NCBI RefSeq assembly: GCF_900169305.1
Contig: NZ_FWDP01000004.1
Span: forward strand, 992,001 to 1,056,000
DNA length: 64,000 bases
Source: Marinilactibacillus piezotolerans
Lineage (GTDB): Bacteria > Bacillota > Bacilli > Lactobacillales > Carnobacteriaceae_A
Reading direction: 5' to 3'
The notes beneath the pieces are model-generated. The model did not search any database. It saw nothing but the letters and a program-made list of their open reading frames with translations, and had not been told where the DNA came from. Positions 1 through 64,000 of the stretch are shown piece after piece (position 1 is the first letter of the stretch; each line of letters begins with the position of its first letter). A program made the translations under genes and the position numbers.

Positions 1-956
1 GCATTTCTATTCTATTAGTCATCATTCGGCAGTTTATTGTCATTGCGGATAATCACCGCCTAGTCAGACAATATCATCAAAAAACAGTACAATTAGAACT
101 CAGCGAAGAACGCTATAAATCGCTTTTTGACCATCATCCTGATTCTGTATTTTCTTTTGATCTTAAAGGGAAGATTGAAAGTCTGAATCCTGCTGGTATT
201 CAGTTGATGGGGTCAAGTCAAGCTGCTATGATTGGTTCTCCTATTACTGATTATATTGAGCAAGAGCATCTAGCAGATGTTGAAAAGAATTTTTTGACAG
301 CTAAAAAAGGATTTGTCAAAAGTCATCAGTTTACGATAAAAAATCCTGAAGGGAACTCACTATGGATTGATATGACTCATATTCCGATTCTTGTGAAAAA
401 TAAGCTGGTCGGTATTTTCGGAATCGGAAAAAATATTACCGAAAACAAAGCAAATGAAGAAAAAATCCGGTTCTATGCTTATCATGACTATTTAACCGGA
501 TTAGCCAACAGAAGACAATTCGAAGCAAAACTGGAACAAGCAATCGAACAAGCTGATCAGAAGCAAACCTCTTTTACAGTACTTTTTTTAGATCTGAATA
601 AATTCAAACAAATCAATGATCAATATGGCCACGATGTTGGTGATGAACTTTTATCAGCGATAGCAAAAAGGATTCAAGACTTCACAGAAGAAAAAGACAT
701 AGCTTCTCGATTAGGCGGAGATGAATTTTCCTTATTGCTGACAGAGGTGGATAAAGCAACTGCTCATAAAAAAATCGCGGCACTCATGGATTTATTGAGT
801 CATCCTTACTCCATTAACCATCTGGAGTTGACTTGTATCCCTAGTATAGGAGCTGCCTATTATCCGTCAGACGGTACGACACTTTCCGAGCTGCTCAGTA
901 AAGCAGACCTGGAAATGTATCGAGTGAAACACGGCGACACATCCAATGGTCACTAA
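1..956 (+). CDS. PAS-GGDEF diguanylate cyclase, 3' part
   Basis: The gene enters from the left edge; the open frame already runs at base 3, so the ATG at 204 is internal. The visible protein starts with a hydrophobic stretch (ISILLVII, end of a membrane segment) and a short linker, then a PAS domain (beginning near ERYKSLFDHHPDSVFSF), then a GGDEF domain. The GGDEF domain has the entry motif YHDYLTGLANRR and an intact active-site loop RLGGDEF at 708-728, so it should make cyclic di-GMP from two GTP. The inhibitory site is not conserved: the four residues ending five before GGDEF read EEKD instead of RxxD, so product inhibition at that site is unlikely. No EAL domain follows. A membrane-bound sensor cyclase is inferred; the sensing part lies outside the window. 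Confidence 0.9.
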   Translation, partial: ISILLVIIRQFIVIADNHRLVRQYHQKTVQLELSEERYKSLFDHHPDSVFSFDLKGKIESLNPAGIQLMGSSQAAMIGSPITDYIEQEHLADVEKNFLTAKKGFVKSHQFTIKNPEGNSLWIDMTHIPILVKNKLVGIFGIGKNITENKANEEKIRFYAYHDYLTGLANRRQFEAKLEQAIEQADQKQTSFTVLFLDLNKFKQINDQYGHDVGDELLSAIAKRIQDFTEEKDIASRLGGDEFSLLLTEVDKATAHKKIAALMDLLSHPYSINHLELTCIPSIGAAYYPSDGTTLSELLSKADLEMYRVKHGDTSNGH

Positions 957-1011
957 TGGTACTTTAAGTAATGCTCAAAAATTTACTGCTGCCTACAAAA
1001 AGAATCCAATC

Positions 1012-1051
1012 AAAAAGGGATCCCTCTTAGCGATAAGAAGGATCCCTTTTT
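1012..1051. terminator. Bidirectional terminator between GGDEF gene and marR
   Basis: Perfect arms AAAAAGGGATCC and GGATCCCTTTTT around a 16-base loop. The T-run on both strands suits the two convergent genes on either side. Confidence 0.85.
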
Positions 1052-1057
1052 CATGCA

Positions 1058-1501
1058 TCAGCATTCGTCAAAATTTGATTTGATTTTACTGAGTGTATTT
1101 TTGAATTGTTCTAGTTCCTGATCACTCAAGTTGGCAGTGATCTTTTCTTCCAGCTTGTCTGCATAGTAACTGAATGCTTGAATCTGTTCATAGGCTTTTT
1201 CTGTCAGAACCAGCTCTTTTAATCGCTTGTCTTCTTGAGTGCCTTTTTTGATTTCAATGAATCCATTCTTTTCCATACGTTTGACTAAATTGCTGGCTGT
1301 CGACTTTCTGATCGAGAACTCTTTTTCCAGATCTTTAGAGAAAACAGGACGGTCATTGTGCTTGACCATATACCCTAATGTCCAGGCTTGCAGATTTTGT
1401 ATATCGCTCAAGCCATTCTGAGCTTTTTCTTTTTCAATAAACCGGATCATTAAAATCGATAGTTCTCTCAGTTCAAATCCAATTGTACCGCGGGGTTCCA
1501 T
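1058..1501 (-). CDS. MarR-family transcriptional regulator
   Basis: A 147-aa winged-helix repressor of the MarR family. The recognition region around FSIRKSTASNLVKRMEKNGF and the wing KKGTQEDKRLKELVLT are typical. The start has GGACTGGAGC upstream. It lies 165 bp downstream of two ABC exporter genes on the same strand, so it may be read from that operon or from its own promoter in the gap. A MarR-like inverted repeat sits on the exporter promoter at 5306-5324, and this protein is the natural candidate to bind it. Ligand unknown; multidrug or peptide stress is a reasonable inference from the exporters. Confidence 0.88.
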   Translation of the reverse strand: MEPRGTIGFELRELSILMIRFIEKEKAQNGLSDIQNLQAWTLGYMVKHNDRPVFSKDLEKEFSIRKSTASNLVKRMEKNGFIEIKKGTQEDKRLKELVLTEKAYEQIQAFSYYADKLEEKITANLSDQELEQFKNTLSKIKSNFDEC

Positions 1502-1665
1502 TTTGCTCCAGTCCTTTCTCTGACTTCTTCAGATTTATGGTAAGAATCCTTGTACGCATTGTCAACCGAGCGATTCTCTGGACTGTTTTACCGAGAAGCA
1601 TTCTGCCGCCTTCAAACCGCTTTTGTAACACTCTATTTCATTAAGTGCTCTACTACTTGTCTGTT

Positions 1666-3435
1666 CTATTTCTCGAACTGACTGTTGTATAGATCATAAT
1701 AGAATCCTTTATCTTCAATCAAGGCTTCGTGATTGCCGCTTTCGATGATTTCTCCATTTTTCATGACCAGAATCGTATCTGCATTTTGGATGGTCGATAG
1801 TCGGTGGGCAATAACAAAGGTCGTTCTGCCTTCCATCAATTTATCCATGGCGATTTGGATCAGCTCTTCAGTTCTTGTATCTACAGAACTGGTGGCTTCA
1901 TCTAAAATCAGCATTGGCGCATCTTTGAGTAAGGCTCTGGCAATCGTCATCAGTTGTTTTTGACCCACGGATAAGGTCACTTTGTCATCCAGTACAGTGT
2001 TATATCCTTTAGGCAGTGTATTGATGAAATGATCGATTCCGACTGCTTCACAAGCTGCAACGACTTTTTCATCTGAAATGTTCGGCTGGTTATAGATCAA
2101 GTTTTCTTTGATCGTTCCTTCAAACAGCCAAGTATCTTGCAATACCATACAAAACTGGTCATGCACTTCTTCTCGGCTCATTTCTGCAATGTCAACCTGA
2201 TCAATCAGAATACGTCCTTGAGTCACTTCATAAAACTTCATCAATAGATTGACTATGGTCGTTTTACCTGCCCCAGTCGGTCCGACAATCGCGATTTTCT
2301 GACCCGGTAAGGCTTCTGTTGAAAAGTCATTGATAATGGTTTCATTTTCATCATAGCCAAAACTGACATGATCAAATGAGACGTATCCTTGAGCTTTGTT
2401 TGCTAACTTGACTGTTTTGGCAGTTTCGTCAGGCAATTCCGTTTCATTCAGAAATTCGAATACGCGTCCCATTGCTGCTTGTGCTCGCTGCAGTCCGGAA
2501 AAAGCTTGCGCCATTTGTCCCAGCGGTTGGGAGAATAGTCTGACATAAATGGTAAAGGCAACAATGACACCGAATGTGATAGATTCATTGATCACAAGGA
2601 TCGCACCCACCACACTGACAATTACAAATCCGAAGTTTCCGATAAAAGCCATGATCGGCTGCATCATACCTGATAGAAACTGCGCTTTCCAAACGCTGGA
2701 AGCAAGGTCTTCATTCAACGCTGAAAATTCTTTCGTTGTATAGTCCTTTGCATTGTATGAATAAATCGTGTTGTGCCCTGTATAAGCTTCTTCCACAAAT
2801 CCATTCACTTTAGCCAGATTTGCTTGCTGTCCTTTAAAGTGAGTCTGTGACTTTCTCATAATTACAGTCATTAGAACAAACCCGATTAGTACAGAACCCA
2901 CAGCTGAAAAAGCCATGATGGCATTTGTCTTGAACATCATAAACAATACCCCGAAGAATAGAACAATGGAGCTGACGAGAATCCCTAAGCTCTGATTCAG
3001 TGACTGCCCTACTGTATCCATATCGTTGGTGACTCGACTTAAAACATCTCCTTGACTGTTTGAGTCAAAGTATTTTAACGGCAATTTATTGATTTTCAAT
3101 GAAATTTCTTTTCTCAATCGTTTGGAGAATTTTTGAGTAATCGTTGCGACGATGAACCCTTGTCCATACGTCAATAAACTCCCGCCTAAATATAAGAAGA
3201 CCAGCGTCATAGCGATATTACTGATTTTCTCCAGATCGATTCCTGTCATAAGCCCCGCTGTGATTGTATCTGTGATATCACTCAGTTTATCCGGACCGAT
3301 AATGACCGCTACACTGCCCAGTGCCGCAAATACTACGGACAACAGGAATGCCCATTTATATTGACCAGCATAATGATCGACATTTTTTAAAATTTCTTTT
3401 AACGTATAACGATTATTTTTTTTCGTATTATCCAT
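1666..3435 (-). CDS. ABC exporter half-transporter, catalytic-Glu subunit
   Basis: A 589-aa type I ABC exporter: six-helix membrane domain (about residues 20-320) followed by an ATPase. Walker A is GPTGAGKT, Walker B ends ILDEATSSVD with the catalytic Glu present, and the H-loop is AHRLSTI. The signature is altered, LSVGQ instead of LSGGQ. The partner gene immediately upstream has the opposite pattern (normal signature, Asp for the catalytic Glu), so the two form a heterodimer with one working ATP site, as in the TmrAB, BmrCD and TM287/288 families. It overlaps the partner by 8 bp and has a strong RBS (AAGGAGGAG). Substrate cannot be read from the sequence; a drug or peptide is likely. Confidence 0.93.
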   Translation of the reverse strand: MDNTKKNNRYTLKEILKNVDHYAGQYKWAFLLSVVFAALGSVAVIIGPDKLSDITDTITAGLMTGIDLEKISNIAMTLVFLYLGGSLLTYGQGFIVATITQKFSKRLRKEISLKINKLPLKYFDSNSQGDVLSRVTNDMDTVGQSLNQSLGILVSSIVLFFGVLFMMFKTNAIMAFSAVGSVLIGFVLMTVIMRKSQTHFKGQQANLAKVNGFVEEAYTGHNTIYSYNAKDYTTKEFSALNEDLASSVWKAQFLSGMMQPIMAFIGNFGFVIVSVVGAILVINESITFGVIVAFTIYVRLFSQPLGQMAQAFSGLQRAQAAMGRVFEFLNETELPDETAKTVKLANKAQGYVSFDHVSFGYDENETIINDFSTEALPGQKIAIVGPTGAGKTTIVNLLMKFYEVTQGRILIDQVDIAEMSREEVHDQFCMVLQDTWLFEGTIKENLIYNQPNISDEKVVAACEAVGIDHFINTLPKGYNTVLDDKVTLSVGQKQLMTIARALLKDAPMLILDEATSSVDTRTEELIQIAMDKLMEGRTTFVIAHRLSTIQNADTILVMKNGEIIESGNHEALIEDKGFYYDLYNSQFEK

Positions 3436-5191
3436 TTGTCAGCTCCTCCTTAGACAGTTGTGAATAAGCAATTTCCTGATAGACTTGATTGTTTTCAAGC
3501 AATTCCTTGTGTGTGCCTTGGCCGACAACTTTTCCTGCATCAAGCACAAGGATCTGATCAGCATCCATAATCGTACTGATTCGCTGTGCTACAATCAATT
3601 TAGTCGTATCTTTCATTTTTTCTGTCAGATTGTTGCGCAAGGTTTTATCCGTTTTATAATCCAGCGCTGAGAAAGAATCATCAAACACTAGAATCTCAGA
3701 TTTGCGTGCAACTGCTCGAGCTATGGACAGACGTTGTTTTTGCCCACCTGAGAAGTTTGTTCCTGCTTGTGCGACATGACTGTCCAGCTGGTCGTCTTTT
3801 TGCAGAACAAATTCTTCTGCTTCTGCAATTTTCAGTGCTTCCGTTAATTGCGTGTCATCATCTATGTTCGCTGCGCTGTGTCCAAGATCCAGATTCGAAC
3901 GGATCGTTCCGCTGAATAAGACTGGTTTTTGAGAAATATATCCGATTCTGTTGTTCAAATCTTCGTGACTATAGTCTTGGATGTCTTTTCCATCAATTAA
4001 GATTTGGCCTTTTGTTACATCAAAAAACCTTGGAATCAGATTAATGACCGTACTTTTCCCGCTTCCGGTTGAACCGATAAAAGCCACGGTATCTCCCATA
4101 TTAGCTTTGAACGATACATTTTGAATCACTGGTTCTTCAGCATCTGGGTAAGCAAAGGAGACATCTTTGAATTCGACAGTTCCTTTTTCGCTGATTTCTC
4201 CCGCTGTCTGTTCTTTGAATTGAATAGATGGCTCTAATTCCAGCACTTCATTGATCCGATTCGCTGACGCAACCGCTCTTGGTAAAATCAAGAACACAAT
4301 CGTCATCAGCATAAACCCAAGTACGACTTGCATAGCATAAGAGGAGAATACAACCATGTCGCTGAACAAGGTCAATTTATCCTGCAATTCCGCTGCATCA
4401 ATCAAGTAAGCTCCAATCCAGTAAACCGCTAAAGACAAGCCGCTTGAAATAATCGTCATTCCCGGATTCATGATTGCCAGCATTCTGCTGGTGAACAAAT
4501 TTGTTGAAGTCAATTCTTCATTTGCAGTTAAAAACTTATCGTTTTGATAATCATCTGCATTGTATGCTCTAACCACTCTGATCCCCTGAAGATTTTCACG
4601 AGTCAAGCTGTTCAATTTATCCGTCAACGCCTGGATCCGCATGAATTTAGGTTGAACAAAAATCAGAATACTACCCAGCATAACCAGCAACGCCAAAACG
4701 GCTACACCAGTAGAAAATGTCCACTGCCAGTTTTTGTCCGCGATTTTAGTGACCGCCCAGATAGCTGTAATCGGGCCTTTAATAACGACTTGCAGCCCGA
4801 TCGCAATGACCAATTGAATCTGTGTGATATCATTTGTGGTACGAGTAATCAGACTAGGAATGGAAAATTGCTGTACTTCGCCTGGTGTGTAATCCATCAC
4901 TCGATTGAATACTTTTGACCGAATATGCTTAGTCAAACTGGATGCGACTCTTGCCGCAATAAATCCGACAAAAATAGACGCTGCCAAACTAAGCAAAGAT
5001 AAGGTTACCATGATGGAACCAGGTGCCAGGATATCTTGCACAGTCGTTCCTTCTGTCTGCAATTTAGTAGTGATTTCCGATAAATATTCTGGTACTTTCA
5101 GTTCCAGCCAGACTTGGGCCATGATAAAAAGAATACTAACCACTATCGCTATTCTTTCTTTCATCGTCGTCTGTTTTAAGATCTTGTACAT
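3428..5191 (-). CDS. ABC exporter half-transporter, degenerate-site subunit
   Basis: A 587-aa type I ABC exporter with N-terminal membrane domain and C-terminal ATPase. Walker A is GSTGSGKS and the signature FSGGQ is normal. The residue after Walker B Asp is Asp rather than Glu (LVFDDSFSALD) and the switch His is Gln (AQRISTI), marking the non-hydrolysing site of a heterodimer. First gene of a two-gene unit with 1666-3435. It is driven by a sigma-A promoter at 5324-5352 with a MarR-type inverted repeat just downstream of the -10 box, so expression is probably released when the repressor binds a ligand. Confidence 0.93.
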   Translation of the reverse strand: MYKILKQTTMKERIAIVVSILFIMAQVWLELKVPEYLSEITTKLQTEGTTVQDILAPGSIMVTLSLLSLAASIFVGFIAARVASSLTKHIRSKVFNRVMDYTPGEVQQFSIPSLITRTTNDITQIQLVIAIGLQVVIKGPITAIWAVTKIADKNWQWTFSTGVAVLALLVMLGSILIFVQPKFMRIQALTDKLNSLTRENLQGIRVVRAYNADDYQNDKFLTANEELTSTNLFTSRMLAIMNPGMTIISSGLSLAVYWIGAYLIDAAELQDKLTLFSDMVVFSSYAMQVVLGFMLMTIVFLILPRAVASANRINEVLELEPSIQFKEQTAGEISEKGTVEFKDVSFAYPDAEEPVIQNVSFKANMGDTVAFIGSTGSGKSTVINLIPRFFDVTKGQILIDGKDIQDYSHEDLNNRIGYISQKPVLFSGTIRSNLDLGHSAANIDDDTQLTEALKIAEAEEFVLQKDDQLDSHVAQAGTNFSGGQKQRLSIARAVARKSEILVFDDSFSALDYKTDKTLRNNLTEKMKDTTKLIVAQRISTIMDADQILVLDAGKVVGQGTHKELLENNQVYQEIAYSQLSKEELTNG

Positions 5192-5305
5192 ATTGCCCCT
5201 CCGTTAAGTAAGCCTGCTAACTTTATAGGTCTTCATTCAAATGAGTCGATTGAATTTGATTCACTTTATCTTCTGACCAGCAGCATGCGCTTTTGCTTAT
5301 TCAAA

Positions 5306-5352
5306 TTAGTTACTGTGCTAACTATATTATCCTTCCTCTTACTTAAAGTCAA
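5306..5352 (-). promoter_or_regulatory. Sigma-A promoter with MarR-type operator before exporter operon
   Basis: On the minus strand: -35 TTGACT (5347-5352), 17-bp spacer, -10 TAATAT (5324-5329). The inverted repeat TAGTTA-N6-TAACTA (5307-5324) begins on the last base of the -10 box and covers the expected transcription start, a placement that lets a MarR repressor block the promoter. Confidence 0.75.
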
Positions 5353-5712
5353 TGAATATTTTGTGAAGAATTTAAAAGATTTTTTTGGAACCGTTCTTTT
5401 ATAAACACCTTCATGACGGCGTTTACACTTCCTTCACCCTCTCCAGCACTTGTGAAAAACCTCCTTAAAACAAGCAGAATCCAGTCTCCGATTTCTTCAG
5501 GATTCCGACATCCTGCTCGCTTAATTGCTCTCTGTACTAGTAAAACTATTTTTTTTTTGTATCTATTTTTGTTAACCAGCGCAACAGAAATTGTGCTGAC
5601 TTTTCTATTGATCCTTTCATTTGATCAGTTCTCCAGATTGCTTAATCCTTTAAGCAAGATTAACTAGTAACGAACCACCATCCATGGTATCCTACTAGAG
5701 ACCAATAAAATA
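5353..5712. other. Intergenic stretch, no gene recognised
   Basis: This AT-rich stretch separates the divergent exporter and queT transcripts. An open frame at 5413-5667 has no ribosome binding site and a composition unlike a protein, so it is not called. The promoter of the preQ1 transcript must lie at the right end; TTGCTT-17-TAACTA near 5639-5667 is a weak candidate that overlaps a small hairpin. Confidence 0.4.
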
Positions 5713-5750
5713 GACAGTTCGTAACCATCCTGTCGAAAAACAAAACTAGG
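5713..5750 (+). ncRNA. preQ1-I riboswitch aptamer
   Basis: The stem GACAG/CTGTC encloses a loop with GTAACC and is followed by the A-rich tail AAAAACAAAACTAGG, which folds back as the H-type pseudoknot in preQ1-I RNAs. The pattern is close to the Thermoanaerobacter class (loop UCGCAGUAACC, tail AACAAAACAAGG). It stands before queT and queF, the transporter and reductase of the queuosine precursor route, which fits ligand and genes. Confidence 0.8.
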
Positions 5751-5753
5751 GAA

Positions 5754-5812
5754 GCAGCAGGTAATGCCTGCTGCGTTTGACGTTCTAGCTGTATGCAAGG
5801 GACGTTTTTTTT
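5754..5812 (+). terminator. Expression platform of preQ1 riboswitch
   Basis: A strong hairpin GCAGCAGG/CCTGCTGC (5754-5774) is followed by ACGTTC/GGACGT (5780-5805) and a T-run at 5806-5812, which looks like a ligand-controlled intrinsic terminator ahead of the queT RBS. The exact antiterminator pairing was not worked out. Confidence 0.6.
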
Positions 5813-5839
5813 ATAATCAATGAATTGGAGGTGATAAAT

Positions 5840-6340
5840 ATGAAAGAGACTGCAACCCACACATTCAACACTCGAAAACTGGCTATTTCCGCTTTAGTCA
5901 TTGCTTTATACGTTGTAATTCTAGCGGCAACCGCTTCTTTTTCCTTTGGTGCTTATCAGATTAGAATTGCGACTAGCCTTTATGCTCTTTCTTATTTATT
6001 CCCTTTTCTTGTTTTTCCACTTGGTTTAGCAAATGCACTATCGAACTTCTTTTTTGGCGGTCTAGGTCTCATTGATATTGCAGGCGGCTTTGTGATTGGG
6101 CTGTTGGTATCCGGTTTGATCGCGTTTATCCGTGTCTTCGGACTGCCTCGTTGGCTGATTGCCTTGCCGATTATTTTTGTGATCGGATTCGGTATCCCAA
6201 GCTATCTGAGCTTTTTACTAGGGGTTCCTTACTGGGCCTTGGCGTCTAACTTGGTCGTAGGTCAGATCATTCCGGGGATTGCCGGCGTCCTGCTTGTTAA
6301 CGTACTGGAAAAACCACTTAAAGTTAGAAGGATGATATAA
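5840..6340 (+). CDS. queT: QueT-family queuosine precursor transporter
   Basis: A 166-aa integral membrane protein with about five to six hydrophobic segments, of the QueT (COG4708) family: substrate-binding S component of an ECF importer thought to bring in preQ0/preQ1 for queuosine tRNA modification. An in-frame TTG occurs 15 bases earlier, but GGAGGTGA at 5827-5834 lies exactly right for the ATG at 5840 (MKETATHTF), so that start is used. It overlaps queF by one base (TAATG) and both follow a preQ1-I riboswitch. No ECF energising module is adjacent, as usual for group II ECF transporters. Confidence 0.88.
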
Positions 6341-6837
6341 TGGCTGGAAGAAATGAAAGTGAATTAAACGGTATCTCTCATTTGGGCAACCAACAAGTTG
6401 AGTATAAAATGAACTATGCTCCAGAAGTCCTGGAAAGTTTTGACAACAAACATCCGGGCAACGATTATTTTGTAAAATTCAACTGCCCTGAATTTACCAG
6501 TCTGTGCCCAATTACCGGACAACCTGATTTTGCAACAATCTATATTTCTTACGTACCAGATAAGAAGATGGTAGAAAGCAAGTCACTGAAGCTTTACTTA
6601 TTCAGCTTTAGAAACCACGGAGACTTTCATGAAGACTGTATGAACATTATTATGAAAGATCTGATCAAATTAATGAACCCTAAATATATTGAAGTCTGGG
6701 GTAAATTCACTCCTAGAGGCGGGATTTCTATTGATCCCTATTGTAATTATGGGAAACCCGAAACACGCTGGGAAGAGGTTGCCTGGAACCGTTTGGCGAA
6801 CCACGATCTGTATCCAGAAACCATAGATAATCGTTAA
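6340..6837 (+). CDS. queF: NADPH-dependent 7-cyano-7-deazaguanine reductase QueF
   Basis: A 165-aa enzyme of the short (YkvM-type) QueF family, reducing the nitrile of preQ0 to the aminomethyl group of preQ1 in the cytoplasm. The catalytic region is clear: [19 protein letters not shown] carries the thioimide-forming Cys and the Asp proton donor, and the family motif [20 protein letters not shown] follows. Translation is coupled to queT by one-base overlap. Having a transporter and the last precursor enzyme but no queC, queD or queE here suggests salvage or synthesis genes elsewhere. Confidence 0.95.
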
Positions 6838-7017
6838 ATCATCATCACCGCTGCTTTTGAGAGAGCAGACATTATTCAAAAGATGTAGTTTTTAGAGCCA
6901 TCAAACGAAGACGTTTTGCCAGTGCAGCTTCAAAAACGGTCTCCATTGCCACTGGGGAAGTTAGAGGTTTTTTTCTGCTTTTTACAGTCGCGTTGCTACG
7001 CGTGAGAATAGTTAGAA

Positions 7018-7061
7018 CAAGAAGAGCTGATCACCAAATTGACAGGTGATCAGCTCTTCTT
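7018..7061. terminator. Long perfect terminator hairpin
   Basis: Arms GAAGAGCTGATCACC (7021-7035) and GGTGATCAGCTCTTC (7045-7059) around a 9-base loop. It lies between convergent queF and the HAD gene and probably ends the riboflavin operon; the 6838-7020 stretch before it has a T-run at 6970-6976 but no convincing gene. Confidence 0.75.
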
Positions 7062-7066
7062 CATCT

Positions 7067-7714
7067 TTAAAAATACTGAAACAAATCGCTTATATCTTCT
7101 ATCTTGATGTCTGCCATATCCAATTCAGATGCTTTCCCGTATCCATAGTTACAGCCCACAGTATAGATCGATTCAAGTTGACCCACTTCTATATCTTGAA
7201 ATCTGTCTCCAACAATTGCGTATCTGGCAGGATTTTCTGCTAAATAGTGTTCCACAATTTCTTTTTTTGATTTTTTGTAGTCATATTGTTCACTGCAAAT
7301 CATTTTTGAAAAGTATTGATTGAGCTTAAACGTTTTTTTGTGTAATTCCATATAATTGATAGAACAGTTACTTAGAAAAATCAGCTGATAGTCCTTGCTT
7401 TTCAAATAGTCAAGAATTTCTATAGAGTGTTCATACAATTCAGCTTTCCCTTTTAGAATACTTTTCAGCATTTCTCTTCCAATAATATCAGAAGCTTTCT
7501 TTTGCTCGTTTTCATCTAAGCCAGGCATGAAAGTACTCCACATCTGTTTCTTATCATAACCCAGCCATTGTGTGATTTCTTCGTCTTTCCAATGTGTCTG
7601 CTCAGCAAGTCGGTTTTCAACTAAATACTGATACGCTTTTTTAAAAGCCGGTATATAAATTTTGCTGCTGTCATGTAAAGTTCCATCATAATCAAAAATA
7701 ATCGTATCAATCAT
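7067..7714 (-). CDS. HAD-superfamily phosphatase in riboflavin operon
   Basis: A 215-aa HAD hydrolase with a small helical class I cap. Motif I is FDYDGTLHD with both catalytic Asp residues, motif II is the Ser in FLSNCS, motif III is the Lys in YKKSKK, and motif IV is GDRFQDIE. It starts 10 bp after the ribH stop and shares the FMN-riboswitch transcript. The dephosphorylation of the pyrimidine ribityl phosphate between RibD and RibH is done by HAD enzymes in several bacteria and plants, so this gene is a good candidate for that step. That role is inferred from position; sequence alone supports only a small-molecule phosphatase. Confidence 0.8.
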   Translation of the reverse strand: MIDTIIFDYDGTLHDSSKIYIPAFKKAYQYLVENRLAEQTHWKDEEITQWLGYDKKQMWSTFMPGLDENEQKKASDIIGREMLKSILKGKAELYEHSIEILDYLKSKDYQLIFLSNCSINYMELHKKTFKLNQYFSKMICSEQYDYKKSKKEIVEHYLAENPARYAIVGDRFQDIEVGQLESIYTVGCNYGYGKASELDMADIKIEDISDLFQYF

Positions 7715-7724
7715 TTTACACCTT

Positions 7725-8192
7725 TCATTTAGAGAATTGTTTCATCAGGTTTGCCATTTCAATGGCACCAACAGCTACTTCAAATCCTTTATTTCCAGCT
7801 TTGGTTCCAGCACGTTCGATTGCCTGCTCTATTGTATCTGTTGTCAAGACGCCAAACAGAACCGGTACTCCAGTACTGTCTGCAGCAGATGCGACTCCTT
7901 TTGATACTTCTGCACAAACATAATCGTAATGCGAAGTAGAGCCTTTAATCACAGCACCGAGTGTAATGACTGCATCATATTTTCCGGAAGCTGCCATTTT
8001 TTTGGCAATCAATGGAATTTCATACGCTCCAGGTACCCAAGCTACTTCAATTTCTTCTTCGTCTGCTCCATGTCTTCTAAGTGCGTCTACTGCTCCTTCA
8101 AGCAACTTTGTTCCAATAAATTCATTGAAACGGGCTGCAACAATCCCAATTTTCAAGTCTTTCGCAATTAACTGTCCTTCTATTGTTTTCAT
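7725..8192 (-). CDS. ribH: 6,7-dimethyl-8-ribityllumazine synthase
   Basis: A 155-aa lumazine synthase, joining 5-amino-6-ribitylamino-uracil with dihydroxybutanone phosphate in the penultimate riboflavin step. Landmarks are [11 protein letters not shown] near the N-terminus, [15 protein letters not shown], the phosphate-binding [15 protein letters not shown] (with the catalytic His), and [12 protein letters not shown] longer frame begins with TTG at 8207, but that codon lies inside the TTGGAGGAA ribosome binding site of the ATG at 8192, so the shorter start is used. Fourth gene of the rib operon. Confidence 0.96.
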
Positions 8193-8216
8193 TTGATTTT
8201 CCTCCAAGATTTTAAT

Positions 8217-9410
8217 TTATAATTCTATATAATGGTTCATTTTTTCTTTTTTTGTCTTAAGATACCGTTCATCAGCTGGATTTGGTTTGATTTGAATCGG
8301 TACTCTGTTTTCTATTGTCAATCCGTATTGCTCTAAACTCGAGACTTTCAGTGGATTATTTGTCATCAGATTGATTCGATCGACTCCCAAATCATCGAAT
8401 ATCTGTTTACATTCATAATATTCTCTAGCATCCACAGGTAATCCCAATAATACATTTGCCTGAATCGTGTCATGTCCCTGATCTTGCAGAGCGTAGGCTT
8501 TAATTTTATTAATAAGACCGATTCCTCTGCCTTCTTGTCTCATGTACAGTAAAATACCTTTTCCCTCATCAGCAATTTTCTTCATCGCTTTATCTAACTG
8601 TTCTCCACAATCGCATTTACTGGATCCAAACACATCCCCCGTCAGACACTCGGAATGAATTCGACACAACACAGGTTCTCCATCATTTATATCTCCCATG
8701 ACCAGTGCTGTGTGATGTTCGTTTGAAAATTTATGTTTGTAGGCAACAATTTTAAAAGCGCCATACTTTGTTGGTAATTCCGCTGCAGATTCTCGAACGA
8801 TTACTTTCTCATTCGCTTTCCGATATTCTACTAAGTCTTTGATCGTTCCGATCTTCAAGTTATGCTCTTCTGCAAATGTCAGTAAGTCATCTCTTCTTGC
8901 CATGGTTCCGTCGTCATTCATGATCTCACAGCATAACCCTACCTTCTTTAACCCTGCCAATTTCATCAAATCAACTGTGGCTTCTGTATGTCCGTTTCTT
9001 TTCAGTACACCTCCTTCAACTGCTTCCAAAGGAAACATGTGACCAGGACGTTTAAAATCTTCAGGTCGGCTTCCTTCTTCAATCGTTTTAATAGCTGTCA
9101 ATGACCGCTCACCAGCAGAAATCCCGGTAGTCGTACTGATATGATCAATTGATACAGTGAAGGCCGTACCGTGACTATCCGTATTATTCGTGTTCATAGG
9201 AGAAAGGCCCAGCTTTTCTGTGTATTCTTTTGTCATGGGAATACAAATCAGACCTCTAGCATACTTAGCCATGAAGTTAACATTCTCTGGAGTGGCAAAC
9301 TCAGCAGCACAAACAATGTCTCCTTCATTTTCTCTATTTTCGTCATCTACGATAATGACATTCTTTCCTTGTTTTAAATCGATTAGTAACTCTTCAATTT
9401 TATGGAACAT
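8217..9410 (-). CDS. ribBA: Bifunctional DHBP synthase / GTP cyclohydrolase II
   Basis: A 397-aa fusion. Residues 1 to about 200 are 3,4-dihydroxy-2-butanone-4-phosphate synthase (DDENRENEGD acidic loop; later GHTEATVDLMKLAG). Residues about 205-397 are GTP cyclohydrolase II, with the zinc cysteines in HSECLTGDVFGSSKCDCG and the arginine motif RQEGRGIGL. Together they provide both starting branches of riboflavin synthesis from ribulose 5-phosphate and GTP. All key residues are present in both halves. RBS AGGAGTGAAGAA precedes the ATG. Lies between ribE and ribH. Confidence 0.97.
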   Translation of the reverse strand: MFHKIEELLIDLKQGKNVIIVDDENRENEGDIVCAAEFATPENVNFMAKYARGLICIPMTKEYTEKLGLSPMNTNNTDSHGTAFTVSIDHISTTTGISAGERSLTAIKTIEEGSRPEDFKRPGHMFPLEAVEGGVLKRNGHTEATVDLMKLAGLKKVGLCCEIMNDDGTMARRDDLLTFAEEHNLKIGTIKDLVEYRKANEKVIVRESAAELPTKYGAFKIVAYKHKFSNEHHTALVMGDINDGEPVLCRIHSECLTGDVFGSSKCDCGEQLDKAMKKIADEGKGILLYMRQEGRGIGLINKIKAYALQDQGHDTIQANVLLGLPVDAREYYECKQIFDDLGVDRINLMTNNPLKVSSLEQYGLTIENRVPIQIKPNPADERYLKTKKEKMNHYIEL

Positions 9411-9428
9411 TTCTTCACTCCTGTCTGA

Positions 9429-10082
9429 TTATAAAAATCCGTTTTTCTGTAAAAATGATTCTGTTAAATGATTTTGGACCGGTTCGGATTCAGGAGAGTA
9501 TTTCAGCAATTTCTCCACATATTTCCCAATCAAGTCGCACTCTAGATTTACTAAATCTCCTATATTGTTCTTTAGCAGTGTTGTTTCTTCTGCAGTGTGA
9601 GGGATAATCGAGACTTGAAAGTCCTCCTGAGTCACCTTGGCAACAGTCAGACTAATTCCGTCTATAGCGATTGATCCTTTTTCTATCACATATCGAAGAA
9701 TGTTTGTGTTTGCCTGGACCGTCACCCATACCGCATTGTCTTCATTTTTGAAACGGGTTATCTTACCTGTATCATCTATATGTCCACTGACCATGTGACC
9801 GCCTAAAGGTTTCTGAAGCGTCAGCGCCCGTTCCAGATTAACCGGGCTGCCTTTTGAGAAAGTATTCAAATTTGTACGACTTAACGTTTCTGACATAACA
9901 TCGGCCATAAATGTATTCTTGCCCAAGTTTTTTACTGTCAGACACACTCCGTTCACCATAATACTGTCACCGACATTTGTGTTCTCTAATACTTTTTCCG
10001 CTCTAATGGTCAATTCACTGGAGACCGTTGCTGTTTTCACTTTTTGGATTTCTCCAATCTCTTCTACAATTCCTGTAAACAT
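9429..10082 (-). CDS. ribE: Riboflavin synthase, alpha subunit
   Basis: A 217-aa trimeric riboflavin synthase that dismutates two lumazine molecules into riboflavin. Two lumazine-binding beta-barrel repeats are visible: MFTGIVEEIGEI with GDSIMVNGVCLTV in the first and HMVSGHIDDTGKI with GSIAIDGISLTVA in the second. The C-terminal tail (about 20 residues after KYVEKLLKYSP) is a little longer than usual. It starts 3 bp after ribD ends, with GAGGG upstream. Confidence 0.96.
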   Translation of the reverse strand: MFTGIVEEIGEIQKVKTATVSSELTIRAEKVLENTNVGDSIMVNGVCLTVKNLGKNTFMADVMSETLSRTNLNTFSKGSPVNLERALTLQKPLGGHMVSGHIDDTGKITRFKNEDNAVWVTVQANTNILRYVIEKGSIAIDGISLTVAKVTQEDFQVSIIPHTAEETTLLKNNIGDLVNLECDLIGKYVEKLLKYSPESEPVQNHLTESFLQKNGFL

Positions 10083-10085
10083 CCT

Positions 10086-11180
10086 CTATTCCCTCTTTTC
10101 TAAATAACCCTCTATCAGTAAATCCTTACCTAAACTTTGATAATTGATTTTATTGATGTTGAAAGTCTCCGATATATTGTCCACACCTTGTCCTCTAACT
10201 GGCGAAATCGCCATTTCCCCGGCTATCAGCTTAGGTGCTACATAGAGATTCACCTTGTCAACGATCCCCGCTTCTAAAGCAGCTCCGTTCAGCGTTCCTC
10301 CACCTTCTAGTAGAATGCTGTCTATCCCTCTTTCTCCGAGAACGTTCATGGCTTGCTTCAAATCAATTCTTCCATCCAGTTCTGGAACGGTCAGCACCTC
10401 AATGTTTCTACTTTCTAATATTTTTGTCTTTTCTGACGATGCTTTTTTTGTAGTAAGAATTATAGTTGGCGCATGGTCTTGATCTTTCAGCAAATTTGCT
10501 TGTTCTGGTATTCTTAATCGGCTATCTAAAACAATACGAGTTGGATTTAAGTATCCAGGTACCCGGCAGGTCAGTTGAGGATCGTCTTTCAAAACTGTAT
10601 CGATTCCAACCATTATCCCAGTTAGATACCCCCTTAATAAATGTGCATGATTCCTAGCTGCTTTAGAAGATATCCATTTCGAATCCCCAGTTTCGGTAGC
10701 GATTTTACCGTCCAGAGTCATCGCATACTTCATTACGACAAAAGGAAATCCAGTTGTTATATATTTATTGAACACTTCATTGAGGTGATTGCTTTCTTGT
10801 TCTAGTACTCCTGTAGTGACTTCAATACCGGCTTCTTTCAGCTTTTTCAATCCTCTTCCAGAAACTAAGGGGTTCGGGTCAGTTGCCGCTACTACGACTC
10901 GCTTGATTTTTTTCTTAATAATCAAATCTACGCATGGTGGAGTTTTCCCATAGTGAGAACAGGGTTCCAATGTGACATACATTGTTGCTCCCTCAACTGA
11001 TTCTGCAACATTATTTATAGCATGAACTTCAGCGTGCGGACCTCCAGCTTTCTGATGATATCCTTGTCCAATGACTTTTTCATTCTTTATAATTACAGCG
11101 CCGACTAACGGGTTAGGAGCTGTAAATCCTTTCCCTTTCTCAGCCAACACCAATGCTATATTCATATACTTTTTATCCAT
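10086..11180 (-). CDS. ribD: Bifunctional riboflavin deaminase/reductase RibD
   Basis: A 364-aa enzyme with an N-terminal zinc deaminase (HAEVHAI and PCSHYGKTPPC, residues about 45-90) and a C-terminal pyrimidine reductase (KYAMTLDGKIAT, ILLEGGGTLNGAAL). It performs the second and third steps of the GTP branch. A frame extending to 11249 exists, but its first 23 codons run through a terminator hairpin; GAAAGGAGTACTC directly before the ATG at 11180 (MDKKYMNIAL) marks the real start. First gene of the rib operon, behind an FMN riboswitch and two tandem terminators. Confidence 0.96.
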   Translation of the reverse strand: MDKKYMNIALVLAEKGKGFTAPNPLVGAVIIKNEKVIGQGYHQKAGGPHAEVHAINNVAESVEGATMYVTLEPCSHYGKTPPCVDLIIKKKIKRVVVAATDPNPLVSGRGLKKLKEAGIEVTTGVLEQESNHLNEVFNKYITTGFPFVVMKYAMTLDGKIATETGDSKWISSKAARNHAHLLRGYLTGIMVGIDTVLKDDPQLTCRVPGYLNPTRIVLDSRLRIPEQANLLKDQDHAPTIILTTKKASSEKTKILESRNIEVLTVPELDGRIDLKQAMNVLGERGIDSILLEGGGTLNGAALEAGIVDKVNLYVAPKLIAGEMAISPVRGQGVDNISETFNINKINYQSLGKDLLIEGYLEKRE

Positions 11181-11196
11181 GAGTACTCCTTTCAAT

Positions 11197-11234
11197 ACAA
11201 AAAGCCCTGAATCAAAAAACAGATTCAGGGCTTT
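11197..11234 (-). terminator. Second, proximal terminator hairpin before ribD
   Basis: Arms AAAGCCCTGAATC and GATTCAGGGCTTT (13 bp, loop 8) with TTTTT at the end on the minus strand. It ends only 16 bp before the ribD start codon, downstream of the riboswitch terminator at 11307-11341. Confidence 0.8.
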
Positions 11235-11306
11235 AGTATACTTGATCAATTGTACACAAAATAAACAGTCACTATTGTTCTATTTACATAGAATAATATG
11301 ATGAAT

Positions 11307-11341
11307 GTAAAAAATGCCCTGGAATAAAATTCCAGGGCATT
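11307..11341 (-). terminator. FMN riboswitch terminator
   Basis: Arms ATGCCCTGGAAT and ATTCCAGGGCAT around a short loop, followed on the minus strand by TTTTTTA. It lies about 75 bp after the FMN aptamer, the usual place for its expression platform. Confidence 0.85.
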
Positions 11342-11414
11342 ACAAATACATCGTCAGACTATCCTGAAAGTATCGTTAAAGAGACTCCCAGAATAATGAT
11401 TGTGTAGATTATAT

Positions 11415-11522
11415 CGTCTTCTTCCATCCAGACTATACTGTCGGCTTCGGAATCTAACCGAATCTGCCATAAGGCTCGTGGGCTTTACCACCGGTAGGGA
11501 CTTGCACCCTGCCCTGAAGACT
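11415..11522 (-). ncRNA. FMN riboswitch (RFN element)
   Basis: Minus-strand reading gives the invariant blocks GGGCAGGGTG, TCCCTACCGG, AGCCCACGAGCC, GATTCGG, CCGACAGTATAGTCTGGATG and the closing stem between AGTCTTC and GAAGAAGAC. It heads ribD-ribE-ribBA-ribH-HAD, so high FMN should stop transcription at 11307-11341. Confidence 0.97.
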
Positions 11523-11538
11523 ATTAAGTTATAGTAAG

Positions 11539-11567
11539 AGAATATATTGTTTGTTTAGGGTTGTCAA
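11539..11567 (-). promoter_or_regulatory. Sigma-A promoter of the riboflavin operon
   Basis: Minus strand -35 TTGACA (11562-11567), 17-bp spacer, -10 TATTCT (11539-11544), placing the start just before the FMN aptamer. Confidence 0.8.
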
Positions 11568-11637
11568 GAAAAAGTATGATTTCGGATTAAAATAAATTGG
11601 GATATTATTCAACATATATTATAAAGACTAATTTCTA

Positions 11638-12360
11638 TCACTTGTTCTCAATAATTTCAGGTATATCCCAAGGCGTGATGATGCCTAATAAGTCACTCGG
11701 TTCGGTTACTTTTCCGTCCTTAGCGATCAGCAAGAAATATGCGATGATGCCTTCCTCAATTTTTCTGGAATAGATGGCTTCTATATCGAAAATCGACTGA
11801 TCTGCCGGAATGATCTCATACGAGTCTCTTTCATGATCATTTTCGAGTACTTCCTCAATCGTCGTTCCGCTGATAGAAATCCAGTCATCTTTGATCGAAT
11901 GCGCCAGGAAGTTGGTGATCCCATTTTCTGAAATCATACCGACCAATCGTTGTTCCTGGAAAACAGGAAACTGGGAAATCTGGTTGTCTTTGATCGCTTC
12001 AAGCACATCGCTCAATGGATCCTTTAAGTTAAAATGAATGACTTTTTCTAAGAATAAATCACTGACTGTTTTTGGATGTTTGATTTTCTCTGAAATCTGC
12101 TTCATTACATCAATCAAAGACTGACTCGGATCAGCAATCGATTCATTCTCATTGATCGTGCTATGTACCAGTATATTTCTGAATCTTCTATACAGATCCA
12201 GTTGACTTTTATACGTTAAGACGACTTTATCCTGCTTCTCTTCTGCAGCATAAATCAATGAACCGAAGTTGGTATCCGGATCTTCCTTCAACTGTGCAGC
12301 AACGACTTTCTGCAGTTCATTGAAGACATGCATGAATTCACTGACGTTCTCTTGCTTCAT
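11638..12360 (-). CDS. CBS-domain protein
   Basis: A 240-aa cytoplasmic protein. The first ~100 residues are helical with no recognised fold (LYRRFRNILVHSTIN). After that comes a CBS pair: KTVSDLFLEK...DVLEAIKDNQISQFPVFQEQ with GMISENGITNFL, then a second half with DLLGIITPWDIPEII. CBS pairs usually bind adenine nucleotides and act as sensors; the partner is unknown. A TTG 18 bases upstream is in frame, but AGGGAGTG fits the ATG at 12360 better. It lies alone between two terminators. Confidence 0.75.
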   Translation of the reverse strand: MKQENVSEFMHVFNELQKVVAAQLKEDPDTNFGSLIYAAEEKQDKVVLTYKSQLDLYRRFRNILVHSTINENESIADPSQSLIDVMKQISEKIKHPKTVSDLFLEKVIHFNLKDPLSDVLEAIKDNQISQFPVFQEQRLVGMISENGITNFLAHSIKDDWISISGTTIEEVLENDHERDSYEIIPADQSIFDIEAIYSRKIEEGIIAYFLLIAKDGKVTEPSDLLGIITPWDIPEIIENK

Positions 12361-12482
12361 TTCTAACACTCCCTGCAATAGATTTTCAAATGTTTCTTCT
12401 ATTTTACCTCTTCACTTTTATTAGTATAACTTAGATCCACCGAATACGCTTCTCAACACACCTATTCTCTACAGATAGTCTA

Positions 12483-12511
12483 AAAAAGCCGACCCATTAT
12501 TGGATCGGCCC
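12483..12511 (-). terminator. Terminator of second ABC exporter operon
   Basis: GCCGATCC/GGGTCGGC hairpin with TTTTTTA on the minus strand, 60 bp after the exporter stop codon. Confidence 0.85.
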
Positions 12512-12572
12512 TTTCTAGCCACCTTACAGTATAGTGATGACTTTGATTTTTAGTTAAGGTGAAAGAAATTTC

Positions 12573-14375
12573 TTAAGCTGATAGTTCAAATTGAGAATGG
12601 TATAAGTCAGAATAAAGACCTTCTTTTTCAAGCAGTTCTTCGTGATTTCCCTGCTCAACGATGCGTCCGTCTCGCACGACCAGAATGGTGTCCGCGTTTC
12701 GGATGGTCGATAAGCGGTGGGCAATGACAAAGGACGTTTTTCCATTCATCAGCTCCTGCATGGCTTCTTGGATCTTCATCTCGGTTTGGGTGTCAACGTT
12801 TGACGTTGCTTCATCCAAAATCAGCAGATTCGCATCCAAGATCATCGCTCGTGCAATCGTCAGCAGCTGTTTCTGACCTTGAGAAATATTCAAGCCTTCC
12901 TGATCGATCACTGTCTGGTAGCCATTTGGCAGACTCATAATATACTCATGGATCTGCGCTGTTTTAGCAGCTTTTTCCACTTCTTCAGTTGTCACGTTCT
13001 CTTTCCCGTAAGCGAGATTTTCAAAAATCGTCCCGCTGAACAACCAGGTATCCTGCAGCACCATAGCATAAGAAGAGCGCAGACTTTCTCTTGTCGCTTG
13101 TGTGGTATCCACCGTGTCCAGTTCAATCGTCCCTTCGCTTGGATCATAAAAGCGCATCAGCAAATTCACTAAGGTCGTTTTCCCGGCACCCGTCGGACCG
13201 ACAACGGCGATTACATTTCCGCTCGGTGCTTCAAAGTCCAGATCATGGATCGTCATTTTATCCGGCGAATACCCGAAATTGACCTTGTTCATTCGAACGT
13301 TTCCTTCTGCCTGGTCAAAGACATGGGCATCTAGAACATCTTTCGCTTCAGATGGTTCATCCATCAGTAAAAAAACGCGCTCCGCAGCTGCAAAAGCAGA
13401 CTGCAATTCACTAATAATATTGGCTAACTCATTGATCGGACCGGAAAATCTTCTGGAATACAGAACAAACGAAGAAACGCCACCCAACGTTAAATAATTG
13501 AATAGGTAAAGCAGCGCTCCAGCCACACTGACCAAAGATAATGAGAGGTTATTGATAAAGTTGATCGAAGGTCCAACCATACTTCCGTAGTAGTCAGCTT
13601 GATAATAAGCAGTAACTGCTTCGTTATTTTTTTCATCAAAGCGTTCAATCATGTTTTCTTCCTGATGATACGCTTTAATGGTCTGTTGCCCGGAAATCAT
13701 TTCTTCTACATAGCCGTTCAACTCGCCCAGTTTCACAGACCGTTTCTTGAACAGCGGACGGAAGCGCGTCACCATGTATTTGGTCAATAAAATGGAAGCT
13801 GGAATCGTAACTCCAAAGACCAGCGTCAGTATCGGAGAGATGATCAGCATCATCGTTAATGAACCGATAATCGTGATGGCACTCGTCACGATCTGGATAA
13901 AGTCATTTTGCAGGGACTGATTGATCGTATCGATATCGTAGGTGATCCGGCTGATAATATCGCCAGTTTGATGCTTATCAAAAAAGCCAACCGGCAATTC
14001 TGCCATTTTATTGAAAACATCTCTACGTAATCGTCTGATCGTCCGCTGTGTCAGTCGAATCATCAAAATCTGCATGAAATACTCTAAAACAGACGACAAT
14101 ACAAAGAATCCAATCATTAATCCGACATAAAAAAATACTTGCTGGAATAAAACTTCGCCCTCTCCCGGCTGAATCGAGTTGATTGCCAGTCCTGATAAGT
14201 AAGGACCAACCAGTGAAAAGGAATTACTGATGACCATCAGAATCGTTGCGGTTATCAGCATCCATTTATAGTGAAATAAATACGCCCAAAGCCGTTTCAA
14301 CACGTAAAAGCGGCTGGTCTTCAAGGTTTCTGGTGCTTTTGGGTTTGTCGCTTGTTTTCCTCCGCCTCTACGCAA
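12573..14375 (-). CDS. ABC exporter half-transporter, catalytic-Glu subunit (second pair)
   Basis: A 600-aa type I ABC exporter with a charged, Arg/Lys-rich N-terminal tail before the first membrane helix. ATPase motifs: Walker A GPTGAGKT, Walker B ILDEATSNVD (Glu present), H-loop AHRLSTI, altered signature ISQGQ. It pairs with 14368-16080, which has the normal signature but a degenerate Walker B. A longer frame starts at 14423, but AGGAGG followed by 8 bases and TTG at 14375 looks like the true start, overlapping the upstream stop by 8 bp. The start is a preference, not proven. Confidence 0.9.
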   Translation of the reverse strand: MRRGGGKQATNPKAPETLKTSRFYVLKRLWAYLFHYKWMLITATILMVISNSFSLVGPYLSGLAINSIQPGEGEVLFQQVFFYVGLMIGFFVLSSVLEYFMQILMIRLTQRTIRRLRRDVFNKMAELPVGFFDKHQTGDIISRITYDIDTINQSLQNDFIQIVTSAITIIGSLTMMLIISPILTLVFGVTIPASILLTKYMVTRFRPLFKKRSVKLGELNGYVEEMISGQQTIKAYHQEENMIERFDEKNNEAVTAYYQADYYGSMVGPSINFINNLSLSLVSVAGALLYLFNYLTLGGVSSFVLYSRRFSGPINELANIISELQSAFAAAERVFLLMDEPSEAKDVLDAHVFDQAEGNVRMNKVNFGYSPDKMTIHDLDFEAPSGNVIAVVGPTGAGKTTLVNLLMRFYDPSEGTIELDTVDTTQATRESLRSSYAMVLQDTWLFSGTIFENLAYGKENVTTEEVEKAAKTAQIHEYIMSLPNGYQTVIDQEGLNISQGQKQLLTIARAMILDANLLILDEATSNVDTQTEMKIQEAMQELMNGKTSFVIAHRLSTIRNADTILVVRDGRIVEQGNHEELLEKEGLYSDLYHSQFELSA

Positions 14376-16080
14376 TCTCTTTTCCTCCTGACTGGTTATA
14401 GTAGATTTCTCTATACGGTTCACACGTCTTCATCAGTTCTTTATGTGTGCCTTTCCCGATGATTCGGCCTTTTTCAAGCATAATGATCTGATCTGCTTGC
14501 TGGATAGAACTGATGCGTTGAGCAACCATGATGGTCGTCGTATTCTGATACCCTTCCGTTAATGCTTTTCTTAACTGCGCGTCTGTCTTATAATCCAAGG
14601 CACTGGAAGAATCGTCCAACATCAAGATCTCTGGATTGCCGGCTAATGCGCGCGACAATAGCACCCGCTGCTTTTGTCCTCCGCTTAGATTTGTTCCTTT
14701 TGCTGTCAGTCTGTGTTCCAGACCTTCATCCAACGAATCAATAAATTCTTTCGCTTGAGCCGCTTCAGTTGCTTGTACAATTTTTTCATGGGATAAATTG
14801 CGGCCAAAATCGATATTTTCCGTCAGCGTATCCGCATATAGAAAATCTTTTTGGAAGGCCGCGCCGAATTTTGTATGCAGTTCTTTCAAACTCATACTAT
14901 TAACATTTTTACCGTTAATTCGAATACTCCCAGAATCTGCATCATACAACCTCAGCAGCAGCTTAATAATCGTTGTCTTCCCGCTCCCGGTCGCTCCGAT
15001 AATCCCCAGCGTTTCGCCTTTGTTCAGCGCAAAATCAAAATCTTCCAGCGTATAACTCTTTTCGTAAGCAAAAGACACATGATCAAATCGAATATGCGCT
15101 GTATCTGGTTTTTGATCCAGCGGTTGAATCTCCAACTCTGGTTCTGTGTGCAAAATTGTATGAACCCGGTCAGCCGATGCGATTCCTCTGGATAACAGCA
15201 CAAAAATCCGAGTAATACTCAACATCGCATTCAAAATGATTGTAAAATAAGTCATAAAGGCAATAATAACGCCCGGTTCTGTTAGTCCAGCATTTACTCG
15301 GTAAGCACTGGCCAACACAACTGCTGTCAGTCCCAGATTCAAAAATAGATTCATCAGTGGAGTCGTCGCTGCCATAGTACGATTTGCTTTGGTTTCTGCG
15401 TCTACCACGCCTTGATTGACTCCTTCAAACCGGGTCTTTTCATATTCGGTCTTCGATAGAGCTTTGATCACTCTGGCACCTGTAATGTTTTCTCTTACCG
15501 TTCTGACCAGTTTATCGACCTCTTGTTGGAGCAAGTCGAATAGCGGCACACCTTTTTTTGATACATAATAGACCGTCACCGTCGCAAACGGCAAGACGCC
15601 CATCATCACTAATGTCAAAACTGGATCCAACGTGACTGTCATCAAAATCCCGCCTATCAAAAGAACGGGTGCGCGAACACCGATCCGCTGCATCAATCCA
15701 ATCGTCCGGTGAAGATTGTACGTATCTGATGTCAATCTTGAAATCAGAGAAGGTGTTCCGTACTGATCAGCCTGACTCGCCGAAAGATAAGTAATCTTAT
15801 CATAAAGATCATGACGAATGTCTTCCACGGCATCTCTCGCTACACCTGAAGCCATCCGATTCGCCTTGATGCTCAGTGTCACTGCCAAGATCGAACAGAT
15901 CACCATCGCTCCACCCCAGAGCAGGACACGATTGATATTTCCAGTCGGAATCACGACATCAATAATATAAGCCAGGATCAAAGGCAGAAACAAATCCATA
16001 ATCGTTCCCACGAATTTTACGGAAAATCCTTTGAGCATCCTGCCAAATAAAGGTTTTAAATATTCTAAAAATAAGTTCAT
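14368..16080 (-). CDS. ABC exporter half-transporter, degenerate-site subunit (second pair)
   Basis: A 570-aa type I ABC exporter. Walker A is GATGSGKT and the signature LSGGQ is normal, but Walker B reads MLDDSSSALD (Asp for Glu) and the H-loop is AQRISSI (Gln for His). It therefore supplies the non-hydrolysing site of a heterodimer with 12573-14375. It follows a MarR gene by 26 bp on the same strand, so a repressor-exporter operon is evident. The membrane domain starts right at the N-terminus (MNLFLEYLKPLFG). Substrate unknown. Confidence 0.92.
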   Translation of the reverse strand: MNLFLEYLKPLFGRMLKGFSVKFVGTIMDLFLPLILAYIIDVVIPTGNINRVLLWGGAMVICSILAVTLSIKANRMASGVARDAVEDIRHDLYDKITYLSASQADQYGTPSLISRLTSDTYNLHRTIGLMQRIGVRAPVLLIGGILMTVTLDPVLTLVMMGVLPFATVTVYYVSKKGVPLFDLLQQEVDKLVRTVRENITGARVIKALSKTEYEKTRFEGVNQGVVDAETKANRTMAATTPLMNLFLNLGLTAVVLASAYRVNAGLTEPGVIIAFMTYFTIILNAMLSITRIFVLLSRGIASADRVHTILHTEPELEIQPLDQKPDTAHIRFDHVSFAYEKSYTLEDFDFALNKGETLGIIGATGSGKTTIIKLLLRLYDADSGSIRINGKNVNSMSLKELHTKFGAAFQKDFLYADTLTENIDFGRNLSHEKIVQATEAAQAKEFIDSLDEGLEHRLTAKGTNLSGGQKQRVLLSRALAGNPEILMLDDSSSALDYKTDAQLRKALTEGYQNTTTIMVAQRISSIQQADQIIMLEKGRIIGKGTHKELMKTCEPYREIYYNQSGGKEIA

Positions 16081-16106
16081 CAAAACGACCTTTCTATCTA
16101 ATAGGT

Positions 16107-16541
16107 TTATTCTTTATTTACCTTATCTACAGCAGTTTTTGCTTTTTCCATCATATCTGCCAGATGCTTCTCCAGTACTTCTTTTTCTTCTGAAGAAACG
16201 CCTTCTAGAATGATTTCATTCCATTCGCTCAAAATGTTTGCGACTTTTGGATAGACATCATGCGCTTTATCAGTCGGATAGACCAGCAGCTTGCGTCCAT
16301 CTTTAGGATCTGGAGCGCGTTTTACGTAGTCGGATTTTTCAAGAAACGCCAGTTGTCTGGCAACATTGCTTTTATTGACAAAAATAATTTCAGCCAACTG
16401 TTCCTGCGTAACACCCGGATTGTTGCAGATGTTCAGTATGTAGGTATGGTGCATGCCTTTTAATCCGTACTTTTCCATTTTTTCATTTCGATACATCTCA
16501 CCTAATCGAGACGTACGATTGATCAATCGCATCATTGACAA
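16107..16541 (-). CDS. MarR-family regulator of the second exporter operon
   Basis: A 144-aa winged-helix MarR repressor: recognition helix region VNKSNVARQLAFLEKSDY and wing PDPKDGRKLLVYPT. First gene of the operon marR-ABC-ABC. GAAGGTGA lies 7 bases before a TTG at 16541 and 13 before ATG at 16535; the TTG is preferred by spacing. An inverted repeat GTTGC-N4-GCAAC overlaps the -35 box of its own promoter, so it probably represses itself and the exporters until a drug-like ligand binds. Confidence 0.88.
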   Translation of the reverse strand: MSMMRLINRTSRLGEMYRNEKMEKYGLKGMHHTYILNICNNPGVTQEQLAEIIFVNKSNVARQLAFLEKSDYVKRAPDPKDGRKLLVYPTDKAHDVYPKVANILSEWNEIILEGVSSEEKEVLEKHLADMMEKAKTAVDKVNKE

Positions 16542-16578
16542 GTCTGCTTCACCTTCTTTTGTTTTTACTTATTTGACT

Positions 16579-16608
16579 ACTCTATCAGAGATTCGTTGCG
16601 GGTGCAAC
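16579..16608 (-). promoter_or_regulatory. Promoter and operator of marR-exporter operon
   Basis: Minus strand -35 TTGCAC (16602-16607), 17-bp spacer, -10 TAGAGT (16579-16584). The inverted repeat GTTGC-N4-GCAAC (16595-16608) covers the -35 box, typical for MarR autorepression. Confidence 0.7.
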
Positions 16609-16707
16609 TAATAGGGTACAAATGACATTTTTTCAGTCACCATTATTAGTATAGTCATTTTAGTGAAAAATTTAATAAAACGTAAATATACATATGGAGG
16701 CGGTCAA

Positions 16708-17622
16708 ATGGAAATGATCAAAGCAAGAGAAAAACCAGCGCTGCTGACTATACTGGAACTGCTGGACAAGCGCATGACTCTTTCTTCTGCAGAAAAACAG
16801 CACTTATATGCTATGTCAAAAGGATACGATGGAGAAGTTTTGTTTGATTCAATGATAGAAAAGTATATTGATACTGATGTTCTAATATTAAATGATCTGT
16901 CTCTGATTTCAGGCACTACGCCTTTTCAGATAGATTCTGTCGTGCTGACATCGGATACGCTTTATCTTTATGAAGTCAAAAACTTCGAGGGAAAATACAC
17001 CAATCGATCTGGCCAATTTCACTCTGGGTCCGGCCAGGAACTGATCAACCCTGTTAATCAGTTAAGCAGGACAGCAACTCTTCTTTCCAAAATGCTAAAA
17101 AAATGGAAGCTTACTATACCGGTTCAAACAGCAGTCGTTTTCGTCAATCCCACATTTGTCCTTTACGAGGCTGAAGAACATCATCCTTTTATTTTCCCCT
17201 CGCAAATCGCAACGCACTTTACTGCTGTGAACCAGCGAAAAGGACCTCTGTCAACCAAACATCATTCTATAGCTCAGAAATTGATGGAAGAGACTCAAAA
17301 AGAACTGCCTTATCGAAGGCAGTTACCGTACTATGATTTTAATGAACTTAAGAAAGGATTGCCTTGCAGTCGTTGCGGATCTTTCGACTTGAAACACACA
17401 ACCAAAAAAAGCCGCTGCCAAGTCTGCGATACTGTTACCTCAGTGAATGAACTAGTGTTGGCTCAGGTCAAGGCATTCAAGATCCTCTTCCCTGATAGAC
17501 TTGTTACAAGTAATAACATATATGACTGGTGCAACAGCATGCTCCCAAAAAGAAGGATAACCGCCATTTTAAATACTGCATATAAAAGAAAAGGTCATTC
17601 CAAGGCAACTCACTACTGTTGA
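16708..17622 (+). CDS. NERD-domain protein with C-terminal zinc ribbon
   Basis: A 304-aa protein. Residues about 40-160 form a NERD (nuclease-related) domain with GYDGEVLFDSMI, a central IDSVVLTSDTLYLYEVKNFEG (Asp and Glu-x-Lys, the PD-(D/E)XK core), and NPVNQLSRTATLL. A zinc ribbon CSRCGS..CQVC follows, then a small C-terminal helical region. NERD proteins are suspected nucleases but are rarely tested. A start at 16663 is open, but GGAGG at 16696-16700 fits the ATG at 16708. Divergent from marR; monocistronic, with a terminator at 17647. Confidence 0.8.
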   Translation: MEMIKAREKPALLTILELLDKRMTLSSAEKQHLYAMSKGYDGEVLFDSMIEKYIDTDVLILNDLSLISGTTPFQIDSVVLTSDTLYLYEVKNFEGKYTNRSGQFHSGSGQELINPVNQLSRTATLLSKMLKKWKLTIPVQTAVVFVNPTFVLYEAEEHHPFIFPSQIATHFTAVNQRKGPLSTKHHSIAQKLMEETQKELPYRRQLPYYDFNELKKGLPCSRCGSFDLKHTTKKSRCQVCDTVTSVNELVLAQVKAFKILFPDRLVTSNNIYDWCNSMLPKRRITAILNTAYKRKGHSKATHYC

Positions 17623-17646
17623 ACAGCAAAAAGAATAGCTTAAGAG

Positions 17647-17677
17647 GAAAAGACTTATCGCAATAAGTCTTTTTTCA
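17647..17677 (+). terminator. Terminator of the NERD gene
   Basis: AAAAGACTTAT/ATAAGTCTTTT with loop CGCA and a T-run, 25 bp after the stop codon. The arms are symmetrical, so it may also work on the other strand. Confidence 0.85.
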
Positions 17678-17683
17678 TTATTC

Positions 17684-18305
17684 AGAACCAGTTCGAGTGT
17701 TAGACTTTCAAATTTTAGTAGATTCAGCTTTTTTGCGACTAGTCCTGGGGGAATGCTTTGTTTAACTAGTCGCTATATCGCTTTTGCGACTAGTTCTGAA
17801 GGCAACTCTTCTTTAACTAGTCGCTATATCGCTTTTGTGACTAGTTCTGAAGGCTGCTCTTCTTTAACTAGTCACTATAATGCTTTTGCGACTAGTTCTG
17901 AAGGCTGCTCTTCTTTAACTAGTCATTATAATGCTTTTGCGACTAGTTCTGAGGGCTGCTCTTCTTTAACTAGTCACTATAATGCTTTTGCGACTAGTTC
18001 TGTGGGCTGCTCTTCTTTAACTAGTCGCTATAACGCTTTTGCGACTAGTTCTGAAGGCAACTCTTCTTTAACTAGTCGCTATATCGCTTTTGTGACTAGT
18101 TCTGAAGGCAACTCTTCTTTAACTAGTCGCTATATCGCTTTTGTGACTAGTTCTGAAGGCAACTCTTCTTTAACTAGTCGCTATATCGCTTTTGTGACTA
18201 GTTCTGAGGGCTGCTCTTTTTTAACTAGTCGCTATATCGCTTTTGCGACTAGTTCTGAGACTGCCTTGCTATGAACTGGTTCCAATACTGCTTTAGAAAC
18301 CAGTT
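17684..18305. repeat. Tandem array of 51-bp units with palindromic arms
   Basis: Twelve units in exact 51-bp register. Each unit is a right arm (typically GCGACTAGTT), a 19-base spacer (like CTGAAGGCAACTCTTCTTT), a left arm (typically AACTAGTCGC) and a 12-base spacer (TATATCGCTTTT). The arms are reverse complements, so the RNA or single strand can fold as a row of 10-bp hairpins in two alternative pairings. Arm variants occur (GTGACTAGTT, AACTAGTCAC). At the ends the arms change together to GAAACCAGTT/AACTGGTTCC in the same register, which nearly keeps the pairing. It lies between the convergent NERD and degV genes. Since 51 is a multiple of three, one frame is open (17-residue repeats such as LTSRYIAFATSSEG), but no RBS precedes it. 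Confidence 0.9.
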
Positions 18306-18384
18306 TTGCAATTAATATAATGAAAGACTCGATTCTTTAAAGACTCTATAGTTATTCTCTAACTTTATCCCTGACCTCACCACT

Positions 18385-19245
18385 TTAACCAGCTGTTTTT
18401 TCAATCCCTGTAATACCAATCGCTCCGGGACCGCCATGGCTGGAGATTACAGCACCCGCCTGCATCCATCTGGTTTTTTGAACACCATTTTCTTTCAACA
18501 GACCGCTAATCACCTCTTTCTGACTGTCTTCGACACCCGGAGGACTTACTATCAGAACGGTATCCGGGTTAATGTTATAGCTTTGGAAAAAATGATTCAC
18601 CATCTTTTTCAAGCAGTTATCAAAAGATCCACGGTACTTCTTCTCCGGGACCAGGTATCCATTTTCTAAAACAATTGACGGCTGTATCTTCAACAAATTT
18701 GCTCCATGAAAAGCTAGACTTGAGACTCGGCCGCCCGCTTTCAAATATTGAAGAGTTTTAGGCAGAAAAACCATATGAGTGCGTTCTCTAACATCTTCGA
18801 CAAAAGCAATAATGGCTTCAGGACTTGTATCAGGATTTTCTTCAATAAATTGAGCTGTTGCTTTAACAATAGCGGCTGCTCCAATAGAGACATGTTTGGA
18901 GTCTACAAGGTAGACGTGTTTAAAGTCTTGAGCTGCAAGTTTTGCAGCATTGAAGGAAACCGTTGTTACTGCAGAATACCCAATGTGGATGATCGTTGCA
19001 TCTGGATGTTCAGCAAAAACTTGTTTGAAACCTTCGGTATTATCTTGGGGTGAAGAACCAGATGTTTTAGGTAGATTCCCTGTTGTTTCAAAATAATCAA
19101 AAGCTTTCTGAACATCAAAACTACCATCAGGAAGAGTTTGATCCCCCATTGTTACATGCATCGGAATGACTTGTATATTGTAGCGATCAATTATTTCTTT
19201 AGATAAATCTGAACCACTTTCAGTTGTGATAATATATTTTTTCAT
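18385..19245 (-). CDS. DegV-family fatty-acid-binding protein
   Basis: A 286-aa DegV (FakB-like) protein. Family marks are ITTESGSDL near the N-terminus, the KTSGSSPQD loop that contacts the fatty-acid carboxylate, and IGYSAVTTVSFNAA. In Firmicutes such proteins present fatty acids to the kinase FakA for phosphorylation and phospholipid synthesis. No fakA is nearby, as usual for FakB genes. GGAGG lies 6 bases before the ATG at 19245; the codon before it (TTG) is also in frame but less likely. Monocistronic, with a promoter at 19314-19342. Confidence 0.9.
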   Translation of the reverse strand: MKKYIITTESGSDLSKEIIDRYNIQVIPMHVTMGDQTLPDGSFDVQKAFDYFETTGNLPKTSGSSPQDNTEGFKQVFAEHPDATIIHIGYSAVTTVSFNAAKLAAQDFKHVYLVDSKHVSIGAAAIVKATAQFIEENPDTSPEAIIAFVEDVRERTHMVFLPKTLQYLKAGGRVSSLAFHGANLLKIQPSIVLENGYLVPEKKYRGSFDNCLKKMVNHFFQSYNINPDTVLIVSPPGVEDSQKEVISGLLKENGVQKTRWMQAGAVISSHGGPGAIGITGIEKTAG

Positions 19246-19313
19246 CAATATCCTCCATTATTTTGGTAGATTATAGTTCCACTACTAACTTCAGTATTCA
19301 ATATTTTAATTGT

Positions 19314-19342
19314 ACTATATAAATTTCATAGTATATACTCAA
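19314..19342 (-). promoter_or_regulatory. Promoter of degV gene
   Basis: Minus strand -35 TTGAGT (19337-19342), 17-bp spacer, -10 TATAGT (19314-19319). Confidence 0.65.
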
Positions 19343-19694
19343 TTTATCTCAATAAAATTTCAGTTATCGAACACTTCTCATAACTTTAGATAATTCTTCA
19401 GGACATTTTAACTTCTTGTCCTTATTAATGCATGGCATCAGTAAACTATTCCATAATTGTACGAATCCAAAAATGGATATCTTCGCAATCGCCGATTTTT
19501 AATTTGTTTAATTCCCAAATTAACTAAAAAGAGTATACCCCCATTTTTTAACCTTTACCAATATCATCTTGTTTCTTGTTATAAACTTATTAAATCCAAT
19601 TAAACAAGAACTGAAAGAGAAATAGAAAAGATTATTAAGCGATAACCTTAACAACCTTTCCTATCTCTTTACAAATACTATTACAACTATCCAA
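19343..19694. other. AT-rich intergenic, weak terminator at right end
   Basis: No gene seen. At 19617-19672 the minus strand can form an imperfect hairpin from AAGAGATAGGAAAG and CTTTTCTATTTCTCTT after the ykoC stop, a possible terminator of the thiamine operon. Confidence 0.4.
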
Positions 19695-20474
19695 TCATTG
19701 TAAAAAGAATATTCTTCCTAAAGTAAGTCCTGCATATAAAAGAAATAGTCCAAATCCAAAAATCAAATCTTTTTTTGTCCAAGATATTACTCGATAATAA
19801 CTACGCTCTGTACTGCCATCAAAGCCTTTCGACTCCATCGCAATCGCAACTCTCTCTGCTTTTCGGATTGCACTAGCAAGTAAAGGAATCATATACCGCT
19901 TGGTTTCATCAACTTTCCCCTTTAATCCTTTTGGTTCTCCTAGTCCACGTATACGATGCGCAGCACGAACTTGATTGAGTTCTTCTCGAAACAAGGGTAA
20001 AAAACGATACGCCGCCATCATGCCATATCCAAAACGCGGTGGAAGCTTACAATTCTGCACCAAACTCAGCATAAATTTTGTAGGTTCCGTTGTGCAGACA
20101 AATAATAAAGACCAAGAAACAAACACTAGTGAACGTAATCCAAGTGATAACCCTGTTTGTACATTCTCCAGCGCAACCGGCATGTTAAACAGGGTGAACA
20201 GAATCGTTTCGCCTCTTTCATCAGGAAACACCACGTTCATCCACACAAAGCTAAACGCAAACAAACTAAACGGCAACAAAATCAGTAGAATGAACCGCAA
20301 AGGTACGCCCCCAAACAATGAAATCCCGATAATCGTCACCACCAATAATAAGAAAGGTGTCCAAGGATCAAAAATCAAGACCATATAAAAGATGACAGTC
20401 AACAGACTCATCAATTTCATAGTCGGATTGACTTGTTGCAGAAAATGATCACTCTTCTGATAGTGTTGTAACAA
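19695..20474 (-). CDS. ykoC: ECF transporter transmembrane (T) component, YkoC-like
   Basis: A 259-aa membrane protein with five to six helices and the CbiQ/EcfT coupling motifs ahead of the last helices (MIPLLASAIRKAERVAIAMESKGF, with the Ala-Arg-Gly-type A-x-x-x-K-G form). It is the energy-coupling membrane subunit of the HMP/thiamine-precursor importer formed with YkoD and YkoE. It begins at TTG 20474 inside the end of ykoD (26-bp overlap), with GGAGGCG upstream, so translation is coupled. Last gene of the TPP-riboswitch operon. Confidence 0.88.
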   Translation of the reverse strand: MLQHYQKSDHFLQQVNPTMKLMSLLTVIFYMVLIFDPWTPFLLLVVTIIGISLFGGVPLRFILLILLPFSLFAFSFVWMNVVFPDERGETILFTLFNMPVALENVQTGLSLGLRSLVFVSWSLLFVCTTEPTKFMLSLVQNCKLPPRFGYGMMAAYRFLPLFREELNQVRAAHRIRGLGEPKGLKGKVDETKRYMIPLLASAIRKAERVAIAMESKGFDGSTERSYYRVISWTKKDLIFGFGLFLLYAGLTLGRIFFLQ

Positions 20475-22146
20475 GATTTTCGCCTCCTTCGATTGTATTT
20501 AACCAATGTTTTAAGGCATAGGAAATTGGGACTTTGATTGAAGCATGTTCAAGTAAAGTCGTGTGTGCAAAAAATGTCTCTACGTCGCCACCATATTGAA
20601 TTTCACCTTCATGTAATAAGAGGACCTTGTTGGCATATTCGTAGACTAACTCCATATCATGCGTAATCATTAAAATTGTTTTTCCCTGTTGATTGAGCGC
20701 TCGGAGTAGTTTCATGAGTGCTTCTGTATTCACAAAATCTTGACCGAACGTCGGCTCATCCAAAATTAACAGCTCCTGGTCATTCATCAACATCGTCGCA
20801 ACCGATAAGCGTCGTTTCTGCCCTTGACTCAACGAAAATGGATTTTGATTTTTGTGTTCAACTAATTGAAATGCTTCGAGCAATGACTGCACTTTCGGGT
20901 GCCAATCCTCTTTTGACCACCCCAACAATTTCAACCCATAAGCGAGTTCTTGTTCCACCGTATCACAGATAAACTGATGCTCAGGATTCTGAAACACAAA
21001 TCCGACTGACCGCATTAATTCTTGAACATTTTTCTTTTGAATTACCTGATTTTTAAAATAGATTTCACCTTGACTAGGGTGCAATAGTCCAATCAACAAT
21101 TTTGCCAATGTACTTTTTCCCGTTCCATTGGGTCCTAGTAATGCGACAAATTCTCCTGACTGGATAGAGAAGTTGATATTTTTTAGTACTTCATGGGTTT
21201 TGTACGCAAATGTCATATTTTTTAATTGTAAGATAGTGTTTGTTTGATTTCGCACTCGTGATTGATTCGACTGCACCATTGAATTGTGCGGAACGATATT
21301 CTGTCTCGTCAATTCTTTCTCAAATTCTTGTAAAGAAAGGGGGAAATTTAACCAGTTAATCACACCTTGTTGTTCTAATTTTTTAGCAAAACGACAAATT
21401 TTCGGTATCCAAATGCCTTGATCGAGTAAGGTGTCAAACTGTTGGGTGAAAAGGTTTCTTGGTGTGTCGTCGGCTATGATTTTGCCATTCGTTCCTAAAA
21501 CAATCACGCGTTCAATATGTGGAAGTAATCGATCCAACTTATGTTCCACAAACAAGATTGTTTTATTGAGTTCTTCCCCCAGTTTAATGACTAAGTCAAA
21601 AATTTCTTCTGTGCTTGCTGGATCTAAATTCGCCGTCGGTTCATCAAGGACTAAAACGTCAGTATCCATCGCAAGCAGACAAGCAATGCCCAATTTTTGT
21701 TTCATTCCACCAGACAGTTCTTTTAGTTGCGCAGTTCGCCATTTTTCCAGCCCCACTAATCTTAAATTCTCTTCTACCCTGCGCTCCATTTCCGACTTAG
21801 ATAAGCCCAGATTTTCTAATCCAAATATGATTTCATCTTCAACGGTTAACATGCAAAATTGAGTCTCGGAATCTTGAAAAAGGAGGCCGATTCGCTGGCT
21901 GGTTTCTTTAAAGCTCAAGTCTAATGGCGATTTCCCGTCAATATACACTTTGCCTTCAGCTTCAGCCTCTATTGATTTTGGAATCATGCCATTCAGCGTC
22001 AAAGCGAGCGTACTTTTTCCACCGCCGCTTGGACCCAAAATCAACACTTTTTCGCCTTTTTCAATCGTTAAATCGATGTCTTTTAAAATCGATGCATTTT
22101 GATAAGGATAGCGAACCATCAACTGTTGTGTTTTGAGAACCGCCAT
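20449..22146 (-). CDS. ykoD: ECF transporter double ATPase, YkoD-like
   Basis: A 565-aa protein with two ABC ATPase domains in tandem. Domain 1 (residues 1-240): Walker A GPSGGGKST, signature LSGGM, Walker B VLVLDEPTANLDP. Domain 2 (about 305-530): Walker A GPNGTGKST, signature LSQGQ, Walker B LLILDEPTFGQD. Both have catalytic Glu. It powers the YkoC/YkoE importer for hydroxymethylpyrimidine or thiamine. It starts 3 bp after the ykoE stop with AAGGAG upstream. Confidence 0.93.
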   Translation of the reverse strand: MAVLKTQQLMVRYPYQNASILKDIDLTIEKGEKVLILGPSGGGKSTLALTLNGMIPKSIEAEAEGKVYIDGKSPLDLSFKETSQRIGLLFQDSETQFCMLTVEDEIIFGLENLGLSKSEMERRVEENLRLVGLEKWRTAQLKELSGGMKQKLGIACLLAMDTDVLVLDEPTANLDPASTEEIFDLVIKLGEELNKTILFVEHKLDRLLPHIERVIVLGTNGKIIADDTPRNLFTQQFDTLLDQGIWIPKICRFAKKLEQQGVINWLNFPLSLQEFEKELTRQNIVPHNSMVQSNQSRVRNQTNTILQLKNMTFAYKTHEVLKNINFSIQSGEFVALLGPNGTGKSTLAKLLIGLLHPSQGEIYFKNQVIQKKNVQELMRSVGFVFQNPEHQFICDTVEQELAYGLKLLGWSKEDWHPKVQSLLEAFQLVEHKNQNPFSLSQGQKRRLSVATMLMNDQELLILDEPTFGQDFVNTEALMKLLRALNQQGKTILMITHDMELVYEYANKVLLLHEGEIQYGGDVETFFAHTTLLEHASIKVPISYALKHWLNTIEGGENLVTTLSEE

Positions 22147-22149
22147 CTA

Positions 22150-22749
22150 TTAAACTCCTTTATTTAATTCTTGATTTTGTCTGCGTAATTTCCCTAATGC
22201 AAAGTTGTCCAATACGCCAGTGCAGCTTAAGGCATCCGAAATCTTTTTACTACCTAAACCTGCAAAAATCGCACCACTGATCATCATCGCACCTAGCATG
22301 AGCCAAGTAACGAGCGGTGAATATTGACTATAGCCATAGAGCACATACGTCGTCATAAAGTTCGCAAACGTTCCAAGCACCCCCGCTAACATTAAGCCAG
22401 GAAGCTTATAATTTCTGTACAAGAATAAAGCTAAGCCAATCTCCGCACCTAATCCTTGCGTAAAGCCCAATAAAAGCACCGTGCCCGCATTTACTGAACC
22501 GACTAATATCTCGGTCACAGCCGCAATCAACTCCGCAGCTAAGGCAACACCAGGCTTTTGAATAATATACGCACACATCGTCGGCGCCATAATCCAGACA
22601 CCTGTTATCAATCCCCAACCGACTGGACCCAGCACACCTCTCACCACTTGTCCAAAGAAAATCCAGCCTAGATATAACACACCAAACACAATTGCAATCG
22701 AAGCCATCACCACGATTTCTCGTAAATTTAACGTTTTTGAATTTTTCAT
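22150..22749 (-). CDS. ykoE: ECF transporter substrate-binding (S) component, YkoE-like
   Basis: A 199-aa membrane protein with about six helices, matching the YkoE family: IVFGVLYLGWIFFGQ, GVWIMAPTMCAYIIQKPG, and ELIAAVTEILVGS near the middle. It is the specificity subunit for the thiamine precursor HMP (or thiamine). A frame starts at ATG 22764, but that codon sits in the GTGGAGGAA ribosome binding site for the ATG at 22749. TPP riboswitch control and the neighbouring tenA support the assignment. Confidence 0.9.
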   Translation of the reverse strand: MKNSKTLNLREIVVMASIAIVFGVLYLGWIFFGQVVRGVLGPVGWGLITGVWIMAPTMCAYIIQKPGVALAAELIAAVTEILVGSVNAGTVLLLGFTQGLGAEIGLALFLYRNYKLPGLMLAGVLGTFANFMTTYVLYGYSQYSPLVTWLMLGAMMISGAIFAGLGSKKISDALSCTGVLDNFALGKLRRQNQELNKGV

Positions 22750-22792
22750 ATCGTTCCTCCACATGATTTAATTAACGGTTAAACTCGTAATG

Positions 22793-23464
22793 TTATTTTT
22801 GAACCGGCCAGTCTTCCAATGTATACGCCATATCAAAAAACTTATACTCCAGTTGGCATCCTTGAATGAAATGTTTTTTCATTCTTGCTTTTTCTTCTTC
22901 ATTTGCATTTTCCGCTAATTGATCCATCAATTTAATGAATGCATTCATTCTCGGCATTTCTTGTGCACCGTAAAACGAAATCCACTCATAAAACGGATGA
23001 TTTTCTTCTGGCGCATATTCCTTAATCATACGCTGACAAATATCTAAATAAATCCACGGACAAGGTAGTGTCACCGCAATACTTTCCGCAAGTGTTCCTT
23101 CATGTGCCACCGTCAACATATGATCCACATACTGTTGAGCAGTCGGCGCTAATGGAAAGCCTTGTAAGTCTTCATAATCTACACCCGCTACTTCACAAAA
23201 ATTATGATGCGGATGCGTTTCACTATTCAAAATAAACTCAATCCCAGAACTGAACAAAGCCGTATCTTCACGATTCGTACATTTCGCTAACCCTAACGCA
23301 CGTGCTTTGATCATCCCATTCAAATATTCAAAATCTTGTTTCACATAATGCATCAATTGTTCAGGTTCTACCTCACCTTTCGCAATCCCTTGTACAAATG
23401 GATGATTGTACGTTGCCTCAAAAATATAATCTGCTTCCTTACGTAATGCTTTCCCAAAACTCAT
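22793..23464 (-). CDS. tenA: Thiaminase II / aminopyrimidine aminohydrolase TenA
   Basis: A 223-aa TenA/THI-4 protein that hydrolyses 4-amino-5-aminomethyl-2-methylpyrimidine, a breakdown product of thiamine, to HMP for salvage. Seen are HPFVQGIAKGEV near the N-terminus, the YVKQDFEYL motif with the substrate-binding Asp, the active-site Cys in AVTLPCPWIYLDI, and the catalytic Glu region CQLEYKFFDMAYT. First gene after the TPP riboswitch. RBS TAGGAGGAATAAGGA precedes the ATG. Confidence 0.95.
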   Translation of the reverse strand: MSFGKALRKEADYIFEATYNHPFVQGIAKGEVEPEQLMHYVKQDFEYLNGMIKARALGLAKCTNREDTALFSSGIEFILNSETHPHHNFCEVAGVDYEDLQGFPLAPTAQQYVDHMLTVAHEGTLAESIAVTLPCPWIYLDICQRMIKEYAPEENHPFYEWISFYGAQEMPRMNAFIKLMDQLAENANEEEKARMKKHFIQGCQLEYKFFDMAYTLEDWPVQK

Positions 23465-23542
23465 TCCTTATTCCTCCTATTTTTGAAGAAATCCTAGAAG
23501 TGATTGGTAGCCAATGCAGGGAAGTGGGACGTTTACGCCTCA

Positions 23543-23620
23543 GAGCGTAATCGGAAACTACGCTCCGCTTTGCTACGCCTACTACTTTGCTCGTAATTCA
23601 CTACGTTCAAACGAGCAAAG
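23543..23620 (-). other. Two strong hairpins in the tenA leader
   Basis: GAGCGTA/TACGCTC (23543-23565) and CTTTGCTCGT/ACGAGCAAAG (23585-23620) fold between the TPP-riboswitch terminator and the tenA RBS. They have no T-run of their own. Function unknown; possible mRNA stabiliser or second control element. Confidence 0.55.
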
Positions 23621-23624
23621 CAAA

Positions 23625-23652
23625 AAGGCCGCCCCGAAAAACGGAGCGACCT
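23625..23652 (-). terminator. TPP riboswitch terminator
   Basis: Minus strand GGTCGCTCCG-TTTTT-CGGGGCGGCC followed by TTTTT: a 10-bp stem with two G-U pairs, about 120 bp after the aptamer. Confidence 0.85.
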
Positions 23653-23771
23653 AAGATTAAATGTTTGATTCATGTATACGTTTTACAAGGCATAATGAAA
23701 CTGCCTGTATTTAAAACCTATACCCATTCAATGAAACCACTGAATGCTTTTCGTCAAAAAAATGAAAGTCG

Positions 23772-23862
23772 ACTCCACTTTCCTACGCTGGTATTAACCA
23801 GATCAGGTTCTAAGGGATCAAGGCACAGCCTTATCTCAGCTCAATGAGCACCCCTAGTGGAT
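23772..23862 (-). ncRNA. TPP riboswitch (THI element)
   Basis: Minus strand carries CCACTAGGGGTGC, the thi box GCTGAGATAAGG, and AACCTGATCTGGTTAATACCAGCG ending GGAAAGTGG, the full conserved core. It heads tenA-ykoE-ykoD-ykoC, so thiamine pyrophosphate should shut off salvage and uptake. Confidence 0.97.
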
Positions 23863-23881
23863 TTCTTATTTGATTGAGTTT

Positions 23882-23909
23882 ATCTTACCATGTTGGATGG
23901 AAATGTCAA
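23882..23909 (-). promoter_or_regulatory. Promoter of the thiamine salvage operon
   Basis: Minus strand -35 TTGACA (23904-23909), 16-bp spacer, -10 TAAGAT (23882-23887), just before the TPP aptamer. Confidence 0.75.
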
Positions 23910-24005
23910 TATGGGATGGGAGACGGTTTACTCTAAAATTGTTACCTCTACCATCATATTAAATCTCTATTTTTCATCATTTTATTCATTCAATGTTGTT
24001 TCAAA

Positions 24006-24190
24006 TCATTCTTTCTTTGTAACACCTTTTGAAACCGGTGATCTATTTTCTATATTTGGTTCAATACTCAATTTTCTTAAAACTATTGTGAGTTCATTTT
24101 CTACTCGTAATAACTCTTCTTCCATATTGTTTAAAGAAGTCTCTCTTTTAGTCAGTAAAAAATTTATCTACAAAGTGATCAACCAACTTT
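24006..24190 (-). pseudogene. Possible decayed small gene, family unknown
   Basis: The minus strand shows an open run LTKRETSLNNMEEELLRVENE and so on (about 50 codons, stop at 24006) with a charged, helix-like composition. Upstream, in another frame, stands LKLVDHFVDKFFTD. No RBS and no full start. It looks like a frameshifted remnant; identity not recognised. The plus-strand frame at 23890-24192 is not favoured. Confidence 0.3.
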
Positions 24191-24315
24191 AGAAAATCAT
24201 CAATTCTATATTGCTGTTTTACTAAAGGTTATTAGGGAAAATAGCACTTTAATAAGATCTAAATTTTGCTAAATTAGGTTGCCGCTTGCAATTGTAGTTG
24301 TACTCATATTGATAT

Positions 24316-24470
24316 TTAATTTTGTCGATCGTTAATCTCTTTCATTATCTTTTCTATACGTGAATCTAAAATTTTTAGTACTTCGTGGTTTTCCCAATCA
24401 TATACATCCCAAAACTCACCATCTACAAATACAGCTATTTTATATTTTGTTATTGCTATATATCTAATTA
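24316..24470 (-). pseudogene. Remnant of a Vsr-type DNA mismatch endonuclease
   Basis: On the minus strand about 50 codons read KYKIAVFVDGEFWDVYDWEN... ending in a run like ILDSRIEKIMKEINDRQN and a stop at 24316. This resembles the second half of Vsr (very-short-patch repair) endonucleases, whose core reads KIAIFVDGDFWHGYNW. The His-Gly after FW is replaced (Asp-Val), and an in-frame stop precedes the fragment, so it is dead. Vsr genes normally travel with cytosine methyltransferases, suggesting a lost restriction-modification locus here. Confidence 0.6.
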
Positions 24471-24524
24471 ATCATCTTATTTATCTTTTTAATAGTTATG
24501 TTGAAGTATATTATTGATAGAAAG

Positions 24525-24557
24525 AAATAGAACTTCCATTTTTTGGAAGTTCTATTT
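24525..24557. terminator. Hairpin terminator after GNAT gene
   Basis: AAATAGAACTTCCA/TGGAAGTTCTATTT, a 14-bp perfect stem, about 85 bp after the stop of the acetyltransferase gene at 24643-25212. Confidence 0.75.
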
Positions 24558-24642
24558 AATAAAATGTTTTATTCAACTAAAACACTCGGTAGTGAAAAAG
24601 TAACTATTCTTACGGAACAATCGATTTTCATTTTTAAAATAT

Positions 24643-25212
24643 TTACTCTGTAGAATTTTTAAAGTAAACTAGATTATCTGTCCATTCTCCAAATTCAAAA
24701 ATAAAACCTTTTCGTGTACTTTCATACTCCATCCCAACGCTCTCTGCTAAACTGATTGACGCAATGTTGTCTAAATTGATATGGGCTTCTATACGATGGA
24801 ATTTCAAATGATTAAAAGCAATATAAAGAGCCTCTCTAACTGCTTCTTTACCATAACCCTTTCTCCAGTATTGATTATGGATTGTGTATCCAATTCTTCC
24901 CCACTGGAATTCTCCTCTTTCCAAGGTCGAAAAATCCACCATACCTATATGTGTGCCATCTTTTTTTCGGAATACACCAAATATATAAGCACTATCAATA
25001 TCTGCTAGATTTTGGTGTTTATCTACCAAATTATCAAACCATTCCGATGTACAAACGCTCATATCAATTTTCCCTTGATCGTGGCGATGTTTAGAAGGCT
25101 TTCTGTTTTCAAATTCATTCAACCAATTTTCATAGTCAGTTTCTTGTAATGGTCTTATCACTAATCTTTCTGTTTCTGATACAAAATCAAACTTATCTTC
25201 GTTCAATTTCAA
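24643..25212 (-). CDS. GNAT acetyltransferase, RimJ/RimL-like
   Basis: A 189-aa N-acetyltransferase. It opens ETERLVIRPLQETDYENWL, and the acetyl-CoA loop is seen in YWRKGYGKEAVREALYIAF, followed by HRIEAHINLDNIASISLAESVGM, all typical of RimJ/RimL-type enzymes that acetylate protein N-termini or small molecules. The start is TTG at 25212 with AAGGAGATG upstream. A 31-codon open frame with its own RBS (25193-25288) overlaps this start. Substrate unknown. Confidence 0.85.
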   Translation of the reverse strand: MKLNEDKFDFVSETERLVIRPLQETDYENWLNEFENRKPSKHRHDQGKIDMSVCTSEWFDNLVDKHQNLADIDSAYIFGVFRKKDGTHIGMVDFSTLERGEFQWGRIGYTIHNQYWRKGYGKEAVREALYIAFNHLKFHRIEAHINLDNIASISLAESVGMEYESTRKGFIFEFGEWTDNLVYFKNSTE

Positions 25213-25288
25213 TGTGACATCTCCTTAGTATAGATTTTTTCCTGAATACTAACCTTACTTTATCATCGTAATTTATTTTATTTGCCAT
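25193..25288 (-). CDS. Possible 31-aa leader ORF before GNAT gene
   Basis: ATG at 25288 with GAAAGGTGTGATG upstream; the peptide begins MANKINYDDKVRLVFRKK and overlaps the GNAT start in another frame. It may be a leader peptide, or a remnant of a transposase N-terminus, since IS3-type HTH proteins often begin in a similar way. Low confidence. Confidence 0.3.
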   Translation of the reverse strand: MANKINYDDKVRLVFRKKSILRRCHIEIERR

Positions 25289-25560
25289 AAGACATCACAC
25301 CTTTCGTTATTATATATGTAAATTACACGGTCGTTTTTCATTGACTGAAAAAGGCGTGTTTTACAAACAAGCTCTTTTAGTTCAATAATCAACAATGTTA
25401 ATACAACAAATTTTTAACTAATTTAATTGTATCATAAGATTCTGAATTGTGTACTAAGGTTCCTCTAATAATTAAATCTTTCAGCTACTTTTTAATCTAA
25501 TATGATAATCATTCACGTTTATGAGATTGTAAAGCCCCGTTGTATAGATTTTACTGTCAG
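25289..25560. other. AT-rich intergenic, nothing recognised
   Basis: No coding frame, hairpin with T-run, or known motif was found between the leader ORF and the IS end. Confidence 0.4.
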
Positions 25561-25658
25561 AACAAGGTCGATTGGTAAAATTCCACACAAATACTGGTAA
25601 AATAGTCCGCACAAGGTGGTAAAAAGAACCGCACTACTGGTAAAAAACGGCCGCAATA
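25561..25658 (-). mobile_element. Single end of an IS21-like element (remnant)
   Basis: Four imperfect direct repeats of about 21-23 bp, consensus on the minus strand TGCGG-N3-TTTTTACCA (e.g. TGCGGTTCTTTTTACCA, TGCGGACTATTTTACCA), start with TG exactly where the truncated glucosidase frame stops. Multiple short terminal repeats of this sort mark IS21-family ends. No istA or istB gene remains in the window, so this is an orphan end after deletion. Confidence 0.6.
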
Positions 25659-25659
25659 C

Positions 25660-25878
25660 TCATCCTGCTTCTTTCATAAGTTGCACATCTTCTTTATAAA
25701 AATGATAGTGATCAGACGCGATAGAATTATCAGCGTAAGGTTTTTTCTTTTTACTATTTAAGTCAATGATGGCTGGAGCACGTCCATCTTCTGCTACTGC
25801 CCCTTCAACTTGCCAAGCCGAGCTTGAAGCTCCCCATAAAAAATCTTTCGGAAATGTCGGATTGTCTTTATAATGCAT
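25660..25878 (-). pseudogene. Truncated GH1 6-phospho-beta-glucosidase
   Basis: The first 72 residues of a GH1 enzyme: FPKDFLWGASSSAWQVEGA is the classic N-terminus and YHFYKEDVQLMKEAG is the usual follow-on. A full enzyme has about 470 residues; here the frame stops at TGA where the IS21-like end begins, so the gene is broken. Overlaps the rpiR-type regulator by 4 bp region (ATG at 25878, AAGGA upstream). The lost operon probably handled phosphorylated beta-glucosides. Confidence 0.85.
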
Positions 25879-25880
25879 AA

Positions 25881-26675
25881 TCAAATTCCTTCCTTTTTAT
25901 ACTTCATTAAATATCCATTGAATAATAAATCTAATACGAAATTGATCCCATAAGTGTAATACAGCAAATCGTTTATATCGCTTTCATGATGTTGTGAACT
26001 CAAATGATAAAGCTTGTCAAAGTCCTGATTATAAATTGGATTGCGATTATTCGTGAATAAGATTTTAGTTGCCTCGATCTGTCTAAGTTCTGAAAGAATC
26101 GTTGAAAGTAAAAGCCCTGAAATTGAGAACACAATAATCAGCGGTTTTTCTTTTGCATTCTTGAACTTTCTCAAGTCATCCAGTTCAGTCAATAAGGTGA
26201 CTCTCTTACCAAAAATAATCATTCGCTGTTGAAATGTCTTTACCAATCCTGCAATGTTACTAGAAGTAAAAATAATAACTTCATTGTTTTCATTGATGAG
26301 TTTATTTAATCGATCCACTTCCTGCGTATTCATTCGTATACTCAGCTCTTTCATCAAAGCCTGAATATTCGACACCAATACATCTAAGAAACCCTCCACT
26401 CCATAAAACTGCTGAAAATCATGAATACCATCATCAAATTCCTGAACATGAGCTTTCATATCTGAAAAATTTGCATATCCTAGCTGCTTAGCGAATCTTC
26501 GAACTGAAGCTCTTGATACATTGTTGTCTTCTGCAATTTGATAGATATTCCATTTGTTAACGCTTTTAAAATTTTCTAAGAAGAACTTTGCAAGCTCATA
26601 CTCTACCGTTCCGATCTCTAATTCATTCGCAATATGGTTCAACTTATAAATCAAGTTCAATCGATAATTATCCAT
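25881..26675 (-). CDS. MurR/RpiR-family transcriptional regulator
   Basis: A 264-aa regulator with an N-terminal HTH_6 domain (WNIYQIAEDNNVSRASVRRFAKQLGYANFSDM) and a C-terminal SIS-like sugar-phosphate domain (about 110-230). The SIS part is weakly conserved. It sits directly before the broken glucosidase and probably controlled that operon in response to a phosphosugar. It appears intact, so it is an orphan regulator now. Confidence 0.85.
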   Translation of the reverse strand: MDNYRLNLIYKLNHIANELEIGTVEYELAKFFLENFKSVNKWNIYQIAEDNNVSRASVRRFAKQLGYANFSDMKAHVQEFDDGIHDFQQFYGVEGFLDVLVSNIQALMKELSIRMNTQEVDRLNKLINENNEVIIFTSSNIAGLVKTFQQRMIIFGKRVTLLTELDDLRKFKNAKEKPLIIVFSISGLLLSTILSELRQIEATKILFTNNRNPIYNQDFDKLYHLSSQHHESDINDLLYYTYGINFVLDLLFNGYLMKYKKEGI

Positions 26676-26811
26676 TTTTATTTAATCTCCCTTGGCCAAG
26701 TTTGATTGTATACATAGTATATCGCACTCATTATTTATTTGGGGTGCAAGTTCTGCACCCTAAAACTTTAAAATCAAATGTTTGTTTTAAGAATCTAAAG
26801 TGAAAATCAAA

Positions 26812-26845
26812 ATACCCAATCTACTTTAATAGTAAATTGGGTATT
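26812..26845 (-). terminator. Terminator after S66 peptidase gene
   Basis: AATACCCAAT/ATTGGGTATT arms with TTTT on the minus strand, 48 bp after the stop at 26893. Confidence 0.75.
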
Positions 26846-26892
26846 ATATGAGTTTTTTAGTTCATTGGTGATTACTTAAACATATCCGCAAA

Positions 26893-27963
26893 TCACCCAA
26901 AATAAGAGTCATTGAATCTTACTGATTTCTTTTCTGTATCTAATGTAGCTTCAATACCGTAGGGCAGCAAACATCTAGGATAAGCATGTCCAAAAGGGAG
27001 ATTGTAAAGGATAGGTAATTTTTCATCGGAAACCACATCAATGATAACAGATTTGTATTCCTCATAATAAACTTCGTTCTGAGGTTTCCCAATCAAACTA
27101 CCACTGATAACATCAAATAGTCCATATTCTTTTAAGACAGTCAAAAGTTCTCTTAATTTTTCCGGACTAGGCTTTTCTTCGCTTGTTTCAATAAACAGCA
27201 ACTTACCTTTCCACTCATCCAATGAAGGAAAGATATTGTAGGACTGAATCATCTCTGCCTGCTCTCTGTACCGTTCTCCAGTCAGACACTCGGCTAGACT
27301 TTCCAAGCAGCCCCCAAGCAGTTTGCCCGATACATTTCCCGTGCCTTGCAGAACTTCTACTCCTCGTTTTTCTAAATGTTTCTTCCTTTCTGTTCCGACC
27401 GCATCCTGAGAAAAATCACTCCGTTCTTCATACCAAAACTCACTCTCAGGAATTCCGTTAAGTTCTCGTTCTTCAAAAAATCCAGAAATGATCTTTCTAG
27501 TATAAGGAAGCAGTTCCTCCCCTAACTCAGCGAAGTCATTTAAAATATTTGGTCCATAAAAAGTATTCATACCTAAGCGTTGGAACATCAAGTGGTTAAT
27601 GGTTGTATCCGAAAAACCTGTAAAAATTTTGGGAGAAGTTTTTACATTATGTATAAACTCTTTGTCCTCCATTAAAAAAGGAAGCAGTCGATATGTATCA
27701 TCTCCTCCTATAGCACATATGATTCCTTTGATAGAAGGATCACGAAAAGCAGCTTTTAAGTCTTCTGCTCTCATCTCAGGATGGTTTTTTAACACCTCTG
27801 TCCCTTTTAACGCATTAGGCATAAATATAGGATCCAAGCCAAATGATTTTAATCGTTTTGTTGCAATTTCTACCTGATGTTTTGCAAAAGCTTCTCCTAG
27901 AATTCCACTAGAAAGACTGACAATGGCTACTTTATCTCCCTGTTTTAATCCTTTTGGTTTCAT
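26893..27963 (-). CDS. S66-family peptidase (LD-carboxypeptidase/MccF-like)
   Basis: A 356-aa serine peptidase of family S66. The nucleophile elbow TGFSDTTINHLMFQRLG holds the Ser, preceded by the GGDDTYRLLPFL helix; the Glu is expected in LLFIETSEEKPSPE and the His in LPFGHAYPRCLLPYG. S66 enzymes cleave LD bonds in recycled muropeptides (LdcA) or amide bonds in microcin C (MccF). The longer, MccF-like spacing and absence of cell-wall neighbours leave both open. Single gene with GAGGTAAATAT before the ATG. Confidence 0.85.
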   Translation of the reverse strand: MKPKGLKQGDKVAIVSLSSGILGEAFAKHQVEIATKRLKSFGLDPIFMPNALKGTEVLKNHPEMRAEDLKAAFRDPSIKGIICAIGGDDTYRLLPFLMEDKEFIHNVKTSPKIFTGFSDTTINHLMFQRLGMNTFYGPNILNDFAELGEELLPYTRKIISGFFEERELNGIPESEFWYEERSDFSQDAVGTERKKHLEKRGVEVLQGTGNVSGKLLGGCLESLAECLTGERYREQAEMIQSYNIFPSLDEWKGKLLFIETSEEKPSPEKLRELLTVLKEYGLFDVISGSLIGKPQNEVYYEEYKSVIIDVVSDEKLPILYNLPFGHAYPRCLLPYGIEATLDTEKKSVRFNDSYFG

Positions 27964-28207
27964 ATATTTACCTCTATTTCACAACTGTAATTAATTTCGT
28001 TAATTTTTTTCTTTTAAAACAAAGATTCTTTCTTGGCCACTTTCATTTACAGGTACTTAAAGGATTTCTTTCGGTTTTTCATATTCTAACATTTTTTTCT
28101 ACCATTACATTCGTGTCAGCATGGTCAACCATTACAATTAAAGACCTTTGCTTTTCTATAAACAATTTATGTCTATTAACAGTTTTATAATCTTTCACCA
28201 CATATGA

Positions 28208-31078
28208 TTAACTTCTATACTGCAAATATCGATACAACTTAGTCTCAATCGGCTCCAGAAACTTTAATTGCATCTCGACAACGTTTTTCATATTGCCTTT
28301 CTTGTCTGGTTTTTCCAATTGAGTAATGGTTTCTAATTTCGGTTTTACTTCTCCCAGATAATAAAAATCAGAACCTTCATCATCTGACTTTTTGACGAAG
28401 ACATGGATGTCATAGTCATCTGGCTTTTTAAGTTTGATGACTTCTGGAGAATTTAGTGTTCGTGGAGATTTCGTAAACCATTTCATTGTAGAGACGTCTA
28501 ATAACTCATCCTCATAAGCCATTTGAGCGCCAGCAAAATCATCCCCTTTTTCCAACGTAACGAAAATGACAAACTGGTCTTTGAAATCTGTATATCCGCC
28601 AATATTCTGATTGATCATTTGTTGTTCCCACTTTAGTAACCTGATGACGTCTTTACGACGATACTTCTGAAATCTGGTCAGTGGAGTCGTTTGATCAAAC
28701 TGTTTCGATTTTAGTTTTCCAGTGATCAGTGTATCTTTGATCAACTTGATAAATGTTTCTTTTTTTAGTGCCTCTTTGAATTTGCTTGTTAATTCTACTT
28801 CCCCATCTTTAAATTGAATTAGTTCAAGTCCACTGTAGACTTTAGCTTCTTGACCGGTAAAAAAGCTCAAGTCCAGTGTACGAATAACGGAATGGATCAT
28901 TTCTTCATCATTTAACAAACCGCAGTCATAGAAGAACTGCTTTAATTCAGCTACTGTAAACTTTCTACTCGGCTCATTGATCAGCTTCAGCATCAAAACC
29001 AATTCGTGTCTTCTCATTCCTGGTAATAACTCTCTCGTTACAAAAGTCAGATATCCTGACTCTACTTTACTCAATTCGTCTTCACTTTCTTTAATAGCTG
29101 CCAAAAACTCATAGTAATTATGCTTCTTACCTGCAATTAAAGCTGGATCTAATGTTTGCTGTTCTTCAAAATCTTTTAAATAAGGAATTCTTCCTAATCG
29201 ATTTTTCAATAACTCATAAGACTTTTTCAGCTCCATCATACTATCAACCGCAACCTGGTTAATGGAAGAATAAATTTGTTCTCTGGCAATTTCTTCAAAA
29301 TTGATGGTTGAAACCCCTGAAATGTAGTGCGTATCAAATGTATCTTTTCTGAGGTTATTTTTGTTTCTAGACACATCACCAGATAATGCCATCGGAATCA
29401 TGTAGTTATTCTTGTAATTCCCGATAAAATCGATGACATTTACAAACTCTTTAGACTCATGCTTTCTTAACCCGCGACCAAGCTGTTGAATGAAGATAAT
29501 ACTGGATAAGGTGTTACGCAGCATGACAACTTGATTGATTTTAGGAATATCAATTCCTTCATTGAAAATATCTACTGTAAAAATGTACTGCAACTCACCG
29601 TTTTCAAGTCGCTCAATTTCCCTCTCCCGCTCAGTAAGAGAATGCGTGCCTGCCAGATAAGCACTCGGAATGCCTCGATAACTGAATTCAGCTGACAGTA
29701 ACTCTGCTTCTTTTCGGCTACTACAGAAAACAAGGCCTTTTGGAATATTACCTGAACATCCATAATATTTAATTTTTTCAATCAAATAATTCACTCGTTC
29801 TTCTTCTACTAAGTATCTCAAGTCCGTCGTCTCGGTGATCAATTCGCCTTCTCTTTCATAATCCGTGACACCAAAATAATTGAATGGCGCAATCAAGTCT
29901 GCTTCTAACGCTTTTTGTAGACGAATTTCATAGGCAATATTGTAATCAAACAATTCGAAAATATTGAAGTTATCCGTTCTTTCAGGTGTTGCTGTCATAC
30001 CCAATAAAAACTTCGGTTTAAAGTAATCGATCACGCGATGATAAGATTCAGCTCCGGCTTTATGGACTTCATCAATTAAGATGTAGTCAAAATGACTTGG
30101 ATCGAATTGAGTTAAAATGGATTCTTTTGAAAGTGTCTGAATCGTTGCAAATACATATTTAGCGTCCGTCTCTTTACGATGTCCTGACAGTATTCCATAC
30201 TCTTCAGACTTTCCGCCTAATACTTTCTGATAATCCTGTTTTGCTTTATTCAAAATCTGTTCTCTATGCACAACGAATAAGACACGCTTTGGTCTGACCT
30301 TTTGAACATCAAACGCAGACAAGTAGGTTTTCCCAGTACCCGTTGCTGAAATGACGAGTCCTCTTCTTGCACCAGCCGCTCTTAATTGTTCTAGGTTCAC
30401 TAATGCTTCTTCCTGCATCTTATTTGGTGTGATATACGTGCCATCAAATTCAATTAAAGTATCACTATCTGCTCTTTTCAGTTCTTTGATATACACAGGT
30501 TTCTGGTAATTCTGTTTGTAGTGTTCGATCCATTCAACGGTTAAAGCTTCAGCCTCTAACCATTCTTGCTCCATATGTAACCCAATTTCCTGAATCATTT
30601 CACCATGATCACATGATGTCAGACGAACGTTCCACTCATAATTGATTTTTAGCGCACTCATCGTCAAATTAGAACTCCCAATAATAAAGGAATGATACTC
30701 TGCTTGTTTAAACAAATACCCTTTAGAATGGAATCCTTTTTTACTCGATATTTTGACTTCAACATTTGGAATTTTAAGCAAGTCCTCAAACACTTCAGGT
30801 TGATTAAAAGCTAGATAAACAGAGGTCAAAATTCGACCTTTTATCCCTTTACGATTCAAGTCAGCTAACTGTGTTTTTAATGCTGCTAAACCATCTTGCG
30901 TAAGAAAGGCAACAGAGAAAAAGAACGCCTGACAGGTTTCCAGTTCTTCCTGTAGTACATTCAGCATAAATTGCTGCTGAGAATCATTATTAATAATGAT
31001 CTTTGGATCAAAATGAGATCCTTGAATTGTCTGATCAATAAATGCTTTCTTCAGCGATTGTTCTAACTGATCCGTCAT
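28208..31078 (-). CDS. PLD-nuclease / superfamily 2 helicase with DUF3427
   Basis: A 956-aa protein. Residues about 40-160 are a phospholipase-D-like nuclease domain (HSKGYLFK at 117 and GSSN at 134, one HKD half-site). Then a DEAD-like helicase: Walker A SATGTGKT (244-251), DEVH (336-339), TATPER, and the arginine motif QQLGRGLRKH. The C-terminal third is DUF3427. An upstream frame to 31135 is open, but GGAAGGAATTACAG fits the ATG at 31078, which overlaps the mutT stop by 4 bp. The pair is common in mobile regions of Firmicutes and is suspected to act on foreign or damaged DNA; its function is not established here. Confidence 0.85.
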   Translation of the reverse strand: MTDQLEQSLKKAFIDQTIQGSHFDPKIIINNDSQQQFMLNVLQEELETCQAFFFSVAFLTQDGLAALKTQLADLNRKGIKGRILTSVYLAFNQPEVFEDLLKIPNVEVKISSKKGFHSKGYLFKQAEYHSFIIGSSNLTMSALKINYEWNVRLTSCDHGEMIQEIGLHMEQEWLEAEALTVEWIEHYKQNYQKPVYIKELKRADSDTLIEFDGTYITPNKMQEEALVNLEQLRAAGARRGLVISATGTGKTYLSAFDVQKVRPKRVLFVVHREQILNKAKQDYQKVLGGKSEEYGILSGHRKETDAKYVFATIQTLSKESILTQFDPSHFDYILIDEVHKAGAESYHRVIDYFKPKFLLGMTATPERTDNFNIFELFDYNIAYEIRLQKALEADLIAPFNYFGVTDYEREGELITETTDLRYLVEEERVNYLIEKIKYYGCSGNIPKGLVFCSSRKEAELLSAEFSYRGIPSAYLAGTHSLTEREREIERLENGELQYIFTVDIFNEGIDIPKINQVVMLRNTLSSIIFIQQLGRGLRKHESKEFVNVIDFIGNYKNNYMIPMALSGDVSRNKNNLRKDTFDTHYISGVSTINFEEIAREQIYSSINQVAVDSMMELKKSYELLKNRLGRIPYLKDFEEQQTLDPALIAGKKHNYYEFLAAIKESEDELSKVESGYLTFVTRELLPGMRRHELVLMLKLINEPSRKFTVAELKQFFYDCGLLNDEEMIHSVIRTLDLSFFTGQEAKVYSGLELIQFKDGEVELTSKFKEALKKETFIKLIKDTLITGKLKSKQFDQTTPLTRFQKYRRKDVIRLLKWEQQMINQNIGGYTDFKDQFVIFVTLEKGDDFAGAQMAYEDELLDVSTMKWFTKSPRTLNSPEVIKLKKPDDYDIHVFVKKSDDEGSDFYYLGEVKPKLETITQLEKPDKKGNMKNVVEMQLKFLEPIETKLYRYLQYRS

Positions 31079-31476
31079 ACTGTAATTCCTTCCAAGATAA
31101 GCTTTTCTACTGCTGGAATATCTGCCGGTGCCCATTCCACGCTATTCAATTCTTCTGGTTTCAGCCATCTCACTTCAATATGCTCCGTCAGTTTAGGTGT
31201 GCCTTCTTTTAAGATACAAATAAACGTCGTTAAATGGACCGTTCCAAAATCATACTCATAAACAGTATGTTCAAACTGATCTGGCTTGACTTCCACTTCA
31301 ATCAGCAACTCTTCTTCTAACTCTCTAACAAGTGCCTCTTGAGGCGTCTCTCCCTGTTCAATCTTCCCGCCTGGAAATTCCCATAGGTTCGGCAAAGACT
31401 TTTCAGCGCCTCTTTGCGCACATAAAATCTTTCCATCTTCTATGATAATTGCACCCACTACATTAATTTGTTTCAA
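31075..31476 (-). CDS. MutT-type Nudix hydrolase
   Basis: A 133-aa Nudix enzyme with an intact box GGKIEQGETPQEALVRELEEEL and N-terminal strand VVGAIIIEDGKILCAQR, of the MutT/CTP pyrophosphohydrolase type. It hydrolyses nucleoside triphosphates, perhaps oxidised ones. It is coupled by an ATGA overlap to the PLD-helicase gene, which is more informative than the fold: the two likely work together. Confidence 0.9.
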   Translation of the reverse strand: MKQINVVGAIIIEDGKILCAQRGAEKSLPNLWEFPGGKIEQGETPQEALVRELEEELLIEVEVKPDQFEHTVYEYDFGTVHLTTFICILKEGTPKLTEHIEVRWLKPEELNSVEWAPADIPAVEKLILEGITV

Positions 31477-31743
31477 TTACTTCACTTCCTGCCTAATATT
31501 GAAATTAATAAATCGTTCTTAATCATTTTCTATTTATTTTCGGATTGCTTATTCTTTCATTCTACTAACAATAAGTTTAATTAAACAGTTAGAACAAACA
31601 TTATTGATACAATCGTCTGTTCTTGTCATACTTTTTAGTCTTTCTTCATTTTATTCTATATTTACTAGTAAATAAAGATCAATAAGTAGAAGAAATGATT
31701 AATATTAAAACTAAAAGTAATATATCAAACATATAAACTCATC

Positions 31744-31775
31744 ATAAAAAACCGCTCCATAACGGTGCGGCCTTT
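31744..31775 (-). terminator. Terminator after mazG gene
   Basis: Minus strand CCGCACC/GGAGCGG (one mismatch) followed by TTTTTTA, 55 bp past the MazG-like stop. The rest of the 31477-31829 gap is AT-rich with no gene seen. Confidence 0.75.
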
Positions 31776-31829
31776 AAATGTTATTCAAATGAATTAAAAA
31801 TATTTATCCTGCACCCTTATTATTGTTTT

Positions 31830-32168
31830 TTAGATACTATTATACTTTTCTTTCTTTCCTTTACTCTTATCTACAGGATATTTTTCATCATTTTTCAATA
31901 ATTTATCCTTAACAATTTCTTCTAGATCAAATCCTAATTCGTCATTGAGCATCAAAGCATAGATGAGTACATCGGCTAACTCTTCTTTAAGATTTTCGTT
32001 ATTGACTTTTATTGCTTCTTCACTTGTTTTCCACTGGAAATTCTCTAGCAGCTCTGATACTTCTAAGGATAGAGATATAGCTAAATCTTTTGGATTATGA
32101 AATTGTCTCCATTCCCTATCATCTCTGAATTTATTTACCAAAGTTGTTAATTCATTAATATCTGTCAT
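31830..32168 (-). CDS. MazG-like nucleotide pyrophosphohydrolase
   Basis: A 112-aa all-alpha NTP pyrophosphohydrolase. The metal-binding motif is split as usual: SLSLEVSELLENFQW and ELADVLIYALMLNDELGFDLEEIV. Such short MazG proteins cleave NTPs or dNTPs to monophosphates. AGGAGGTATAACTAGT precedes the start. It follows the GIY-YIG/DUF2075 gene by 35 bp and makes a two-gene unit with it, a pairing often found in accessory islands. Confidence 0.88.
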   Translation of the reverse strand: MTDINELTTLVNKFRDDREWRQFHNPKDLAISLSLEVSELLENFQWKTSEEAIKVNNENLKEELADVLIYALMLNDELGFDLEEIVKDKLLKNDEKYPVDKSKGKKEKYNSI

Positions 32169-32203
32169 ACTAGTTATACCTCCTCTTTAATGAATTCCAT
32201 TTC

Positions 32204-33949
32204 TCACTTTTGCGCTGCTAGCAAAGCTTCACGCAACTCTTTATCTACAGCATAGATATAAAGTCCATTTACTCCTCGAGTGAGCAATACGTTAAGTTCG
32301 TTTCTCAAAAATGTATCAGCAAAAGATTCCTTTTCCCCATTTTCTAATGTTCTATTACGCGTTGCTTTTTTATTTGCACTTGCATCGGGATCAAACTGAA
32401 TTTTTCCATCTCGATAAATCACTGAAGGTCCAATGATTACCCCAGCATAATTTAAATCAAATCCTTGAATGGTGAAGGTAGATCCTACTTGATCAATCGT
32501 TTGAGGCTGCTCTGCCCAAGCCAAATCTTTAACTTTTGACCGTATCTCCTTAGGTTCATGAGACAAAAGATTCCAAGGTTTTGACCACTGATCTATTTTC
32601 ACTTTCCAATATTCACCATTTTCAGTCAGATTCTTGTTATGGTACGGCCAGTCATATGTTGCTAAAAGTCTGGACAGACCAAAGTCTTGATTATTAGCTT
32701 TTTTCTTTATTTCTTTATCTAATTCTTCTGGAGAATTAAAAATCCTTAAATCATATTCTTTATCATTAGGAATAGATTGTACTTCACCTTTATCTATAAT
32801 ATCCCTAATCCAATTAACAGTATCGATATTCGCTTTAATTCGAATTTGTTTTTCCAATTTAATATAATTGTTTTGATCTAGAGCTTTCTCTTTGAATTCA
32901 ATTAATTTATGATTTTCCCAATATTGTTCCGTAGTTAAAATCTGATTCTCGTCAAAAATCAAAACGACTACTTTTGCTCTTTCTAAAATGTCTTTAAGAT
33001 GATTATTTCCACGATAAGACTGTTTCCCTTGCGTTAACAGGAGATGCCCCTCATCGATTAGAACGACATCCACCTTTTCTTCTGGAGATATTTGATTAAT
33101 AAATCGAGTTGGTTTTCCGACAAATTCATTCCCGCTTTTTAACACTCCCAGCTTCTCCATAATTTGCTGGTATACCGTTAACTGTTCATCATGATTGACT
33201 AACAAATAATTATTCGTGTCTTTATAGACTGGATTTCCTTCATCAGTTTCTTGGAAAAGATCATAAAAAAGTGAACTTAATAAAACTGTTTTCCCAGTCC
33301 CCGCTTCTCCATGGACAAAGATAAGTTGACTCTCTTTTTCTACAGTCATAGCACTTAAAATTTTTAACATAATTTCATTTTTTGCTTTTGATTGTTCTTT
33401 TGTTAATTTATGAAAAGGAGATGCTTTAAATAAAGCGGAATCTTTGATAACACTTTCCAAAGGAAATAAATTTTTATTTTTTCTTCTTAATTCTTGCCAT
33501 ACTTTAGAAAAAATATCATTTAATTTATCAGAAGTGTAATATTCCTTTTGATCATTTGATCGTCTATTATAAATTTCTTTTACTCCATCTAAGCTAGACA
33601 TATATAACATCAATTTGTTTTCAATATCCATTGTAAGTGACTTGTTAAAATAATCATGTCCAATTATAAACATATTGGAATTTGAAGCATTCTTTATTGT
33701 TTCCCAATCTTTACGCTCTAATGGATCGTTTCTTAAATGTTGACTGGTACGTCGAATAATATCTGAAGTTTCTCCTATGTATACTGATACTCCATCTCTA
33801 TCCTGGTGATTTACTATATACACAGTCGGGAAATCAAAAATCAATTTTTCTGTATCTTTTGACTTATTTGATAGTTCTTCTTGTAAGTTATTTAAACTTT
33901 CTTCTCCAAAGGGTACTGAGTATATTTTTGGAGTGCTTATTCTGCTCAT
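32204..33949 (-). CDS. GIY-YIG nuclease fused to DUF2075 ATPase/helicase
   Basis: A 581-aa protein. Residues about 40-130 form a GIY-YIG nuclease: VYIV (43), YIGE (57) and the catalytic-type Arg in IIRRTSQH. Residues 180-575 are a DUF2075 (Schlafen-group 3 like) P-loop ATPase with Walker A GEAGTGKT (215-222) and Walker B VVLIDEGH (about 295). Near the C-terminus, QGFDLNYAGVIIGPS and LRNELNVLLTRG match helicase motifs of that family. Start has AAGGTGATTTT upstream. With MazG it may be a phage-defence pair; this is inference from domain content and island context. Confidence 0.85.
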   Translation of the reverse strand: MSRISTPKIYSVPFGEESLNNLQEELSNKSKDTEKLIFDFPTVYIVNHQDRDGVSVYIGETSDIIRRTSQHLRNDPLERKDWETIKNASNSNMFIIGHDYFNKSLTMDIENKLMLYMSSLDGVKEIYNRRSNDQKEYYTSDKLNDIFSKVWQELRRKNKNLFPLESVIKDSALFKASPFHKLTKEQSKAKNEIMLKILSAMTVEKESQLIFVHGEAGTGKTVLLSSLFYDLFQETDEGNPVYKDTNNYLLVNHDEQLTVYQQIMEKLGVLKSGNEFVGKPTRFINQISPEEKVDVVLIDEGHLLLTQGKQSYRGNNHLKDILERAKVVVLIFDENQILTTEQYWENHKLIEFKEKALDQNNYIKLEKQIRIKANIDTVNWIRDIIDKGEVQSIPNDKEYDLRIFNSPEELDKEIKKKANNQDFGLSRLLATYDWPYHNKNLTENGEYWKVKIDQWSKPWNLLSHEPKEIRSKVKDLAWAEQPQTIDQVGSTFTIQGFDLNYAGVIIGPSVIYRDGKIQFDPDASANKKATRNRTLENGEKESFADTFLRNELNVLLTRGVNGLYIYAVDKELREALLAAQK

Positions 33950-34039
33950 AAAATCACCTTAATATTTTTAATAATTGAATTTCTAATTTGTTTATCTAAA
34001 ATAATAGTAACATATATACGGCATCTACTCTGTTAAAAA

Positions 34040-34507
34040 TTGTGTTGTTTAATTATTTCTATCATCTTATCTATCTTTTTAATTCTTACATATCTAAGAT
34101 ACCTCGAAAAAAGAGAAACTATTGAGTTTATAAAAGGATTATCAGAAGATAGTGTAGTGTTGTCTGTACACGATTTTTTAGAGTTGAGAAATCGCAAAGG
34201 CAGAAATAGGAGGTTATATTCTAACTCTTTAAATTTCAAAGGAGTTTATCTGCTTCATAATATTTCAAAAGATATCTTCTACGCTGGCAAGTCCAATAAA
34301 GTACTCGATAGAATTAATAGTCACTTTGTTGGCAGAGGTAATGGAGATGTTTATGCTGATTATGTGTACGGAGATTCTTTTGAGATCAGAGCCATCTCGT
34401 TATTTGGAAGTGGATATAATTCCTTGAATAAACTAGAAAGTGATACGATCTTTACTTATAAAGCATTTGAAGAAGGCTATAATAAAAACAGAGGCAGTCG
34501 TAGTTAA
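34040..34507 (+). CDS. Membrane-anchored GIY-YIG domain protein
   Basis: A 155-aa protein with one N-terminal hydrophobic helix (LIISIILSIFLILTYL), a linker, and a GIY-YIG-like domain: FKGVYLLHNISKDIFYAGKS, then VLDRINSHF and GDVYADYVYG. The tail has a Glu typical of these nucleases (NKLESDTIFTYKAFEEGY). The start is a TTG without a clear RBS, so the true N-terminus is unsure. It diverges from the GIY-YIG/DUF2075 gene. A membrane-tethered GIY-YIG domain is unusual; function unknown. Confidence 0.65.
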   Translation: MCCLIISIILSIFLILTYLRYLEKRETIEFIKGLSEDSVVLSVHDFLELRNRKGRNRRLYSNSLNFKGVYLLHNISKDIFYAGKSNKVLDRINSHFVGRGNGDVYADYVYGDSFEIRAISLFGSGYNSLNKLESDTIFTYKAFEEGYNKNRGSRS

Positions 34508-34687
34508 GATTGGGTATTTTTTTCAAAATATTTTAATTTATAGTAGCTTTCTTGGTTGCTAAAGTGTATGACACTTGTGAATTAGTGAGTTTGATACAAA
34601 ATACAGGTTAGACATACATATTAAATAATAAGAAATTAGCTGCGTCACAAGTCTTAGAAAATTGCTTGTTTTATGGAGGTGACAAAG

Positions 34688-34861
34688 ATGACTAAAAAAG
34701 TTTTTTACCGCATACTTTCATTCGGCTGTGCATTTGCAATTCTGATTATCGCAAACTATTTTAATACAGGTGATACATTTTATGTTCAATTTTACGGTAT
34801 ATTGAATAGCCTGTTTTTTATGACATTGAGTATTTTATTTATGTTAATGAGTAATGACTGA
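34688..34861 (+). CDS. Small membrane protein, two helices
   Basis: A 57-aa hydrophobic protein (ILSFGCAFAILIIANYF and ILNSLFFMTLSILFMLM) with a very good RBS, GGAGGTGA, before the ATG at 34688. Short loop NTGDTFYVQFYG between the helices. No family recognised. Confidence 0.6.
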   Translation: MTKKVFYRILSFGCAFAILIIANYFNTGDTFYVQFYGILNSLFFMTLSILFMLMSND

Positions 34862-34953
34862 ATTCTACAGTTCTGTTATAAGCTGTAAAAGTTTGTGTAG
34901 AATGGCAAAATGAACTAAACGATTACATACCATTTACATCTTTCTAAAAGCAC

Positions 34954-34988
34954 AAAGAGACCGTTCATTCTTCTTAGGCGGTCTCTTT
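34954..34988 (+). terminator. Terminator of small membrane protein gene
   Basis: AAAGAGACCG/CGGTCTCTTT arms, 93 bp after the stop. The stretch from here to 35347 holds only a weak promoter-like TTGCAA-17-TACTTT near 35275 before the next small gene. Confidence 0.7.
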
Positions 34989-35347
34989 ATGTTTCGTTAA
35001 TTAAGTACACTAGTGAAAAATATAGACGTACTTCGTAGTTCCCTACTACCTTTTACACCTCAAAACTATTAATCAATTCAAATAGTATTCTATTTAAAGT
35101 TCATATGAGAATGTCTATTTAAATCCTATTAATATAATTTCTATTGTGGTTTCCCCCTTCTGCACTTAATTATTAATGAGTGAGCTGCTAATATCTTTAT
35201 TGGGTGTGCACTATTTTTACCTAACTTTTACTTACACATAATTTTTAAAGCTCCTTAAGGTTCCAATAATACGCTTGCAAGTCAATTTTGACTATGGTAC
35301 TTTGAAGCTGTAGTAAGAAATGCGTTATTTTATGAGGAGGATACTTA

Positions 35348-35518
35348 ATGAAAAAGTTTTATGATACCAAGACTGGGGAAGAAATAACTCCAGGGGAAAG
35401 AGTCATTATTGAAATCGACTTTCCTGAAAATTTAAAGGATGTTGGAAGATTAGATAAATTCTTGGAAACTTTATTGGAACAAGAAAAAGGATCTATCCAA
35501 AAAATCAAAAAGCAGTGA
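35348..35518 (+). CDS. Small 56-aa protein before GNAT
   Basis: A short gene with strong RBS (GAGGAGG, 7 bases before ATG). It encodes an acidic, helix-rich peptide, MKKFYDTKTGEEITPGERVI..., ending KIKKQ. The opening YDTKTGEEITPGE is like the start of small phage or plasmid proteins. The stop overlaps a GTG of the following acetyltransferase frame. No function recognised. Confidence 0.55.
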   Translation: MKKFYDTKTGEEITPGERVIIEIDFPENLKDVGRLDKFLETLLEQEKGSIQKIKKQ

Positions 35519-36090
35519 CTTTAAAATTTGAGTTTACGGTTCACGATTTTATCGCCGTAAAAACATTTTTTTATGCCAGTTACATTATGGTTGTAAGTAT
35601 GATTGATGTGCACAGAATAGAAAAAATGAATAAAGCAGATGCGGAAGAAATAATTAAATGGAAATATGAAAGTCCATATGATTTTTATAACATGACAGAG
35701 GATAGTCTGACAGAAATGCTGGAAGAAGATTATTACGCCTGTTTTGACGGCAGGAATCTTATCGGTTTCTTCTGTTACGGGAAAAGTGCCCAAGTTCCTA
35801 TCGGTCATAATACAGGAAGTTATAAGAATTCAAATTTATTAGATATTGGCTTAGGATTGCATCCTTCTTTGACTGGAAAAGGAACAGGTGCAGCATTTGT
35901 TAGAAGTGGCATTGACTTTGCTAGGTCTAAATATCACCCAGAGGGCTTTAGATTATCTGTGGCAGCTTTTAATGAAAGAGCCTTATCAACTTATAAAAAA
36001 CTTGGATTTGAAGTTCTTGCCGACTTTTACACCACTTCAAGTAAACAACCGACTCATTTTTATGTAATGGAACTTATGGAAGACGCTTGA
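35515..36090 (+). CDS. GNAT acetyltransferase
   Basis: A GNAT enzyme of about 163-191 residues. The domain proper runs from IDVHRIEKMNKADAEEIIKW to the end, with the CoA loop in HPSLTGKGTGAAFVRSGIDFA and the closing NERALSTYKKLGFEV. The GTG start at 35515 would couple it to the small gene upstream, but its first 28 residues look non-conserved; ATG at 35599 is an alternative. Neither has a clear RBS. Substrate unknown. Confidence 0.75.
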   Translation: MTLKFEFTVHDFIAVKTFFYASYIMVVSMIDVHRIEKMNKADAEEIIKWKYESPYDFYNMTEDSLTEMLEEDYYACFDGRNLIGFFCYGKSAQVPIGHNTGSYKNSNLLDIGLGLHPSLTGKGTGAAFVRSGIDFARSKYHPEGFRLSVAAFNERALSTYKKLGFEVLADFYTTSSKQPTHFYVMELMEDA

Positions 36091-36097
36091 AGTTTAT

Positions 36098-36529
36098 TTG
36101 ATCATGAATTCCTGCGAAAAATGCATGACGTCTTTCTCAAAATTCGTCCACGTTTTAGCAGACACTACTATTCTCTCTTTGTTTGTGATGTTCTCAAATA
36201 TACTTAACTTTATTTTGTTCTATAAAATATCTTACTTAAGCTTTGGATGTTACCAGTGTATTCTTTTTACAATAAAAAATAAAATCGGAATTGTTTTAGT
36301 TACTCCCTCATTTATTAAACGTATCAAAGCAGAAGGTATAGCAGATAAAGAACTTTCAGCTTTGCTTGCTCGTGATTTACTTGTTCCTATCGTACATGAA
36401 ACAATTTTTGATGAACTTTGTGAAGTTAGTCCATTGCTTGGATCAAGAAGTGGGTTGAGCACCATAGAAGATTCTATTGATACTATCGCGTCTAAGTTAG
36501 CTGAACGAGTTTTTGTACACAATAATTAA
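36098..36529 (+). pseudogene. Remnant of a TIR-domain protein
   Basis: From residue 60 (base 36275) the frame reads KIGIVLVTPSFIKRIKAEG, then KELSALLARDLLVPIVHET, then SPLLGSRSGLSTIEDSID, which is the second half of a bacterial TIR domain (strand, aE helix, LVP-H strand, and the SPLL-SR-GLST end). The first half with the catalytic region is missing: the first 59 residues look like translated noise with no RBS. Probably a deletion remnant of a TIR effector near the STAND gene. TIR proteins in such islands make or cleave NAD-based signals; this copy cannot. Confidence 0.6.
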
Positions 36530-36575
36530 TCTAAGATGAAAAATGAGTTTTTGCTCAATAATCTGTATATTGAAT

Positions 36576-36707
36576 AGAGGCTGGGACAAAACTAGCCAAT
36601 TAGAACAAATACGTCAAATTTAGGATATCTAATTCTTTATTAGACGGATTTTTTACTTGTCTGATTTTACGAAATAACGCTAATCAGTGACTTAAGTCCC
36701 AGCCTCT
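36576..36707. repeat. GAGGCTGGGAC intergenic hairpin element
   Basis: Perfect 12-bp arms AGAGGCTGGGAC (36576-36587) and GTCCCAGCCTCT (36696-36707) 108 bases apart, ending in TTTT. This type of repeat with the same arms occurs in many copies in Enterococcus, Listeria and Lactobacillales genomes and can act as terminator on both strands. It sits between the TIR remnant and the convergent STAND gene. Confidence 0.75.
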
Positions 36708-36782
36708 TTTATTGATATTACATTTTATTTGATTATTATAGAATAATTAAATTTAAGCAGGGATAATATTACTTAAACTTTC

Positions 36783-39700
36783 CTATTCTTGTATATCTTT
36801 AGAATACCTTACTACTTCACCAACAATATCATTATCAACAAGAGTAAGCAATCCACTCCATTCGCTCCATTCCTGATCTCTCATTTTCTCAATCATAAAT
36901 CGCTTTTCACCAAGGCATTCCCAAAATAAGACTAACTCATTTTTATTCAAAAATTTATCTAAATGTTTCTTTCGAATTAATATCCTGTGTGGACTATCAA
37001 AATTTTCGCTTTCTCTTTCGTAAAACACTACCAGTTCGCCTTTTTTATCATAATAGTAACCATCATGCTTCCGCTGTTCTAACTCCAATTCATCTATCAA
37101 AAATCCGCAAGGCATATTAAAAGAAGTAGCCTTATTTTGAGAAGCATCATATTGTTCTTCCCACAAAAATCGATTAGAAGTTCTCATTACTTTTGCAATT
37201 AATTTCTGGATAGGTCTTTTGCATTCTTTAAATTTTATTTCATCATTTTCATCTGGCTGCATATCTTCTTCATCAAAATTATAAATGATGGGGATTTCTA
37301 TTTCCGGATATTTAACAGTTTCAAACTCACCAGTTTCAGCACTATAATCCAGCCAAGCATCTTTCTCTAGCACTTTATATCCTGTTGACCAACCAAACTC
37401 ACGGTTAAATAACCAATAGATGCTTTGAACTCCTTCAGGAAACCATCGACCCATAAAATTTTTATTCATTAAACTACTTTTTAACAAATCAAATTCTTCT
37501 TTCTTAACAAAATATCCTTGTGCCATCAACCACTTATCTTGATCACCAAATTCCTCCCATCGAGATAAGTCCAATTCGATATCAGTATTTCTTAAAACAT
37601 TATAATAGTCCAATGTTACCCATTCATTGTCTTCCTCATCTAAGAGTAACAATTCTGAATTTAAGGCAAAGAAATTATCATCTTCGTTATTCACCCACTG
37701 ATTTATATCTTTTCTAGATGCATCTTTTTCTATAAAATCTGTTTCTCTTAGGTTTTTTTTTATTAAATTTGGACGATTCGGATCATTGAGAAAATTATTG
37801 TTCAATGTTGGATCGAAATCACGAACATAAGGATTCCAAGATCCGTCAAATATTATTGCTTGGTCTTCATTCCATACATTAGAAAGTTTGTAATGGTCTG
37901 AAATTCTGGCCAAAATATTGTACATTGTGATCCACTGATATTTCTTGCCGATTCTCTCAATTTTGTTTAAATTATGTCTGTTATAATTACTAAGGTTTAG
38001 TGATTTATCATATTCACCGAATAAATCGTTTTTGTAGCCTAACTCACTTTCTATAAATTTCATTGAGTAATTATAAATATTGCTATTATCCACATCTAAA
38101 AAATAATTCAGAGCCGAGCCAAGTACATATCTTCCAAAATCTCCGTACATTCTATCTATGCCTTCAGGTGCCATAGAATAAGCAATAGTATCTAACCCTG
38201 AGTCGTATTCACTTCTTACTTTTTCTACTATTGGTATCGAATCTGAGTTGTATGGCGGTATTATTTTTGATTCTTTAATATTTGTTTTACATGCTGGAAA
38301 TTTAAATAAGAAATATTGAATAATTAGCTTGGCATAGTCTCTTAGTAAAATATCTGGATAAATAGACTGTTTGTCAAATATCGTTGCATAAATATATTCT
38401 ACTAAATTTTTATAATCTAACTCAGTAAAATTAATAACTTTTGTGCACGCACCAAAGACGATTCCATACAGTCTTTGTATGACATAAGGATCATTTACTA
38501 ACTCAAACTTTTTTAGAAGTGGTAGACAGAGTGAAAAATCAATCTTCAATAACTCAATCATTGCCTTAGATACCTTGTCTCTCAATAATCTATTTGATGA
38601 GGTCAAATGCCAAGATAATAATAATAGCACTAGCCAAGTTTTTTCGCGAGAATTGTCTAACTTTTTGCCTTCATCAAAAAATTTGACCAATTGAAACACT
38701 CTATCATGTTCATCCTCGAAGCCGTTAATGTAAGTTGTCCATAAATAATCTCGCACATTTAAAGGCTTATTGTTAAGGATATTATGAAGAAACTCAGCAT
38801 TTAATGGATTATCCAGTCTCACACTATTCTCAATCAACACGCTAAAAACAGTATCTCGGTCTACATTTTTTTCGTTTACAAAATTAAGAAAATAATCGCT
38901 TTTTGTATTTTGTGACAGACGCAAAGAAAAAGATTTTACAAAATCGCTTTGTAGACGATTTCTGTCATAATCATTCTTAACATCATCAATAATATCAATA
39001 CACTCTTCGCCAAATTTCATGAAAAATAAATTTGTTAAAACAATAAAGGTATCAGTGTATCTCCAGTTAATTCCCTCGACATCACTTATTTTAAGCAAAT
39101 CATTTCTTAGGTAATTTTTGCATTCCTTTGCGGATGAGAACTTATTGATAATCACTTTTGCATACATAAAATCTTCTAATAAATTGTAGCCGAATTTAAA
39201 CATTTCTGTATCATCACGCATAAAAGTTAAAAATATTCCAGATCTTGTAAGCGATGATAGGTATAAAAGTTTATTTGCGACTAATCCATAATGATTCCAG
39301 AATTTCAATTCCAATAAGTCGTGCTCGCTAATTGTATAAGTTTCATTTTTTAAATGAAACTCTGCGATTTCACTAATTAAATTATTCAATATCCTCCGAT
39401 CACTTGGTAAACATGCATTTTTTTGTGCTTCTATGTCTGACGCTTCCAAAAAATTCTCAAGTACATGATATAAATCGAACTCACTCCCGTCATAAGCCTT
39501 ACAGAACATAGTCAAAAACAAAGGATTCGTCATTTCTGATTGAAGAATATAGGATGGAGAAAATGGAATATTATAGTGATTCAAAAATTCTTTAATTGCC
39601 TCAATACTATCGTTTTGAAATCCATAATGAGTGATTTCAGGAATTTTATATTCAGCAATTTTTTGTTTGATATTTTGATCAAGAACTGAATTTTCATACC

Positions 39701-41012
39701 CACTCCGAAGCGAAACGGCAACTTTAACAAAATTCAGTTTCTCTATTTCGCGAAAAAGCATAAGTAAACCTGTTTTCCAAATTTCTTTATTATTACTTTC
39801 ATTTATTGCGTCAATAAATATATAGACTTTTTCATTGGCTAACTCACCAAGCGTCTCAAGAATATCTAAAAATTCGGAAAAGTTAAGACTAAGTCCTAAA
39901 TAAGATATAATTTGTTTTTTAATTGGTTCAGAAGATAAAAATGCATGTCCTGGCAACAAAATAACATATCCGTCATTTTTCATAATTGTGTTGGCCGCTT
40001 CAGATAAAAGTTGACTTTTCCCCATCCCAGCTTTACCGTTAATGATAAGAACTTTTTTCTGAATGAGATTTTGTTCTAAACTACTGAACTCAAGAGATGA
40101 AGGGATTTTTATGAGTGTTTGCAAACGATTAGCTTTGTTCGTATTTTCCTGTTTTTCAATTTTATCTTCAGTTTCTATTTCATTTAACTTCTCTATCTCA
40201 CTGCTAACTAATTCGAATTCTTCAGAAAAATAACTTTCTAAATCTTCTTTCCAAACAAGGCACTCTTCTATTTTTGCACGATTATGAATTTTATAAGAAT
40301 GAATTTTGATAAAAATATCACGAGCTAGCAAGTCGTTTTCTTCAGAAAGATAATATTTCAAACCCTTAAGGTTACTGAGTGCATTCTTTTTCTTTTCTTT
40401 AATAATTTTCAGTGTTTCCACATTGTTCAAAAAAAGATTAAACTCTTTCTCTGTCTCAGTTGATATATTAAATAATTCATTGTATCTAGTTCCCATAGAA
40501 TCAAGACTTTGTTCTAATTTTTCCTCAAACCACTCTTTGTTTAAAGAATGCTGTCCAAAGAAGTACTCACCAAGTCTAGGATTCTCGATAACACGATCAA
40601 TAATTGCTTTATTAGCAATAATTCTAATTTCGATACCAGCAGAATTAAGCAAATCTTTACATTTTTTGTATCCTGCCGAATCCGTGTTTATGTCCTTATT
40701 GCAATACAAATAAAAAATATCTAAATCGTTTGAATGATGTTTAATAGTTACTTCTACTGATTCTTTTATTTTGGAATAATTGATATTGGACGAAAAGAAT
40801 TTTGATTGAAAACTGATCCATTTTCCAGATTTTTCTTCAAATACTGGAAAAATTTCAATACCCGGATGGTTTGGTTTTGAAACAAAATTTTTATTACCGT
40901 CAAAAAATTGCTTATTAAAAAGCAGCCTACACAAATCTTCAAAAGAAGAAGTTATATCATCATTTACTGCTGAAAATTGTGTCCAAGAAATATTGTTTCT
41001 TTTTGAATTCAT
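36783..41012 (-). CDS. Avs-like STAND NTPase with N-terminal nuclease domain
   Basis: A 1409-aa protein. Residues about 20-160 form a restriction-endonuclease-like (Cap4/Mrr-type) domain with GIEIFPV (Glu52) and SFQSKFF (Gln69-x-Lys71). A spacer follows with GTRYNELFNIS, a block usual in Avs proteins. The STAND NTPase has Walker A GKAGMGKS (326-333) and Walker B YIFIDAINES (397-406), then SLRSGYE. The last ~900 residues are helical repeats, the expected target sensor. Avs proteins bind conserved phage proteins (terminase or portal), assemble as tetramers and cut DNA. All key residues are present. Single gene with AGAGGTAATGAA upstream. Exact Avs type was not assigned. Confidence 0.8.
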   Translation of the reverse strand: MNSKRNNISWTQFSAVNDDITSSFEDLCRLLFNKQFFDGNKNFVSKPNHPGIEIFPVFEEKSGKWISFQSKFFSSNINYSKIKESVEVTIKHHSNDLDIFYLYCNKDINTDSAGYKKCKDLLNSAGIEIRIIANKAIIDRVIENPRLGEYFFGQHSLNKEWFEEKLEQSLDSMGTRYNELFNISTETEKEFNLFLNNVETLKIIKEKKKNALSNLKGLKYYLSEENDLLARDIFIKIHSYKIHNRAKIEECLVWKEDLESYFSEEFELVSSEIEKLNEIETEDKIEKQENTNKANRLQTLIKIPSSLEFSSLEQNLIQKKVLIINGKAGMGKSQLLSEAANTIMKNDGYVILLPGHAFLSSEPIKKQIISYLGLSLNFSEFLDILETLGELANEKVYIFIDAINESNNKEIWKTGLLMLFREIEKLNFVKVAVSLRSGYENSVLDQNIKQKIAEYKIPEITHYGFQNDSIEAIKEFLNHYNIPFSPSYILQSEMTNPLFLTMFCKAYDGSEFDLYHVLENFLEASDIEAQKNACLPSDRRILNNLISEIAEFHLKNETYTISEHDLLELKFWNHYGLVANKLLYLSSLTRSGIFLTFMRDDTEMFKFGYNLLEDFMYAKVIINKFSSAKECKNYLRNDLLKISDVEGINWRYTDTFIVLTNLFFMKFGEECIDIIDDVKNDYDRNRLQSDFVKSFSLRLSQNTKSDYFLNFVNEKNVDRDTVFSVLIENSVRLDNPLNAEFLHNILNNKPLNVRDYLWTTYINGFEDEHDRVFQLVKFFDEGKKLDNSREKTWLVLLLLSWHLTSSNRLLRDKVSKAMIELLKIDFSLCLPLLKKFELVNDPYVIQRLYGIVFGACTKVINFTELDYKNLVEYIYATIFDKQSIYPDILLRDYAKLIIQYFLFKFPACKTNIKESKIIPPYNSDSIPIVEKVRSEYDSGLDTIAYSMAPEGIDRMYGDFGRYVLGSALNYFLDVDNSNIYNYSMKFIESELGYKNDLFGEYDKSLNLSNYNRHNLNKIERIGKKYQWITMYNILARISDHYKLSNVWNEDQAIIFDGSWNPYVRDFDPTLNNNFLNDPNRPNLIKKNLRETDFIEKDASRKDINQWVNNEDDNFFALNSELLLLDEEDNEWVTLDYYNVLRNTDIELDLSRWEEFGDQDKWLMAQGYFVKKEEFDLLKSSLMNKNFMGRWFPEGVQSIYWLFNREFGWSTGYKVLEKDAWLDYSAETGEFETVKYPEIEIPIIYNFDEEDMQPDENDEIKFKECKRPIQKLIAKVMRTSNRFLWEEQYDASQNKATSFNMPCGFLIDELELEQRKHDGYYYDKKGELVVFYERESENFDSPHRILIRKKHLDKFLNKNELVLFWECLGEKRFMIEKMRDQEWSEWSGLLTLVDNDIVGEVVRYSKDIQE

Positions 41013-41072
41013 TTCATTACCTCTTTTTTGTTTATAAAATCCCTAACCTCATTACCTATAAAATTTTATGCT

Positions 41073-41648
41073 TCAAAAAAATTTTCTATTATTTTCAGAA
41101 AAATAATCATCTTTTAAAATTTCATAAGTAATGACATCACATATGCCTGTATTATTAATTGCTACTTGCCTTCTCAAACCAGTATATCTAAACCCAGACT
41201 TGACTAATACTGAGCCCGAACTCTCATTTCTTGGATCAATATGAGCTTCTATACGATTAGCAGCAACTTGAGAAAACAAGAAATCTACCACCACTTGAAC
41301 TGCTTCAGTTGTTAACCCTTGATTCCAATAATCCTTCCCAATACAATAACCAATTTCTAAAGACTCTACGTGAGGATTGATTGAAACGACACTAATACTA
41401 CCAATTGGAATTTTGTTCTCCTTTAAAGCAATGCACCATCTATATGTTTCTGGTTCTTTGTATTGAGATATCCAGTGATTCAAAATAGAACTGGTTTCCT
41501 GAGTATCATTATGGGTAGGCCAAGTTAAAAATTTCGTCACCAGCTCATCATTTGCCCAATTTTGAAACATCATACTCGTATCTTCCGGCTCAAATTTTCT
41601 TAAAATTAATCGATTTGATTTTAAAAATTCCGTTCCTTTATGGTTCAT
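41073..41648 (-). CDS. GNAT acetyltransferase, RimJ/RimL-like
   Basis: A 191-aa acetyltransferase with LKSNRLILRKFEPEDTSMMF at the N-terminus, LEIGYCIGKDYWNQGLTTEAVQ as the CoA-binding part, and NRIEAHIDPRNESSGSVLVKSGF. RBS AGGAGGAAACC. It lies just upstream (in the reading sense) of the STAND gene with a 60-bp gap and could be co-transcribed. Substrate unknown; a resistance or modification role cannot be told from sequence. Confidence 0.85.
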   Translation of the reverse strand: MNHKGTEFLKSNRLILRKFEPEDTSMMFQNWANDELVTKFLTWPTHNDTQETSSILNHWISQYKEPETYRWCIALKENKIPIGSISVVSINPHVESLEIGYCIGKDYWNQGLTTEAVQVVVDFLFSQVAANRIEAHIDPRNESSGSVLVKSGFRYTGLRRQVAINNTGICDVITYEILKDDYFSENNRKFF

Positions 41649-41775
41649 GGTTTCCTCCTGTGTCTCAAGTTTTTAAATATTAAATATAGAAACACGGTTA
41701 CCTAACTTGTTTATGATATAGTTCACGGTATCAGATGTTACCGGGGTTAAAATCATAAAACTTAAAATTTTTTAT

Positions 41776-43503
41776 TTACTTGATTATTTTGTTTGATTGC
41801 TTAGAACTTATCAGATCCATTAATTCAAATCCTGTGTTCATGTTAGAGTAAATCGAACATACTACAAAGAGGTCTTTGTCTGCAAATTTCACAATTTTAC
41901 TTCTTCCAGCCGATGCTGGTATGTGATGATGGCCATGTATAACTCCAATTACGTTATATTCCTTAAATAGTTTTTCAATTTTAGGTTCAGAACAATTGTA
42001 TTCACTATTATAAGCATTGCTTTCCATGGAGAGCATATTTAATTCATTAAATAGAGGTGCATGTGAAAGAATTACCGTCGGAATTTCATTGTCGTTATTT
42101 AGTAATTTCTTTAAGGTTTTGAGAATAAATTTTTGTTGCTCATACTTTCTCTTAACTAAAGCCACTGGTACTGTGATCCCAATATATCGGATTCCTTCAT
42201 GAATTATATGACTATTATGTAATACTTTTAATCGTGGGAATCGTTGCTCAAGTTCATATTTAACTACTTCATAGAATTTATGATTGCCTACTGGCAACAT
42301 GTACCAAGATTCATCTGGATTTTCTAATAGCTGTTTAAACCATTTTCTTTTAAGAAATGGTTTCCATTTTTTCTCTTGAAATTCTTTTCTACTTCTCGGC
42401 AATACATCCACTAATTCATGATTTCCCATAACGTAGATACCTTCAATATCCCCATCAGCTACTTGAGAATCTGAAATATCTCCTACCAATATATTGAAAT
42501 TTCTATTGATGAATGGGAGCTTTCCGTCATTTGAGTGGACATCAGAAACAACATTTAATAAATTTTTATTCTCTGTAGAAAGAACATTCTCAAAATATTT
42601 TTCTGTTTCTTTAGGATGAACACTATGTGGAACATAATTTTTTCTGAGGACAGAGATTTCTTTTCCAAATTTTGATCTTAAAATAGGTTTTGCTTTTACG
42701 GCCTGGGATTGTTTCGCAATAATAATTGAATTTTCTACACTAATATCTATTTCTTGAGATATTAGTCTAAGCGCTGGCTCAATATCTGATGTATAGGTCA
42801 AAAATCCATCTCTTTTTCTACTATTTGAAAAGGATCTCTCTGACTGATTCGTTTCTAATATTTCAACTCTTTTTCCATCAGTTTTTACAGGTAATGAATT
42901 GGTGAGTTGAACGACAAAATTAAGGTATTCAAAAATATACTCAGATATTCCAGTATTTATATTCTCACTAAATAAGAATTTACCTGCAATATTTGCAGAA
43001 ATTGGTCCAGTTTCGTCATGCTGCAGAAGTCGTCCAAGAATTTGAATCTCAAATAATGGATTCTGAAATATGGCATTATAGGCTTTTTCAATTTCCTTAT
43101 TATTTTTATTCATCCGTTTATTAGTTACTTGAAACATACTCAATTTAATATATTGTTCCAAATTACCTTTATGCATTTCAATATAGTTACGTACCTCTTC
43201 CGGATGGAGTAAATATTGAATAGCCGCACGTTGGATGTAGTTTCTACCTGTATCATATGGAATAGCTGAATAGACAATGTCTCCTAGGGATGATACAGCT
43301 AATTCTTTAGTCTTCATATTATATTTTAATTCAAAATAGTCGTTTTTAAATAAAGTTTTATTAACAGGTCGTCGGATATTCTCTGGGTAAAGTTCAAATT
43401 GTGCAATAAGTTCTGACGGTAGTTCCTTGTCATCTTTTATTGATGTAAAAGGAATCTGACTTTCAGCGATAATTAAAGAATCTTTTGGCTTATTAAATTT
43501 CAT
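41776..43503 (-). CDS. Calcineurin-like phosphoesterase with unrecognised N-terminal domain
   Basis: A 575-aa protein. From about residue 315 it has all metallophosphoesterase motifs: SDVH (320), GDISD (341), GNHE (360), SHAP (about 494) and GHHH (about 526), so a two-metal phosphodiesterase or phosphatase is likely. The first ~310 residues (containing FLFSENINTGISEYIFEYLNF) match no family I know. In accessory islands such enzymes may act on nucleic acids or cyclic nucleotides. Neighbours are a GNAT gene and a membrane protein. Not clearly in an operon. Confidence 0.75.
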   Translation of the reverse strand: MKFNKPKDSLIIAESQIPFTSIKDDKELPSELIAQFELYPENIRRPVNKTLFKNDYFELKYNMKTKELAVSSLGDIVYSAIPYDTGRNYIQRAAIQYLLHPEEVRNYIEMHKGNLEQYIKLSMFQVTNKRMNKNNKEIEKAYNAIFQNPLFEIQILGRLLQHDETGPISANIAGKFLFSENINTGISEYIFEYLNFVVQLTNSLPVKTDGKRVEILETNQSERSFSNSRKRDGFLTYTSDIEPALRLISQEIDISVENSIIIAKQSQAVKAKPILRSKFGKEISVLRKNYVPHSVHPKETEKYFENVLSTENKNLLNVVSDVHSNDGKLPFINRNFNILVGDISDSQVADGDIEGIYVMGNHELVDVLPRSRKEFQEKKWKPFLKRKWFKQLLENPDESWYMLPVGNHKFYEVVKYELEQRFPRLKVLHNSHIIHEGIRYIGITVPVALVKRKYEQQKFILKTLKKLLNNDNEIPTVILSHAPLFNELNMLSMESNAYNSEYNCSEPKIEKLFKEYNVIGVIHGHHHIPASAGRSKIVKFADKDLFVVCSIYSNMNTGFELMDLISSKQSNKIIK

Positions 43504-43726
43504 TAATTCGTCCCATCCTTTAGGTATTCATCCAGAGTTGACTATTTTTTTGACTGATTTGCTTTTAATACTATTCTTTATATTACTTATAACCTAGGAT
43601 TATTAATTCTTTACTAATCAATCTCAATAGTAATAAATTTATTAATAATTTCTCTTTATTACGTTCAACACTCGTCAACAAGGCATAATTTATTATTAAT
43701 TTTTATATCATTTATTTAAAAATAGA

Positions 43727-44194
43727 TTATTTATCTATATCGTTAATTGAAAAATAGATAGGTTCATAGTGAGCTCTTCCTGTATGATTTTCAACATAAA
43801 TATAATATTTTTTCTTTTTAAATTTTAAATAACACTTTTTCCACGTTCGATTAAATTCTTCTTCTTCAATTATAATTGTAAATTCTTGGCCAGAGTCAAA
43901 AGTATCCGAATAGCTATCATCCTCTCCTCCGATAGACTCAATACTCATAAATGGCTCATGCCACTTTCTATTTTTAAAAGGAGTAATACCTTCAGAAACA
44001 ATTCGCGTTGAAATTGTCCCCAAGTTTTTAATTTCAATAATGTGATGCCAATCCTGTCCTGACTTTTCATCTGTTATTACAGTATAAATATATAAGTTAG
44101 GTTTTCTATCATACTTAGCAAGCCATAGCGAAACAACAACTGCTCCAAATGTTCCTATTGCAGTTAACATTTCCCAAAAGTTTCCTAAATCCAC
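43727..44194 (-). CDS. Single-pass membrane protein, unknown
   Basis: About 155 residues. One N-terminal helix (FWEMLTAIGTFGAVVVSLWLA) followed by KYDRKPNLYIY and a beta-rich domain of the type found in many one-helix bacterial proteins of mobile regions. GTG at 44194 has AAGGAGAG 19 bases away, too far; an in-frame ATT at 44206 lies 6 bases after that sequence and could be a rare start, adding MTIK. Function unknown. Confidence 0.6.
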   Translation of the reverse strand: MDLGNFWEMLTAIGTFGAVVVSLWLAKYDRKPNLYIYTVITDEKSGQDWHHIIEIKNLGTISTRIVSEGITPFKNRKWHEPFMSIESIGGEDDSYSDTFDSGQEFTIIIEEEEFNRTWKKCYLKFKKKKYYIYVENHTGRAHYEPIYFSINDIDK

Positions 44195-44206
44195 TTTTAT
44201 AGTAAT

Positions 44207-44558
44207 AAAAAACTCTCCTTTTATTTTTTATTATATAAAGCCATAATAAACTCAGAAGTAAAACTTTAACATTAACTAACTACCAACGGTCTTATTTTTC
44301 AACGAAAGTTATTATTTTTATTTTTGAAGTATTAATTTCTTTAAACTAGCAATACTTCCTCTAAAAAATTTAAACTTGTAACTTAAAGATAGACTTATCT
44401 ACTTATGGTACAGTTCTCCGTAGTATATCAAAATGAGGTTTTTGAATGAGATTCTACCTTAAAAATCAATAGCACTAGAAATTTAGTTAATATCCTAAAA
44501 AAGCTCATAAATCTCTGTATCCTATATTAAATTATTCATTAAACTAGTTATAATAATT
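44207..44558. other. AT-rich intergenic, nothing recognised
   Basis: No frame, hairpin or promoter convincing enough to call between the membrane protein gene and the end of the SEC-C gene. Confidence 0.4.
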
Positions 44559-45677
44559 CTATAATTTAAACAGATTAAATTCAAAATGCATTCCATTTAT
44601 TATTAAAGCCATTTCATTAAAAGGACTTAAAAACGAAGTATAGCTTTCAATCATAGAGTTTTTTTGGTGTTCATTCAGGGCTTCAATGCTACTAGGACGA
44701 AAATACAAATCTTCTGTACAATTGAATATTGTATAACTTAAGTAATCCAACAGTTCTTCTTCAGTAGAATCTCTTAACTGCGCAAAAAGCACTTTATAAT
44801 TGTTATCTATATATTTATTGTACGAAATTACAATATTAGTTTTTCCCTCTACAGGGAATACATTTATAAACACACCTGGAATTACAATATCTTCATCTAG
44901 ATTATAAATATCATGTAGTGTATTGTTTCTCATGTCCTTAGATATAGTAAAATATGAGGAAACCGCGAAATTAATTTCGTAATTCAGTACATAAACAAAA
45001 CTTTCTATCGTTGAAAAATTTTGATTATTAAAATTATTTTTCAGTAACTCACATTCCAATTCATCATCTTTCATGTCTAGCTGTGCAGTACGATACATTA
45101 TAATAGCTTGAGGATCAAGTAGTGAACTTGGATATTTTTTAAAAGCATTTCTAAGGATACTCATCTTTCTGATTACCTTATGATATGCTACAAAAAATGC
45201 TCTATATGCTAATAAAAAGTTTTGTTGCTCAGTATTTTCGTATGTATTTTGCTCAATTGGTTTAAATATCTCTGTATCATGATAGTCACAAAAACCAAAA
45301 AATGTGCTAGCTTTATTTTTGCTAATTTTATTAAATTTGGGTTTTACACTACTATTTATTACTGATGCTTCTATATTGTATACATGTCCTTCTTCGCTGA
45401 TTCTATTTAAAATTCTGTTGTTTTGGATAGAGTGGGCTGACTTTATATTTCCTTTACAGTCATCATTTTCCGCGAAACAAATTTTAAAATCGGTCTCTCG
45501 CCAATTTGTCTTCAGCAGATTTTGCAGCCTACTGTCATTAAATGTGCGGTATGTATTCTCTTCTCTTAAAAACTGTTTAGCCTTTTTAAAACAACAAAAT
45601 TTAAACTTCTTGTCAGATCCACAAGGGCAACTTTCATATGGGTTTAAACTAATATTTCTATCAATGATTTTCAACAT
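44559..45677 (-). CDS. SEC-C motif / HNH-like zinc protein
   Basis: A 372-aa protein. A SEC-C zinc knuckle is near the N-terminus (CPCGSDKKFKFCC, residues 17-29). Next are CFAENDDCKGNIKSAHSIQNNRI (67-88) and later FFGFCDYHDTEIFKPIE: together Cys, Cys, His and Cys-x-x-His look like an HNH-type zinc site. The rest is helical. Proteins with this layout occur in defence-rich islands and are poorly known. GGAGGTGAGC precedes the ATG at 45677; the longer frame to 45749 is not likely. Confidence 0.7.
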   Translation of the reverse strand: MLKIIDRNISLNPYESCPCGSDKKFKFCCFKKAKQFLREENTYRTFNDSRLQNLLKTNWRETDFKICFAENDDCKGNIKSAHSIQNNRILNRISEEGHVYNIEASVINSSVKPKFNKISKNKASTFFGFCDYHDTEIFKPIEQNTYENTEQQNFLLAYRAFFVAYHKVIRKMSILRNAFKKYPSSLLDPQAIIMYRTAQLDMKDDELECELLKNNFNNQNFSTIESFVYVLNYEINFAVSSYFTISKDMRNNTLHDIYNLDEDIVIPGVFINVFPVEGKTNIVISYNKYIDNNYKVLFAQLRDSTEEELLDYLSYTIFNCTEDLYFRPSSIEALNEHQKNSMIESYTSFLSPFNEMALIINGMHFEFNLFKL

Positions 45678-45839
45678 GCTCACCTCCATCAATATTATAT
45701 CCGTTTCGATTTTTTGAAGTAATATGATTATCAATAAATTAAAATCCAAAACTACTCTTTATTTCTTTTTGCTACACGTTTTCTTGTATTATGCTATGCA
45801 GCTTCCTTTATTTGTTTATCGAAATCATTATTAGGATTT

Positions 45840-46151
45840 TTAAATTCTTCTTTTAAAAAACTTAATGTTATTTTTTATAGCAGAATTTTGTTCTATAATT
45901 TTGGTACTCTCTACTTTAGCTTTTAATTTTTCTTTAGTTATTTCTAAATCCTTTTCTTTTGTTTGAATTTCTTTCCAAAATTCTAATTCCTTAAATTCCA
46001 TTTCATGTTCATGGTTGTATTTTATGCAAGTTTTCTAATGCATTATGTTTTTCTTTCTTTTTTGATTTACTCGTTAGGATATAACTAACATAAGGGGCTG
46101 CAATTGCCTCCCTATTATTCCCAAAATGCCAACAATAATTGTGTCACTCAT
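45840..46151 (-). pseudogene. Frameshifted small membrane/coiled-coil gene
   Basis: On the minus strand ATG at 46151 gives MSDTIIVGILGIIG, then the sense continues in another frame as AIAAPYVSYILTSKSKKKEK and HNALENLHK, then shifts again to HEHEMEFKELEFWKEIQTKE and on to KFFKRRI and a stop at 45840. Read across two shifts, it is a protein with one membrane helix and a long charged coiled coil. No intact frame over 40 codons remains. Confidence 0.6.
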
Positions 46152-46271
46152 TTTTAGATTCAAATCCCTTCTTAGTAGCTTCTGTTTCGATTATCTATTG
46201 AATGTTTTAAAAAATGTTTATAGGTATTAGTCAACTTTAATGCGTATTTGCCCGTACTACTAAAATATCCG

Positions 46272-47750
46272 TTACTCATTGAAATCAAACATTAAGTCAC
46301 GCAAAACGCCCTTATAATTTGCTTCAACTAATTTATATTCTTCAGATTCTACGTTTATCAAGGCATTTAAAAGTAAAGCGTATAGCTGGTTGACTCTTGT
46401 TAAAGATTCATCTGAGTTTAATTCAATTTTATCTTTATATTTTAACAGGGTATCAAAATGTGGATTATATAAAATTGAAGTCATTATAGTTAATTCACTA
46501 TCTGGTAAAAATCCGAGCAGTTTTGACCTTAACTTGATGTACTCATCTAACTTTTGAGTTCTTGAGTTATCGCTTATTACAGATTCTCTTAATTCATCTA
46601 CAATTATCATTAAGTCTCCAATTGGTAAGGATAGTATATTAGAATTTTCAAGTTTATTAGCAAAACCAACAGGTAACTCAAAGCATACATTTAATAATAA
46701 TATCTCCTTATCTTCACCAAAATGTAAAGGTTTTCCTTGGTGCATGAAATTACCATTTTCAACTATATACTTTTTACCTTTATTTAGTTGTTTTGCAGCT
46801 TTTAATATTATCGAATCTAAATTTCTCTTTGTTGTACTTGTATTACCTTCGAGTCTGTAATCGTTATATAAAAGTCCACTTTTACATTCAACTAATATAA
46901 TTTTTGTATCAGTTTCAACGAGTAAATCGATTTCTCCATACTTGTACGTAAGATTTTTATAAATTGAAGATTCCGGTAAGGAAAAATCAAATATATAATA
47001 AGTAAGCTCTTCTAAAAACTCACCCTTATGTGCTTTGTATTTTTCATTCTCAGCCAACAAATAGTGAAAATTAGATATTAAGTGATTTCTATTAAAATAA
47101 TAATTAGTGAAAAATTTATCTGTCTTTTCTATTTTTATAAATGGCTTTTGTTGTATCTGCTTTATGAATGAATTTTTTGTACTTAAATCCAATTCTGACT
47201 CTTCAATTGAAAAATAATCAATATATTTTTCAATCATTTTCAAAGTAATTTCACGGTTTTCCATTTCATAATTTTTCATAATTTTTTTAACTTCTGCAAT
47301 ATTAAATAAAGTAGATTTATTTTGGGCTAAGAAAATGTACATTATCATAAATATAGACTCATCAAACCCATAATTTTCAATCAAGGTTGGCGAAAACTTA
47401 TCAAATAGCATGTGGAATAAATAAACAAGATGAATATCCGTTAGACTACCATTATATAGACTATATTCAGTAGAAGGAGCTTTCGATTCTACTAGCCTAA
47501 CAATAGATAATTTATCAGAAATAGTAGTTAACACTTTGAAGTCTAGTATTTTCGTACCTCTCGAATATTTAAAAATTAGGTAAACAATATCCATAATATC
47601 ATTTTCATCAATTGCTACATATGAGCCTGATGAACTGATGTTATTTTCCTTTCTAAGCATTGAAACTAGAATTGATAAACTATTTGTTTTTTCCCAAGAT
47701 GATATTTCTGAAATAATATTTGTTTTTAAAGGTTCAATTATTTCATCCAA
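46272..47750 (-). CDS. PD-(D/E)XK nuclease-like protein, unknown family
   Basis: A 492-aa protein. In the middle lies a complete PD-(D/E)XK core: GEFLEEL (Glu244, Glu247), YGEIDLLVET (Asp275), ILVECKSG (Glu288-x-Lys290) and the helix AAKQLNKGKKYI. The first ~230 residues are helical with no recognised fold and may sense or bind; the last 100 are also helical. The core resembles NERD- or Mrr-like restriction enzymes. TTG start with AAGGGGG 7-8 bases before. It lies at the edge of the accessory island, next to suf. Function unknown; DNA cleavage is a fair inference. Confidence 0.7.
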   Translation of the reverse strand: MDEIIEPLKTNIISEISSWEKTNSLSILVSMLRKENNISSSGSYVAIDENDIMDIVYLIFKYSRGTKILDFKVLTTISDKLSIVRLVESKAPSTEYSLYNGSLTDIHLVYLFHMLFDKFSPTLIENYGFDESIFMIMYIFLAQNKSTLFNIAEVKKIMKNYEMENREITLKMIEKYIDYFSIEESELDLSTKNSFIKQIQQKPFIKIEKTDKFFTNYYFNRNHLISNFHYLLAENEKYKAHKGEFLEELTYYIFDFSLPESSIYKNLTYKYGEIDLLVETDTKIILVECKSGLLYNDYRLEGNTSTTKRNLDSIILKAAKQLNKGKKYIVENGNFMHQGKPLHFGEDKEILLLNVCFELPVGFANKLENSNILSLPIGDLMIIVDELRESVISDNSRTQKLDEYIKLRSKLLGFLPDSELTIMTSILYNPHFDTLLKYKDKIELNSDESLTRVNQLYALLLNALINVESEEYKLVEANYKGVLRDLMFDFNE

Positions 47751-47760
47751 TTCTATTCCC

Positions 47761-48220
47761 CCTTAATTTTGATTAATTTCTCGTAGTAAAATTCACCCCA
47801 TCTTAATTATTTAAAGTTATCTTTACATACCCTAGCCTATTTAATTTTTGTGCAAATTAACCGGAATTGGTATCCAAAATTTTACTTAGACACAAATTTT
47901 TTAGTTCCTCTGCTTCAACTAAGTTTCCTTTATAAAATAATTTAACTTCATGGTCTAATTACTCTATTGAAAGCGTTGTTCAAATTTTTCTTTACACTTC
48001 ATCCTTACTTTAAAAAGCCTCACCATTTATGATACATCTCAAAAATATCTACTTCTAAACCTCATTTTAATCTTTCTCGTCTACGTTAATTTTATCACTT
48101 TTTTATAATCCGATTCTATGTATATTCGAATTAATTATAACTTTTTCTTTAAATTAAAAATCCCCATATCAATTATAGGGTTAGTTAATTGATTAGCAAT
48201 TACTTTTATAAATTCACATA
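47761..48220 (-). other. AT-rich gap with probable gene remnant
   Basis: Minus strand at 47827-47955 reads DHEVKLFYKGNLVEAEELKN..., one stop, then FAQKLNRLGY, which looks like a decayed coding region. Nothing can be assigned. The rest of the gap has no feature. Confidence 0.3.
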
Positions 48221-48221
48221 T

Positions 48222-48268
48222 ATATAAGAGCTTGAAACACACTCTATTAAGGTTTCAAGCTCTTACTT
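48222..48268 (-). terminator. Terminator of the suf operon
   Basis: TAAGAGCTTGAAAC/GTTTCAAGCTCTTA, a 14-bp perfect stem about 10 bp after the sufB stop. Confidence 0.8.
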
Positions 48269-48276
48269 ATATTTTT

Positions 48277-49671
48277 TTACCCCACTGACCCTTCCATCTC
48301 ATAACTGATCAATCGGTTCAATTCAACTGCATATTCCATTGGAAGTTCTTTCGTGAAGGGTTCTACGAATCCCATGACGATCATTTCTGTGGCGGTTTCT
48401 TCGTCTAGACCGCGGCTCATGAGGTAGTAGAGTTGTTCTTCTGATATTTTAGATACTTTTGCTTCGTGTTCTAATGCGACGTTTGAGTTGTGGATTTCGT
48501 TGAACGGGATGGTGTCGGATTTCGACTTGTCATCCATGATGATCGTATCACACTCGATGTGTGAGATTGATCCGCCGGAATTTTTTCCGAAGGTCACTTG
48601 TCCGCGGTAGTTCACTTCTCCGCCGTCTTTAGCGATGGATTTAGAGACGATCGAGCTGGATGTGTTCGGTGCGTTGTGGATCATTTTTGCGCCGGTATCC
48701 TGCACTTGTCCTTCACCTGCCATGGCGATAGACATAGTCGTTCCGCGTGCGCCGCGTCCGTTTAAGTGGATGCTTGGGTATTTCATGGTGGTTTTTGCAC
48801 CCAGGTTTCCATCGATCCATTCAACGGTTGCGCCTTCTGCGGCTGTGGCACGTTTCGTCACCAGATTATAGACATTGTCAGACCAGTTCTGGATCGTCGT
48901 ATAACGGCAGTAGGCATCTTTTTTAACGATGATTTCTACAACTGCGGCATGCAGCGAGCTTTCAGAGAATGTTGGTGCAGTACACCCTTCTACATAATGC
49001 ACACTGGCGCCTTCGTCTACTACGATCAGTGTCCGTTCAAATTGGCCCATTGCTTCATCATTAATACGGAAGTACATCTGAAGCGGCACGTCACAGCGTA
49101 CGCCTTTTGGTACATAGATGAACGTTCCACCTGACCAGACGGCTGAGTTCAATGCTGCCAGTTTGTTATCGGTTGGCGGTACGACGGTTCCAAAGTGTTC
49201 TTTGAAGATTTCCGGATACTCTTTTAACGCAGTATCAGTGTCGGTGAAGACGATCCCCAGTTTTTCATATTCTTCTTTCATATTGTGGTAAACCACTTCT
49301 GATTCATACTGTGCCCCTGAACCTGCCAAGAATTGACGCTCGGCTTCCGGAACGCCTAGACGATCAAAAGTTTCTTTGATTTTTTCCGGTACGTCATCCC
49401 AGCTGCGCTCTGGTCTTTCGCTGGACTTACGGTAATACGTAATATTATCAAAATCAACTTCTGAAAGATCTGCGCCCCATTCTGGCATTGGACGTTTCAG
49501 AAAGTGGTCATAAGATTTCAAACGGTAATCCAGCATCCATTGCGGTTCTTCTTTGCGTTTTGAAATGTCTCGGATGATCTCTTCTGTCAGTCCTTTACCT
49601 GTATCGTAAATCGACTCGACATCATCGTGGAACCCGTATTGGTATTCGCTTTTTTCTGGTACATTCACCAT
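48277..49671 (-). CDS. sufB: Fe-S cluster assembly scaffold SufB
   Basis: A 464-aa SufB, the scaffold of the SufBCD complex that builds Fe-S clusters on the ATPase SufC. Beta-helix core with [37 protein letters not shown] and [19 protein letters not shown]. Full family length. Last gene of sufC-sufD-sufS-sufU-sufB, the usual order in Firmicutes. GAGAGGGGAACGCAATC precedes the ATG. Confidence 0.97.
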
Positions 49672-49727
49672 GATTGCGTTCCCCTCTCGTGATTAGTTGT
49701 TCTTCTCTAAGTGTTGACTCGTCAGGT

Positions 49728-52724
<2,997 letters not shown>

Positions 52725-52742
52725 ATGATTGGCCTCCTCTTT

Positions 52743-53519
52743 TTATTCGTGTTCTTCCGCGTTGTACTCGATACCCAGTTCTTCCATTAAACCTTTATAG
52801 CCTTCAGCTTCCAGTTGGTGCGCTAGCTCTGCGCCACCGGTTTTCACGACACGTCCATCCATCATGATGTGTACGACATCTGGTGTGATGTAGTTCAAGA
52901 GTCTTTGGTAATGGGTAATGATCAATGAACCAAAGTTGTCGCCGCGCATTTCATTCACGCCTTTGGAAACGACTTGCAAGGCATCGATATCTAGACCTGA
53001 ATCGATTTCATCTAAGATCGCAAAAGTCGGTTCGATCATCAGTAATTGCAGGATCTCATTGCGTTTTTTCTCTCCGCCTGAGAATCCTTCATTTAGATAA
53101 CGTTCTGCCATTTCTTCCGGCATATCTAATAGCGCCATTTTTTCATCCAGTTTTTTGATAAAGTCCATAACACCGATCTTATCGCCTTCTTCCCGGCGGG
53201 AGTTGATTGCTGCCCGCATAAATTCTGCGTTTGTGATTCCAGCGATCTCGCTAGGATATTGAACCGCTAAAAACAGTCCAGCTCGCGCGCGTTCGTCAAC
53301 TTCCAGTTCAAGAACGTTTTCTCCGTCCAGCAACACTTCTCCTTCAGTGACTTCATAGCTCGGGTGTCCCATGATGGCAGCTGAAAGCGTAGATTTCCCT
53401 GTTCCGTTGGGTCCCATGATGGCATGGATTTCACCTGTCTGCATTTTCAAGTTGACGCCTTTTAAAATTTCTTTGTCTTCAATGGATACATGTAAATTCT
53501 TGATTTCTAATACTGCCAT
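52743..53519 (-). CDS. sufC: Suf complex ATPase SufC
   Basis: A 258-aa ABC-type ATPase without membrane domain. Walker A GPNGTGKST, signature FSGGEKKRNEI and Walker B FAILDEIDSGLDIDAL. It drives conformational change of SufBD during cluster assembly. First gene of the operon with GGAAGGTACATA upstream and a clear promoter at 53602-53630. Confidence 0.97.
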   Translation of the reverse strand: MAVLEIKNLHVSIEDKEILKGVNLKMQTGEIHAIMGPNGTGKSTLSAAIMGHPSYEVTEGEVLLDGENVLELEVDERARAGLFLAVQYPSEIAGITNAEFMRAAINSRREEGDKIGVMDFIKKLDEKMALLDMPEEMAERYLNEGFSGGEKKRNEILQLLMIEPTFAILDEIDSGLDIDALQVVSKGVNEMRGDNFGSLIITHYQRLLNYITPDVVHIMMDGRVVKTGGAELAHQLEAEGYKGLMEELGIEYNAEEHE

Positions 53520-53601
53520 TATGTACCTTCCTTTTCTTTGTCAGATTTTTTGAGGTATTGTCTTGTTATACAAGCGGTTTCCGCTTTGCGTATACTCTTA
53601 C

Positions 53602-53630
53602 ATTTTAGTCTAATCAATAGACCATATCAA
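53602..53630 (-). promoter_or_regulatory. Promoter of the suf operon
   Basis: Minus strand -35 TTGATA (53625-53630), 17-bp spacer, -10 TAAAAT (53602-53607). A small hairpin AAGCGG/CCGCTT lies in the leader near 53573-53588. Confidence 0.8.
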
Positions 53631-53776
53631 GAACAATGACTAGGCATAAAATGCTTGAATCGTTAAAAAGACGATTACATCAAGGTTTCCAGTTTATAAA
53701 AATGATTATTTAGTAACGAGTACAAATTATTCGGCACTAAAAAATTCAATACTGCAGCGTCAAAGACCAGATTTTG

Positions 53777-53785
53777 TGCTATACT
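53777..53785 (+). promoter_or_regulatory. Extended -10 promoter of fluoride riboswitch transcript
   Basis: TGC TATACT at 53777-53785 is an extended -10 box; no good -35 lies 17 bp upstream. Transcription would start about 5-8 bases before the aptamer. Confidence 0.5.
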
Positions 53786-53795
53786 ATACTCAAAT

Positions 53796-53851
53796 GGGAA
53801 TGAGGTTCTCCCAAGGCGATGCCTAAACTGCTGAAAAGCTGATGACTTCTG
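53796..53851 (+). ncRNA. Fluoride riboswitch (crcB RNA)
   Basis: GGGAATGAGGTTCTCCC, then TAAACTGC-TGAAAA-GCTGATGACTTCT, matches the fluoride aptamer with conserved ATGAGG, AAACTGC and GCTGATGNCTTCT blocks (compare Thermotoga petrophila). Unusual: a small extra hairpin GGC-GAT-GCC is inserted between the first stem and AAACTGC. It is followed by a terminator and a cation/proton antiporter gene, a known class of fluoride-controlled gene. Confidence 0.8.
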
Positions 53852-53888
53852 TGATGACACTGTTCATCCCGGAGTCTCGGCTTTTTTT
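53844..53888 (+). terminator. Fluoride riboswitch terminator
   Basis: GACTTC (53844-53849), also part of the aptamer, pairs with GGAGTC (53871-53876); an inner GATGA/TCATC hairpin sits inside and TTTTTTT follows. The sharing of GACTTC makes aptamer and terminator exclusive. Confidence 0.7.
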
Positions 53889-53950
53889 GATGCTTTGTTT
53901 ATGGATGGTCTGTCATCTTAAATCATTTTACCGTGAGAGGATTGAAAGAG

Positions 53951-55129
53951 ATGTTAACGAGTTTGGCTTTGATTTTTTTAGTGGGGTTGTTATTGAGCGG
54001 GGCTTTCAAGAAGTTGGCACTGCCAGGACTGATCGGGATGATTATTGCGGGTATGCTGCTGGGACCGAATGGACTGGATTGGCTGGATCCTTCGCTGCTT
54101 TCCATTTCTTCCAGTTTGAGAGAAATGGCATTGGTCATTATTTTAACTCGTGCAGGATTGTCTTTAAACGTAGAAGAACTGAAAAAAATCGGTTTGCCGG
54201 CGATTTTAATGAGTTTTGTGCCGGCAATCTTAGAGATTTCAGCGATCACCGTGTTGGCGCCGCTGTTCTTTGATCTTTCTTATATCGAGTCTGCATTGAT
54301 GGGGACAGTAGTGGCGGCCGTTTCGCCAGCCGTTATCGTGCCATTGATGTTGAAGATCAAAGCTCAAGGATATGGTCAGAAAAGAGGCATTCCCCAACTA
54401 GTCTTAGCCGGTGCTTCCCTGGATGATATTTTTGTGATCGTCTTGTTTTATGCTTTCTTGTCTCTTGCTTCGGGCGGAGCGGTAACGGCCAGTCATTTTT
54501 TCACGATTCCTGTTTCGATTATTTTGGGCATCCTCGTGGGAATCATTGTCGGCTGGTTGCTCGGTCAGTGTTTTAAACTCATAAAAATGAACCAGATTGT
54601 GCAAGTACTCATCGTGATCAGTGTTTCGTTTTTATTGCTGGCATTAGAGGACAGTTTGGAAGGATTCATCCCTGTATCGGGACTATTGAGTATCATGAGT
54701 CTTGGAATTGTTCTGCATCAGTTCTTTCCTGCTGTCGCCGGTAATCTTTCTCCTGTTTACAGCAAGCTCTGGATTGGCGCTGAAATTTTGCTTTTTGTCT
54801 TGGTCGGAACAACGGTCAACTTGTCCTATGCTGCAGCTGCCGGCGTATCAGCCGTTTTACTGATTCTATTCGCGTTAGTCTTCAGAATCACAGGCGTTTA
54901 TCTCAGCCTGATCCCTTCGTCGTTGACCCGTAAGGAAAAGGGATTTACCATGATGGCTTATACACCGAAAGCGACGGTACAAGCGGCTATCGGCAGCATT
55001 CCGTTGTCGATGGGCTTATCCAGCGGTTCGCTGATCGTAACGGTAGCGGTTCTCTCTATTCTGATTACTGCACCTTTTGGGTCTATTCTGATTGAACAGT
55101 CCTATAAAAAACTGCTGCAGCGAGATTGA
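53951..55129 (+). CDS. Cation/proton antiporter, fluoride-riboswitch controlled
   Basis: A 392-aa CPA-family (NhaP/KefB-like) antiporter with about 12 helices and no cytosolic tail. Conserved: GLIGMIIAGMLLGPNGLDW, ALVIILTRAGLSL, ASLDDIFVIVLF (the Asp-Asp ion site), and TPKATVQAAIGSIPLS. Start ATG 53951 after GAGAGGATTGAAAGAG; an in-frame GTG at 53933 lies before the RBS. A fluoride riboswitch controls it, so it probably helps cells to cope with fluoride and the pH load that HF brings, perhaps as Na+/H+ exchange. It is not the Fluc or CLC-F channel. Confidence 0.85.
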   Translation: MLTSLALIFLVGLLLSGAFKKLALPGLIGMIIAGMLLGPNGLDWLDPSLLSISSSLREMALVIILTRAGLSLNVEELKKIGLPAILMSFVPAILEISAITVLAPLFFDLSYIESALMGTVVAAVSPAVIVPLMLKIKAQGYGQKRGIPQLVLAGASLDDIFVIVLFYAFLSLASGGAVTASHFFTIPVSIILGILVGIIVGWLLGQCFKLIKMNQIVQVLIVISVSFLLLALEDSLEGFIPVSGLLSIMSLGIVLHQFFPAVAGNLSPVYSKLWIGAEILLFVLVGTTVNLSYAAAAGVSAVLLILFALVFRITGVYLSLIPSSLTRKEKGFTMMAYTPKATVQAAIGSIPLSMGLSSGSLIVTVAVLSILITAPFGSILIEQSYKKLLQRD

Positions 55130-55178
55130 CGTTTATGGATAAAACCAGAATTAAAGTGATGCTCACTTTCAGATCCGT

Positions 55179-55208
55179 TTGTCAAAGGATTCTTCTATAA
55201 GCTATACT
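55179..55208 (+). promoter_or_regulatory. Promoter of the amidohydrolase gene
   Basis: -35 TTGTCA (55179-55184), 18-bp spacer, -10 TATACT (55203-55208). Confidence 0.65.
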
Positions 55209-55240
55209 ATAACTAAATGGGTGTAATGGAGGATGAAAGA

Positions 55241-55981
55241 ATGAAACCAGTTATTGGAATTCCCGGAAATGTATTAACAAATTTTAGTCCGCAATATGAG
55301 AGCCTGCCCATCACCTACACGCCGCATGGATTTGTAGATGGCTTACAAGCTGCCGGCGCTTTGCCTGTCGTCTTCCCGATTTCAAACGAAGAAAATGCCA
55401 GACAATATGTTAAGAGTGTTGATGCGATTGTATTGGCTGGCGGCCAAGACGTTTCACCGCTGATTTACGGAGAAGAGCCGCATTTGAAGCTGCAAGCCAC
55501 AAGTCTGGAACGAGACCGTTTTGAAATGGCGGTCATCAAAGAAGCTTGGGCTGAAAACAAGCCTGTTTTGGCAATCTGCCGCGGTCTGCAGATTTTCAAT
55601 GTCGCTTTTGGCGGAACGCTGTATCAAGATGTCTCGCTTTATCCTGAAATTGGCGTGCAGCATGTGCAAGCTTCAACGCCGGAGACGGCTGCGCATTCTG
55701 TTACGATCGAAGCCGATTCCTGGCTGGGCGGACTTTATGGAAAACAGGCACATGTCAATTCCTATCACCATCAGGCAATCAAGCAACTGGCTGACGTTTT
55801 GCGTCCTGTTGCCTGGTCAAAAGATGGTCTAATCGAAGGATTTGAAAGCAATGATGACCAGCACATGACCATCGGTGTACAATGGCATCCTGAGTTGATG
55901 ATCAAGCAGAATCAAGCGGCTCAAGGATTATTCGATGCTTATGTACAAACCGTCATTGATTGGAAAAATCAATCGTCATAA
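55241..55981 (+). CDS. Class I glutamine amidotransferase-like hydrolase (PuuD family)
   Basis: A 246-aa cytoplasmic enzyme of the peptidase C26 group. The nucleophile elbow AICRGLQIFNVAFGG carries the Cys, and the His-Glu pair is in GVQWHPELM. This matches gamma-glutamyl-gamma-aminobutyrate hydrolase (PuuD) or similar gamma-Glu hydrolases. No other putrescine genes are near, so the substrate is open. GGAGG lies before ATG 55241 rather than the upstream ATG at 55217. Monocistronic. Confidence 0.88.
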   Translation: MKPVIGIPGNVLTNFSPQYESLPITYTPHGFVDGLQAAGALPVVFPISNEENARQYVKSVDAIVLAGGQDVSPLIYGEEPHLKLQATSLERDRFEMAVIKEAWAENKPVLAICRGLQIFNVAFGGTLYQDVSLYPEIGVQHVQASTPETAAHSVTIEADSWLGGLYGKQAHVNSYHHQAIKQLADVLRPVAWSKDGLIEGFESNDDQHMTIGVQWHPELMIKQNQAAQGLFDAYVQTVIDWKNQSS

Positions 55982-55999
55982 AAGTCAAACTAATTCAAA

Positions 56000-56030
56000 G
56001 CAGCCGAGATTGAATCGTCCCGGCTGCTGT
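56000..56030 (+). terminator. Terminator after the PuuD-like gene
   Basis: GCAGCCG/CGGCTGC arms with TGTTTTATTTT after; it may also end the convergent GNAT gene. Confidence 0.8.
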
Positions 56031-56036
56031 TTTATT

Positions 56037-56816
56037 TTATCCTTTTTTACGGGTCGTAACATAATACGTATCGTACGGTTCTTTCAAAATATAGCCCAAA
56101 TGCTGTGCCAGTTTTACAGAACCGATATTATCGGCATCCCAGTTTGGATACAGCTGGCGGTCTAAGCAGTCCAGTATCAAAGCGGCTGAAGCAACTGCAG
56201 CTAGCCCTTTTCTTCTATAATCTGAATGCGTCCCGACTTCTATTTCGATCCCTTCATCATAAACACTGAAGCTGGAAGCCCCGCTGACAACTTTATCTTC
56301 GTGAATGACTGCATAGCCGATTCCTCTATTTAAAAAGTCTTTCGCAGATTCAAAGTTTCCGGTAAAGTCTTCTGATAGAGCATGCAACGAGGGCATTTCA
56401 ATGACCGTCTCATCGAGTTTACGGACAGTATAATCTGACGGCAATTGATTGACCAGGTTTTGCAGGTGCTGGCGGTCAAAAGCATCTGAACTGTTTTCAA
56501 ATCGGTATCTTGAGTATTTTTCAAAAGCTTCTGCGTGAACCGTTTCGATTAGTTGTTGCCATTCTTCTGATTCCGTAGTGATGAGAACATCTTCTGGTAT
56601 GTTGCGCAGCAAAGCTTCCACTGCTGGTGTATTCGGATCTCCTGCGAAGAAGGTAAAGATACTGACGGTAATCTGAGCTGCAGTGGGATGATGTAGATCA
56701 TCGACCCATGCTTCCCCCATATGTCCTTCCAGATAGCTGCGGATCAATGTATCTTCAAAGGCTTCGAAAAACGGCTTGACCAGTTGGCGCTGATTTTCAG
56801 GTACTTTTGTAATCAT
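56037..56816 (-). CDS. GNAT acetyltransferase (ZmaR-like)
   Basis: A 259-aa protein of the GNAT_acetyltran group. The N-terminal half (residues 1-130) is a partner domain; the second half is GNAT with IEIEVGTHSDYRRKGLAAVASAALI (CoA loop) and NIGSVKLAQHLGY. Members acetylate small amines and include zwittermicin resistance proteins. Neighbour is an alpha/beta hydrolase on the same strand 57 bp upstream. Substrate unknown. Confidence 0.8.
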   Translation of the reverse strand: MITKVPENQRQLVKPFFEAFEDTLIRSYLEGHMGEAWVDDLHHPTAAQITVSIFTFFAGDPNTPAVEALLRNIPEDVLITTESEEWQQLIETVHAEAFEKYSRYRFENSSDAFDRQHLQNLVNQLPSDYTVRKLDETVIEMPSLHALSEDFTGNFESAKDFLNRGIGYAVIHEDKVVSGASSFSVYDEGIEIEVGTHSDYRRKGLAAVASAALILDCLDRQLYPNWDADNIGSVKLAQHLGYILKEPYDTYYVTTRKKG

Positions 56817-56872
56817 AAGGTTTCCTTCTCTCTTTTAATAATGAAATTCCAAAAAACTGATAATAGATGAGG

Positions 56873-57538
56873 TTAACGAAGGATAAAGTCACTGACTGTT
56901 TCAGCCAGCATGTCGTTATCTATGATATAAGAACTATGATCTTCATTTTCCAAAATCATCAGTTCCGCGTTCGGGATCTTTTTCTCAATCGTTCTGTACA
57001 TTGAACGGTAAAACAAATCATGTTCTCCGGCGATAACGAGTGTCGGCACTTGAATATTTCTCAAGCTCTCCGGATCAATATTCGGCTCATTCAACATCAT
57101 ATAATAAGCTGGATCTTTTGTTTCTAAGTATTTCTTCTCTAAGTATCTTAAAGGTTTCTGTTTCCAGTCTTTAGGTGAAAGATTGGGACTCAAACTGATC
57201 AGTTTCGATAAATAAGTTTCTTGTCTGATTCCAAGAATTAAAGCCATAATTCCCCCATCACTGAAACCAAGAATAGTGACGTCTGTCAGTCCTAATTGTT
57301 CAATAAACTGATGGATATCTTCTGAAAGATCCTCATAGTTATACGGTGCAGACGACTTTGAACTTTGCCCGTGGTCGCGGCTATCTACCGCATATATTGT
57401 AAACCGCTCTTTCAACTGCTCTGCTAGTACATCAAAAATATGATGGTCTTCCCCATTCCCATGCAAAAGAATCAAATTGGGTCCCTTACCAGATACTTCG
57501 TAGTGTAATGTCGTTTGGTCGTTTATATTCAGTTTCAT
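56873..57538 (-). CDS. Alpha/beta hydrolase
   Basis: A 221-aa enzyme. Oxyanion part LLHGNGEDHHIFD; the elbow reads ILGFSDGGIMALIL with nucleophile Ser; the Asp is expected in VIAGEHDLFY and the His in LENEDHSSYI. It is a small monomeric esterase or lactonase-type fold. No secretion signal. Substrate unknown. Confidence 0.85.
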   Translation of the reverse strand: MKLNINDQTTLHYEVSGKGPNLILLHGNGEDHHIFDVLAEQLKERFTIYAVDSRDHGQSSKSSAPYNYEDLSEDIHQFIEQLGLTDVTILGFSDGGIMALILGIRQETYLSKLISLSPNLSPKDWKQKPLRYLEKKYLETKDPAYYMMLNEPNIDPESLRNIQVPTLVIAGEHDLFYRSMYRTIEKKIPNAELMILENEDHSSYIIDNDMLAETVSDFILR

Positions 57539-57601
57539 TTAGCACACCGTCCTTTCTAAGCTGCCTCGTTCAGTATAACCCAGTCTGACTATAAACGGTA
57601 C

Positions 57602-57639
57602 AAAAAAAGTGCCTTCTCCATTGAAAGAGAAAGCACTTT
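57602..57639 (-). terminator. Terminator of the pst operon
   Basis: AAAGTGC...GCACTTT with a TTTTTTT tail on the minus strand, 15 bp after the phoU stop. Confidence 0.85.
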
Positions 57640-57654
57640 GTCTATAAGATCTGT

Positions 57655-58332
57655 TTATAAGTTTTCGTAAGTGTGATGTGTGTTCAATTCTTGGATTTCT
57701 CCAGTATCGAAATAGACGATCCACTCAGAAATGTTGGTAATATAGTCTCCGATTCGTTCAATATACGTGCTGACCATGATGTAGTCAGTCGCTCCTAGAA
57801 CCAATTCTGGATCTTTTTTCATTTCAGCAATTGAAGCTTCTTTGATATCATGTACCAAACTGTCTACTAGATAATCATATTTTGCAATTTCCAGCGCTCT
57901 TTCTTTGTCATATTCAACGTAAGCGGACAAAATATCTTCGCCCATTTTTTTGATTTTTTCACCAGCGTCAGAAATCATGCCTTCGACCGTTGCGTTTCGC
58001 TTGTTTCCTTTTACGCGAATCGTTGACTTCGCAATACTCACTGCATGATCGCCCATACGCTCCAAGTCGGCAGAAGCTTTCATAACGGTGATGATTTTTC
58101 TCAAGTCCGTTGTTACTGGTTGTTGTAATGCAATCAGTTCGATACAAGATTGTTCAAGGTCATGTTCGTACTGGTTGATTTCTTTATCTTCGTCAATAAC
58201 ACCTTTGGCCAATTCTTTATCGTGCTTGACAAAGGCTTTAATGGATTTATAGATTGCTTCGTTAACCATGCAGCCCATTTGATAGAATTTGCGGTGTAAC
58301 TGTTCTAATTCTTCATCATACGCTCTTCTCAT
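57655..58332 (-). CDS. phoU: Phosphate signalling protein PhoU
   Basis: A 225-aa, all-helical protein made of two PhoU repeats, with metal-binding motifs DKEINQYEHDLE in the first repeat and DYIMVSTYIERIGDYITNI in the second. It links the Pst importer to the PhoR/PhoP kinase pair and limits phosphate uptake. Last gene of the pst operon, 47 bp after pstB. Confidence 0.95.
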   Translation of the reverse strand: MRRAYDEELEQLHRKFYQMGCMVNEAIYKSIKAFVKHDKELAKGVIDEDKEINQYEHDLEQSCIELIALQQPVTTDLRKIITVMKASADLERMGDHAVSIAKSTIRVKGNKRNATVEGMISDAGEKIKKMGEDILSAYVEYDKERALEIAKYDYLVDSLVHDIKEASIAEMKKDPELVLGATDYIMVSTYIERIGDYITNISEWIVYFDTGEIQELNTHHTYENL

Positions 58333-58379
58333 TTTTATACCCCTTCTATTAAAATTCTATTAAAAGATAATGGTTATTC

Positions 58380-59144
58380 TTATCCGAATCGTCCAGAAAT
58401 GTAGTTTTCTGTTTCTTCTTGATCCGGGTTTGTAAAGATTTTACGTGTGTCCCCTGTTTCGATGATATGGCCATTCAAGAAGAAAGCTGTTTTATCAGAA
58501 ACACGAGAAGCTTGTTGCATGTTATGCGTTACCATGACTATAGTATACTCATTTTTCAGATCAGATACCAATTCTTCGATTTTTGCTGTTGAGATTGGAT
58601 CCAAGGCACTTGTCGGTTCATCCATTAAAAGAACTTCGGGTTCTACTGCCAATGCACGAGCGATACAGATTCTTTGTTGTTGTCCACCTGAGATAGACAA
58701 TGCGTTACGATCTAAGTGATCTTTTACTTCATCCCAGATTGCAGCTTGTTTCAGTGAACGTTCAACGATTTCATCTAAGGTCTTTTTGTCTTTGATTCCA
58801 TGTGTACGCGGTCCGTAAGCAATGTTGTCATAAATTGATTTAGGAAATGGATTAGGTTGTTGGAAAACCATTCCGACTCTTTTACGTAATTTATTGACAT
58901 CCATTTTGTTCGAATAGATATTCTTACCGTCCAGTTCAATGGTTCCTTCAATACGACAAGTTTCAATCAAATCATTCATACGATTCAATGATTTAATAAA
59001 GGTAGATTTACCACAACCAGAGGGTCCGATAAATGCTGTGATTTGTTTCTCAGGAATCTCAAGATCTAATCCATGAAGTGCCTGGAAATCTCCGTACCAT
59101 AATTTTAAATCTTTGATGTTCATTTTAGGACTTTGTGTAGCCAA
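58380..59144 (-). CDS. pstB: Phosphate importer ATPase PstB
   Basis: A 254-aa ABC ATPase: Walker [10 protein letters not shown], signature [10 protein letters not shown], Walker [15 protein letters not shown]-loop VTHNM. Full-length PstB which powers PstCA. Only one pstB copy is seen here, whereas many lactic acid bacteria have two. Confidence 0.97.
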
Positions 59145-59145
59145 T

Positions 59146-59961
59146 TTATTTTCCTCCTTTAGATAGACGCGAACTTACTAAGGTCGATAATCCGTTCAAG
59201 ACTAATACGAATAACAGTAAGACGACCGCTGTAGCATTTGCCTGGTCAACGTGGAATCCTTCATTAGACAAGACGTACATATGCAGAGAAAGTGTTCGTC
59301 CTGAACTGAATAAGTTAACAGGGATATTTGATGCAGATCCTAGTGTGTATAGCAAAGCTGCCGTTTCTCCAATAACACGGCCTGTTGCTAAAATGACACC
59401 AGACAGGATTCCCGGCATAGCTACAGGAAGCACAACGGTAAAGATCGTTCTTAGTTTACCGGCACCTAGCGCATAACTCGCTTCTCTGATTGGACGTCCA
59501 GTTGAAACCAGCGCCTCTTCTGTTGCACGAATAATCAAAGGCAGGGACATGATCACAGAAGTTAAAACTCCAGCAATCAATGAAAGACCAAAACTTAAAA
59601 ATGTAACGAAGAACAAAAATCCGAATAAACCATACACAATAGAAGGAACAGCAGCTAATGTATCTGTCGCCATACTAATTGCTTTAATCATTGGATTTTT
59701 TCTGTTCGCATATTCCACAAGGTAAAATCCAGTAAATACACCGATTGGAGTTGTAATCAGTAAGGTTCCGCCTACTACAAATAAGGTGGTAACAATCGCA
59801 GGCATCATTGAAACATTTTCTGAGTTGTAATCCCATGAGAACAGGTCAGGTGTTAGATATAATACTCCATTGACTAGAATGTAAAAAATAACATATCCCA
59901 GCATACCGAACGTAATGGCGGCAGCTAAATAAACAAGACCACGGATGATTTTTGCGCTCAT
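59146..59961 (-). CDS. pstA: Phosphate importer permease PstA
   Basis: A 271-aa membrane permease with six helices and the coupling loop [20 protein letters not shown] (EAA motif). With PstC it forms the channel. It ends 1 bp before pstB and begins 2 bp after pstC, so the three are tightly linked. Confidence 0.96.
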
Positions 59962-59963
59962 AA

Positions 59964-60821
59964 TTAGCTCGCCTCCTTGTTTTTAAAGTAAAGAAAGATG
60001 GAATTGATCAATAAAATAAATCCGAATAGAACAACGGCTGTAGCAATCAATGCTTCTCTATGTTGTCCAGTTGCATATGCCATTTCGATAACGATGTTTG
60101 TTGTCAGTGTTCGAACCCCAGAAAGCAGATTATCTGGAATAATTGCTTGATTCCCTGCAATGAGTACTACGGCCATCGTTTCACCGATCGCTCTTCCAAT
60201 CCCTAAGATGACACTAGAGAAAATTCCTGATTTAGCGGCAGGAAGCAAGACTCTGAATACACTTCTTTCGTGCGTTGCTCCTAATGCAACGCTACCAGTG
60301 TAATAAGTCTTAGGGATAGCACGTAATGCAGATTCTGATAAGCCGATTACAGTGGGCAGGATCATAATCCCCAGTAAGACAGATGCAGTTAAGACACTGT
60401 ATCCATTTCCGCCAATATTTTCACGAATAAATGGGGTGAATACTCTCAAAGCGAAAAATCCGTAAACGATAGAAGGGATAGCTGCCATCAAGTTCGTAGC
60501 AGGTTTTAATACTTTATACAAAATCGGGGGGCAAAATTCAGCCATGAATACAGCTGTTAATATACCGATCGGTACACCAACGATTGCAGCACCCAATGTG
60601 ACATAAATCGATCCAATGATCATAGGGAAAATACCATAAAGCGGTACATTATTTGTGGGTGCCCAGTCCATACCGAAAATAAAGTCAAAAAAACCATATT
60701 CGGCTATAAAAGGAACGCCGTTAGCAAAAATAAACAAAATAATGAGCAAAAGTGCAATGATAGAGAAACAAGCAGAGAGAAAGAAAACGCCTTTCATAGC
60801 CGCTTCTTTAGTGTTCTTCAA
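59964..60821 (-). CDS. pstC: Phosphate importer permease PstC
   Basis: A 285-aa (or slightly longer) permease with six helices and the EAA loop SESALRAIPKTYYTGSVALGA. The open frame extends to 60839. GGAAAGG touches the ATG at 60830 without spacing, so the TTG at 60821, 9 bases from it, is the more likely start (protein beginning MKNTKEAAMKG); ATG 60830 is the alternative. Confidence 0.93.
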   Translation of the reverse strand: MKNTKEAAMKGVFFLSACFSIIALLLIILFIFANGVPFIAEYGFFDFIFGMDWAPTNNVPLYGIFPMIIGSIYVTLGAAIVGVPIGILTAVFMAEFCPPILYKVLKPATNLMAAIPSIVYGFFALRVFTPFIRENIGGNGYSVLTASVLLGIMILPTVIGLSESALRAIPKTYYTGSVALGATHERSVFRVLLPAAKSGIFSSVILGIGRAIGETMAVVLIAGNQAIIPDNLLSGVRTLTTNIVIEMAYATGQHREALIATAVVLFGFILLINSIFLYFKNKEAS

Positions 60822-60936
60822 ATTTAACATCCTTTCCAAGAAAACGATAAGTTGAGTAATTTACAATATTCATAATAATCCATATGACTTCAGATGTCTA
60901 TGCTCGAACTTACCTGACTGCCATCACTAAACACAC

Positions 60937-60981
60937 AAAAAAGGTATGGAACCGATTGTTTCAAATCGGCTCCACCCCTTT
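60937..60981 (-). terminator. Attenuating hairpin between pstS and pstC
   Basis: Minus strand AAGGGGTGGAGCCGATT...AATCGGTTCCATACCTT with a TTTT end. It lies in the pst operon between pstS and pstC and may let more pstS message be made than permease message. Confidence 0.65.
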
Positions 60982-61101
60982 GATACTAACTTAAAGGTAT
61001 TTAGTTATACTTTATACGAAATTGATCAAGATCTATTATAAGGGGAGACTTACTCTTTGTCGATCTTATAGTGTATCATTTCATTAAATTATCATTTAGA
61101 A

Positions 61102-61986
61102 TTACTCAGTAACTTCATCCCAAGTAGTGATCTCACCAGTAAAGATTTTTTGTACTTGATCAAGAGTCAACCCTTCAAGAGGATTTTCGTTGTTGACAAC
61201 AACTGCAATACCATCAAGAGCAATTGCTTCATGTGTTAGTGTAGAAGCTTCGTCTTCAGAAAGTTCACGAGAAGCCATTCCGATATCAGCAGTTGCATCT
61301 TGTGCAGCAGTTACACCAGCACTTGATCCAGTAGCAGAGATTTCAAATGTTACATCAGGATAGATTTCGTTGAATGCTTCAGAAATTGCAGTCGCAACGG
61401 GTTCTACTGAAGTAGATCCTGCAAGACTGATTGTTCCTTCGATTCCTTCTTGCTCTTCATAAGCAGCAGCATCAGGTTCTACAGGAATGTACCCTTGTTC
61501 TTCAACGATTGCTTGACCTTCAGCACTGAAGATGAAGTCCCAGAATGCTTGAGCTTGAGTAGAAAGATCTTCTCCGTATGCCATGTTGAATGGACGAGCG
61601 ATTGGATAAGAACCATCAGCAACTGTTTCGTTAGTTGGTTCAGTTCCATCAACTGGAACACCTTTAACTGAGTCATTCAATGAACCTAAAGAGATGTATC
61701 CAATTCCATTAGAATCTCCAGATACAGCACTGATAACCCCTTGAGTACCATTTTGGATAACTGCACTTTTTGCTGTCATGTCGTCGCCGCCTTCTGGCTG
61801 AACACCAGTAATCTCGTTGAATGCACCACGAGTACCTGAAGCAGTATCACGAGCAATAACAGTAATTGTATCTGAAGTATCAAAATCACCAGATGAAGTT
61901 CCTTCTGATCCTCCATCGCCACAAGCTGCCAGAAGTGCAGTTGCGCTTAGTGCCATAATCCATTTTGATGCGTACTTAAGTTTCAT
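61102..61986 (-). CDS. pstS: Phosphate-binding lipoprotein PstS
   Basis: A 294-aa lipoprotein: signal peptide with lipobox LLAAC (Cys22), Gly/Ser-rich linker, then a periplasmic-type binding domain. Phosphate-contacting loops are seen in SLAGSTSVEPVA, ISATGSSAGVTAAQDATADIGMASR, and RDTASGTRGAF near the other lobe. It hands phosphate to PstCA at the membrane. AAGGAG upstream of ATG and PhoP boxes behind it. Confidence 0.96.
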   Translation of the reverse strand: MKLKYASKWIMALSATALLAACGDGGSEGTSSGDFDTSDTITVIARDTASGTRGAFNEITGVQPEGGDDMTAKSAVIQNGTQGVISAVSGDSNGIGYISLGSLNDSVKGVPVDGTEPTNETVADGSYPIARPFNMAYGEDLSTQAQAFWDFIFSAEGQAIVEEQGYIPVEPDAAAYEEQEGIEGTISLAGSTSVEPVATAISEAFNEIYPDVTFEISATGSSAGVTAAQDATADIGMASRELSEDEASTLTHEAIALDGIAVVVNNENPLEGLTLDQVQKIFTGEITTWDEVTE

Positions 61987-62080
61987 TTGAAATCTCCTTC
62001 TAAATTGTGATGTGATAGACAGTCGATCTTGTCCTCGATTCCTATACTACAAGTCGAATGTTGATTCATTACTAGATTTA

Positions 62081-62118
62081 TGTTGAGAAAATGTAAATTT
62101 GTGTAAATTTTATGTAAA
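62081..62118 (-). promoter_or_regulatory. PhoP box array before pstS
   Basis: Minus strand TTTACA-TAAAA-TTTACA-CAAA-TTTACA-TTTTC-TCAACA: four hexamers at 10-11 bp spacing, like the TT(A/C/T)ACA repeats bound by PhoP in Bacillus relatives. They would activate pstSCAB-phoU in phosphate shortage. Position 95 bp before the start codon leaves room for -10 and leader. Confidence 0.75.
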
Positions 62119-62256
62119 TTCACACGCTGAATCCAGCTTTATAGCCATTCATTTAGACAAAAAACACTGACTTTACTACTTCACTTAATAATATCATTAC
62201 AAACAAAAACTATTTTTGAAAGCTATTATAAATGTCCAGCTGCCGTAGAAGTTGCT

Positions 62257-63678
62257 TTAAAAATTGAGCAGTACAGGCTGCAGGAAGTAAACAGCTAAGA
62301 CGATGACAACGATACTGACCATATTCATCCAGAATCCGGCTTTTACCATATCTTCGATTATCAATTCATTTGTACTGAAGACGGCTGCATTGGGCGGTGT
62401 GGAGATCGGCAGCATAAACGCACAAGAAGATGCTAAGGCAACAACTGCCATGATCCCATAAGGCTCTACTCCAATCCCCGCTGCCAGCCCGACACTGATC
62501 GGCATCAGCATGTTGGAAACTGCGGTGTTGGACATGATTTCTGTCATGAAAAGAATCGTCGCTGTCAGAATGATTAGTATCCATAAATAATTGAATTGAT
62601 TCAAGTTAGCTAAAACATCTCCGAACCAGAGGGTTAATCCTGAAGATTCGAAAGCTGCAGCAAGTGATAGTCCCCCGCCGAATAATAGAAGCAGCCCCCA
62701 AGACAAGCGCTTCATATCGATCCAGTCCAACAGTCTTCCGCCCTTTGAGCTGGGGATTAAGAACAATAAGACGGCGCCGGTAATAGAGATCGTCGTATCA
62801 GACAATTCGAACGGCAGAAACCCGCCAAAAATCCATAATAGTCCGATAAAGGCAAACACAATGGCGACCATTTTTTCTTCGATAGACATCGGTCCTAATT
62901 CTCTTAGTTGTGTTTTAGCAAAATCTGCTGAAATTCTTCCTTCTTGTTTCACTTTGAATTTGATTTTTGTAATGTAGAAATAAAGTACGATCATTAAAAT
63001 AATCGTTACAACGATACCAAACAAGAACCAGTCTGAAAACGTCACGTTCTGGTTCAGCATACTAGAAGCAATGGCGACAAATGCAGCATTAGGAACGGAT
63101 CCTACAATCGTTGCCAATCCGCCGATCGAAGCAGAATACGCAACCATCAGCAGCAGTCCTTTAGAAAAATTATCCATTGATTGCTGATCAAAGAAGTTTT
63201 TATCTTTGATCTCAGTGATCAGCGCAATGGCGATCGGCAACATCATTAAGGCAGTAGCTGCATTAGAGATCCACATCGATAGAAAAGCCGTAGCCAAGCC
63301 GACACCTAAAATAATTCGGTTACTGCTGGTCCCTAAGACGGAAATAATCGACATCGCAATTCGTCTGTGTAAATTCCACTTTTCAATGGCAATTGCAATG
63401 GTAAATCCACCCATGTACATAAAGACGATTGGGTTTCCGTAAGCCATTGTCGCAGTGGCTTGATCTGTTCCACCCGTCAAAGGCAGCAGAACGATCGGCA
63501 GCAGCGAAGTCGCCGGGATCGGCATTGCTTCGGTGATCCACCACGTTGCAACCCATAGCGTTACGCCAAGCACCGCTCTAGGCGATGGATCCAGTCCCGT
63601 CAGCTGGGGCAGAAAATAAACTAAGGCAAAAAACAACGGACCTAGCAGGAACCCGATTCTTTTGATTCCAAATCTCAC
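62257..63678 (-). CDS. DASS-family sodium/carboxylate symporter
   Basis: A 473-aa transporter (SLC13/DASS) with about 11-12 helices. The two SNT-type motifs, MWISNAATALMMLPIA and MSNTAVSNMLMPI, form the sodium and carboxylate site. Characteristic TEAMPIPATSLLPIVLLPL at the N-terminus. Likely substrates are malate, succinate, fumarate or 2-oxoglutarate, but sulfate-type members exist. GTG start with AAAGGAATGATGAATT. Ends without own strong terminator. Confidence 0.88.
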   Translation of the reverse strand: MRFGIKRIGFLLGPLFFALVYFLPQLTGLDPSPRAVLGVTLWVATWWITEAMPIPATSLLPIVLLPLTGGTDQATATMAYGNPIVFMYMGGFTIAIAIEKWNLHRRIAMSIISVLGTSSNRIILGVGLATAFLSMWISNAATALMMLPIAIALITEIKDKNFFDQQSMDNFSKGLLLMVAYSASIGGLATIVGSVPNAAFVAIASSMLNQNVTFSDWFLFGIVVTIILMIVLYFYITKIKFKVKQEGRISADFAKTQLRELGPMSIEEKMVAIVFAFIGLLWIFGGFLPFELSDTTISITGAVLLFLIPSSKGGRLLDWIDMKRLSWGLLLLFGGGLSLAAAFESSGLTLWFGDVLANLNQFNYLWILIILTATILFMTEIMSNTAVSNMLMPISVGLAAGIGVEPYGIMAVVALASSCAFMLPISTPPNAAVFSTNELIIEDMVKAGFWMNMVSIVVIVLAVYFLQPVLLNF

Positions 63679-63724
63679 AATTCATCATTCCTTTATTTTT
63701 TTCATTTACAGCAATAGACATAAT

Positions 63725-63767
63725 AAAATAGCGCATGTGCAGAGGCTGCTCTGAGATGCACTATTTT
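63725..63767 (-). terminator. Terminator of tautomerase gene
   Basis: AAAATAGTGCAT/ATGCGCTATTTT, a 12-bp stem with one G-U pair, ending in TTTTATTATG on the minus strand. Confidence 0.75.
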
Positions 63768-63847
63768 AGCGTTGAATTTGATGCTGATGTAAACAATCAG
63801 TCATTTGATGAAAGTACAGCATTCAAACGATCTGGATAAATAGTCAA

Positions 63848-64000
63848 TTATCCTTGATATTCACCTTTTGTGGCAATATTTGACTTTTCAATATCGTTAA
63901 TGATAACGGTAATCGCATCCTTGCTGGCACCTGTATGAGTTTCAACAGCTTTAACGATATCTTCTACCAAACCTTTTTTCTGTTCATTTGTACGACCTTT
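63848..64000 (-). CDS. 4-oxalocrotonate tautomerase-family protein, 3' part
   Basis: The last 50 residues of a small tautomerase, KGRTNEQKKGLVEDIVKAVE then ASKDAITVIINDIEKSN and a stop at 63848. A full protein has about 60-70 residues; Pro1 lies outside the window. Family members act on small keto-enol substrates; in Firmicutes their physiological role is mostly unknown. Confidence 0.9.
   Translation of the reverse strand, partial: KGRTNEQKKGLVEDIVKAVETHTGASKDAITVIINDIEKSNIATKGEYQG

Follow-up and report, generated by a model that had tools for sequence, protein, structure and literature searches.

A NERD-domain gene adjoining a 51-bp array of inverted sites in Marinilactibacillus piezotolerans, a candidate two-part module

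The array and its neighbours

The window, a 64,000-nucleotide stretch of Marinilactibacillus piezotolerans contig NZ_FWDP01000004.1, contains a 51-bp tandem array between two convergent genes, one on the forward strand coding for a NERD-domain protein (here NERD-A) and the other on the reverse strand for a DegV-family protein. The features of the locus, in window coordinates, are as follows.

16663..17622, + strand: NERD-A gene, a 319-aa open reading frame from GTG (Pfam NERD PF08378, E 8.3e-16)
17650..17675, + strand: terminator-like hairpin with a T run, 3' of the NERD-A gene (by eye; not listed by the terminator scanner, which demands three G-C pairs)
17683..17692, + strand: degenerate leading forward arm AGAACCAGTT (by eye; about one base out of register)
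17731..18306, no strand assigned: window array of 23 alternating 15-bp arms, arm consensus in this genome TATTGNGACTAGTTC
17731..17745, + strand: first in-register forward arm (arm chaining)
17763..17777, - strand: first reverse arm (arm chaining)
18385..19248, - strand: DegV-family gene, the convergent neighbour (Pfam DegV PF02645, E 1.6e-50)

TRF reports the array at 17731-18258 with a period of 51, 10.4 copies, 93% matches, 0% indels and a score of 809, and chaining of the 15-bp arms gives 17731-18306, with arms alternating in orientation and every step exact (32 bp from forward to reverse and 19 bp from reverse to forward, for a sum of 51). The initial annotation is right about the setting between convergent genes, though it does not name the NERD gene, and also about the arms, their variants and the divergence of the end units. 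Its count of twelve exact units is slightly generous, because the exact 51-bp register extends over 11 full units and one extra arm, with the further degenerate arm about one base off register. It had also pointed to an open repeat-peptide frame; a 173-aa frame is indeed present (17753-18274), but a coding reading fails on the count of frames, since in just 4 of 35 arrays of at least 240 bp does a frame run open through the whole array, and the window array is not one of the four. The array is beyond chance, because eight base-shuffled loci (60,808 bases) yield zero arm chains and arrays built alike around other loops are present in the window's genome and in relatives.

We do not regard the DegV gene as belonging to the module proposed below. 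Its product is 81% identical to a protein of Sedimentibacter hydroxybenzoicus, in a searched collection that may omit the window's near relatives.

The array family and its arms

At least six arrays are present in the window's genome (G000), at C1:1009.7 kb (the window array), C1:1312.7, C2:152.8, C2:238.0, C2:262.4 and C3:334.7 kb, a lower bound in that 150 of 1547 first-look candidates were scored. Related arrays, which had been expected to tell against a chance expansion, are thus found in the same genome, and they are found also in relatives: a unit model built from sequence only places the family in 12 of the 27 genomes of the taxonomic family and in two genera of nine, with no array detected in three of the five genomes of the window's own genus. 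A two-unit model run over 295 genomes of the order adds a degenerate representative in G015, whose matches we kept, to give 13 of 27 family genomes; the strict filters of this search lose weak matches, and with them no match outside the taxonomic family was accepted. Matches in four genomes outside the two genera were rejected by eye. The matches at L180 and L181 look by eye like coding sequence, that at L182 (G283; two-unit model E 9.7e-4) is a CRISPR array whose repeat contains GGAACCAGTT and was taken as chance, and L183, a single dyad-like match, was also taken as chance. We rejected a plasmid or phage origin too, there being no array matches in plasmids or phages, no NERD matches when plasmids were searched with the window protein or when plasmids and phages were searched with L070, and neither an exact pattern match nor a confirmed NERD relative in IMG/VR.

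Array loci were taken from the 12 genomes and their arms chained to give 79 chains, the commonest size being 12 arms, from forward arm to reverse arm, or about 302 bp (18 of 79). In the consensus of the unit, TTTTGnGACTAGTTC and GAACTnGTCnCAAAA stand on either side of a free inner stretch, with about 17 inner and about 4 outer bases free; the symmetry of the arm matrix is not counted as evidence because units from both strands entered it. The dispersed arrays sit between called genes. Seven of the 79 lack a gene on one side, and of the other 72, by crude longest-ORF gene calls, convergent gaps hold 44 and divergent gaps 3, the background being 43 and 76 of 331 gene pairs. At some loci the outermost arm abuts the T run of a terminator, as judged by eye.

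The arms are the conserved part of the arrays. Across 12 orthologous array pairs (nine with both flanks conserved and three with one, some arrays being shared between pairs), the arms are 86% identical (1075/1248) and the loops and linkers together 65% (513/786), with inner loops at 67%, outer linkers at 54% and flanks at 77%. Unit number changes, as had been anticipated: two of the five displayed orthologous pairs differ by exactly one 51-bp gap, and array length varies widely.

The initial annotation favoured a folded form under selection, perhaps switching between two rows of hairpins, and this reading is not supported. In 18 arrays of exactly 12 arms, neighbouring inverted arms are no more alike than after shuffling (z -1.3 to 1.5); in these arrays like-oriented arms do resemble each other (forward-forward z up to 4.8, reverse-reverse up to 4.4), which we interpret as the mark of tandem duplication. 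An earlier count of 112 units, with kinship uncontrolled, gave a pairing deficit at position 7/31 (59 observed, 69 expected) and a modest pairing excess at 2/36, 1/37 and 5/33. RNA folding of five stretches is uneven (z -6.8, -6.0, -3.8, -0.3 and -8.1), being strong in some and absent in one. Because neighbouring arms do not covary, we no longer favour hairpins and regard the arms as putative inverted DNA-binding sites, which we read as one DNA site in alternating orientation. The suggestion of a protein-binding array, one of several made at the outset, is therefore the one retained.

One array offers a view of possible movement. The array of G025 (L088) is absent from the orthologous convergent gap in G024 and in G017 (L225, L227). 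The difference between L088 and G024 is about 590 bp, wider than the array, and the flank matches overlap by five bases within a T run. At this junction, the one examined base by base, there is no convincing target-site duplication (five shared T alone), and 124 flanks share no motif beyond A/T runs. A transposon with fixed ends was rejected on these grounds.

NERD genes and their arrays

Although the NERD-A reading frame opens with GTG, translation may actually begin at ATG 16708 or 16714, since homology begins at about 16717. The protein scores 58.9 bits against Pfam NERD (gathering cut-off 22.1), and a Pfam scan of six NERD proteins finds that all pass for NERD and that no other domain passes its cut-off. 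The (D/E)xK signature and acidic residues of the PD-(D/E)XK superfamily are present in NERD-A, and E40, D73, E86, K88 and four cysteines (numbered from 16717) are invariant in 56 of 56 homologues, all selected as intact reading frames. An AlphaFold2 model of NERD-A has a pLDDT of 93.3, and its residues 1-177 match PD-(D/E)XK nucleases at a middling level, best with Can2 (VIA Z 8.4), followed by VC1899, Cdn1 and McrC; Foldseek returns one match at E 0.001 or better, to an R2 retrotransposon protein. The zinc ribbon has a weak sequence match to RNA-polymerase and TFIIB ribbons. The C-terminal part modelled alone (pLDDT 85.1) has weak winged-helix matches (Z 5.9 or less) and no Foldseek match at E 0.001; fold families missing among the structural matches are not counted as evidence. 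NERD-A is accordingly described here as having a predicted PD-(D/E)XK-type nuclease domain and zinc ribbon, and a probable C-terminal winged helix. Homologues are present in 22 of the 27 family genomes, with up to 11 match rows per genome and several with internal stops.

A window-type array lies directly 3' of NERD-A and of each of its five closest homologues (51-57% identical; six of six loci), and at none of 24 other NERD loci in flanks of up to 1.5 kb. The six loci represent at least three gene neighbourhoods. In G000 the gene is beside DegV, and in G025 and G026 it lies between a conserved gene and an operon that we take to be the SUF operon, an arrangement that in G024 is partly rearranged; in G022 and G006 it is elsewhere, outside both of these neighbourhoods.

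Many of the other NERD genes adjoin tandem arrays of other sequence, as identified by lag autocorrelation. When a locus must exceed the 99th percentile of 460 control flanks, an array is present at 65 of 90 NERD loci and at 3 of 93 control genes (p 1e-24), the controls being genes of at least 450 bp in the array loci, with flanks overlapping window-type arrays excluded. The 90 loci come from 117 NERD match rows, of which 27 were left out (fragmentary or distant ones and the broken G020 copy), and seven of the 90 have 3' flanks that are too short. In other versions of the test the count is 57 of 90 when any lag is allowed and 62 of 90 for lags 51-53. NERD-linked arrays occur in all six genera having testable NERD loci (g1 5/5, g3 48/70, g4 2/4, g5 5/6, g6 3/3 and g9 2/2), and they are 3' of the gene only at 36 loci, 5' only at 24 and on both sides at five. 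The association of gene and array is well supported. Two of the 65 loci (L299 and L300) pass solely via a period-42 stretch that resembles repetitive coding sequence, and 25 of the 90 have no array, which counts against the module reading.

Several arrays depart from the window type. One is beside a second NERD gene of the window's genome (L271; G000:C2:31900-35900), on its 5' side, with a 52-bp period, about nine units and a different sequence. Further arrays, of period 51-52 but with units of other sequence, are present at L166 (about 19.6-20.0 kb), L230 (from 820) and L231 (from 138), on contigs without a detected NERD gene. The distant NERD genes of G012, G014 and part of G008 (L072, L074, L312-L314) have an array period of 40-41 rather than 51-53.

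The sequence of the array follows the NERD paralogue group. Taking as reference the 99th percentile of array similarity among pairs with less than 35% protein identity, it is exceeded by 18 of 31 pairs with at least 55% identity, by 7 of 65 at 45-55% and by 4 of 455 at 35-45%, such that array similarity climbs mainly above about 45-55%; the correlation is only rho 0.17 (Mantel 1 of 1000). By this comparison the arrays are specific to paralogue groups. Dyad symmetry of the array consensus exceeds the 95% level of a shuffled-column null in 30 of 58 NERD-linked arrays, and so not in all of them.

An intact cognate gene goes with longer arrays. In the six genomes whose NERD-A is intact, the 34 window-type arrays have a median length of 5.9 units, as against 2.9 units for the 39 arrays of the six genomes in which NERD-A is broken or not found, with 22 of 34 and 3 of 39, respectively, reaching 5.5 units; tested by genome, the difference has p 0.019. 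The comparison covers 73 of the 79 arrays, those at contig edges being excluded, and the arrays were listed at E limits from 0.01 to 0.3, those of G021 being taken from among the matches listed for it. For G026 and G020, which share the same search and the same limit, the medians are 5.9 and 2.3 units, whereas G006 goes against the trend, with NERD-A present yet short arrays (median 3.3). NERD-A is not needed for array persistence, since window-type arrays remain in genomes where it is not detected (G002, G017, G019, G021 and G023) or is broken (G020). Scored against the NERD-linked arrays of G022 and G006, dispersed arms from these two genomes reach 8.0 to 10.2 bits and those from G024, G025 and G026 lie at -0.7 to 3.5 bits; a genome's own NERD-linked array scores best with its dispersed arms in only two of six genomes. 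Array similarity and array length may partly mirror species relatedness, arrays and pairs not being independent, and shared ancestry could likewise account in part for the array-length and dispersed-arm results.

A candidate module and other readings

We lean, if only a little, towards a two-part module in which a NERD nuclease is associated with cognate, dispersed arrays of sites, an organization like that of REPtrons with an unrelated enzyme and an unrelated repeat. One part would be the NERD-domain protein, with its predicted PD-(D/E)XK-type nuclease domain, zinc ribbon and probable winged helix, and the other the inverted 15-bp sites, two per 51 bp, placed beside their own gene and in other, mostly convergent, gaps; most of the NERD paralogues examined do have an array with a sequence of its own. 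The C-terminal domains of NERD would bind the arms, nicking or cutting at the arms could then lead to recombination or copying, and these events would both keep arrays near six units and spread them. Binding, cleavage and function of NERD-A are in this sense what we infer. The module does not account for the restraint that a nuclease would need when its sites are in its own chromosome, which counts against it. Whether this describes a whole class, a PD-(D/E)XK counterpart of REPtrons in which each NERD paralogue reads its own inverted site and holds arrays at a set length, beside the gene and scattered, with the preferred 12-site array of about 302 bp hinting at a nucleoprotein of defined size, is to us evenly balanced.

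Overlapping with the module, which leaves benefit open, is a selfish repeat spread by NERD or by some other enzyme with no benefit to the cell. The multi-copy NERD genes (several with internal stops), the gap in G024 and G017 that lacks the G025 array, and the shorter arrays where NERD-A is missing are consistent with it, but there is no convincing duplication at the examined junction, array flanks share no motif other than A/T runs, and orthologous arrays stay in place with their arms conserved; we think it possible but rather unlikely. The arrays could instead be chromosome-structuring sites: a host protein bound to them would insulate convergent transcription or organise the nucleoid, and NERD would be either that binder or a bystander. 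The preponderance of convergent gaps, the arms abutting terminator T runs and the common 12-arm size all fit, although convergent gaps are where any repeat harms least, the distribution is patchy even within the window's genus, and the nuclease domain and paralogue-specific arrays are left unexplained, such that this reading seems unlikely.

The type III toxin-antitoxin system ToxIN is also described as having a nuclease gene and a repeat array side by side (PMC8860590). On this reading the array would be transcribed and its repeats would restrain the adjoining nuclease, and some of the arrays do fold strongly as RNA. The array is 3' alone at 36 of 65 loci, whereas ToxIN arrays are 5' of the toxin gene; moreover, the enzyme differs by Pfam (with only NERD and no ToxN-type toxin passing the cut-off in six proteins), arrays lie on either side of the gene, arrays of the same type occur elsewhere in the genome without it, and there is no covariation between arms, and we consider a ToxIN-like system improbable. 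There is some likeness to CRISPR as well, in that a dyad of about 34 bp is separated by spacers of about 17 bp, but the repeats are degenerate, and orthologous spacers (67% identical) have diverged through point changes without being exchanged. On the features tested, the array is neither a type III toxin-antitoxin locus nor a CRISPR. Rows of selected hairpins, or an ordinary VNTR between convergent genes, would account for the complementary consensus arms and the changing unit number; the lack of arm covariation, arm positions that stay fixed although loops and loci are unrelated, and the link of arrays to NERD genes make this very improbable.

The closest parallel is with RAYT/TnpA-REP systems, reported as having a DNA-processing gene beside its cognate inverted repeats, dispersed extragenic copies with regular alternating spacing, and coevolution of gene and repeat (PMC2817692, PMC8266576). 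NERD-A similarly adjoins its cognate repeats at six of six loci, there are dispersed extragenic copies (five further arrays in G000), and spacing is regular with alternating orientation. There are also clear differences. RAYTs are described as flanked by repeats on both sides (PMC2817692) and NERD-A on one side only; a HuH (Y1) domain is not found by Pfam, the NERD enzyme being of the PD-(D/E)XK, zinc ribbon and probable winged-helix type; the arm consensus lacks GTAG in each of the 12 genomes; the period of NERD arrays is fixed, at 51-53 or 40-42 bp; and from a few to about 17 arrays were fetched per genome, compared with the more than 100 REPs given in the RAYT paper. By analogy the module would work like a REPtron, but without a HuH domain and a GTAG head it is not one.

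NERD domains are listed for the Mokosh type I and Nhi-like defence systems (PMC10952713) and occur in SmdA, in a 2022 paper that describes NERD as having had no experimental study before its own (PMC9040797). The proteins described here differ from these in carrying a zinc ribbon and, probably, a winged helix along with the NERD domain, in having many paralogues and in often being encoded next to an array. In a limited literature search we found no record of such a gene beside a repeat array, and the one paper found to mention both NERD and a repeat array names NERD in a legend that lists domains. A nuclease-like gene with an array of paired inverted 15-base sites every 51 bases, and with arrays of these sites at other chromosomal positions, would thus seem to belong to an apparently unreported kind of bacterial module. 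If correct, it would give NERD proteins a molecular context, and bacteria would have a second, enzymatically unrelated, way to keep a gene with its own interspersed repeats. NERD paralogues with different array sequences would be a natural set of matched nuclease/site pairs, and genomes with and without the gene make array maintenance directly testable.

Elsewhere in the window we note FMN, TPP and fluoride riboswitches, at 11412-11525 (- strand), 23763-23865 (- strand) and 53787-53858 (+ strand) respectively, all of which are above their Rfam gathering scores.
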